The notes under the pieces are model-generated. The model had not been told where the DNA came from, ran no database searches, and saw only the letters and a program-made list of their open reading frames with translations. A program made the translations under genes and the position numbers. Source: a virus. Taken from it: DNA of 36,001 bases. The DNA is taken from positions 1 to 36,001 of the IMG/VR virus record IMGVR_UViG_3300035034_000931; one strand, 5' to 3'. Of this stretch, positions 1 to 36,001 are shown piece after piece. The first letter of the stretch is position 1. Each line of letters begins with the position of its first letter.

Positions 1-53
1 CAGATTCCGATTTTATAGCCATGCTGCGTGAAGCCTTGCACGTAAGTAAGTAA
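1..53 (+). CDS. C-terminal end of an upstream gene (partial)
   Basis: The third forward frame is open from the window edge to TAA at 51-53 and encodes the last 16 residues of a protein ending in ALHVSK. The other two forward frames hit stops earlier, and a Shine-Dalgarno-led gene begins 41 bases later on the same strand. The tail is too short to assign to a family. That it is coding is inferred from the gene-dense context. Confidence 0.45.
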   Translation, partial: DSDFIAMLREALHVSK

Positions 54-94
54 AGTGTAAATATAGTACAATAACTGACATAAGGAATTGACTA

Positions 95-589
95 ATGGAA
101 TTAGCCAGCCTTCTACTGTCCGCGTCTTTGGCGTTGGACATATACGACTCTCCTCAGAAATTCGCCTCCCAAGATTGTCTTATAGATAACGTTCTGCACG
201 AAGCTCGCGGTGAACCTCTTCTTGGTCAATTGGCCGTAATAGAAGTTGTTTACACGCGAGTAAAACGTTCAGATTATCCCAATACGGTATGCGGAGTTGT
301 CCATCAACCCTATCAATTTTCTTGGACTAATCCAAATGCATTGGTAGGGTTGCCCACATCAACGGAAGAATTTGATGTGGCTCGACTCGTCTACTCGTAC
401 CTGTATGCTGATGGATTACCAGGTAGTCCTGCTAAAGGAGCAACACACTATCTGAATCCAGATGTGCTAGACAAATTACCCAAATGGTATTACACGTTCG
501 AGAAACTTGGTCGTATAGGTAACCATGAATTTCTAAGGAAGCCCGATCGGCCAGGGTTGACTGTAGCAAATGACGCAACGTACCCCTGA
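95..589 (+). CDS. SleB-like cell-wall hydrolase (Hydrolase_2 family), probable endolysin
   Basis: The 164-residue product shows the hallmark of SleB/CwlJ-type hydrolases: HEARGE at residues 35-40, then GQLAVIEVV (44-52), R55, and YPNTVCGVV followed by QFSW (residues 61-77). In the family this block surrounds the catalytic glutamate, here E36 or E40. The expected role is cleavage of peptidoglycan glycan strands for host lysis or cell entry. The first 15 residues are hydrophobic but carry no basic residue, so they are a doubtful signal peptide. The start has AAGGA about 8 bases upstream. The length is close to a bare catalytic domain with no binding domain. The family is well supported; use in lysis rather than as a virion enzyme is inferred, since no holin sits beside it. 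Confidence 0.85.
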   Translation: MELASLLLSASLALDIYDSPQKFASQDCLIDNVLHEARGEPLLGQLAVIEVVYTRVKRSDYPNTVCGVVHQPYQFSWTNPNALVGLPTSTEEFDVARLVYSYLYADGLPGSPAKGATHYLNPDVLDKLPKWYYTFEKLGRIGNHEFLRKPDRPGLTVANDATYP

Positions 590-617
590 TTAAATACATT
601 GTAAAAAAGGAATTAAA

Positions 618-1292
618 ATGTTAGGTGTAACTAAAATAAATATCCACCAATCATTGGACATTGTACGTGAAGAGAATTTGCCGAGCGGTTTACACTACGT
701 TGTACATGAAGACGAAGAACCAGACCTAGAAAGTCTGCGACAGAAACTCATTGTAAGTTGTAACTCTAAACACAACATCAACGGTTCCGATTTGAGTCCT
801 CGATCAACGGATTCAATTGTGGACAACGATATTCGAGTAACGCCAGTTCACTACGTTAAGAACACTCCAGTAGTTATAGGCCATCGTGCCCACTGTCCTG
901 AAATATCAGCAGCCAGATTGAATAGCGATGGAAGCACCGGAGAGAGACCTGTAAATGTCGATATCGTTCTGGCGGTTATGAACGCTCTTATGTTTATGCG
1001 TAACTTACGTCCAGAGTTTATCGAGGGGGATGAAAAATATAAGTTCCAGAAAGAGTATATAAAGCACGAGTGTGAATGTCTGGTCAATAAGGGCCTAGTT
1101 AATTCCGCCTACGCAATATGTAATCCCGATAAAGGAATGTTCTTGCAGTTGTCGCAAGCCTCTTTCTCCTACTTATTTCGGTTTAAACAGTTGATGGAAG
1201 TGGATCAGATGTTTAGCAGGATGTTGTCTGCATTTACCGACTATTCTATAGACAACTATCCAAATTCTAATTCTGGTTATGGAAAACTATAG
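618..1292 (+). CDS. Hypothetical protein, 224 aa
   Basis: I do not recognise this protein. It starts with AAGGAATTAAAATG, a good ribosome site, 28 bases after the cell-wall hydrolase gene, so the two are probably co-transcribed. The first 95 residues are polar and acidic. Residues 100-215 look helical and contain scattered cysteines (a C-E-C near residue 153, another near 168). There is no signal peptide or membrane segment. Its stop codon lies directly before, or within 15 bases of, the start of the next small basic gene. A soluble role is inferred only from composition. Confidence 0.75.
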   Translation: MLGVTKINIHQSLDIVREENLPSGLHYVVHEDEEPDLESLRQKLIVSCNSKHNINGSDLSPRSTDSIVDNDIRVTPVHYVKNTPVVIGHRAHCPEISAARLNSDGSTGERPVNVDIVLAVMNALMFMRNLRPEFIEGDEKYKFQKEYIKHECECLVNKGLVNSAYAICNPDKGMFLQLSQASFSYLFRFKQLMEVDQMFSRMLSAFTDYSIDNYPNSNSGYGKL

Positions 1293-1293
1293 T

Positions 1294-1482
1294 ATGAAAC
1301 GCATTTCTAGTTTAGATTCAGGCGCGGCTTTAGCTGTGATTATGGGTGAAGTTATGTCCGGTACTCAACATCCTCCGGCCCGTGTTGGTAAGCGACCCGG
1401 AACTCCAAAGACCCCTTCCATACGACGTAGACGCACCAGAAATAAGGCTGCACGTAAAGCGCGTAGAGCGAATCGAAAGTAA
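1294..1482 (+). CDS. Small basic protein, arginine/lysine-rich tail
   Basis: Starting at ATG 1294 this encodes 62 residues; an in-frame ATG at 1279 would add MENYS and overlap the preceding gene by 14 bases. Neither start has a strong ribosome site, so translational coupling is likely. The last 20 residues are almost all Arg, Lys and Ala (for example RRRRTRNKAARKARR), which suggests nucleic-acid binding or a cleaved basic peptide. An overlapping open frame from 1346 belongs to the Nudix gene's frame but has no ribosome site, so I prefer this small gene here and a later start for Nudix. Function unknown. Confidence 0.55.
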   Translation: MKRISSLDSGAALAVIMGEVMSGTQHPPARVGKRPGTPKTPSIRRRRTRNKAARKARRANRK

Positions 1483-1528
1483 TTTAACTGATAATATATT
1501 ACCGACCGATCTGCGTCTGGAGTCAAAA

Positions 1529-2008
1529 ATGAAAATCGAAGTTAGTGCTGACAAAGTTGTCCTTGCGGCTAAGAGCAAAACAAAGGCTTTACCTGTGCGC
1601 CGGAAAAAGCCACGAAAACAGTCTGGCGTTATACCTTATCGCTTACGTGATGGAGTTGTAGAAATACTCTTGGTTACCAGTTCCCACAGCGGCAAATTTG
1701 GTATTCCCAAAGGTGCACTTGAAGACGATATGACCAAGAAAGAAAGTGCCGCAAATGAAGCTTTCGAGGAAGCCGGCTTGATAGGTAAGGCTAAGAAGAA
1801 GATCGGTGAATACACGTATACTAAAGGAAGTACCGGTCGTGACCAAGAAGTCGTAGTGTATGGCATGAAAGTAAAGAAAGTCCTAGATCAGTGGGATGAA
1901 GGTCATCGACGCGAACGTGAATGGTTTACTATCGAGGAAGCAAAGAAAATCCTCCACAAACGGTTTAAACCCATGCTCAAACGTGTACGTGATATGGCGT
2001 TCCGATAG
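1529..2008 (+). CDS. Nudix hydrolase with an atypical Nudix box
   Basis: I chose ATG 1529 (159 aa) because GGAG lies 6 bases upstream; the same frame is open back to 1346 but that stretch overlaps the basic gene. Residues 57-61 (FGIPK) and the box from G62 to L84 fit the Nudix fold, with E77, E80, E81 and G83 conserved. The box departs from G-x5-E-x7-REUxEExGU at two places: the first Glu is Met68 and the Arg is Asn76. The layout resembles the diphosphoinositol/diadenosine polyphosphate-type subgroup seen in bacteria. The expected reaction is hydrolysis of a nucleoside diphosphate linked to another moiety; the substrate is unknown. A terminator follows, closing this transcription unit. Confidence 0.85.
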   Translation: MKIEVSADKVVLAAKSKTKALPVRRKKPRKQSGVIPYRLRDGVVEILLVTSSHSGKFGIPKGALEDDMTKKESAANEAFEEAGLIGKAKKKIGEYTYTKGSTGRDQEVVVYGMKVKKVLDQWDEGHRREREWFTIEEAKKILHKRFKPMLKRVRDMAFR

Positions 2009-2035
2009 TTAAATCATTCAGCAATAACCCCCTTT

Positions 2036-2062
2036 AACCCGCCTCCGTGCGGGTTTCTTTTT
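2036..2062 (+). terminator. Rho-independent terminator after the Nudix gene
   Basis: AACCCGC and GCGGGTT form a 7-bp GC-rich stem around a six-base loop, followed by TTTCTTTTT. It lies 27 bases after the Nudix stop. It separates the first rightward transcription unit from the gene beginning at 2146. Confidence 0.85.
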
Positions 2063-2145
2063 GTCTATTGCCTGCATTTTACTTCGTTTTGCATGATAAT
2101 TTATATGACAAACACCAGGTGTTAAAAACACTAAAGGAGATTCAA

Positions 2146-2409
2146 GTGCCTAGTTCAGTTGTTCGATCCTTTGCACCAAAGTACGCCGAAAAGAACGATC
2201 TTTCCGAAAAGAAAGCCGTTGAAAAGCTAGAGAAACTTTGGGAACGTGCGAAACAGATAGCAAACAAACAGGAAGACCTCGAAGAAGAGAGTGACCAGTT
2301 TTACGCTTATGTAATGGGTATCTGGAAACGTATGGTTGGATTCGACGAGGCTAAAGAAGAAGAAGCCGAAGCCTCTAACATGGTTCAGATACAAATATCG
2401 TTCGACTGA
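2146..2409 (+). CDS. Small charged helical protein, 87 aa, GTG start
   Basis: The frame is open from 2047, but that would start inside the terminator. The GTG at 2146 has AAAGGAG 6 bases upstream and is the better start. The product is rich in Glu and Lys and predicted to be largely helical, with a coiled-coil-like stretch at residues 20-50. The region is reminiscent of small phage proteins annotated only as hypothetical. A promoter should lie between 2063 and 2130; GATAAT at 2095-2100 is a fair -10 but I see no good -35. The TGA ending this gene is in the same frame as the next gene. Confidence 0.7.
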   Translation: MPSSVVRSFAPKYAEKNDLSEKKAVEKLEKLWERAKQIANKQEDLEEESDQFYAYVMGIWKRMVGFDEAKEEEAEASNMVQIQISFD

Positions 2410-2436
2410 TTGGGCGCACTAATAAATGGTGCCGCC

Positions 2437-2946
2437 ATGCTTTCCGGAAAGAAATTACCTAAACGCAAAAAACGCCAAAGTAAATTCGCTCAATACAATT
2501 ATGTGTTGGGCGGCCGTCGTTTAAAGGTACAAGGCTATGAGCCGCAAGCGCTTGAATACTTGACTCGCCAGCTCGATATAAGTCCTTCCGATATTCGATG
2601 TGAGTGTGAGTTTGGTGACGCCTTGAATATACGATATAAGTACAGCGGTAAATTGCGTACCTACTTTCCTGACATTTTCATCATATCTAAGCGTACTATT
2701 GTGGAAGTTAAGTCTAGCCATACGCTTGGACTGCTACACAACAAAAAACGTGGATGGTCCATGACTTGCGCCAAAGCTATTGCTTGTCACAAAAAAGGCT
2801 ACAAGTTTATGCTTCTGCTTTTGGATCCTAGAGGTCAGCGTGTTCGTCTGCCTAAAAACTGGCCTTACATGACAAAAGCCGAATGTCTCTCTCACGTTGA
2901 AGCTCTTAATCCCAAAGAAGAAAGCTCTGGATTGTTTCAACTGTAG
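2437..2946 (+). CDS. PD-(D/E)XK nuclease-like protein
   Basis: The 169-residue product (from ATG 2437) has the core of PD-(D/E)XK endonucleases: PDIF with D79, then IVEVKS with E90 and K92. Upstream, the phrase VQGYEPQALEYL near residues 31-42 recurs in phage endonuclease-like proteins. The N-terminus is very basic, which fits DNA binding. The reaction would be metal-dependent DNA cleavage, perhaps in recombination, repair or genome processing. The start is uncertain: the frame is open from a TTG at 2410 right after the preceding stop, and neither start has a recognisable ribosome site, so translation may be coupled to the previous gene. The superfamily is well supported; the specific role is not known. 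Confidence 0.75.
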   Translation: MLSGKKLPKRKKRQSKFAQYNYVLGGRRLKVQGYEPQALEYLTRQLDISPSDIRCECEFGDALNIRYKYSGKLRTYFPDIFIISKRTIVEVKSSHTLGLLHNKKRGWSMTCAKAIACHKKGYKFMLLLLDPRGQRVRLPKNWPYMTKAECLSHVEALNPKEESSGLFQL

Positions 2947-2955
2947 GTTAACACT

Positions 2956-3339
2956 ATGCGAATTTTAATACCTTCTACTGCCTCTAGTAAACCTGTGAAG
3001 ATGGTACGTCTGTTTGATTCCGTTATGGGTCATGTGTTTGAGCATGATGAAGACCCAGAAAGTAAAATAGTGGTCGCCATTAAACCGCCTTATGCACCAG
3101 CTAAGTATTCTGTGGTTGAAACCTACGTAAGTCCTAAGCTACGTAACAAGGGTGTTGCTAGTAAACTCCTAAAAGAGGTACTTTCTGTTTACCCTCACGA
3201 TATAGGTGCACAGTGTAGCAGTGATGAGAGTGTGCGTTTGTTTTGGAAGAACGGCTTCCGTTTAATCGACGGTGGTTCTGTTAATGACGCTTTACGCAGA
3301 CGTAAAGAAAACTCTGCCGTGTATCTGAAAAGATTCTAA
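2956..3339 (+). CDS. GNAT-like N-acetyltransferase
   Basis: The 127-residue product carries the GNAT acetyl-CoA pyrophosphate loop as R63-N-K-G66-V-A68, directly after a strand ending in VSPKLR and before a helix. FWKNGF at 97-102 matches the family's conserved F-Y/W-x-x-x-G-F near the end of the fold. The start lies 10 bases after the nuclease gene with TAGGTTA upstream. The substrate is unknown; phage GNAT proteins can modify host or phage proteins. At 127 residues it is a minimal version of the domain, with a short N-terminal region. Confidence 0.65.
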   Translation: MRILIPSTASSKPVKMVRLFDSVMGHVFEHDEDPESKIVVAIKPPYAPAKYSVVETYVSPKLRNKGVASKLLKEVLSVYPHDIGAQCSSDESVRLFWKNGFRLIDGGSVNDALRRRKENSAVYLKRF

Positions 3340-3349
3340 GAGGTTAACC

Positions 3350-3547
3350 ATGCGTATAAGTATCTCTGCCGTGACTAGCTCAGGTTCTTACGAAAAGAAA
3401 ACAAGACGAAAATGTTTTTACTGTGAAGCTAGGCAAGTTGTCATTACGTACAAGGAATACCCATTTTACAATCACGGTAAGTACGAGACCGTCCTAGAAA
3501 AAGTCTATCTATGCAAAGCTTGCGGCAGAGCAAAAATTGTAAATTAA
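3350..3547 (+). CDS. Zinc-ribbon microprotein, 65 aa
   Basis: Two CxxC knuckles, CFYC at residues 22-25 and CKAC at 55-58, are about 30 residues apart, a classic four-cysteine zinc ribbon. The rest is short and polar. It starts 10 bases after the GNAT-like gene with AGAGG upstream. Such small zinc ribbons can bind nucleic acid or RNA polymerase, but nothing here shows which. Two other CxxC microproteins occur in this window, at 18688 and 23336. Confidence 0.7.
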   Translation: MRISISAVTSSGSYEKKTRRKCFYCEARQVVITYKEYPFYNHGKYETVLEKVYLCKACGRAKIVN

Positions 3548-3559
3548 AGGGGATAAACC

Positions 3560-3736
3560 ATGCAACTATTCATATAAGAATCAGCAACACTCGTTGAAAA
3601 AGCCGGCTTTAAAAAGGGTGACCGTGTTGTCGTTAATGTAAATACACCTAAAGAGCCCGCATACTTTCTAGGTACAGTTACTCGCGTATCCGTCAAAGAC
3701 AAGCTGGTATACGCTGTACTCGACAATGGTGGAAAG
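3560..3736 (+). pseudogene. 5' part of a gene interrupted by TAA at codon 6
   Basis: An ATG at 3560 with a strong AAAGGGG ribosome site opens the frame M-Q-L-F-I-stop (TAA 3575-3577). The same frame then stays open straight into the gene at 3737. The conceptual translation after the stop looks like real protein (GFKKGDRVVVNV, then YFLGTVTRV), resembling a small SH3/KOW-like barrel. No ATG, GTG or TTG occurs in frame between the stop and 3737. Possible explanations are a true nonsense mutation, stop readthrough, or a sequencing error. Confidence 0.6.
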
Positions 3737-4258
3737 ATGAAAGCCGTTGTTGCCAACACCGGAGGCGGTGTCGTTGGCTATGCTAGCCACACGCGTATAC
3801 GAAAGACAGCTATACCTACGGCTAACGTACAGAATCACATTGATACAAGTAAATGGTACGCCAAGAAGATTGACAAGCCCGTAGCCGGTGAGCGTGTACA
3901 CGTTCCAGAAAACAAACCTACCGTTCCCAAAGCTAATGAGCCGCCGAAGACAGCTTCTTCAGAAATGTCTTTTGATGAAAAAAGTGCGAAAGCTTTTCTG
4001 AAAAATATGCGCTCCGGCGGCAAAGTTAAAAAGCTTATTAAGCAGGTGAAGGATGTTCCTTCCGCACAGGTAGCATTGGCCGCACTCAATGAACTGAAGG
4101 AGCATACCAAGGCCGCCTATTCCGTAGCTTCAAACGCAACTATATCACTCCGCGCCAAACGCAACTTTCAGCTAGATAAAAGCTTTGCGCTGAATCGGCT
4201 GAAGGATGCCGGAAGGTACAATGGCTTATCTGAAGGCAGGTGTGCCACCTTCGCGTAA
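3737..4258 (+). CDS. Hypothetical protein; downstream part of the interrupted frame from 3560
   Basis: The first ATG after the in-frame TAA gives 173 residues. Only a close and weak GGTGGA precedes it, so efficient initiation here is doubtful; the natural start is probably ATG 3560, with TAA at codon 6. Residues 1-25 would complete a small beta-barrel begun upstream, 45-75 are a Pro/Lys-rich linker, and 75-165 are helical and basic, with a lysine-rich patch at KVKKLIKQVK. The C-terminus overlaps a 28-codon frame at 4221. Nucleic-acid binding is a guess from composition. No family recognised. Confidence 0.6.
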   Translation: MKAVVANTGGGVVGYASHTRIRKTAIPTANVQNHIDTSKWYAKKIDKPVAGERVHVPENKPTVPKANEPPKTASSEMSFDEKSAKAFLKNMRSGGKVKKLIKQVKDVPSAQVALAALNELKEHTKAAYSVASNATISLRAKRNFQLDKSFALNRLKDAGRYNGLSEGRCATFA

Positions 4259-4307
4259 GTTTTATCGTTTCGTAACTGGCAAAGACCTCCCTGCACTACC
4301 TTACTAA
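4221..4307 (+). CDS. Possible 28-residue small gene
   Basis: ATG 4221 has GGAAGG four bases upstream, one of the better ribosome sites in this area, and the frame runs to TAA at 4305-4307, ten bases before the next gene. It overlaps the last 38 bases of the preceding frame in a different phase. The product is short and moderately basic with no recognisable motif. It could be a real small gene or a leader coupling translation to the MmcB-like gene. Confidence 0.35.
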   Translation: MAYLKAGVPPSRKFYRFVTGKDLPALPY

Positions 4308-4316
4308 GGACGCACC

Positions 4317-4850
4317 ATGGCAGTAGTAAAAGACAAAAAGAAACCTACTGGTCCTGCGGAGAAGATGAGTAGAGCGCTTGTTACGGAAATTTTGACCCGT
4401 GCCGCTACGCATTACTGGGCACACAAGCGCTATTCATGCCATGTAGAGCTTGGTGTTGAAGCTTGGGGTAAACGCCGTATGGATCTAATGGCGCTTAACA
4501 CGAAAGGTATTCTGATAGGTTGCGAAGTTAAATCCTGCGCCGCCGATTATAAAACAGATAAGAAGTGGCGCAGCTATCTACCGTACGTTAATAAGATGTA
4601 CATGGTCTTTTCAGAAAATCTATACAGTAACAGTAAGTTTATGTCAGTGGTCGGACCCGAATTGAAGACAGAAGGCGTGGGTATAATGGTATTGTCTGAA
4701 AAGAGCGGACATATCTACGTCGCCAAGAATGCAAAGAAGTCCGATGTTGATCCTGAAGTGCTTCAATCTATGTTGTTGCGTATGGCATGGCGAGGTGGAG
4801 AGTCTCGACGTAATCTAAAGCAGCGCCGCAGATTATATCTAACTAAGTGA
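4317..4850 (+). CDS. MmcB-like DNA repair nuclease family protein
   Basis: The 177-residue product matches the MmcB layout: R54-M-D56-LMAL, then GCE70-V-K72-S, then ADYKTDKKWRSYLPYVNKMY at 76-95. MmcB proteins are small PD-(D/E)XK-fold proteins linked to DNA repair in alphaproteobacteria. D56, E70 and K72 would be the metal and catalytic residues. The last 20 residues are strongly basic. AAGGA lies 5-10 bases before the ATG. The gene sits directly before thymidylate kinase, among DNA-related genes. A role in phage recombination or repair is inferred. Confidence 0.75.
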   Translation: MAVVKDKKKPTGPAEKMSRALVTEILTRAATHYWAHKRYSCHVELGVEAWGKRRMDLMALNTKGILIGCEVKSCAADYKTDKKWRSYLPYVNKMYMVFSENLYSNSKFMSVVGPELKTEGVGIMVLSEKSGHIYVAKNAKKSDVDPEVLQSMLLRMAWRGGESRRNLKQRRRLYLTK

Positions 4851-4859
4851 GGTAAAGTT

Positions 4860-5555
4860 ATGAACGAACAAAAATCAGAAGCCGGTATCTTTATTACGTT
4901 GGAAGGTTTCGAGTGTTGCGGTAAGTCAACTGCCGCCACTTATATAGAAGAGCGTCTGAAGAAACTTAGTGTGGACTATACACGAACACGCGAGCCGGGC
5001 GGGACTCCAATTGCTGAAGACTTGCGCGCCATGTTGCTTTCTCAGGCCATAAATATGGAACCTGAGACCGAGACAACTTTGTTTTATGCCGCTCGCATCG
5101 AACACACGGCCAAGCTTATTAAGCCCGCGCTTGCCAATGGTGAAGTTGTACTGAGCGACCGTTACTATGACACAACAATGGCGTATCAAGGCGCTATCGG
5201 TAATGAGTTCACTTTAAATCTACATAATTTTTTATTGGATAGCGGACAACTTGCAGTGCCGGACCTAACAATTCTCTTTGATATTGATCTTGACACCTAC
5301 GCACAACGTAAATTGGATAGAGGTGTCGTTAAAGGTGAAGAAGTAAATACCTTTGAAGACCTGCGCGACTCTGCTTACCATGCGCGTGTTCTACAACGAT
5401 TCCGTGCAATGGCTAAAGAGAACCCCGACAGGTTTATCGTGGTCAACGCCAATCGTCCTCTTTCCCAAGTAAAAGAATCTGTATTACACATAATCAACAG
5501 GGTGATTGAAGATGCATATCTCGGTAGCGAACACGTCACCAGTAACCAACAATAA
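4860..5555 (+). CDS. tmk: Thymidylate kinase (dTMP kinase)
   Basis: The 231-residue product phosphorylates dTMP to dTDP with ATP. It has the P-loop E15-G-F-E-C-C-G-K22-S-T, TREPGG at 43-48 (dTMP-binding region), and LSDRYYDTTMAYQG at 98-111 with the family's DRY. The length suits bacterial and phage dTMP kinases. The P-loop has Glu-Cys-Cys where most family members have Asp-Gly/Arg-Ala/Ser, an unusual variant that keeps Gly-Lys-Ser-Thr. GAGG precedes the start by eight bases. With the thymidylate synthase on the opposite strand it would complete dUMP to dTDP for phage DNA. The last 44 bases overlap the next gene. Confidence 0.93.
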   Translation: MNEQKSEAGIFITLEGFECCGKSTAATYIEERLKKLSVDYTRTREPGGTPIAEDLRAMLLSQAINMEPETETTLFYAARIEHTAKLIKPALANGEVVLSDRYYDTTMAYQGAIGNEFTLNLHNFLLDSGQLAVPDLTILFDIDLDTYAQRKLDRGVVKGEEVNTFEDLRDSAYHARVLQRFRAMAKENPDRFIVVNANRPLSQVKESVLHIINRVIEDAYLGSEHVTSNQQ

Positions 5556-5946
5556 TCCTCTGTCCATATCGCTGGCAGAACGTCTTGCAGAAAAATATAG
5601 CTGGATGGATGATATAAAACTGCGTCTAGCCAGTTTGCCTGTAATAAAGCGTGGACTAAACAAAGGCCATTTGCCTGTATCTACTCCACATGAAAATGCT
5701 ATGGAGTACGCAAAGAATAATGGACTTCTTCTGTACGTGGGATATTTAATCCAACCAGATCGTAGCCAAGGTGGTTTATCCATCACTACGCATTCGTTCT
5801 GTGTTGATGAGAAGCGTATGGAAGTAATCGAACCTACTTTAGGAATTGAGTGGGCTGGCAATGTACGTTACATTGGGCGCCATGTACTTCCTGTCGATTA
5901 CATAAACCTTAAATACTTAAACGATTTCAACCGGCTATTTGTATAG
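5512..5946 (+). CDS. Hypothetical protein, 144 aa
   Basis: I chose ATG 5512 (AGGG about 12 bases upstream); a TTG two codons earlier is less likely. It overlaps the end of thymidylate kinase by 44 bases in another frame. The central part contains HSFCVDEKRMEVIEPTLG (residues 93-110), a His/Cys followed by a strand and an E-P-T turn. This pattern recurs in phage proteins that present a His, Cys and Asp/Glu near each other, but I cannot assign it. No signal peptide or membrane segment. A small soluble enzyme is possible but unproven. Confidence 0.7.
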   Translation: MHISVANTSPVTNNNPLSISLAERLAEKYSWMDDIKLRLASLPVIKRGLNKGHLPVSTPHENAMEYAKNNGLLLYVGYLIQPDRSQGGLSITTHSFCVDEKRMEVIEPTLGIEWAGNVRYIGRHVLPVDYINLKYLNDFNRLFV

Positions 5947-5961
5947 TCCAGAGGCCAACTC

Positions 5962-7683
5962 ATGTTATTAGGATTCCAATCACTCTCCGCAGTTGACAAA
6001 GGTAGTGCTGAAGCTTACATGAAGCTGTTGCTGTCTATAGTTATGGCCTACGAGTTTGATTACGATGCGGACTATCTTCGCAGACTTACGGCATGGCGCG
6101 CGGCAGCTACTCCTTTTATGAAGCGGTTCAAGATGCCTGTGAAGAATTTGGATAAGGCGTATCGAGATACTCTGGCCCAAAAAGACCCCAGGGAAGACGA
6201 CGCGTATGAAGATTCGATAGATGCCGTCATAGAAGAACTTCGTCAGGCTCAACCGTCTATTAAAAAAGAAATGGACCTTAGCCGAGAAGATGTGAAGATT
6301 TTGAACGACTTGCGTTTGATTCACACTAAAGAAAGTGCGTCCGCCAGAAGAAGCCTGAAAAAAGTGGTAAGCCGCTTCGGTGAACCTGATATTAACGAAA
6401 TGTTTGTCGAAGAAGTTCCTGATGTTTCGGACGAAAAATCTGAGTTGGAGAATCTGGTTAAGAAATATTCTGGCAAGCCCGGTCTAGTTCTTCCTATTCC
6501 AATATTGCAACAATGGCAAACTGTTGCTAAACATCGCGGAGAAAAACTGAAAGATCACACCCGATACTTGCAACTAAGAACCGCTATGCGTACCACGTTC
6601 AAGAAACGATTAGAGTCTTTGGTTCGCAGTAGTGGAAAGCCTTATTTGCCTCTGCATGAAGTTTCTGAGGCTCTCGATGATGAGAATATTCCTCATACGT
6701 TGCCTACAGGGTTTGTTGGCAACATAGATGATGCTGGAAAATTCTATACCATAGAAGGTATGGCCATGTCGACCGCGCCTGCAGGCGAAGTGCGAATGAA
6801 TCCAGCGTATGACCCGAAAAAAGATAACGCCTACGTATGCCTGTTTACTCCTACAGGAGGCAAAGACGAATCTCGGGCTTATACCGAAAACTACAGAAGT
6901 AAAGCGAAGAATAAAAAGTTTTCTGCTGTTACGGCTACTTTGCCCAAACTACCTGCTATGGCACGTAAATGGCGCGAAGCTATGAAAAAGCCAAATACTA
7001 CGGCAGGCATGTTGGCCACAATTTTAGAATTTATATACGTTACTTCTGCGCGTCCAGGCAATCGAGGTAACGCATCAAAAGGTGAAACTACGTATGGTGC
7101 TACTCAGCTACAAGTGCGCCACGTATCCATAACCGAAAACAAAATCATCGTTAAATACAAAGGTAAATCCCAGTCAAGTGAAACAGGAGCAACACAAAAA
7201 CACGTAATAAACTACAATAGCTCTGCTCCTCTGAAACTATTGGCTAAAAACCTTCAGCATTATATGAAAGGTAAAAAGCCGACCGGCAGTCTTTTCCTGA
7301 TAAAAGACAAGACTCCCACTAGCACTACAGTTACACGGTATCTTAGGACTCTTGGTGGCCATAACGATTTCACAGTACACAAATTTCGTACATCTAAGGC
7401 ATCTAAAATGGCCCTAGATATTTTTAAGAAGAGTCCGTTTAAGAAAGGTGGCAATTGGAAAGAACGTGAAGTTAACAAGTGGGTAGAGGATCAACTGCTG
7501 CTGGTCGGTAATGAACTTGGCCATACTAGCGGAGAAAAAGTAACTACCAGTACCGCAATTGGAAACTATATTGAACCTTCTATATTAGCTGACTTTTATA
7601 GTAGTCTGAATATTAGACCTCCTGCCAAGATTCAGAAGGCAATAGATGCCGCGAATAAACACCAATCCCTCGGGGCGGTGTAG
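5962..7683 (+). CDS. Type IB DNA topoisomerase-like protein
   Basis: The 573-residue product has the catalytic layout of poxvirus/bacterial topoisomerase IB in its C-terminal half: ARPGN with R364, GETTYGATQLQVRHV (374-388), GKS with K402, HKFR with R476, LGHT with H521, and NYIEP with Y536 as the presumed DNA-linking tyrosine. All five catalytic residues of the family are present in the right order. The enzyme would relax supercoils by nicking one strand through a 3'-phosphotyrosine. Residues 1-180 form a helical, charged extension with no match I recognise; known small IB enzymes are near 310-340 residues. The related fold of tyrosine recombinases is the main alternative, but the GETTYG...RHV and GKS phrases favour topoisomerase IB. 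AGAGG precedes the start. Confidence 0.85.
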   Translation: MLLGFQSLSAVDKGSAEAYMKLLLSIVMAYEFDYDADYLRRLTAWRAAATPFMKRFKMPVKNLDKAYRDTLAQKDPREDDAYEDSIDAVIEELRQAQPSIKKEMDLSREDVKILNDLRLIHTKESASARRSLKKVVSRFGEPDINEMFVEEVPDVSDEKSELENLVKKYSGKPGLVLPIPILQQWQTVAKHRGEKLKDHTRYLQLRTAMRTTFKKRLESLVRSSGKPYLPLHEVSEALDDENIPHTLPTGFVGNIDDAGKFYTIEGMAMSTAPAGEVRMNPAYDPKKDNAYVCLFTPTGGKDESRAYTENYRSKAKNKKFSAVTATLPKLPAMARKWREAMKKPNTTAGMLATILEFIYVTSARPGNRGNASKGETTYGATQLQVRHVSITENKIIVKYKGKSQSSETGATQKHVINYNSSAPLKLLAKNLQHYMKGKKPTGSLFLIKDKTPTSTTVTRYLRTLGGHNDFTVHKFRTSKASKMALDIFKKSPFKKGGNWKEREVNKWVEDQLLLVGNELGHTSGEKVTTSTAIGNYIEPSILADFYSSLNIRPPAKIQKAIDAANKHQSLGAV

Positions 7684-7744
7684 GCGCAGCATGGTCTAAA
7701 ACTCAATGAAGGCAGTTCTATAGGTAATATCAGGAGCGTTTGCT

Positions 7745-8050
7745 ATGTTGCAGATTAGTTTAAGTTTTTCCGGCAAAAAACACGAAGGTGCCAGACTGCC
7801 TCGTCAGGAAGAAGCCGACGGTCTAATTGACTATGACTCCGAAGATTATATCCATCGTCAAAAGAAGCGCAATAAGAAGCCGAAGCGAAATACTGCTATT
7901 CCGTACGAAGACTCTGAAGATGGAGAGAAAAGACAGGTCCACGTAAAGAAGGAGATTTGGTTAGGCAGAAGAGAGCGCGATCCGGCAGAAAAGAGATCAC
8001 GAATGGATAGACTGACTGGCGATAAATTTAATGGAGGCTTTACTCGATGA
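7745..8050 (+). CDS. Small highly charged protein, 101 aa
   Basis: CAGGAG lies 8 bases before the ATG. The product is unusually rich in Lys, Arg, Glu and Asp (for example HRQKKRNKKPKR and ERDPAEKRSR) and is likely disordered. It ends in an ATGA overlap with the jelly-roll gene, so the two are translationally coupled. I recognise no family; a chaperone or virion-associated role beside a fibre protein is only a contextual guess. The 61 bases between the topoisomerase and this gene hold its ribosome site and nothing else I can see. Confidence 0.7.
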   Translation: MLQISLSFSGKKHEGARLPRQEEADGLIDYDSEDYIHRQKKRNKKPKRNTAIPYEDSEDGEKRQVHVKKEIWLGRRERDPAEKRSRMDRLTGDKFNGGFTR

Positions 8051-8727
8051 AGTTCCTTGGCGGAATACATATGGGAGAAGGAACTTCTATATCGAATATG
8101 ACGTTGCCAATTGGTAATGTCTTACCACTTGACGAAAACGTGGGAGAACTTTTCTACCTGAAATCCCACGTTTCATACAAAAATGGAATTTATCTTTGTG
8201 AGGAGAGTTCGGACGTTCCAGGCGACCTCGCTTGGAAGTTGATTCTCCAGATAGATGCAGGCGTTGAACAGTTTCCTATAATAGAATTGGGTTCTACATC
8301 TGCTGTATCTATTTTAGCTACTCAAGATGTTCCACTTCGTTGGAATTTTCAATCTCGATTGGATGCCGATTGTTTCTTGCACGATACTTCAGTTCCTGCG
8401 GACTCCAGTAAAATTACCGTACTCCGGCGAGGTTTGTTTCAAGTGTCTTATGTACTGAATACGGTAATTGAAAAAAAGAGTGACCAGCTGTTTTCTTGTT
8501 TTTTACGTGTGAATGGTAACCAAGTTATTGGCCGTAGTTCTACCAGTACGCGTTCCCTAGACTCCACGAATCCAACCACAAACACTACGTCATTTATGAT
8601 ACACATGTACGAGGGAGATTACATAGAACTAATCGGTCGCGTTGATTCCTTAAAGGGCACAAAAGTTAGTGTTATAACTGTTGCTCCTAACAGTGCCATG
8701 TCGCTAACCAGATTGGGTGATTTATGA
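8047..8727 (+). CDS. Virion fibre protein with C1q/TNF-like jelly-roll domain
   Basis: The 226-residue product has a short N-terminal region (1-75) followed by a beta-rich domain (about 78-226) with C1q-like landmarks: GLFQVSYVLNT, FLRVNGNQV, a strand before YEGDYIEL, and a final NSAMSLTRL. C1q/TNF-like domains form trimeric tips on phage fibres and on spore filaments such as BclA, so receptor binding is likely. The start overlaps the previous stop (ATGA) and its own stop overlaps the next start (ATGA), so three genes form a coupled unit. The short N-terminal region probably attaches it to a baseplate or fibre partner. Confidence 0.65.
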   Translation: MKFLGGIHMGEGTSISNMTLPIGNVLPLDENVGELFYLKSHVSYKNGIYLCEESSDVPGDLAWKLILQIDAGVEQFPIIELGSTSAVSILATQDVPLRWNFQSRLDADCFLHDTSVPADSSKITVLRRGLFQVSYVLNTVIEKKSDQLFSCFLRVNGNQVIGRSSTSTRSLDSTNPTTNTTSFMIHMYEGDYIELIGRVDSLKGTKVSVITVAPNSAMSLTRLGDL

Positions 8728-9356
8728 GCGTTTTGCCTGTTTTTAGTGTTACGTACGCGGATGTTATATCTGAACACTATCCGAATAGGTCCTGTATCGT
8801 ATACGGAAACTCTTACGCAGATATTGATTGGCTTGGCGAACCTACAATACCTAAGGTTGATCTGGACGAAAAGATCGTCAAGACTCTAGCCTTCAAATAT
8901 GTGGATTATGTAAAAGAATCGGCAGATGCCGTACGCGCTGATGCTTCTTACGCCGTTATAGGCACAAGTATGCCGCGTATGTTTCGCGTGTACGACCAGA
9001 AGAAGGAACAAGCGTCCTTATTTATGGAGAGGTATGAGGCGGGGCAATCGTCAGAAGTGGCTTCTTACGGAACACTTTCGTCGGCTCTCACTACTACACA
9101 GCAAGATGACTTAAAGGCTCTGTATCCTTTGTTGTACATAGAGGCATTAGAAACTACTATACCATTGTGGAGTCTTTGTTGGGCTGTATTGGATCAGTTT
9201 CGTCTTTCTGGAGAAATTCTTGATCCTATATTGGGAATCGTAGAGGCAGTAAGGCGCAATAAGATAGCGGAGTATTACGCCTGTCTGACAGAAGCAGAAA
9301 TTCGAGCAGTGGCTTATCCAGTATGGCCAGACCTGTCTTCACTCCAAGAAATCTAA
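8724..9356 (+). CDS. Hypothetical tail/fibre-associated protein, 210 aa
   Basis: The N-terminus (residues 1-50) has a pattern seen in phage tail-fibre assembly-type proteins: YPNRSCIVYGNSYADIDW then PTIPKVDLDEK. The rest is helical. It is coupled to the jelly-roll gene by an ATGA overlap, which supports a helper or structural role for that fibre. There is no signal peptide or membrane segment. The last 18 bases overlap the end of the convergent gene on the other strand. The assignment is tentative. Confidence 0.6.
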   Translation: MSVLPVFSVTYADVISEHYPNRSCIVYGNSYADIDWLGEPTIPKVDLDEKIVKTLAFKYVDYVKESADAVRADASYAVIGTSMPRMFRVYDQKKEQASLFMERYEAGQSSEVASYGTLSSALTTTQQDDLKALYPLLYIEALETTIPLWSLCWAVLDQFRLSGEILDPILGIVEAVRRNKIAEYYACLTEAEIRAVAYPVWPDLSSLQEI

Positions 9357-9908
9357 TGGTACACCACTTCTATCTTTATCGTATATTTCTTCTGCGCTTG
9401 GTCCTTCGTCACTCCAGTTTAGTGCAAGCTCCGTTTCAATCGCAGAAAATTCCCCATGTTTTGAATCCTGGCCGTGCAACGCCTCTGTAGCTAAAACAAC
9501 TTCAGAATCCACGGTGTTACGGCCAAGTTTCGCTATCAAGTCAGGTAGCGTCTGCATCAACTCTACTGCCCACGATCCCCATCTTAATACCCTGCCATTT
9601 TTATAAACACAGGCATATTTACTTTCAGGGTTTTCTTTCCATAGGTTTATGAAAACTTTTTTATCGCGACCGTTGGAAGTGAACACTATTTCATAGTATA
9701 CGTTAGACGATACTGAACTCCGCATGGTCAGGCTTTTCACTTCCGTCGTGTAAGCTCCTATATGCTGGCCCTCGTCATTTAAAATAGAGGTCGAATACGT
9801 TACTCGCTTTACAACGTCTTCATGTTTCTCACCATCAAGTATCAGAAGTTCCAAAACCTCTTTTTGTAAACACCATCGGTTGCGTCTAAGAAACTCTGAA
9901 AATTCCAT
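9339..9908 (-). CDS. Hypothetical protein, 189 aa
   Basis: Last gene of the leftward thymidylate synthase unit. Its ATG overlaps the TAA of the preceding gene by one base pair, indicating translational coupling, and GAAGAG just upstream can serve as the ribosome site. The product is mixed alpha/beta with an acidic C-terminus; residues 70-120 look like beta strands (YYEIVFTSNGRDKKVFINLW). No family recognised. Its 3' end overlaps the convergent fibre-associated gene by 18 bases, leaving no room for a conventional terminator between them. Confidence 0.7.
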   Translation of the reverse strand: MEFSEFLRRNRWCLQKEVLELLILDGEKHEDVVKRVTYSTSILNDEGQHIGAYTTEVKSLTMRSSVSSNVYYEIVFTSNGRDKKVFINLWKENPESKYACVYKNGRVLRWGSWAVELMQTLPDLIAKLGRNTVDSEVVLATEALHGQDSKHGEFSAIETELALNWSDEGPSAEEIYDKDRSGVPLDFLE

Positions 9909-10243
9909 TACTCTTCGTCCTCGTCGATAATAAATTCTTTGGCGTACATTAAGGAATCTACGACCTGTTGTGCTTTTTCCTTTTGGTGGGGGCCTAGAAG
10001 TATGTTTATGAAACTCTTAACCTTATCCTCATCTTCGAGAGAAAGTAAGTCTATTTCTACACCTAACACTTCATACCTGTTCAGTAGTTGGCGTACTGTT
10101 CCGTGTGTGCAAAACTTGCGAGACTTATCAAACTCTAAATCTCCCGCAAGCTTTACCAACGCCACAGCAGATATTAAACGCGTACCGTCTTCTGCCAAAA
10201 AACCAACCATACTGCAATTAAAATACTCTAGCGGTACCTTCAT
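9908..10243 (-). CDS. Hypothetical protein, 111 aa
   Basis: Second gene after thymidylate synthase on the minus strand, 71 bases downstream of that gene's stop. The product ends in an acidic tail (IIDEDEE) and contains a region like a small helical regulator (LVKLAGDLEFDKSRKFCTHGTVRQLLNRY, residues 29-57, shown here as the only notable helix-turn-helix-like stretch) but the match is not good enough to call DNA binding. Only a weak AGCAAG precedes the ATG. Function unknown. Confidence 0.65.
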   Translation of the reverse strand: MKVPLEYFNCSMVGFLAEDGTRLISAVALVKLAGDLEFDKSRKFCTHGTVRQLLNRYEVLGVEIDLLSLEDEDKVKSFINILLGPHQKEKAQQVVDSLMYAKEFIIDEDEE

Positions 10244-10291
10244 CTTGCTATATATATTTCAACGTACATACAATGCCTCAAAGTACAATGT

Positions 10292-10308
10292 GGGGACCAA
10301 AGGCCCCC
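10292..10308 (-). terminator. GC-rich hairpin after thymidylate synthase
   Basis: GGGGACC and GGCCCC flank a short A-rich loop seven to twenty-three bases beyond the thymidylate synthase stop. There is no T tract after it in the transcript direction, so it may be a weak terminator or an mRNA-stabilising hairpin rather than a full rho-independent terminator. Confidence 0.35.
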
Positions 10309-10314
10309 GAGTTA

Positions 10315-10629
10315 TCACAGTGCCATTGGAGTCGGATGCTTCAATGGGCCGTGATTGTGGTAGTTAAACAGTCTGAATTGTTCGACTGTTGCCTCCTCAA
10401 AGTCCTTCAACGTTTTTAGCTTTGGATCAATCAACAGCCTGCAATTGTCGCCGATTGGCTTTCTACGTATCTGTTCTTGTGCAGCGTTGATGTGATTTTC
10501 ATACAGGTGAGTATCGCCCGTCAGATAGTGTAGATCACCTGGGCTGGTTCCGGTCATACGCGCCATGATCTGCAACATAGCAGCGTAGCTTGCAATATTA
10601 TAGGGGCTCCCCAACATAAAATCCGCTGA
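10315..10629 (-). CDS. thyA: Thymidylate synthase, exon 2 (C-terminal 104 aa)
   Basis: This exon continues the protein from residue 278. It begins S-A-D-F-M-L-G-S-P-Y-N-I-A-S-Y, matching the family's Y-Q-R-S-x-D-x-x-L-G-x-P-F-N-I-A segment whose first part ends exon 1. It includes the folate/dUMP-binding N (SPYNIA), then GDTHLYENH, and ends HPTPMAL, close to the usual penultimate motif and C-terminus. The first base (10629) follows the intron's last G, and joining gives an unbroken frame. The five codons before 10629 (M-S-K-I-L in the same phase) are intron and not coding. Joined protein length is 381 residues. Confidence 0.93.
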   Translation of the reverse strand, partial: SADFMLGSPYNIASYAAMLQIMARMTGTSPGDLHYLTGDTHLYENHINAAQEQIRRKPIGDNCRLLIDPKLKTLKDFEEATVEQFRLFNYHNHGPLKHPTPMAL

Positions 10630-11831
10630 CAAAATCTTCGACACCCGACGCTACTCCGGTGCCCGTTCTCTTATGAACTGCTGCATGTTGCCATGCAGAT
10701 GAGACTATATCACGATCTCCGTCCTTAGAGACCCTCCACGTTTCGGGTACCGATAGCTTGCACCCTACTCTACTCACTGCGGTTATGCCGTCCGGCGCCG
10801 CGCTTTCGATAGTCGTTCGGCTTTTATTTATGCGATATAAGAGTAGTCTTTGAACTTCGGATTCTTTGATCGTATTCTATGGCAGATGGTTCCATTCGAG
10901 ACGCCCAAATACTTTGCGGTCTCATGCAAGGAATCAAATTGATGCGTACCAATAGAAACTTTGCGGCAGTTTCCAGAGCGAAAACCACCTTCTCGCAGTT
11001 TTTGTTGGCCCTCTGACATCTTCGATCTAGCTTCTTTGTTGTGTGACTTTCCGTAGAACGGGTTCTTTTCACCAGTTCTCATTTTTCCCAAGTCACTAAG
11101 CTTCTTCCGAATTCTATCTGCTCTCGGTTTTCCGTACAGCTCATCTAAATTTTTACCGGTTCTAATCTTACGCAAGGCTGCGGCTTGATTCCCAGCAGCG
11201 ACTATCCTTATTCTTGCATCTTCCGTGTGTGTTCTTCCAAACATCCCATTCTCCGCACCTAGGCGAACCCACTTAGCGATCCTTTCTTCTTTAGATAGGC
11301 TTGCTAAGTACAAACGGGACGCTTTCTTTTTTCTAGCGTACAGTAAAGCTCTGTCTTTGTCTGACATGAACTTCAACAAGTTTCCACCAGAAGCAGCGCC
11401 GCTTGTGTTATATATCTTTTGCCTTGTTAACGTGTTTAGGAAATACTGCTCTATGCCGAGTGCTTCTTCTATACTGCTGCACCTAAACAAAACTCTCGGC
11501 GTAAAAGCTTCTCTTCCATATTTTTTCCAAGCACGCTTTAGATATATACAGTGATGGTGTCCAGACTCTAGCCCGCGTACATGCCTTTTAATGCGGGCTT
11601 TGATGTTTGCAGAACTTCCTATGTAAAACTTTCCGGTAACTTTATTCAGAATTTGATATACACCGCACGCCATCTCACTAACCCTTTTCCATTAGAACAT
11701 AGAGGTAAATTATTAAAGAGTGAGCCTAGCGTCTAATCGCATAAAACTTAGCACGGGATTGGGTCAGTGACCGTTCCCCGTTTAATGGAGTTTGCTACAC
11801 CGATCGCTCAGTGTAGGCGCTCAATTGCAGA
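10630..11831 (-). mobile_element. Group I intron (1202 nt) in thymidylate synthase
   Basis: On the minus strand the exon ends GCGT and the intron begins TC at 11831. These six bases pair with GAGCGC (11822-11817) to form P1, with the expected U-G wobble at the splice site. The intron ends in G at 10630. P2 is CTACAC/GTGTAG (11795-11816). P4 is CGGG (11780-11777) with CCCG (11757-11754); P5 is a GGTC/GACC hairpin (11762-11772). The Q-like segment is AATCCCGTGCTAAG (11760-11747). P7 is GACTAT (10814-10809) with ATAGTC (10708-10703), a perfect 6-bp match. The homing endonuclease gene lies between P5/P6 and P7, as in td-type introns. Splicing itself is inferred. Confidence 0.92.
10828..11673 (-). 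CDS. Intron-encoded GIY-YIG homing endonuclease, I-TevI-like
   Basis: The 281-residue product has GVY at 4-6 and YIG at 17-19, Arg27 and Glu75, which fall at the same residue numbers as the catalytic Arg and Glu of I-TevI. Two NUMOD3-type motifs follow (ENGMFGRTH near 141-149, NPFYGKSH near 203-210), then a C-terminal helix-turn-helix region (FDSLHETAKYLGVSNGTI) as in I-TevI's DNA-binding end. It would cut intronless thymidylate synthase alleles and drive intron spread. AAAAGGG lies about 10 bases before the ATG. The gene is intact and lies inside a peripheral loop of the intron core, so intron and enzyme can move as a unit. I-BmoI is the other close family relative. Confidence 0.93.
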   Translation of the reverse strand: MACGVYQILNKVTGKFYIGSSANIKARIKRHVRGLESGHHHCIYLKRAWKKYGREAFTPRVLFRCSSIEEALGIEQYFLNTLTRQKIYNTSGAASGGNLLKFMSDKDRALLYARKKKASRLYLASLSKEERIAKWVRLGAENGMFGRTHTEDARIRIVAAGNQAAALRKIRTGKNLDELYGKPRADRIRKKLSDLGKMRTGEKNPFYGKSHNKEARSKMSEGQQKLREGGFRSGNCRKVSIGTHQFDSLHETAKYLGVSNGTICHRIRSKNPKFKDYSYIA

Positions 11832-12662
11832 ACGCTGGTACATGATTAGATTCAACCGGTGACGAGGAAGATTCCAACTGTCTAGGTCTTCATGCGTAGG
11901 CACAACGTCACGACCCAACTTATGCATGATGTGATTTTGAACATTGGTACGGATAATCTCACGTTCCGCATTGTACCAGATCGCATTGTTTTCTGTGGCA
12001 ACAATGTGGGCTTCAAGTCTTTCTTCTACGCTCATTTCTTCACACAGGTAATGTTGCAACACATGGCAAGGCGGCAATGCCATAGATTCCATATCACTAG
12101 GATTCCATGCGCTGATGATCATGCGGCGACTGTTAGGGTTGTTCTTGATCTCGTTAACGATATTTGCCAACTGATCAATGTCTCGATGCCATACGGAAGT
12201 CATAACGTCGTCAGCTTTTGCGAAAAACTGTCCAACACGCTGGTATCCAAGATCGGCCAGAAATTCGTAACCTGCACCTCTCACAAGTTTCGTATCTTGC
12301 CACTGTCTCCACTGGACGCCGTAGATACGGCCTAAATCGTCCTCTCCTTTGCGCCACGGGTTGTCTAACCACCTATTCTGTGGCATCCCTTCTGGGTTCT
12401 GCTTGTTAGCATTGTCTTTCCATACAGAACTGCCAATCTGCTTAAACGTCTCGGCGTTATCCGTTCCTCGAATAAATCCCAACAACTCGCCAATTACGGA
12501 TTTTATAGGCAGACGCTTTGTTGTAACTGCTGCGAAATTACGACCGTGATCAAGTTTGAAATTCATAGTGTTGAACACCAAAGATCGCGTATTGACTCCT
12601 GTTCGGTTCTCTTTTTGCGGGGCTCGAATAAGAGTTTCCATAGTCTTAATATAGTTGAACAT
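11832..12662 (-). CDS. thyA: Thymidylate synthase, exon 1 (N-terminal 277 aa)
   Basis: Thymidylate synthase methylates dUMP to dTMP using methylene-tetrahydrofolate. Exon 1 has NRTG (19-22), ELLGFIRG, GRIYGVQWRQW (111-121), the arginine pair R179-R180, and LPPCH with catalytic Cys199. It ends at Arg277 of Y-Q-R; without splicing, translation adds S-A-I-E-R-L-H and stops at TGA 11808-11810. Two insertions lengthen it over the 264-residue E. coli enzyme: about 30 residues after WRQW and about 55 between Cys199 and Y-Q-R. AAAGGA lies 8 bases before the ATG. The gene leads a leftward unit with two unknown genes. Paired with the thymidylate kinase at 4860 it supplies dTTP. Confidence 0.94.
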
Positions 12663-12689
12663 TGTATTTCCTTTCGTGGTAGGTCAAAC

Positions 12690-12727
12690 ATAACTGTAAA
12701 TGCTATACATGCATTGTTTACAGTTAT
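12690..12727. promoter_or_regulatory. Divergent promoter region with perfect 11-bp inverted repeat
   Basis: ATAACTGTAAA (12690-12700) and TTTACAGTTAT (12717-12727) are perfect inverted repeats separated by 16 bases, between the leftward thymidylate synthase and the rightward PAAR gene. The right arm runs into TATAAT at 12725-12730, a perfect -10 sequence for rightward transcription, without a convincing -35. The arms place the same TTTACAGTTAT sequence on each strand, pointing at both genes. It may be a paired phage promoter element or an operator. Confidence 0.6.
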
Positions 12728-12759
12728 AATTTAAACAAAACCCAATCAGGAGTCTAATT

Positions 12760-13047
12760 ATGTTCGGCTGCGCTCGTATGCCTATAGATATGTCTACAGG
12801 CCATGGTTGTTTTCCGCCCACTGTACCCGTTATGGGTTCCATATCCACGTTCACGGACCAGTTCTCTCAAGTTCGTGTTACTGATATGTGGGCGCCACAC
12901 TGTTGTGGACCAGTATGCCACCCAGTAGTATCTGCTATGGGCAGCATGACCACGTTCGCAGATCAATTGCCGAAGATGCGTATGATGGATATGCTGAGTT
13001 GTGGCGATATGGTAGCCGTAGGCTCTCTAACAACATTTGCAGGTTAA
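12760..13047 (+). CDS. PAAR-repeat tail-tip protein
   Basis: The 95-residue product matches PAAR proteins, small cones that cap the spike of contractile tails and type VI secretion systems. It has GHGCFPP at 14-20, HCCGPVCHP at 47-55, and repeated MGS-[IM]-[ST]-TF-x-DQ blocks (near 25 and 60) with a third GSLTTF at the end. The Cys and His residues probably bind a metal. CAGGAG lies 8 bases upstream of the ATG. It is the first gene of the baseplate unit and lies 3 bases before the gp25-like gene, an order seen in many myoviruses. Confidence 0.9.
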   Translation: MFGCARMPIDMSTGHGCFPPTVPVMGSISTFTDQFSQVRVTDMWAPHCCGPVCHPVVSAMGSMTTFADQLPKMRMMDMLSCGDMVAVGSLTTFAG

Positions 13048-13050
13048 CTC

Positions 13051-13440
13051 ATGGCAAACATAGACGTAATCTACTCAGATATAAATTTAGCGGCTGGTCA
13101 AGACCCTGCGGAACTCGTTATTAACGCAGATTCGATAAACCAGAATATAGCATCAATTTTTGAAACACCCGTCGGTTCTAAATGGTTTCGACCCACTATA
13201 GGCAGTAATGTTAATCGACATTTGTTTGAACCTATTGATGATATAACTGCCAGCAAGATCAAATACAGCATGGAGCAAGCCTTAGGAGAGAATGGCGAGA
13301 GCCGTATAGTCTTCACAGACGTTACTGTTAAGGCCGATCCTAGAAACGCTCAATATTTCGTAAACATATATTACAGAGCACCTGAATTGGAAGCTCGTGA
13401 ATATAACTTCCAATTCAATCTATCGAGGGGATTTAGCTAA
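13051..13440 (+). CDS. gp25-like baseplate wedge protein
   Basis: The 129-residue product fits the T4 gp25 / phage W family: residues 28-62 hold the conserved I-x-x-I-F-E-T-P-V-G-S and R-P-x-I-G then LFEP, and later ENGESRIVF and a strand pair ending in a Y-x-F. These proteins form the wedge core next to the sheath. The start lies 3 bases after the PAAR stop and the TAA overlaps the next ATG by one base, so translation is coupled to the baseplate gene that follows. The length is typical of the family. Confidence 0.88.
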   Translation: MANIDVIYSDINLAAGQDPAELVINADSINQNIASIFETPVGSKWFRPTIGSNVNRHLFEPIDDITASKIKYSMEQALGENGESRIVFTDVTVKADPRNAQYFVNIYYRAPELEAREYNFQFNLSRGFS

Positions 13441-14909
13441 TGGCATCCGTACCCGTAAGTAAAGTTACGCCTGACTTTCAGGTATTGTTTGATGCTCTTC
13501 GGCGCAAACTGAAGCAGAAACAAACATGGGAAGACATTCTTCCTACGTCTGTTGGTACTACTGTACTGGATTTGTTTGCAGGCTCCCACGTAACCAACCA
13601 ATTGTACGTAGACATTTCATTGCGTGAAGCTTTTCTGCCTACCGCTGTGCGGGATAGTTCCATATTTGCCGGCACACGTATGTTGGGCGTGGAAATTGCT
13701 CGAAAGACCTGCGCCAGTTGTGTGCTTGAAATAAACAACTATGCGACTCGTACAAAGTTCATACCGCCTTACACGCAATTCGATTTGAATGGAAAACCCT
13801 TCTTTAACCGAGAGCAGTACGTTGTTCCGCCGGGCCAAACTATTTCAAACGTGGATGTGTTTAGCGGTACGGTAAAAGAAAAGAAATTCGATTTGTCTCG
13901 GTATGAAGACCTGGCGCTGCGAGAATTTTATTTGCAGGAGCCAGGTTTTGTTGTTTCTTCTGCGGACGTTCTTGTTTATACGCAAGACAAAGACACGGGC
14001 AACATTACTATTTGGGACAAAACGGATAAAGCTATCTTTGAGCATCACGGTGAAGAGGCCGTCTTCTTTGAGAGCACCAGTCGTGACGGCGATACATCGT
14101 TTTTCTTCGGTGACGGAGAACACGGAAAGATTCTCGACCAGAACAGTACAATGTTCATTCGTTACTCTATTACCAATGGCAGCAACGATAACAATGGACT
14201 ACCCGGTATAAAAGCACGAGTGAACACGGACTCCGAGTTAAAGGGCGAAAACATAACGTCTATCTCAGGCGGAGCTAACGAGAAAAGCGCCCTTTACTAC
14301 AAGCTGTTCGCTGCTAACATGCACCGCACCAAAAGACGAGCCATAAGTGTTGCCGACATTCGGAGCACCATCATGGGTTATCCGGGTGTTGCTGACTGTG
14401 CTGTTCTAGGTCAACGTGATGTTGCTCCAGACGATTTGCGCTGGATGAATTTGGTTCGTATCTGTATTCTTCCTGAAGTGTCTGACAATCTAGGCGGCGC
14501 CAATCCAAATCCCCAGTCGAGTGCATGGCGCGCGTTTTCTGATTGGATACACCCGCGTCTTCATTCTGGATACGATATTCAGACATGGAATCCCAATAAG
14601 GTGTACGTTAAAGTTCGGGTAAAAATTGCCATAATGCCTAGTGCGAAAGAAAGTGAGATTCGCGTAGTGGCTATGGAAAACATACTCAAGCTTTTTCAAA
14701 AGAAGCCGGGTATTCTTGGACGCAGGTTGTCCGAGTCTGATATATCAAACTCCATTCGTAAAATCGAAGGCGTTGATTACGTCATAATTGTTAATCCTGT
14801 TGAAGACATTATCATGCAGGATAAAACAAACTACGTTGTTCTGGATGGCTCGCCTATACTGGACGTTGTTTACTCCGAACGTACGCTTGGACTTAGGGGC
14901 GATTTCTGA
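13440..14909 (+). CDS. Baseplate wedge protein, gp6/baseplate J-like
   Basis: The 489-residue product has the family's N-terminal helical region, a central beta region with FFGDGEHG (near 223-230), and the signature GGANEKSALYYK (near 279-290) followed by RRAISVADIRSTIMGYPGVADC. The latter is the conserved segment of baseplate J and T4 gp6 proteins. It would form the wedge ring that holds the tail hub and triggers contraction. It is coupled to the gp25-like gene upstream and to the long tail protein downstream (TGATG overlap). Assignment to J versus gp6 is a matter of family naming. Confidence 0.9.
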   Translation: MASVPVSKVTPDFQVLFDALRRKLKQKQTWEDILPTSVGTTVLDLFAGSHVTNQLYVDISLREAFLPTAVRDSSIFAGTRMLGVEIARKTCASCVLEINNYATRTKFIPPYTQFDLNGKPFFNREQYVVPPGQTISNVDVFSGTVKEKKFDLSRYEDLALREFYLQEPGFVVSSADVLVYTQDKDTGNITIWDKTDKAIFEHHGEEAVFFESTSRDGDTSFFFGDGEHGKILDQNSTMFIRYSITNGSNDNNGLPGIKARVNTDSELKGENITSISGGANEKSALYYKLFAANMHRTKRRAISVADIRSTIMGYPGVADCAVLGQRDVAPDDLRWMNLVRICILPEVSDNLGGANPNPQSSAWRAFSDWIHPRLHSGYDIQTWNPNKVYVKVRVKIAIMPSAKESEIRVVAMENILKLFQKKPGILGRRLSESDISNSIRKIEGVDYVIIVNPVEDIIMQDKTNYVVLDGSPILDVVYSERTLGLRGDF

Positions 14910-17900
14910 TGGCAAAGAAAATAAGCTTTGAAGGACTACAGCCTGAATTTCTCTCTAATGAGAAAACTTGGCTGGAGTTTATGGAAGCTCTAGCAGATAC
15001 AGTACAGGAACAAGTTCGTGATCCCATTGGTGAGATAGAAGACATTCGCCACATAGTGGAAGACACCGATCCTGTTATTATCTCAAACACAATTAAGCAA
15101 CTTGGATTTGATATACCGGCTGACTTGATAAAGCATAATTCCAAGCGGTTATCCAAATCAGTCTACATGCTTGCCTTATTTCACGAGATTAGCGGCACTG
15201 AAGACTTTGTAAAAGGTGTTCAATACGTTCTTGGTCGTGAGGTTCTGGTTAAGCACCTTTGGACAAACAACTATCTTGATTTCTACGTTGAACCTGGCGG
15301 CTCTAAGTTGGCGGACGGTGGGGATTGGTACAAGACGCCCCATATAGAACTAGGTATGGAGCTGATACCGACTGATGTTAATCTTGTGTTACCAGAAGGT
15401 AGTACGCTAACAGACAGGCTGTTAGCTGCTTTCTACGAGTTTGCCCCTATCAATCAGGTAGTTAAAGACTTTTATTTTATTATACCTGTTGAGGCCACAA
15501 TTGGTCTGGCCGGCAAACTCTACTTCGATCACGTTGACTACGGTGTTATTGGACTCGGTTCAGAAAAAGTAGAACAGGTTGCAACACTGGCGCCAGACGA
15601 AGTTGTTAGCGGTGAAATGTTTCAAGTTTTGGCTGATGTTCGATTCGGCTCCACTGATCCTGTGATTGCTAAAGCGCCTACTCCTGCACCAGCTTATAAA
15701 CCTAAACTAACCAAGCAAGTAAACAAAGTATTGCCTGTGGCAGGAGTTCACGAATCTGTTATTGATGATAATGCTGGTATTGAATTTCTTGATCAGGAAT
15801 TAAGTGCGAACGGGCAGTCTTTCGTTCTCGCGGCTGATGAAGGGCAATACGGTTATCTGGCTGTGCCGGCTTCTCTAGGCACAGCGATTATAACAGATTC
15901 AGAGTCGGACGATGCTGTTCATTGGAACGGTGCTAGTTGGAACGGCAAAGACTACGGAACAACCTTTGGTCCTATCGTTGTTTCGCGCACTGTAGACGAT
16001 AAGACTTCCGACTGGTATCTGTATCGCACAGACAAACCTGCTTTCGGCAATCGCACGTTCAACGTTGTTTTTACCCAAGACCTTGAAACTGAAATTCAAT
16101 CACTGTCACTTATTCAATCTGACATAGACCTATCTTCGGGCGGTCGTGTTGTTCGTATGCCAAGCCCGGAGTATTCAACTGACCGGCCTGAGATTGTTAG
16201 ATTCAACGATCTTGGCCAAGCAATTTTCGCAACCGTACTCAGAGATACCGTTGTTGGTATTACTTCGACAATCAATGGTATCAGCCACACCAAAAATGTC
16301 ACTGTTAAAGCTACGGGCGCCCGTCTTAATTATATTAGACTTCACGGCCCTGATGTGATTCAGGGTGATGACATTTTTGATGTTACGGTAGATGGTTACT
16401 ACTCAGATGGTCATGTTCGTCCTATTGAGGATGCGGAAATCAAAGTTATTTCACCGTACGTCCTACAAAAGCAAGGATATTCGATTGACACAGGCAATCC
16501 TCCAGAAGATGTTGTGTTGTACGTCGAAGCATTGTTTTTGGATCGCTCCAACATAGAACACAAGTCCACAAAAGACATTATACTTAAGGCTGTTTCCACG
16601 AACGTTGTTGTGGATCAGCTTGATATTCTTGGTCCGGAAGTATTGACTGAAACCAATTCGTATCAGTACCAAGCACATGCGTTTTTCTCTGACGGCACTG
16701 ATAGTATTGTATTGGTACTTTGGGAATCATCTTCGCCTCTACTACACGTTGATCAAGACGGTACCGCAACCGCTGGAAGTCCTCAAGACGCATTTAAAGC
16801 GGCGTTAAAAGGTACTCTCCAATTCAACGGCCAGAAATATATTGCCACCAAGCAAATCGAAGTCACGCGGAACTATATAACTCCTGTCTCTGTAGAAATA
16901 CGAGGGCCTGACCGAGTTGTTGAGCTATCAGAGATGCGCTATTCCGCGTTTATGACTTGGTCAAACGGTGCAGTTACCAAGATCAATCCTGAGTGGAGTT
17001 GTGATCGCTTTTCTATAGACTCTTTTGGCACCCTTATAGCTGGGTCTGTTGGTAGTGCCATTTCCGTTTCTATTCAAGCTCGGGCGCAAGGTCTAGTAGC
17101 TAATAAAATCGTTGCAGTGTTTGATACTCCAATAAACATAGAACACATAACTGTGATTGGTCCAGAGAACCTGAAAGAAAACATCACAGGGAAATACAGG
17201 GCATTTGCGCACTTTACGGATGGTCGTGATGTTGAAGTTGTTCCAAACTGGAACATCGTAGGCAATCCTAGCTTTGCTCAAATTGATCAGTTTGGTTTTC
17301 TAACGTTTGCTGATCCTTCTGTGGGTATTGTAGAAATTCATGCAGAATATGACAACGGCATAACGGCATACACGCAAACGAAACCCATCGTATTGATACC
17401 TAATGTTTCTCTAATATCGGGCCTAGTCATTAGCGGACCCTCCGAGGTTCTTGAGGGCAAACGAATATACCTTACGGCCACAGCGATATACGAAGATGGA
17501 ACCACTGAACTTGTTCGACCTGTTTGGGGCGCAAGGAGTCCAGACCCTCTAAACATTCCTGAGCCTGCTGTCGATACAGTTAGTCCAGGTGTAGTTCAAG
17601 GTAGATCGGTTGAAGAAAATACCGTTGCGATAATAACTGCAAGATTCTTTAAAGAGTACGCAGAGTTCCCGGTTGTTGTGAAAGACTATGAGCGCCTCGG
17701 TCCTGACGCGCCTCTGTTCTCTCGTATAATTGGACCAACAGCTTTACGTGCCCGCGAAACAGGATCGTACAGTCTGCTCACGGTTTTTGACAACGGTTGC
17801 AATCAGGAGCTCGCACTATCTAACGATTGGTCTTTGAACGTTCCTCCGGAAGTAGCCATTATTGACCAGAATGGATTCTTGCGTTCTGTTAACGGAGAGA

Positions 17901-18649
17901 CGGTCGATATTACCATATCTGCGGATTGGGGATGCGCTGGTCATAACATACACGAGGAGTTTGATGTTCGTATTGTCGAAGAAGAGAGCACGTTGGGAAG
18001 CCTTGTAATATATGGTCCTGAACGCATTCTTGAACAGTCGATAACTAACTACTCCTTAGAACTATTCCGCAAGGGCCAACCTGTTGTTGAGAACACTGGT
18101 GAAGTTCCATATCCAAACGAAATTGAATGGTTTCTCGATACGCAGATTGTTGGCGTTGATATAACAAACTCCGGTTCTCTGTTCGTGGCTGACGTTCCTA
18201 ATGGCACCGAGATTATAATTCGCGCTGTTGTAACAGAAGGTTTCCACACTATCGAAGAGTCTAAACTGATCACTGTAGGACAGTTGTTGCCGACATACGG
18301 AACAGGGCCTATTGGTATCAGCGATGGTGGAGAGATAGACCAATACTTAACTCAATACTTCAACGATATACAGAGCGGAGAAACGTTTACCGTTACTGCA
18401 CCTACAAGCGAGTATGTATACTTTGCTTCTCCTGTGTCGTATGGTCTTGCTACATTCGCTATTGGAGGTGGAGTTTCAGGAGGTATGGACGGGGCCACGT
18501 GGCCCGATGATGGCTCTGTGGGCATGACAACAGGACCGCTCACTATAACACGTATAAGCGGCGGCGTGTCTACCGACTGGTATTTGTATCGTTCAGACTT
18601 CGCAGGAGTTGGCACGGTTACGCTCACAGTGAATTTTGACCAAGCATAA
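14909..18649 (+). CDS. 1246-residue baseplate/tail protein with Ig-like repeats
   Basis: Residues 1-250 resemble phage tail protein I-type baseplate proteins (LYFDHVDYGVIG near 208), fitting its position after the gp6/J gene. From about 472 to 1120 there are seven Ig-like (BIG2-type) repeats of roughly 85-100 residues. Each begins with a hydrophobic stretch and GP-(x)-x-(L/V), followed by F-x-D-G or similar, then W and often an I-D-x-x-G turn; their starts are near 472, 568, 660, 743, 837, 937 and 1030. A DWYLYR domain occurs twice, near 289-392 and again at 1141-1246. The protein likely extends from the baseplate and displays adhesive modules. Ig-like domains in phage are known to bind carbohydrates weakly; that role is inferred. 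Confidence 0.8.
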   Translation: MAKKISFEGLQPEFLSNEKTWLEFMEALADTVQEQVRDPIGEIEDIRHIVEDTDPVIISNTIKQLGFDIPADLIKHNSKRLSKSVYMLALFHEISGTEDFVKGVQYVLGREVLVKHLWTNNYLDFYVEPGGSKLADGGDWYKTPHIELGMELIPTDVNLVLPEGSTLTDRLLAAFYEFAPINQVVKDFYFIIPVEATIGLAGKLYFDHVDYGVIGLGSEKVEQVATLAPDEVVSGEMFQVLADVRFGSTDPVIAKAPTPAPAYKPKLTKQVNKVLPVAGVHESVIDDNAGIEFLDQELSANGQSFVLAADEGQYGYLAVPASLGTAIITDSESDDAVHWNGASWNGKDYGTTFGPIVVSRTVDDKTSDWYLYRTDKPAFGNRTFNVVFTQDLETEIQSLSLIQSDIDLSSGGRVVRMPSPEYSTDRPEIVRFNDLGQAIFATVLRDTVVGITSTINGISHTKNVTVKATGARLNYIRLHGPDVIQGDDIFDVTVDGYYSDGHVRPIEDAEIKVISPYVLQKQGYSIDTGNPPEDVVLYVEALFLDRSNIEHKSTKDIILKAVSTNVVVDQLDILGPEVLTETNSYQYQAHAFFSDGTDSIVLVLWESSSPLLHVDQDGTATAGSPQDAFKAALKGTLQFNGQKYIATKQIEVTRNYITPVSVEIRGPDRVVELSEMRYSAFMTWSNGAVTKINPEWSCDRFSIDSFGTLIAGSVGSAISVSIQARAQGLVANKIVAVFDTPINIEHITVIGPENLKENITGKYRAFAHFTDGRDVEVVPNWNIVGNPSFAQIDQFGFLTFADPSVGIVEIHAEYDNGITAYTQTKPIVLIPNVSLISGLVISGPSEVLEGKRIYLTATAIYEDGTTELVRPVWGARSPDPLNIPEPAVDTVSPGVVQGRSVEENTVAIITARFFKEYAEFPVVVKDYERLGPDAPLFSRIIGPTALRARETGSYSLLTVFDNGCNQELALSNDWSLNVPPEVAIIDQNGFLRSVNGETVDITISADWGCAGHNIHEEFDVRIVEEESTLGSLVIYGPERILEQSITNYSLELFRKGQPVVENTGEVPYPNEIEWFLDTQIVGVDITNSGSLFVADVPNGTEIIIRAVVTEGFHTIEESKLITVGQLLPTYGTGPIGISDGGEIDQYLTQYFNDIQSGETFTVTAPTSEYVYFASPVSYGLATFAIGGGVSGGMDGATWPDDGSVGMTTGPLTITRISGGVSTDWYLYRSDFAGVGTVTLTVNFDQA

Positions 18650-18687
18650 CAATCTAATTTATACATACTAAAAACGGAGATAATATC

Positions 18688-18933
18688 ATGGCCCATGAAG
18701 TTAAAATGCCGTCTGGCGCTACTGTTCTGAATCTTTGGAGCGCTAAAACTGAAGCCGCGCCTGCCGCAGTCGCGTCCGACGATATGGAATCTACATCTGC
18801 ATCTATGATGCTTGATGTGGACGGTCAATGTCCCAAATGTCAATCTCAGATGGGCATTGCTACTGCGGCTGACGAGCAGGTTTACTACTGCGATAACTGC
18901 CGTGTTTCTCTTCCGCTGCCTGCTAACGACTAA
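18688..18933 (+). CDS. Zinc-ribbon microprotein, 81 aa
   Basis: Two CxxC pairs, CPKC near residues 48-51 and CDNC near 68-71, form a compact zinc-ribbon at the C-terminal half; the first 40 residues are Ala/Ser/Met-rich and look disordered. ACGGAGATAATATC precedes the ATG. It stands between the Ig-repeat baseplate protein and the large fibre, so a virion or assembly role is possible but unproven. The 38 bases before it are AT-rich and may hold a promoter, though I see no clear -35. Confidence 0.75.
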   Translation: MAHEVKMPSGATVLNLWSAKTEAAPAAVASDDMESTSASMMLDVDGQCPKCQSQMGIATAADEQVYYCDNCRVSLPLPAND

Positions 18934-18944
18934 CGGAGCTTACA

Positions 18945-21266
18945 ATGACCGATAACGTCATTCACATTACCGATCTTGGTCTGCAAGCTGCTAACAATGC
19001 TAGAGCGGGCGGAGTTCTGGTCAACGTCGTATACTTTAAGCTCGGTGACTCCAGTGAACAAACTAGGGATACCGATTTCGATATAAACGGCGAGACACTA
19101 CACCAAGGTTCGATTCACCTTATTGAAGTGTTGGATACGCATACTGCCAGATTTACGTTTGAAATACCTGAACACGCTGTACCTGCTGGCGGTATGTACA
19201 TTCGAGAAGTCGGCCTTTTTATGGACGACAACATCCTGTTTGGTCGTTGCGTATTCGATAAGCCTTACTTTCTGTACGAAAACCGAAGCGCCCGCATTCA
19301 CGCACTGTTGGTAACTTCCCGCATTGATCCTACTGTCATTAACGTGACAGTGGGTGATTTGAGTAGTGTGCCTTCCGCTGCAGGCGTTTATCGTCTGCCT
19401 CCTCCAGAGTCCAGCGACTTTAACGTGTTGAGTGTACTAGACTCCATAGATAACGTTGATGGTACGGTTAGTCCTGGATTCGCGCTGAAGTTTGGCTCTG
19501 GTTCTATGCAGTGGGCATTCAGCGGTTATGATCGCGTATTCTCAGGTGTGCCTAACGCTGGAGCAACAACTACCGAGTTTCAACAAACAGCGCTCACTAC
19601 CGCTCTGGGTTTCCGGAATGGTGAGATTGTTATTGTGTACGTTGTTGCCGGTCCTGCGCGTGGCGAATCGCGTAAGTTCGTCTACAACACAGGTACAGAA
19701 TCGTTTGTTGAAAAGGACGGTCAGCCTATACCGAATTTTGACGCTCAATCAACTGTAGTTGTGTGGCGTAGAATTGGAGGAGCCGGTGCGGGAAATGCGG
19801 ATTATCCGCCGCCCATGGCAGGTGTGCCTAACGATTGGGTTCTTACGCGTGGCGTTGGCAATCTACCAGTGTGGTCTCCTCCCAAGAATACAGGTAAGAA
19901 CCTGAATACGCTTTACGTGTCTCCGGGTAAACTGCGAATCAGTACGTTGAGTGATGTTGGTACCGGACAAGACCGTAGGTACAGTCTCGGCGGCGTTGTG
20001 TTAAAGGACGTCAATCACTGCATAACAGCAATTGGTGGTGTTACTCAACATAAGTCAGCTTACGATATTGCTGGTTCCGAGATTGAGTTTGCAGGCGAGA
20101 TACCTCCACACGCCGGTATTGATATGCGGCTCGTCACGAAAGAGCCAGGCAATGGATCGTTTACGGATATTGTAACGGATGAATTTGTTGGTGACGGAGA
20201 GAAGCGCAGGTTCAAGCTGACTCAACCAATTGAAAATTCCGAGTACGCATTCGTATACATTCGAGGCTTGTTGCAGGCTCCAACATCTTTCACGTATGAT
20301 GCTTCTTCCCAGGAGATTGTGTTTATATCTGCGCCGAGTGCGGGTCTTGATATTGAAGTCAGTGGTGTTGTTCCTAGGAAAGACGAAGGCTACAGTACAG
20401 AAGTCATTAGCTCGTCTACGATCACGGTCGGCAATACGCTATTCATTGAGATTCCGGTAGAGCCTCAGTCGAAAGACCACACGTTTGTGTCCATAAGCGG
20501 TACGCATATTCACCGTAAACTGTACACCGTTGTAGACAATAAAATCATACTGAGTAGTCATGCTCGCGGCGGCCTTGAAATTGAGGTTGTTATTTTCCAT
20601 AACATACGTAGCGAAGGTACGCCGCAGACTAACCTGCGTGGCGTTGTTACAGATGCCGTACTGACAAGTAAAAGTCTGAAACTTCTTCGGCACGATACGC
20701 ATCCAGTGATTTTGCCTATACCTACCATTGATCTTGTATCAGGCAAGGGCATTCGTGTTACAGGACAGCATCCTGTCTATATGATCGAAAGCACAATTGC
20801 GCAGGAGTTTAACGAGAGTACGAATTTCAAGTTTAGTACACTTCGTAGGCAGGATGACTCGGAAGAGATTATCTATACGTATCGTGTGCAGCTTGTATCG
20901 GATATAATGCTTCAGGTAAGCGTAGACTTTGCTTCGGTGTTGGGTCCAGGCTTTATAAGTCCTGAAGGCATGGAGATCATGCAGTTTGTGATTGGCTTCA
21001 GAACAACGGCCTCAAAAGAGCCTGATTATGGACGCGACATTAAAGGCACGGGTGAAGCAGGCTTCAATAGCTTGAGCGGCACGAACAACGAACGCGCCTT
21101 CAGTAACGCATCTTTGACGCAGGTATTCGATGTTATAAAAGACAACATTCCTGCAGGTTATATCGACGTGGTTGCACGTATGCGAGTACGTAATGCCAAC
21201 ATATCCAAGTATGGTTCCAAGTTAAGTATGAACTTCAATGTTATAGGAACCCCGCTGATAAAGTAG
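18945..21266 (+). CDS. Tail fibre protein with tail-collar-type N-terminus
   Basis: The 773-residue product opens with the tail-collar fibre signature: ITDLGLQAANNA (8-19), then F-K-L-G-D and a later YIREVGLF (near 84-91), the DUF3751-like attachment domain of phage fibres. The middle holds two copies of a beta-rich module, one with FVYIRG and SAGLDIEVSG (near 405-475), another with VSISG and GGLEIEVVI (near 485-550). The C-terminal 200 residues are a further beta domain. It is the main long fibre of the baseplate unit. CGGAG lies 9 bases before the ATG. Host recognition by its tip is inferred from the family. Confidence 0.82.
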   Translation: MTDNVIHITDLGLQAANNARAGGVLVNVVYFKLGDSSEQTRDTDFDINGETLHQGSIHLIEVLDTHTARFTFEIPEHAVPAGGMYIREVGLFMDDNILFGRCVFDKPYFLYENRSARIHALLVTSRIDPTVINVTVGDLSSVPSAAGVYRLPPPESSDFNVLSVLDSIDNVDGTVSPGFALKFGSGSMQWAFSGYDRVFSGVPNAGATTTEFQQTALTTALGFRNGEIVIVYVVAGPARGESRKFVYNTGTESFVEKDGQPIPNFDAQSTVVVWRRIGGAGAGNADYPPPMAGVPNDWVLTRGVGNLPVWSPPKNTGKNLNTLYVSPGKLRISTLSDVGTGQDRRYSLGGVVLKDVNHCITAIGGVTQHKSAYDIAGSEIEFAGEIPPHAGIDMRLVTKEPGNGSFTDIVTDEFVGDGEKRRFKLTQPIENSEYAFVYIRGLLQAPTSFTYDASSQEIVFISAPSAGLDIEVSGVVPRKDEGYSTEVISSSTITVGNTLFIEIPVEPQSKDHTFVSISGTHIHRKLYTVVDNKIILSSHARGGLEIEVVIFHNIRSEGTPQTNLRGVVTDAVLTSKSLKLLRHDTHPVILPIPTIDLVSGKGIRVTGQHPVYMIESTIAQEFNESTNFKFSTLRRQDDSEEIIYTYRVQLVSDIMLQVSVDFASVLGPGFISPEGMEIMQFVIGFRTTASKEPDYGRDIKGTGEAGFNSLSGTNNERAFSNASLTQVFDVIKDNIPAGYIDVVARMRVRNANISKYGSKLSMNFNVIGTPLIK

Positions 21267-21274
21267 GTACCACA

Positions 21275-21859
21275 ATGGGCATGCAAGAATCGAGCACATT
21301 CTACATTCTACAAGTAGATAACGTAGGTAAAGTTATTGGAACGGACGAACAGCAGTTAACTGGCGATATTCATCCGAGTTTGACTGAAGGTGATATTGTC
21401 GTCAGTAAAAAATTGTTTGATACCGTTGTAATGGGACAAGAACGGTACGAAGCATTTAGATACGTTGGTGGCGATTTGATCTGGGACGGTCCTGACCTAG
21501 AAACCATTCTACGTATGAGCAAACAACGTCTGCAAAAATCCGCTGACCGTGCCGCCATGTATTGCACATTTTGCGTACGGGATGGAGGTAATCATACACT
21601 TAGCATGGACGCCGACCTTTTGCCGAGAATGAATACAGCACTGGCAACTCATCAAGCTCTGCATGTGTTGGATACATTTGGCGATTTACTGAAGCTTGAA
21701 CTTCCCACTTTACGTAGAGTGGCGCGGGATTACATAGAAAAGTGCAACCAAATAACAATAATGCTGCACGGAGTGATAAGTAAAATGTCTGGCTTGAAAA
21801 GCTCCAGTCAGATTAACGATTTAACCACAAGGATGTGTAATAGGATAGAGGGCATGTGA
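21275..21859 (+). CDS. Hypothetical protein, 194 aa
   Basis: It lies 8 bases after the large fibre gene and ends one base before the first collagen-like gene, so it belongs to the fibre unit. The N-terminus looks like a small beta domain (YILQVDNVGKVIGTD; later YEAFRYVGGDLIWDG), and residues 80-190 are helical with CTFC at 97-100. It could be a fibre adaptor or assembly helper; I recognise no family. A second ATG two codons in is an alternative start, but AGG is better placed for the first. Confidence 0.7.
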   Translation: MGMQESSTFYILQVDNVGKVIGTDEQQLTGDIHPSLTEGDIVVSKKLFDTVVMGQERYEAFRYVGGDLIWDGPDLETILRMSKQRLQKSADRAAMYCTFCVRDGGNHTLSMDADLLPRMNTALATHQALHVLDTFGDLLKLELPTLRRVARDYIEKCNQITIMLHGVISKMSGLKSSSQINDLTTRMCNRIEGM

Positions 21860-21860
21860 T

Positions 21861-22613
21861 ATGATTGGAGGAATCAAACAAAGTGTATTGGTTTCCAATC
21901 TTCTGGAAGGTAATGAAGAGCGTGTGCCTATCGGTCAGAAAATAATTACCAATACCGTAAAAAGCAATTCAAAAGATTTGATGCCGCGTACCGCAGGACA
22001 AAAACTAACCTCTCTCCACATTGATCAGTTTGATGTGTTTGGTGCTTACAGGCAGTCAAAAGCAACCAAGCGCGATGATGCAAAAGGAGATGTTTCTTAC
22101 GCCGAACGTGAGATCATTAACGATGGTCTTATCGTTGATGCTGCGTTTGATGCAGAAGGCGGAGTCGTTAACATGGTGCGTAAAAACGCACAAGTGTTGA
22201 TGGTAGACGGTCTGCTAACGCAAGGTGACTTTGGTACTGGACCTACCGGACCCAAGGGTGAGCCGGGTCATCCAGGTTACGATGGGTTCGACGGAAATGA
22301 TGGTCCTACAGGGCCGACAGGATGTGCCGGACCTAATGGTGGCGACGGACCTCAGGGTGAAATGGGTCAAGCTGGTGCAGATGGTCCTCAAGGCATACCC
22401 GGACCTATGGGAGGTCCCGGACCCGAAGGCATCCAAGGACAAGATGGTGACATGGGTAGATACGGTCATGAAGGCGCACGTGGCGCACGAGGTATTCAAT
22501 GCGACGCGGAACCCGGATCGACTGGTACTCCAGGCGCGGCTGCAAACACTAGCGTAGTAATATCCGCTTCAGAGCCTGACAATTTGACAGTGCTTTGGGG
22601 CTTACCAGATTGA
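21861..22613 (+). CDS. Collagen-like fibre protein A
   Basis: The 250-residue product has an N-terminal region of about 120 residues, ending in a head module (AFDAEGGVVNM then VDGLLTQGDFG), followed by about 28 uninterrupted Gly-X-Y triplets (GPTGPKGEPG...), then a short beta end (VVISASEP then LWGLPD). Gly-X-Y tracts form trimeric collagen helices, used in phage fibres as stalks. A single Cys in the tract lies at triplet 10 (GCA), and a second Cys follows the tract directly. It shares its head and end modules with the genes at 22622, 23512 and 27553. GAGGG lies about 9 bases before the start. Confidence 0.85.
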   Translation: MIGGIKQSVLVSNLLEGNEERVPIGQKIITNTVKSNSKDLMPRTAGQKLTSLHIDQFDVFGAYRQSKATKRDDAKGDVSYAEREIINDGLIVDAAFDAEGGVVNMVRKNAQVLMVDGLLTQGDFGTGPTGPKGEPGHPGYDGFDGNDGPTGPTGCAGPNGGDGPQGEMGQAGADGPQGIPGPMGGPGPEGIQGQDGDMGRYGHEGARGARGIQCDAEPGSTGTPGAAANTSVVISASEPDNLTVLWGLPD

Positions 22614-22621
22614 GGTAAATC

Positions 22622-23308
22622 ATGGCAGGATTAACTAGACCTGTGGTAGATCAAATCAGCGCTCCCGGTAATGCCGGAGAGACTGAGATAGTAGTAAGGG
22701 ATGAGCGCTTAGCCGTTGAAACTCCACGAGAGTCACCTGTATCAGAAATTGAGTATGGACATTTTGATCCCGTACTTGGTATTCTAACTCTTAGGTTATA
22801 CAACGGAGAGCAAGTAAAAGTAAATGGCTTTCCTACTGCTGATAAGATACCAACAGGTGCTACCGGTCCGCAAGGACCTAGAGGTCAAGACGGTAAAGCC
22901 GGTAAAGAGGGTAAAGACGGCAATCCCGGCGAAGAGGGGTGTGAAGGTCCTCCGGGTGCTGCGGGCGGTCCAGGTCCTCAAGGACGCGATGGTCGAACTG
23001 GTATGCAGGGTCCTCCGGGCGTCCGCGGATTAACGGGACCTAGAGGCCCTCAAGGTAATCGTGGTCCGCAAGGCGTATTAGGCCCAGTCGGTCCTACGGG
23101 GCCAAGAGGCGAACCCGGCCCCTCGGGAGGAGCAGGCCAACCCGGACCTGCAGGCAGCGTTAACATAATCGTGTCTTCTACTGATCCTGGCGCTGCGGGC
23201 GCAGGAGTTCTATGGGTTAATCCAGGAGCAGGCACTACAGGTGGCGGTGGAACTACAGACCCCGGCTCTACCCTAACGGATCCGCCGATCGGCACTCCGT
23301 GGCCGTAG
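22622..23308 (+). CDS. Collagen-like fibre protein B
   Basis: The 228-residue product begins MAGLTRP, has the shared head module (GHFDPVLGILTL, then QVKVNGF, residues about 42-68), and then about 33 Gly-X-Y triplets, the longest tract in the window. Cys appears once in the tract, at triplet 10 (GCE). The C-terminal module (VNIIVSSTDPGAAGAGVLWVNP) matches that of protein C at 23512. It ends with a Gly/Thr-rich tail. Trimeric stalk formation is known for such repeats; the partner is unknown. TGAGG precedes the ATG, 8 bases after protein A. Confidence 0.85.
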   Translation: MAGLTRPVVDQISAPGNAGETEIVVRDERLAVETPRESPVSEIEYGHFDPVLGILTLRLYNGEQVKVNGFPTADKIPTGATGPQGPRGQDGKAGKEGKDGNPGEEGCEGPPGAAGGPGPQGRDGRTGMQGPPGVRGLTGPRGPQGNRGPQGVLGPVGPTGPRGEPGPSGGAGQPGPAGSVNIIVSSTDPGAAGAGVLWVNPGAGTTGGGGTTDPGSTLTDPPIGTPWP

Positions 23309-23335
23309 TGTCCCTGGGAATCAACAGGTGTGAAA

Positions 23336-23512
23336 ATGAAATGTCCAAAGTGCAATACAAAATGGAGCTTTGATTCAAAGCAATCAATAGCTGTTGAACT
23401 TCAGGGTTCTTGTCTATCGTGCAGACGCCATGAAATCTCAAAGAAAGAGATAGATGAAATTCTGGACGAACAGAAACGCCGAAAGGCTTATTACGAAAGA
23501 GGTAACAAGTAA
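23336..23512 (+). CDS. Zinc-finger-like microprotein, 58 aa
   Basis: I use ATG 23336 (AGGT about 6 bases upstream) rather than a GTG two codons earlier that lacks a ribosome site. CPKC and CLSC are about 22 residues apart, a zinc-ribbon layout, followed by a charged helix (KKEIDEILDEQKRRKAYY). It lies between two collagen-like genes, and its TAA overlaps the next ATG by one base. The position in the fibre cluster is odd for a small zinc protein; function unknown. Confidence 0.75.
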   Translation: MKCPKCNTKWSFDSKQSIAVELQGSCLSCRRHEISKKEIDEILDEQKRRKAYYERGNK

Positions 23513-24015
23513 TGGGCGGATTAACTAAAACTCCTCTGTCGATGCTTGAAGCTCTGGGTGAGCCAGACTCAGACGTTAGATTTTCTGGTGAGGCTGTTTA
23601 TACTGAACGTGACCAGAATATTAACAATACTGGCCTTCAGGCTGGCCACTTTGATGATGCTACCGGTATACTGACAATCACACTTGTCAACGGTCAGAAA
23701 ATGCAGATCGCTGGGTTTATGACTCAAGGCGATATCGGCATGGGTCCTCCAGGTACTCAAGGCATTGGAGGCACAGACGGTACTGACGGCCTATTGGGTG
23801 AAGACGGTCTACAAGGACCTGCTGGTTGTCAAGGCCCTCCCGGCACTCCTGGCGCAACCGGTCCTCGTGGCGAAATGGGACCTCAAGGTGCTGAAGGTCC
23901 TGCCGGTGTCCAAGGCGCAAAAGGTGATCCGGGTGAAGATGGTCAAGTAGACATATACATTCAGACTGAAGACCCGGGTCCTGTTGGTGCCGGTGCATTC
24001 TGGGTAAGACCGTAA
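23512..24015 (+). CDS. Collagen-like fibre protein C
   Basis: The 167-residue product is the shortest of four paralogues. It starts MGGLTKTPLSMLEA, has the head module (GHFDDATGILTI then QIAGFMTQGDIG), about 22 Gly-X-Y triplets with one Cys at triplet 10 (GCQ), and the beta end VDIYIQTEDPG...GAFWVRP. It is translationally coupled to the zinc microprotein before it. The LTxxPLSML start recurs in the protein at 27553, indicating duplication. Confidence 0.85.
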   Translation: MGGLTKTPLSMLEALGEPDSDVRFSGEAVYTERDQNINNTGLQAGHFDDATGILTITLVNGQKMQIAGFMTQGDIGMGPPGTQGIGGTDGTDGLLGEDGLQGPAGCQGPPGTPGATGPRGEMGPQGAEGPAGVQGAKGDPGEDGQVDIYIQTEDPGPVGAGAFWVRP

Positions 24016-24030
24016 ATATAGGAATAAATA

Positions 24031-27000
24031 ATGGGCCGCTTACGCATACGAAATCCTGCAAACGCAGCATGGTTAGATATTTGTCAGTCTGAGTGGTACG
24101 TAAGAAACGCTGCTAACACAAGATGGCGTCGATTGGTACCCGCGCGCGGTATTCGTGTGCGTCACGGTACCGACAATTACTGGATAAATATTGACTGTTT
24201 GACTGAAGACGACTGTGAGCCTGATGTATACGGTGGAACAGAAGACGGCGGAGGTGCAAACGGTTCTGGTCCTCCAGCTCCTCCTTCCGGTGAACCCGCT
24301 CCCGACGCTGGTTATCCAGATGCAGGTAACCCAGATGGAGGCACATCGTGGGATGATGGTGGCGGCGCCGGAGGTTCTGGTGGCGGCTCTGGTGGTGGCG
24401 AAATGGAGCCCGGTGAACCCGGAGGTGAATGGGAAGGTGAGCCGGAAGAAGAGCCAGAAAACTGGGGCAACACGCAACCCGATTCTCCTGCGTATAGCAA
24501 TCCTGATCTAGGCTCAAGCCCGGAAGGCGAAGGCGATAGTTCTTGTTACCAAGGCAGCATGGACCCAAATGAAGGAACATATCCTCCTGGCTACGATCTG
24601 CCGGATAGTTGCGGTCCCGGTGCGGGTCTTCAGACTGACGGCAACGGCAATGCGTGTCTATATCGTCCAGGTCTTGGTGTTTGTGAGCCCTACAACTCAG
24701 GCGAAGGCTCAACTTCTGGTCCCGGCGGTAGTTCGCCCGACGACGCACTGCAATGTCCGTCTGGTATAATCTTCCGTGGTTACGGCATTCGCGAAGAGTA
24801 TTGGCATCTAGGATACAACCCCGGCGAAGCACGTATTTGGTACAATATGGTAACAGGCGTCACTTCAATCGACGTTTACCTTAACGGTTCTCGCGTTGCT
24901 ACAACTAATGGTCAGGTAGGCGGCCAAGGTTATATCTCATTCATGTGGGGATTTCCATACGGTCACGACCCGATGGAAGACAATGTTATTCTGGTTCGTA
25001 TGCGTGGTAACCCAGACTCGTGGGCAAACATTCACGTATCTTGTCCTGACGAGTATCCTGCAGGTTCTGTTCCTGGAACTCCGGTTGATCCTGCTGCGTG
25101 TCGCGGAACATTTGAACCCAGTCACGGTGGCGGTGGCGGCGTACAAGAAATGTACCACGAGTTTGGTGATGAAAGTGGACCAGCCGTCATAGATTATCAG
25201 ATGTGGAACATTAGTGACAAGCTTGAAGTGTTTTATGAAGGCGAACTCGTAGCTAGTACAGATGGTTTTGTCGCAGGCGTTGGTCAGTTGCGTTGGGAAC
25301 ATACGTTTAATATAGACTCAATGGTTGTTATTCGGGTTTCTAGTTCTTCTGATGAAACAAGTTGGGTCTATTTGATAACATGCCCAGGTGATACTGGCAA
25401 CCAAGCCAATCCTCTTCCTTGCGATGAGATAACAGAATCGTTGGGCGCCAGTATAACTGACACGTACTATGATCTCGGTGACGAACCCGGCGCTATTACC
25501 ATTGATTATCAAATGGATACAGATGCCGATTCAATGGATGTGTACCAGCTCGACACTCTGGTAGCTACAACCGGCGGACCCGTTACAGGAAGTGGAACCT
25601 TATCGTTTGAGTACGATCCCACTATTGATAAGTCGATTCATATTCGCATGGCGGGCACCGGAGTAACAAATTGGACTTTCCAAGTACATTGTGCGGAAAC
25701 GATCGTACCTTGTGGAACTTTCTGGAGTGGTGAGGATGGACGTACTATTTCTACAGAGTTTACAAGTGGTGCAAATGAGTTTGCTTTGGTAGAATACGCG
25801 ACAGTTGGACCCGGTATTGCTCCTCCAAACGGAGCACCTGATAGACTAACTGTTTCTAACGAAGGTAATGTTCTGGAAGATACTATTGATCCAGTTCTTC
25901 GCTGGGAAGCTGGCGGAATGGGCGGACTTGCTATACCGGTTGCCAGCCTAACTAAGCTGGATGTTACCAGTCCGGGAGCTTCAACGTATTGGAGTCAGAC
26001 TGTCCACTGTCCTATTGTCCATCCGACTGACGGTATTAGATTCGTCGCGTTCAATAAAGGACTACCACCTGCATTTGAGTATGGTTCACACGGAGACGTA
26101 TTACCTGGAACAGCAGTAGGAATAACGCCGGAGCCTGATGCCATACTAGCAGGTAGTACCGCTGCCATGGCAGTCAACATGTTCCACACTACCACTGGCA
26201 ATCTTCGCTTCCGCGGTATAGCCGACGACTATGCCTCAGTGTTCATAATGCCTGACGGTGGCACCAAGCAGGACATAGGAACGTTTAATCTTGCCAGTGC
26301 GCAGTCTCACGATGTTTCTGTTTCTCCGGGTACGTACTTTGTTTATATACTTATGGAGAATGCTCCTAGCGAAACACCCGGCTGGGTAGCTATGGATATA
26401 ACAGAAACAGATACAGGTAAAGTGGTTTCTATAACCAGTAAAGACTGGAAGATGGACTACTACGAAGCTGATAACTCGTACGGAGGTATCAACGAAGCCG
26501 TTATGCCTGAGATAGAATCTTTGGTGTTTGATAGTGAAACGGAAGCACAGTCGTTTATGAATGCTAACGTTGCGCCCTCCTTGGAGCAGATATTCAACAC
26601 TTGGCCGCGAGCAGAAGGTGGAAACTACTATGCCGCCGCGCCATTTGGTGGAGAATCCGACGACTGGTATTACGATTCTGCGCTGGCGCAGTTTGTTATG
26701 CCTACGAACACTGCTTCACCCAATTCTATCCTTAGTCCGGATGAGGTAGAGAATTACGTCCTTGAAGCGACCGTAACATCGGACGGTCCGGATGATGACG
26801 CTATCGGTCTTGTTATGGCCTCTCGCGTTATCAGTGGTGTGCCACATATTCTGATACTGATTCGTACGCAAGGTGGGTTTACAACTCCGGCGACCGGATA
26901 CGGTATAGTTTATTTCGACGGTTCGACCTCGCGGGTTATAGCTGACATTGGAGTAAACGATACCCAGGGAGCATGGAATGGAACATCAAGTAGATTAAGC

Positions 27001-27363
27001 GTAGTTCGCGAAGGCGATAGCTTTACCGTCAACGCTACGAAATTCACCGGAGGTTCTATAGCGGAATTCGTATATACCTTGGGCTCCGATCCACAACTCG
27101 ATAAGTTTCGTGGTCCAGCTAGCTTCGGTTTTTATACACACAGTCAGGCAGGCTCCACTTACCAAAATGTTTCTATGCCGTTTGCTGAGGGTCGCGTACT
27201 AGCAGTCTCTACCAACAGAGTGTGGGAAGCGCAGAATGGAACATGGGTCGATCTGGGCACCGCTAATCCGTTCAGTGATTATCTGCAATGGCCGAGAGTT
27301 GCTGTAAACCCAAATACCAATCTTCGGTATTATGTCTATCGTTACGTATCCCGTAAAGTCTAG
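24031..27363 (+). CDS. 1110-residue modular adhesin-like fibre protein
   Basis: Residues 1-55 hold three short repeats of the form W-x-V-R-x-x-x-N-x-x-W (for example SEWYVRNAANTRWRRL). Residues about 68-165 are a Gly/Pro/Asp/Glu-rich linker. About 242-660 hold four tandem beta-rich repeats of some 95 residues, each opening with Cys and ending in Cys, usually CP or HC. About 700-800 resemble a beta-sandwich (RFRGIADDYASVFI), and about 905-1075 have the look of a concanavalin A/laminin G-type jelly roll. The whole suggests a carbohydrate-binding fibre or appendage. It lies 15 bases after collagen protein C. Domain identities beyond the repeats are tentative. Confidence 0.65.
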   Translation: MGRLRIRNPANAAWLDICQSEWYVRNAANTRWRRLVPARGIRVRHGTDNYWINIDCLTEDDCEPDVYGGTEDGGGANGSGPPAPPSGEPAPDAGYPDAGNPDGGTSWDDGGGAGGSGGGSGGGEMEPGEPGGEWEGEPEEEPENWGNTQPDSPAYSNPDLGSSPEGEGDSSCYQGSMDPNEGTYPPGYDLPDSCGPGAGLQTDGNGNACLYRPGLGVCEPYNSGEGSTSGPGGSSPDDALQCPSGIIFRGYGIREEYWHLGYNPGEARIWYNMVTGVTSIDVYLNGSRVATTNGQVGGQGYISFMWGFPYGHDPMEDNVILVRMRGNPDSWANIHVSCPDEYPAGSVPGTPVDPAACRGTFEPSHGGGGGVQEMYHEFGDESGPAVIDYQMWNISDKLEVFYEGELVASTDGFVAGVGQLRWEHTFNIDSMVVIRVSSSSDETSWVYLITCPGDTGNQANPLPCDEITESLGASITDTYYDLGDEPGAITIDYQMDTDADSMDVYQLDTLVATTGGPVTGSGTLSFEYDPTIDKSIHIRMAGTGVTNWTFQVHCAETIVPCGTFWSGEDGRTISTEFTSGANEFALVEYATVGPGIAPPNGAPDRLTVSNEGNVLEDTIDPVLRWEAGGMGGLAIPVASLTKLDVTSPGASTYWSQTVHCPIVHPTDGIRFVAFNKGLPPAFEYGSHGDVLPGTAVGITPEPDAILAGSTAAMAVNMFHTTTGNLRFRGIADDYASVFIMPDGGTKQDIGTFNLASAQSHDVSVSPGTYFVYILMENAPSETPGWVAMDITETDTGKVVSITSKDWKMDYYEADNSYGGINEAVMPEIESLVFDSETEAQSFMNANVAPSLEQIFNTWPRAEGGNYYAAAPFGGESDDWYYDSALAQFVMPTNTASPNSILSPDEVENYVLEATVTSDGPDDDAIGLVMASRVISGVPHILILIRTQGGFTTPATGYGIVYFDGSTSRVIADIGVNDTQGAWNGTSSRLSVVREGDSFTVNATKFTGGSIAEFVYTLGSDPQLDKFRGPASFGFYTHSQAGSTYQNVSMPFAEGRVLAVSTNRVWEAQNGTWVDLGTANPFSDYLQWPRVAVNPNTNLRYYVYRYVSRKV

Positions 27364-27373
27364 GAGTGTTATC

Positions 27374-27544
27374 ATGGCAATAAGTTTGATTGTTCGACAG
27401 TCGCCTGATAGGCCGTGGGTTCGTAATTTTTCAGCGTACGGTTGGAAAGTTCGTAGCTCTACAAATGGAAGTTGGATCAATATGACTCCGACTAACACAA
27501 AAGTTCGCAGCATGGATAATACCCAGTGGCTGTCCGTTAAGTGA
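27374..27544 (+). CDS. Small paralogue of the adhesin N-terminus, 56 aa
   Basis: I chose ATG 27374 because TAGGAGTG precedes it; the frame is open from 27332 but that overlaps the adhesin end. The product carries two copies of the W-x-V-R-x-x-x-N-x-x-W mini-repeat (WKVRSSTNGSWINM and KVRSMDNTQWLSV), the same motif as the N-terminus of the 1110-residue protein. It looks like a free-standing version of that attachment module and could compete with or cap it. CDS coupling to the next collagen gene is close (8 bases). Confidence 0.7.
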   Translation: MAISLIVRQSPDRPWVRNFSAYGWKVRSSTNGSWINMTPTNTKVRSMDNTQWLSVK

Positions 27545-27552
27545 GGTAGGTA

Positions 27553-28359
27553 ATGGCTAAGTTAACCAGAGTGCCATTGTCCATGTTGGACGCGGGCGAT
27601 AATGCCCGCGCTAACGACGATGTTGTGTTCAACGGTAATGACATAGAAGCACAAACTCCAGGTTCGGCAGATGAAACGGATAATTTCGTTGTCCGTGGCG
27701 AGTTCGATCCTGAAATAGGTGTTTTGAATCTCTATCGCGTAGATGACAGTATTGTGCAAGTGTCTGGGTTTATGACAGCACACAATATTGGCATTGGGCA
27801 GAAAGGCGCAACCGGTCCTCGTGGAGCAGCCGGTGTTGCTGGTCGTAATGGCCGGGATGGTCGTCCTGGAGGTCCCGGCTGTACAGGACCTAAAGGCGAT
27901 ATGGGTCCTATGGGCTCACCAGGTCCTGCAGGCCCAACCGGTCCCCGTGGTCTTGCTGGACCTGAAGGTCCTATTGGCCCACAGGGTTCTATCGGTCCTG
28001 CAGGCATGGATGGTGAACGTCCTACGCAAACCACTACAGAAGTGAGTTCTGCGGAAAGTGTCTCTACAGGTCGTGTGATGCAGTGGGGAAGATTAACGGA
28101 TAACAACGCTGCTGAAATGAAACAAATAATGTTTCCAGAAGCTATTGATTCAGTCGGTAAACCACACTCCATCATATTGCAGTGGGTTAACCCAAGTAGC
28201 AACATTGCAAACAAAGTTCGTGTGCAGCGGGTAGAGGATGGTTATGCGCTCTTGGCTGTAAACACGTTTATGCTAGACCTTGAGCCTGATGGTGTAGGCG
28301 GTACGCAGCCTGTTGCCATGACTGGTTGGGACTTCTACTGGTTCTTGATTGGAGAATAA
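27553..28359 (+). CDS. Collagen-like fibre protein D with distinct C-terminal domain
   Basis: The 268-residue product begins [12 protein letters not shown] like proteins B and C, has the head module ([12 protein letters not shown] then [13 protein letters not shown]), then about 25 Gly-X-Y triplets with a single Cys at triplet 10 (GCT). Unlike its paralogues it ends in about 110 non-collagen residues (from ERPTQTT), a beta-rich globular domain with WGRL and a final WDFYWFLI. That domain may be the receptor-binding or tip part. GTGAGG precedes the start. Confidence 0.85.
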
Positions 28360-28360
28360 A

Positions 28361-28882
28361 ATGCAGACTAAATACTGGGCGCACTACGACGAACGTTCTG
28401 GCAACATTCTTGGCCTGTATAACAGCAAAGTCCACAGTGTTAATTCTATTCCCGGTCCTAGCGTCGTCATAACGGTAGGTCAAAGGAATCTTATTACGCA
28501 ACGTCCTTCAACGTTTCTTGTAGTTAACGGTGTATTAGAAGATAAAGGAGCTACGGTAACTTCAGGACAATCTGATCTTACCGAGCTTGAGGCGTCTGTT
28601 AAACACGAGTATGCCGAAATTGTAGGCGCAGGCATTAAGCTGGATGATCTGTACTATTTTGCGGACGACGAAGCGAGCGCCCACATTACACAGTGTTTGG
28701 CACTATCGGCACACGACCAGACGCAGTTTAAACTGAAAGCCCGGGATAAGAACGGAATAAAGTACGTAGACGTTAACGTTAGGCAGTTGGTTAAAGTGGC
28801 TAAAGCCGTTAACGAGGTTAGGACAAAAGCAAAAGAACGGCTTTTGCAGGAGAACGCATCCGTCCGTAAGCTTGTTTCTTGA
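28361..28882 (+). CDS. Tail fibre assembly-like protein (DUF4376-like C-terminus)
   Basis: ATG 28361 has GGAG six bases upstream and is preferred to a TTG at 28349. Residues 1-75 form a small domain with a GPSVVITVG strand. Residues about 90-162 resemble DUF4376 of fibre assembly chaperone-type proteins: a YYFADDEASAHI block, then a strand KYVDVNV, then a helix QLVKVAKAVNEVRTKAKE. Such proteins usually follow the fibre they help to fold, here collagen protein D or the fibre at 28923. The family match is moderate. Confidence 0.65.
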   Translation: MQTKYWAHYDERSGNILGLYNSKVHSVNSIPGPSVVITVGQRNLITQRPSTFLVVNGVLEDKGATVTSGQSDLTELEASVKHEYAEIVGAGIKLDDLYYFADDEASAHITQCLALSAHDQTQFKLKARDKNGIKYVDVNVRQLVKVAKAVNEVRTKAKERLLQENASVRKLVS

Positions 28883-28922
28883 TAATTTCTTGTAACTCAT
28901 TTAAAAAATAGGTATACATACC

Positions 28923-29771
28923 ATGAGCTTTTCTACGTTGCAGGAGCTTAAAAATGCTTTGACCTCTGTTGCCAATAATAAGGGTCACTCTTCCACAAAT
29001 CCAGTATCTATTGCGTACAATAATGCAGATACAGGTTACGAGCCGGTTCGTTTTGTTGTATCCCACGTAGAACCTTACGATTTGGAAGCGCCTCTAAATC
29101 TTTTGTGGTATGTTACTGATCCTGCAAGCCCACAATATGATTTTGTGTTGCGGCGTACGGCACGTTCGGCTTCCGGAGGTCTTCAGCATACTTGGGAAAG
29201 CGTGACCGATGTTACAACTGTGCTAGACCAGCAAATCTGGGATACGCCTGAGCCAGCAAGTCAAGACGCTCTTGATCACGCTGTTACAGTGGGTAATCCT
29301 CACATGTCCACAGCGACGGACGTTGGAGCGATAGCAAAATCTGGTGATAAGCTCGCCGGTATGCTTGAGACTCGCACATTGGCAGTAGGCGAAGATTTCG
29401 ACCCGAAAGAGGTTGTTCCTCGTTCTTGGGTAGACTTCGCACTGAACGAAGTACGCACAATTACTACCAGTATCAGCCAATCCTTCAATAATACCAACTC
29501 CCAGATAGATAATTTACGTACTCGCGTCGAAGTATTAGAAGCCTCCATACTGGGCTTTAAAGGCTTTGTTTATCGTGTAGTTACCGCAGCCTCTACTTGG
29601 TCTATTGCTCACAACATGAATAAGACTGACCTACTCGTTCAGGTGTACGAAGGTAATGAGATGGTATGGCCTTCACGCGTGGATATTGTTGACGCCAATA
29701 ATGTCAGTGTTGAATTTGCGGTTCCTGTAGCTGGTCGTGCTGAGTTGTTGCCTATAGTCGAACGCACGTAG
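28923..29771 (+). CDS. Tail fibre protein with C-terminal H-N domain
   Basis: The 282-residue product has a beta-rich N-terminal half, a fibre-type phrase HAVTVGNPHMSTATDVGAI (119-137), a coiled-coil-like stretch near 165-208 (NSQIDNLRTRVEVLEAS), and a C-terminal domain of about 68 residues with STWSIAHNM. That last domain recurs at the ends of the proteins at 32458, 34247 and 34860. It fits a trimeric fibre with a helical neck and a small tip. AGG about 9 bases upstream is the only ribosome site, within a short palindrome next to the ATG. Confidence 0.75.
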   Translation: MSFSTLQELKNALTSVANNKGHSSTNPVSIAYNNADTGYEPVRFVVSHVEPYDLEAPLNLLWYVTDPASPQYDFVLRRTARSASGGLQHTWESVTDVTTVLDQQIWDTPEPASQDALDHAVTVGNPHMSTATDVGAIAKSGDKLAGMLETRTLAVGEDFDPKEVVPRSWVDFALNEVRTITTSISQSFNNTNSQIDNLRTRVEVLEASILGFKGFVYRVVTAASTWSIAHNMNKTDLLVQVYEGNEMVWPSRVDIVDANNVSVEFAVPVAGRAELLPIVERT

Positions 29772-29781
29772 AGACCCGATT

Positions 29782-30744
29782 ATGAAAAAGCATATTTTGC
29801 TGTTATGTATTATACTGTACGTTCCACAGGGAACAACGTTGGAAAAGCCCGAAATCGTTATTGATTCCGTTACGGATACGGAAAACGCTTTCAATTCTGT
29901 TTATGTTGTCCAGTCTAACAATATAACAGAGTTGTACGGTGACAGCATTATTGCGGAATTGAAACGCAATAATGCTGAGTACAAACTTAAAGTGTTGTTT
30001 GCTCGGGATTACGCGCAAGATCGGTTTTATTTTTCCAAGGAATTTACTGAGCGTGAGATACAAAAACGCGCGGAAAACTATGATGATTTAGTTCTTCTCG
30101 GTTATGACTTGTCCTACTTGGAGTTGAAAGATAGCAATCCTATTCAAATACCAATACTCGTCACATCGACTTCGGGCAAGCCGGGTCCTGCTTCTCCTGA
30201 TAGTCTTGTAGAAGGTATTAAATCGGCGCGCGAACATTTGGAATCCATTAACGGAACTGTATACGTCATAAGTGATTTCTCTAGTTTCAGTAAACTTCGA
30301 TTAAACCAATTTGAAGAAGCCTTAAGCGCCGAACCTTCTTTAAAACTGGTTTCTATAAAAGTATCCAGCGTTGTTAGGATGCGGTATAGATTAACCGTAC
30401 TTAATAGCGAGCCTAGGTCTTTTATTGTAAATAACACATTTAATTTGCTGGACCAAGACTCTAGCACCGTTCTTTCTGCCTCAAGTACGGATAAAATTCT
30501 AACAGAAGTGAATACAAAGCACGTGGAAGTAAGCGTTTTGAGGTGGGAACAACCTACCGCTTTAAGTTTTGGAGCTTTACCTGGATACCTGGCCAGCAAC
30601 ATAGAAGCCGAGTTACAAGGTGAAGATTATCCTCTTAGACTCCAAGCAGGTGTTAATTTGGATCGTGTAGGTTTTCTCGGAATCAATGAGTACGTACTAA
30701 GCAACGCTAAAGAAATTGTCTACATAACGGTGGATTCACCATGA
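29782..30744 (+). CDS. Secreted protein, weakly like ABC substrate-binding (TrpX) proteins
   Basis: Residues 1-18 form a clear Sec-type signal (MKKHILLLCIILYV); no lipobox or A-x-A cleavage site is obvious. The body (320 aa in total) has an alternating fold like periplasmic binding proteins: a helix then LVLLGYDLSYL and IPILVTST, later GTVYVISD, and near the end LQAGVNLDRVGFLGI followed by LSNAKEIV, which resembles the closing V-N-L-x-x-A-x-x-L-G-I segment of the TrpX-like family. The match is weak. It overlaps the next gene by ATGA. A phage-encoded periplasmic protein is unusual. Ligand unknown. Alternative: an envelope-targeted exclusion or lysis-control protein. Confidence 0.6.
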   Translation: MKKHILLLCIILYVPQGTTLEKPEIVIDSVTDTENAFNSVYVVQSNNITELYGDSIIAELKRNNAEYKLKVLFARDYAQDRFYFSKEFTEREIQKRAENYDDLVLLGYDLSYLELKDSNPIQIPILVTSTSGKPGPASPDSLVEGIKSAREHLESINGTVYVISDFSSFSKLRLNQFEEALSAEPSLKLVSIKVSSVVRMRYRLTVLNSEPRSFIVNNTFNLLDQDSSTVLSASSTDKILTEVNTKHVEVSVLRWEQPTALSFGALPGYLASNIEAELQGEDYPLRLQAGVNLDRVGFLGINEYVLSNAKEIVYITVDSP

Positions 30745-31022
30745 ATACTAAAGTAGCTAGAGGACTACTTATTGCACTTTTGTGTTTTCTACTTCTTTTT
30801 GCTATTATTCCTCTGTTTAAGCAGAGCGAGTATGTGGACAGGGAAATAGTTGTACAAGAATCACTCCAGTGCATTACGGCAGTTTGCGTCAGCGAGACCT
30901 CAGTCGGAGAAGAATGCAGGTATTTGAATGCATTTGTTTCCAAATTGATAGTCACCGTTGATCCTAATGACTCAGAGAAGCGTATTGTTCGCGTACAACC
31001 AACAAAAGCGGATTGCAGATAG
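30741..31022 (+). CDS. Bitopic membrane protein with cysteine-bearing periplasmic domain, 93 aa
   Basis: Residues 8-26 are a single membrane span (GLLIALLCFLLLFAIIPLF) after a basic N-terminus, predicting a cytoplasmic start and periplasmic end by the positive-inside rule. The outer part has four cysteines (44, 49, 59, 92), which could form two disulphides in the periplasm. It overlaps the secreted-protein gene by 4 bases, so the two are coupled and may interact. It is too long for a class III holin and lacks the coiled coil of an inner-membrane spanin. Function unknown. Confidence 0.75.
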   Translation: MNTKVARGLLIALLCFLLLFAIIPLFKQSEYVDREIVVQESLQCITAVCVSETSVGEECRYLNAFVSKLIVTVDPNDSEKRIVRVQPTKADCR

Positions 31023-31030
31023 GTGCTTCT

Positions 31031-31594
31031 ATGGACATAGTACAAGCTTTGGCCAGTAATCCGCTTCCCACGTCCATAGCGGTTGTGATTGCTGTTGCCG
31101 CCATTTTGGGTTACTACTTCTTTGTAATTCCACTTATAGATGATCATAAGAAGTTGAAAGAAAAAAGTAAAGCTCAAGAGGAAGAGCTTTCAGTATTAAA
31201 AAATAAAGGAGACGAAAGGTTCATTTCACAACTCGATGAGATAAACCTAGCGCTTTCTACAATTAGGTCCTCTTTTGAGGAAGGCGATACGGATCGCTTA
31301 GAAAAATTCAAGAAGATAGAGGCTTTTGTTGCAGAGTCAGGTAAGTATCACTCCGATCTGCATCATAGTAGTGTTCACCTTCGGTCTCAGATTGACGAGC
31401 TTTCAATGGCACTTAAAAAAATGAGCGAAGACGCGCTCGTGTCCGTTAACAGCTCCAAAGTACGCGACGAAACAATGGATAGGCTTCTTACCGAAGTCAA
31501 TCGTAACATGTACAACATCAACGAAAAACAGAGTCAGATTCTTGGTGCGCTCTTAGGAATGGGACGGATACAAGATCGGAATAAGGGGATTTGA
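31031..31594 (+). CDS. Membrane-anchored coiled-coil protein, 187 aa
   Basis: ATG 31031 with ATAGGTG upstream is preferred to a TTG at 31013. Residues 14-36 form a membrane span (SIAVVIAVAAILGYYFFVIPL); the short N-terminus has no basic residue, whereas K and H residues follow the span, so the long C-terminal part should lie in the cytoplasm. Residues 38-60 and 70-175 are a charged coiled coil. This is the opposite orientation to the membrane protein before it. It is 8 bases from that gene and 3 bases from the next. A holin would need fewer soluble residues, so a scaffold or signalling role is more plausible. Confidence 0.75.
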   Translation: MDIVQALASNPLPTSIAVVIAVAAILGYYFFVIPLIDDHKKLKEKSKAQEEELSVLKNKGDERFISQLDEINLALSTIRSSFEEGDTDRLEKFKKIEAFVAESGKYHSDLHHSSVHLRSQIDELSMALKKMSEDALVSVNSSKVRDETMDRLLTEVNRNMYNINEKQSQILGALLGMGRIQDRNKGI

Positions 31595-31597
31595 GTT

Positions 31598-32386
31598 ATG
31601 GCCTTTATACGCAATAACATTAGGTATCGTTCTGCCGCGAGCAAAGCAATGGAAGGTTATTATAATTCCAAGGCTTTCATTCTGAATGAGCTTATCAATC
31701 CTGATAATGGCTTCAGTAGTACAGCCAAAGAGGTAGTGCTTCTTCTTTTTAACAAGCATACTGACTGGCTATCTTATTCGGAACACCTCCTGTTGGACAA
31801 GACTGTAATTGGCCAAGATGAAATTGATTCTATGCAGGTTAGTTTGGGTTCTATAGCAATAGCAATAAATAGAACTTTTAATGAGAACTCCGAAGTATTT
31901 GATTCTTTGTTCATTCGACATTGGACACATATTCATTACAATAACCTTAGAGTTATGAAATCTGCCCTGGCGGAAGCTGAAGGAATGCCTCAGATAATAG
32001 CATTTCCTTACGCTGCCGAATGTTTAGTTGAATACCTGAATACAACTTTGTTTGAAATTTACGAGTTAGACTGCCTTTTAGGATCCAACTTCGTAAAAGA
32101 ACAGACGACGTCCAATAACAGTCAGCCCGAAAAGCTTATTCTGTTTATTGATGACGGCTCACTGAGTCAACGTTCTGCGGAAAATAAACAACCCGAACTG
32201 GAACGTTTTACGTACTACGTCGATGAGTTAATCGACGAAGAAAAACGGTTTTGCGTAGAGGTTCGTGACTACTCATGCAGAGCCGAAAACGAACAAATAC
32301 GGGAACGTGCTTACGAGGAGGTGCGCCATCATCTAACAAATATGCCACAAATTAAAAGCTTCAATGTTGTTCGTCCTAACGAATAA
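31598..32386 (+). CDS. Hypothetical protein, 262 aa
   Basis: Last gene of the envelope cassette, three bases after the coiled-coil protein. The product is mostly helical and soluble, with no signal peptide or span and no motif I recognise. Residues 1-160 look like a helical bundle (MKSALAEAEGMPQIIAF near 121-137); 170-200 is polar; the last 60 are charged. It probably works with the cytoplasmic coiled coil before it, since they are co-transcribed and translationally close. GGGG about 8 bases upstream may serve as the ribosome site. Confidence 0.7.
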   Translation: MAFIRNNIRYRSAASKAMEGYYNSKAFILNELINPDNGFSSTAKEVVLLLFNKHTDWLSYSEHLLLDKTVIGQDEIDSMQVSLGSIAIAINRTFNENSEVFDSLFIRHWTHIHYNNLRVMKSALAEAEGMPQIIAFPYAAECLVEYLNTTLFEIYELDCLLGSNFVKEQTTSNNSQPEKLILFIDDGSLSQRSAENKQPELERFTYYVDELIDEEKRFCVEVRDYSCRAENEQIRERAYEEVRHHLTNMPQIKSFNVVRPNE

Positions 32387-32394
32387 TGCTTCTG

Positions 32395-32457
32395 TGTTTG
32401 TTAATTTAAGTATGCGATAATCGCATTATCGAATATAAATCTCTCGGAGAAATGAAT
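32395..32457 (+). promoter_or_regulatory. Leader of the fibre gene with two overlapping inverted repeats
   Basis: TGCGATAATCGCA (32413-32425) and GATAATCGCATTATC (32416-32430) are overlapping perfect inverted repeats with 6-bp arms. An AT-rich TATAAAT follows at 32434-32440. CGGAGA at 32445-32450 is spaced 7-8 bases before ATG 32458 but only 2 before ATG 32452, so 32458 is the likely start. This is the best promoter or operator candidate for the downstream fibre gene. Confidence 0.45.
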
Positions 32458-34158
32458 ATGCGCGTTAATGGTAACCTTAGTATTGTTGGTCAAATCAAAG
32501 ACCTGAAAGTTCATCAGCTTAGTGCTGATCCTGCATCACCAGTCCTGTCTCAGGTTTGGTTTAACTCTACAGACGCCGCTCTGCGGTATTACGACGGTGT
32601 AGCAGTTCAGACAATCGCCAAAGGCGGCAATCTGGAAAACTACCTGAAGCTGGATGGCACCTCAGCCATGACCGGCGAACTTACTCTGGCAAGCTCTGAT
32701 CAAAGTGCCGCTGCTGATACAAGCGCAGTGTCTAAAGGTCACCTCGACACTGTTGCTGGCACCAAGCAAGACAACATCACCGGTGCTGCTACCACAATCA
32801 CAAGTGCTGATCTTTCGGCCAGCAAGATTGCGGTAACTGACGCTTCTGGCAAAGTAGCTGCTACCACAACCGCAACTGCTGCTGAAGCTGAGTACCTGGC
32901 TGGTGTCACTTCTGCCATCCAAACCCAACTGGATAATAAAGAAGGCAGCATCGGCTACACCCCTGTAGACAAAGCTGGCGATACCATGAGTGGCAATCTG
33001 GCCATGAACGGTAATCTCGTTTCTGGTCTGGGCGCTCCTGTCAACGCAAATGACGCACTGCGTAAAGTTGACATGGACACTGCTCTGGCCGGTCTTGATT
33101 TCCAGCCGGACGTTCTGGAGCGTCAAACTGACGCAACCCTGGACCCGACTGCTACACCTACCGAAGGTGATCGTTACATCATCGGCGACGCGGCAGCCAT
33201 GAATGCCAACTTCGGCACCATCGCAGGTGTTGAGAACGGTGACATTGTAGAATACGACGGCAGTGCGTTCGTTGTTATCTATGACGTTTCTGTTTCTGGC
33301 GAAGGCGCCATCACTTGGAACCGTGCTCGTGATTCGTTCCAGTATTACAACGGCACCAACTGGTCTGACTTCGGTGGACTTGCTGGCGTAACTGCTGGTA
33401 TCGGTCTTGCGAAAGCTGGCAACAACATCTACGTTAACATGGGTGCTGGTGTTTCACAGCTGCCTACTGATGAAGTTGGTCTGGACCTGTACGCCGATGG
33501 TGGTCTGATCCTGTCACTTGACGGTGTTACTCCAAGCACTGACACTGCGGCCCAACTTTCTGTTCTGGCTGACAACTCCACGGTAGAAACTTCTGCTTCT
33601 GGTGTTCGTGTTAAAGCTTCCGGTGTAACCGAAGCCCACATCAACGGCTCTGCCGCGGGTGACGGCATCAATGGCGGCGACGGTACTGCACTGTCTGTTG
33701 CTACCGCTGCGGCTTCTGGCATCACTGTTGACGCTACTGGCGTTAGCGTTGATCGTGCTGAACTGCGTAACACCTTCCTGGGCCGTGATGGCGTAGAAGC
33801 AATGACCGGCGTTCTGAACCTTTCTGGTTCTGATCAATCCGCCGCAGGTGCTACTGCTGCTATCTCCAAAGGTCATCTGGATGCAGCACTGACTTCTCAG
33901 AGCACTGCTACTTCAGACCTGGAAACTCGCGTTGAAGCCGGCTACTTCGTGTACGACGGAACCGCCGCTGCCGCTACCTCACACACTGTAACTCACAACA
34001 TGGGTAACAAGTATGTTCAGGTAACTGTTGTCGATTCCACAGACGAGGTTGTTATTCCTGAGAGCATCGTTTACACCGACGCCAACAGCCTGACCGTGAC
34101 CTTCACGCAGTCTGCTACCTGTCGTGTAATTGTTACGGCTCTGAAGGCCGCTGCGTAA
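32458..34158 (+). CDS. Tail fibre protein with distinct codon use
   Basis: The 566-residue product has three fibre-shaft repeats with MTG or MSG followed by L-x-L or NLAMNG and a K-G-H-L-D or K-V-D-M-D (near residues 66-100, 172-205, 440-475), a middle beta domain (EGDRYIIGD to FQYYNGTNWSDFGG), and a C-terminal H-N domain (THNMGNKYVQVTV) like those at 29567, 34439 and 34890. Codons differ from neighbours: Leu is mostly CTG and many third positions are C or G, suggesting high expression or recent acquisition. It has its own inverted-repeat leader and a terminator right after, so it is an independent unit. It is Ala/Thr/Ser-rich. Confidence 0.82.
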   Translation: MRVNGNLSIVGQIKDLKVHQLSADPASPVLSQVWFNSTDAALRYYDGVAVQTIAKGGNLENYLKLDGTSAMTGELTLASSDQSAAADTSAVSKGHLDTVAGTKQDNITGAATTITSADLSASKIAVTDASGKVAATTTATAAEAEYLAGVTSAIQTQLDNKEGSIGYTPVDKAGDTMSGNLAMNGNLVSGLGAPVNANDALRKVDMDTALAGLDFQPDVLERQTDATLDPTATPTEGDRYIIGDAAAMNANFGTIAGVENGDIVEYDGSAFVVIYDVSVSGEGAITWNRARDSFQYYNGTNWSDFGGLAGVTAGIGLAKAGNNIYVNMGAGVSQLPTDEVGLDLYADGGLILSLDGVTPSTDTAAQLSVLADNSTVETSASGVRVKASGVTEAHINGSAAGDGINGGDGTALSVATAAASGITVDATGVSVDRAELRNTFLGRDGVEAMTGVLNLSGSDQSAAGATAAISKGHLDAALTSQSTATSDLETRVEAGYFVYDGTAAAATSHTVTHNMGNKYVQVTVVDSTDEVVIPESIVYTDANSLTVTFTQSATCRVIVTALKAAA

Positions 34159-34187
34159 TCTAAATTGATTGCAAAAGTGTCCTGAAA

Positions 34188-34222
34188 TGAAAAGGCGGGC
34201 ATCAAGTCCCGCCTTTTTTTTT
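34188..34222 (+). terminator. Strong rho-independent terminator after the fibre gene
   Basis: AAAAGGCGGG and CCCGCCTTTT form a 9-10 bp stem around an eight-base loop, followed by nine T residues. It lies about 30 bases after the fibre stop at 34158. The next gene's frame is open through it, which argues for a start at 34247. Confidence 0.9.
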
Positions 34223-34246
34223 GCTTACTCGCTGGAGAGTAAACAC

Positions 34247-34846
34247 ATGAAATCATTAGGTAATATAGACCTGCAAAACAACATGTTGTTGAATACAGTG
34301 TTGGAGCAGACTGAGAACTTTCCGGCTGAACCTAAGGTGGGTCAATTCATCTTCAAGGGACAGCGGGTTATGATTTGTATAGAGGTTGCCGAAGGGCTTC
34401 CGGTTTGGGCACCACTCAGTGCACCGCTCAATACGTTTATTCATGACCAAGCTCTGGCTGCAACAACCTGGACGGTAGACCACAACCTAAATACGTCACA
34501 CGTAATCGCACAGGTTGTAGATACAAACGGCAAACATGTAATACCGGATGAAGTTCAATGCAACTTCAACCAAACAATCGTCACTTTCGCACAAGCAGAA
34601 ACTGGTCGATTGGTTCTTATGATCGGTAACGAAGATGGTGTGCCTCGTAACAACTATTCCTACGAACAAGAGTTCGCAACTGAATCTACCACGTGGGTAG
34701 TCAGCCACATGTTAGGCTACAATCCGTTGATTCGAGTGTTCGTAGGTAACCAGGAAGTCCAGCCGTTGTCCATTGTACACGACGACCTGAACAATGCCAC
34801 GGTTACGTTCACCAACCCACAGACGGGCTATGTCCGCGCTGTTTAA
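34247..34846 (+). CDS. Fibre-associated protein with two H-N domains, 199 aa
   Basis: ATG 34247 has GGAGAG about 7 bases upstream; the frame is open from 34169 but that would run through the terminator. Residues 1-60 form a fibre-type N-terminal piece (NIDLQNNMLLN, then PKVGQFIFKGQRVMIC). Residues about 66-130 and 135-199 are two copies of the H-N domain (TTWTVDHNLN and TTWVVSHML), the C-terminal domain of the fibres at 28923 and 32458. It lies downstream of the terminator, so it needs its own promoter or leak-through. A tip or cap for the fibre is inferred. Confidence 0.75.
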   Translation: MKSLGNIDLQNNMLLNTVLEQTENFPAEPKVGQFIFKGQRVMICIEVAEGLPVWAPLSAPLNTFIHDQALAATTWTVDHNLNTSHVIAQVVDTNGKHVIPDEVQCNFNQTIVTFAQAETGRLVLMIGNEDGVPRNNYSYEQEFATESTTWVVSHMLGYNPLIRVFVGNQEVQPLSIVHDDLNNATVTFTNPQTGYVRAV

Positions 34847-34859
34847 GGAGGGCTGAACT

Positions 34860-35081
34860 ATGCCTATTGGAGTGTATAGCCATAATCACTACCAGGAAAC
34901 GGCTGCATTAAAGTGGACCGTTACTCACAACCTAGGAACATTTGCGCCTGTAGTTGACATTATCACCATGTATGAGGGTGTGTTGCAGAAAATAATCCCG
35001 CAGGCAGTCAAGATTATCGACAACCGTACCGTGGAAATATCTTTCTCTGTGGCACGTACTGGAACGGCTGCTGTACGGTAG
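34860..35081 (+). CDS. Single H-N domain protein, 73 aa
   Basis: AAGGAGG lies 8 bases before the ATG, a near-perfect ribosome site. The product is one free copy of the H-N domain (KWTVTHNLG at 18-26, then a strand pattern ending in VEISFSV), with a short leader. It follows the two-domain protein by 13 bases. A small fibre tip subunit or spare module from domain duplication is the simplest reading. Confidence 0.75.
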   Translation: MPIGVYSHNHYQETAALKWTVTHNLGTFAPVVDIITMYEGVLQKIIPQAVKIIDNRTVEISFSVARTGTAAVR

Positions 35082-35178
35082 TCGTAACTCTATACAAAAA
35101 CCGAGAGTATAAACCTTGCTACGAGATGTTCTTTGGCTTCGGCCGTCTAATCTAAGTGGCTACCTAGACAGGTGAGTT

Positions 35179-36001
35179 ATGGCCTACGATGTAACAGTAA
35201 GTAAAAAGAATATAGAGGTGCCGGTTGTAACTGCGCTTCCTGCTACCGTTGTTCCAAATGCACTACTGTATTTTAATGGAGACCTACAACGTGGTTCTTC
35301 CGATGGTGCACAATGGGGTGTTTTGTCTAGCCTGTATGGACTGTATGAATTTATATCCCACACGTTCACAACGGCGGGCTCCGCAGGAATATTCGGCCCT
35401 AGTTTAGCTCAGGTGCGAGCAGATTACGCAAACAAAGACTGGGCGCAAGATACGGAGTTTCTAACGACCAACAACGGCAAGCAGCGATGGACTGTTCCGA
35501 AAGATGGACGCTACAAGTTTGATGTTCGCGGATCGCAAGGCGGAAATTCGTACGACAGAAGCAATGGTGTAGTTACAGGCGGCCGAGGCGCTCGCATGGT
35601 CGGAGAGTTTGATCTACTCGCAGGACAGGTAATAGAAATGCTTGTCGGACAGCGAGGCATAAATAACTACAATAACTCTAGCGGTGCGGGTGGCGGTGGA
35701 GGCTCCTCCGTTTTTAATCTATCAACGACTACTTTGATGGCTGTAGCCGGTGGCGGTGGTGGTGCAGGAGATAGATCACTCTTCAGTTACGCACACGGCA
35801 CTGTTAATGTCAATGGACGCTCTGGTTCATCCTATTCAAGCTCTGACGGCGGCGGCGCAGGCGGCGTTAACGGGCAAGGCGGCAATAGTAGTAATTACAC
35901 TGGCGGCGGCGGCGGCTGGTTATCTGCAGGTGAGGATGATATCGCAAAAGGCGGTGAAGCTTTAAGCCTCTCGGGCATCGGCGGCGCTAGATATTCCAAC
36001 G
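35179..36001 (+). CDS. Glycine-rich adhesin-like protein (partial, runs off window)
   Basis: ATG 35179 with AGGTGA about 5 bases upstream opens a frame that stays open to the window edge (274 codons). Residues 60-100 hold FTTAGSAGIFGPSLAQ and then a D-W; RWTVPKDGRYKFDVRGSQGG (115-134) and LLAGQVIEMLVGQRG (154-168) follow, then GGGGGSS, AVAGGGGGAGD and later GGGGGW. This layout matches glycine-rich beta-sandwich domains of phage adhesins and of the ALK-type glycine-rich fold, where poly-Gly helices pack beside a beta core. Residues 1-60 would be the attachment region. A receptor-binding adhesin is likely but its end is missing. The 97 bases before it hold only the ribosome site and no gene I can support. 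Confidence 0.75.
   Translation, partial: MAYDVTVSKKNIEVPVVTALPATVVPNALLYFNGDLQRGSSDGAQWGVLSSLYGLYEFISHTFTTAGSAGIFGPSLAQVRADYANKDWAQDTEFLTTNNGKQRWTVPKDGRYKFDVRGSQGGNSYDRSNGVVTGGRGARMVGEFDLLAGQVIEMLVGQRGINNYNNSSGAGGGGGSSVFNLSTTTLMAVAGGGGGAGDRSLFSYAHGTVNVNGRSGSSYSSSDGGGAGGVNGQGGNSSNYTGGGGGWLSAGEDDIAKGGEALSLSGIGGARYSN

Follow-up and report, generated by a model that had tools for sequence, protein, structure and literature searches.

What can a single cysteine do when it stands at the same height in four collagen-like stalks? The question is raised by a metagenomic virus fragment of 36,001 bases (hereafter the window, meaning the whole stretch of DNA that was analysed) encoding four collagen-like proteins, here P1 to P4, whose genes and orthologues we call g1 to g4. 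The initial annotation had placed a cysteine in the X position of the tenth Gly-X-Y triplet (X10) in all four, and a codon-level check of P1 to P4 bears this out.

The locus and its relatives

The window was assigned to the "Lupandier" jumbo phages (PaBG/Lu11/"hairy Myoviridae"; group name from PMC7412058), as it carries an orthologue of their 774-aa protein followed by a g1-g2-g3-(large protein)-g4 block. Lupandier phages such as PaBG, Lu11, NCTB, Y3, Yoloswag, Alexandra and JA29 share this arrangement of genes with the window, and each of the four collagen proteins has orthologues in them. Orthologues of the window's 773-aa protein (Table 1) were found in the Pseudomonas phages PaBG, Lu11 and HRDY3, in phage NCTB and in many Erwinia, Dickeya and Yersinia jumbo phages, and every relative has the same layout after the 774-aa gene, namely g1, g2, g3, at least one large protein, and g4. 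By this neighbour protein the window is 48% identical to PaBG, and the IMG/VR contigs L137 (85%) and L138 (75%) are closest to it. The collagen genes sit in a tail/baseplate gene block: in the orthologous blocks they are preceded by genes for PAAR, gp25-like and baseplate wedge proteins, and the PAAR motif of the window itself scored below the cut-off. Immediately before the 774-aa tail gene there is also a conserved gene for a small zinc-ribbon protein, which is annotated in relatives as MutM-like or as DNA ligase. Two of the records compared, Salmonella phage Sen-NF (L015, PV359490.1) and Alcaligenes phage Afa-NA1 (L016, PV550095.1), have identical collagen tracts despite different stated hosts and sizes, and one or other of them may be chimeric or contaminated.

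Table 1. Positions of the collagen-like proteins, their tracts and cysteines, and other features of the window
Feature	Position	Strand	Remarks
Topoisomerase I catalytic core, eukaryotic type	5962-7683		PF01028, E=1.7e-16
GIY-YIG homing-type endonuclease with NUMOD3, and adjoining thymidylate synthase gene	10828-11673 and 11808-12662	-	
PAAR motif	12760-13047		Below cut-off
Zinc-ribbon protein, 81 aa	18688-18933		CxxC...CxxC; PF13453
Tail-collar-like neighbour, 773 aa	18945..21266	+	phrog_21488; no conserved Cys
Collagen-like protein 1 (P1/g1), 250 aa	21861..22613	+	Long head; Pfam PF01391 E=6.5e-13
P1 Gly-X-Y tract, 29 triplets	22239..22499	+	Few interrupted g1 orthologues: same length, same register
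P1 Cys155, X of triplet 10 (GCA)	22323..22325	+	
P1 Cys214, Gly position of triplet 30	22500..22502	+	Tract end; kept in every g1 orthologue seen
Collagen-like protein 2 (P2/g2), 228 aa	22622..23308	+	
P2 Gly-X-Y tract, 34 triplets	22856..23161	+	34 in all g2
P2 Cys107, X of triplet 10 (GCE)	22940..22942	+	
Collagen-like protein 3 (P3/g3), 167 aa	23512..24015	+	
P3 Gly-X-Y tract, 23 triplets	23743..23949	+	23 in all g3 except L187 (22)
P3 Cys106, X of triplet 10 (GCQ)	23827..23829	+	
Multi-domain protein between g3 and g4, 1110 aa	24031..27363	+	Gly/Ser-rich linkers; possible alternative disulphide partner
Collagen-like protein 4 (P4/g4), 268 aa	27553..28359	+	C-terminal globular domain of ~110 aa
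P4 Gly-X-Y tract, 25 triplets	27796..28020	+	g4 orthologues 24-25; Lu11 clade 40-49
P4 Cys110, X of triplet 10 (GCT)	27880..27882	+	
93-aa protein	30741-31022		Hydrophobic N-terminal anchor; Cys 44, 49, 59 and 92 conserved

All four proteins match the Pfam collagen family PF01391 above its cut-off (36.6-51.3 bits against 27.2) and also phrog_8745 (tail fiber), and thus resemble the phage collagen-like tail fibre proteins in which Gly-X-Y tracts are found. Their N-terminal heads proved homologous on alignment, so that the four genes derive from one ancestor; the heads do not, as had been claimed, align without gaps up to the tract, since that of P1 (126 aa, as against 77-81 aa in P2 to P4) is about 45 residues longer and that of P4 can be aligned to the others only with small gaps. 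Pfam and PDB profile searches with the head returned no match, and an AlphaFold2 model of it (mean pLDDT 74, pTM 0.39) found nothing meaningful in the PDB by Foldseek (best E 0.48).

A cysteine at fixed register in stalks of near-fixed length

A pattern scan of IMG/VR for the cysteine motif is biased towards the cysteine, and we therefore based the conservation counts on annotated phages together with IMG/VR contigs fetched through the neighbouring 773-aa gene, which avoids any choice by cysteine and gave 58 loci; two loci, L021 and L164, first came to notice through the pattern scan. The 12 annotated phages supplied 48 tracts, 47 of them with cysteine at X10; the entropy of this column is 0.15 bit, against 0.8 to 3.6 in the other X/Y columns, so the residue is kept while its surroundings drift. 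Only four further X/Y cysteines occur in the 2,744 positions of these tracts, and the second-best shared residue, Asp in the Y position of triplet 7, occurs in 42 of the 48. Extending the comparison to 29 representative phages gave cysteine at X10 in 110/113 tracts (g1 27/29, g2 29/29, g3 29/29, g4 23/23, and both of the extra 33-triplet g2-like copies in L138 and L157) against a background of 18 cysteines in ~6,270 remaining X/Y positions, near 0.3%, and the 58 neighbour-selected loci agree. The earlier suggestion that the position is conserved beyond chance is thus upheld. The further claim of exactly one cysteine is correct for the uninterrupted Gly-X-Y run and fails for P1 beyond it, where a second cysteine (C214) follows at triplet 30.

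Homologues in which the tract is kept and the cysteine lost, which would have told against a conserved position, were sought and proved few: in the Dickeya JA-type clade g1 has Asn at X10 while g2 to g4 keep cysteine, and an extra collagen paralogue of 22 triplets between g2 and g3 (L021:11320) has Asp there and no cysteine at all. Both cysteine codons are in use at X10 (77 TGT, 34 TGC), and selection therefore acts on the residue. Taken from the sequences, these counts strongly support X10 Cys as a conserved and selected position. One could instead envision four recent duplicates that merely inherited a functionless cysteine, and the single ancestor indicated by the homologous heads would permit it. 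We reject this explanation and consider it hardly credible, because the other X/Y positions have diverged almost freely, with neighbour orthologues down to ~30% identity, while X10 has undergone synonymous codon changes and stayed cysteine at the frequency given above over so low a background.

The stalks themselves are nearly constant in length within each orthologue: g1 has 29 triplets followed by a cysteine, g2 34, g3 23 (22 once) and g4 24-25 (40-49 in the Lu11 clade). Phage collagens are usually seen as spacers of variable length; here the triplet number holds at ~30% neighbour-protein identity, as if stalk length were a ruler. The mixed trimers of the four proteins that the initial annotation had allowed for are disfavoured by these figures, as the tract lengths are unequal (29/34/23/24-25) and do not match in the way that the chains of a heterotrimer would, yet each is conserved, which makes separate homotrimers more likely. 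In the open-access literature we found no description of a register-fixed cysteine combined with near-fixed tract lengths in four phage collagen paralogues.

Further cysteines and triple-helix geometry

Two more positions bear on the question. The Gly position of triplet 30 is cysteine in every g1 orthologue, often in the context GPS-CIA-GAT-GPT, although replacement of Gly by Cys in collagen is normally disruptive. The X position of triplet 20 (X20) is cysteine in several lineages, always in g1 and g2 jointly and never in g3 or g4; g1 and g2 have the same state in 29/29 phages, and a maximum-likelihood tree built from the neighbour protein shows three joint changes, each independent of the others. 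Thus NCTB lacks X20 Cys in both genes while its closest relatives, L153 and L155, have it in both, and the difference between them is a substitution inside recognisable flanks. As these flanks differ between g1 and g2, gene conversion is an unlikely source of the joint changes. A model in which the two genes depend on each other was preferred to one of independence (LR 18.6, p~0.001), and independent traits of similar frequency simulated on the same tree coincided fully in 0.06-0.17% of draws. The joint occurrence therefore appears to exceed independence, but with three events behind it we regard this as suggestive and not conclusive. It is consistent with neighbouring g1 and g2 stalks that run parallel and in register; a common selection pressure, instead of contact between the two, could also produce it.

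Distances were taken from a model of the canonical 7/2 triple helix (rise of 8.60 Å; Gly N and X O 2.95 Å apart); a 10/3 model fitted poorly and its distances were not used. In the 7/2 model the CB of an X residue lies 5.3 Å from the axis and faces outward, and X residues of the same triplet are separated by 8.7 and 11.8 Å (CB-CB), their SG atoms staying at least 7.4 Å apart over all rotamers. On this geometry cysteines at X10 or X20 cannot bond, or share one metal, within an undistorted in-register trimer, so that any partner must be outside the trimer; the earlier proposals that the residue locks the trimer or binds a metal within it find no support in the folded canonical helix. The same cysteines appear well placed for bonding to a neighbouring stalk, and two stalks at a centre spacing of ~14 Å could be bridged by them. 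For a cysteine in the Gly position the modelled CB-CB distance is 3.4 Å, and that at triplet 30 of g1 could form a bond inside its own trimer.

A role within the trimer, whether homo- or heterotrimer, nevertheless has precedents. Animal collagens are well known to register their trimers through cysteine, the cystine knots of type III or FACIT being examples, and a cysteine that registers or locks the chains, at least transiently during folding, would fit both the fixed position of X10 relative to the head, where folding would begin, and the suitable geometry of triplet 30 in g1. It is the latter residue, at the helix end, that would correspond by position to the type III/FACIT knot, whereas X10, with its minimum SG-SG distance, does not allow the bonding of adjacent chains found there. 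Heterotrimers clash, moreover, with the fixed unequal tract lengths, and a self-contained lock makes no prediction of a joint X20 Cys in g1 and g2. We consider such a role for X10 very doubtful.

Candidate partners for the triplet-10 cysteine

If the partner lies outside the trimer, disulphide links between neighbouring stalks are in our opinion the best reading of X10, though one we hold only tentatively. The four proteins would be virion fibres, of the tail tip or of the tail "hair", and each would form a homotrimer: first a small head rich in beta structure, next a collagen stalk whose length is set by the gene, and last a tail end that varies. Several stalks would be held side by side by these heads, parallel and in register, and on each of them the X10 Cys would face outward ~8.6 nm away from the head. 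When the virion comes into oxidising surroundings, this residue would pair by disulphide with the matching cysteine of adjacent stalks, so that the stalks are bundled at one set height. Some phages may have a second staple at X20 of proteins 1 and 2, where both would touch further up, and the stalk of protein 1 would be closed by the in-trimer cysteine lock at triplet 30. The conserved cysteines of the neighbouring 1110-aa protein, of a kind expected in virions that use disulphides, count for stapling; extensive disulphides link the tail and baseplate subunits of Agrobacterium phage Milano (PMC10811340), though the proteins bonded there are those of sheath, tube and baseplate, and collagen is not mentioned. 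Against stapling count the L021 paralogue without X10 Cys, the failure of the heads to return a confident fold match, and the three thiols of each trimer, of which not all need pair. The loss of X10 Cys from Dickeya-type g1 while g2 to g4 keep it indicates that pairing with g1 at X10 is not obligatory. In the gel-band table of the PaBG proteomics, g1 to g4 do not appear among the identified bands.

The main alternative is that X10 is bonded to or capped by another virion protein, such as the 1110-aa protein or a baseplate component, which reads the four stalks at one height. A common ligand would account for the single register in four stalks, though loss in g1 alone is tolerated, and the 1110-aa protein, present in 23/23 phages tested, has conserved cysteines (Cys18 in 12/12, Cys56 in 12/12, Cys357 in 17/20, Cys451 in 18/21, Cys464 in 20/21 and Cys554 in 16/17). 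These cysteines lie near domain borders, possibly in disulphide-linked beta domains, and their pairing there looks like internal bonding; such a partner also explains the joint X20 Cys of g1 and g2 less simply, and we think it unlikely. The 773-aa neighbour was rejected as a disulphide partner for want of a conserved cysteine. Less probable again is a functional thiol with no disulphide role, one that binds a metal, carries a thioether, thioester or other modification, or serves, when the phage adsorbs, for attachment to a thiol on the host surface. All the sequence data would allow an exposed free thiol at one set height, and g1 of some relatives ends in a Hint-like domain capable of acyl transfer (PF07591, PT-HINT, with E=2.7e-4 to 5.6e-4 and thus short of the curated cut-off). 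On the other side, the geometry excludes a metal held within a single trimer, the g1 proteins of the window and the Lu11 clade have the cysteine but lack Hint domains, and the g1-g2 co-occurrence at triplet 20 is left unexplained. Hint domain and X10 Cys are not correlated, for both are lost in JA29-type g1 while only the former is absent from the window and Lu11 clades. Hint-like (intein/hedgehog) ends were observed in Erwinia-type and NCTB g1 and in a large NCTB fibre protein (L013:15198-15731, L008:17100-17954, L008:19782-23693).

A more elaborate form of the stapled bundle, which we consider doubtful, would place four kinds of collagen homotrimer on one platform as a hetero-bundle, in which the cysteines of triplets 10, 20 and 30 would be the rungs of a ladder that joins them. 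Ten triplets make one full superhelical turn in 10/3 collagen, and in that form the rungs would therefore face the same neighbour. The nearest working analogue is C1q, whose parallel collagen stalks are bundled and have A-B and C-C disulphides close to where they join (PMC11869133). No homology is claimed; the likeness is one of several parallel stalks with inter-chain disulphides, which for the phage stalks are proposed. The C1q cysteines are at a flexible N-terminus whereas the phage cysteine is nine triplets inside the helix, and C1q trimers are ABC heterotrimers whereas the phage tracts differ in length, making homotrimers more likely.

The combination of near-fixed stalk lengths with a cysteine at one height amounts to a structural rule for phage collagens, kept across a clade that infects Pseudomonas, Erwinia, Dickeya and Yersinia. 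If true, the cysteine-ladder bundle would give phages their own equivalent of the C1q stalk, and it could serve as a compact design, made in bacteria, for bundles of cross-linked collagen. "Hairy Myoviridae" morphology has been seen in several Lupandier phages, and the proteins of the hairs are still without identification (PMC6143709); the bundle, if real, may be these hairs or else a tail-tip tuft of Lupandier virions. With cultured phages at hand, it becomes testable whether phages make disulphide-stapled collagen bundles and whether these are the hairs of the hairy myoviruses.
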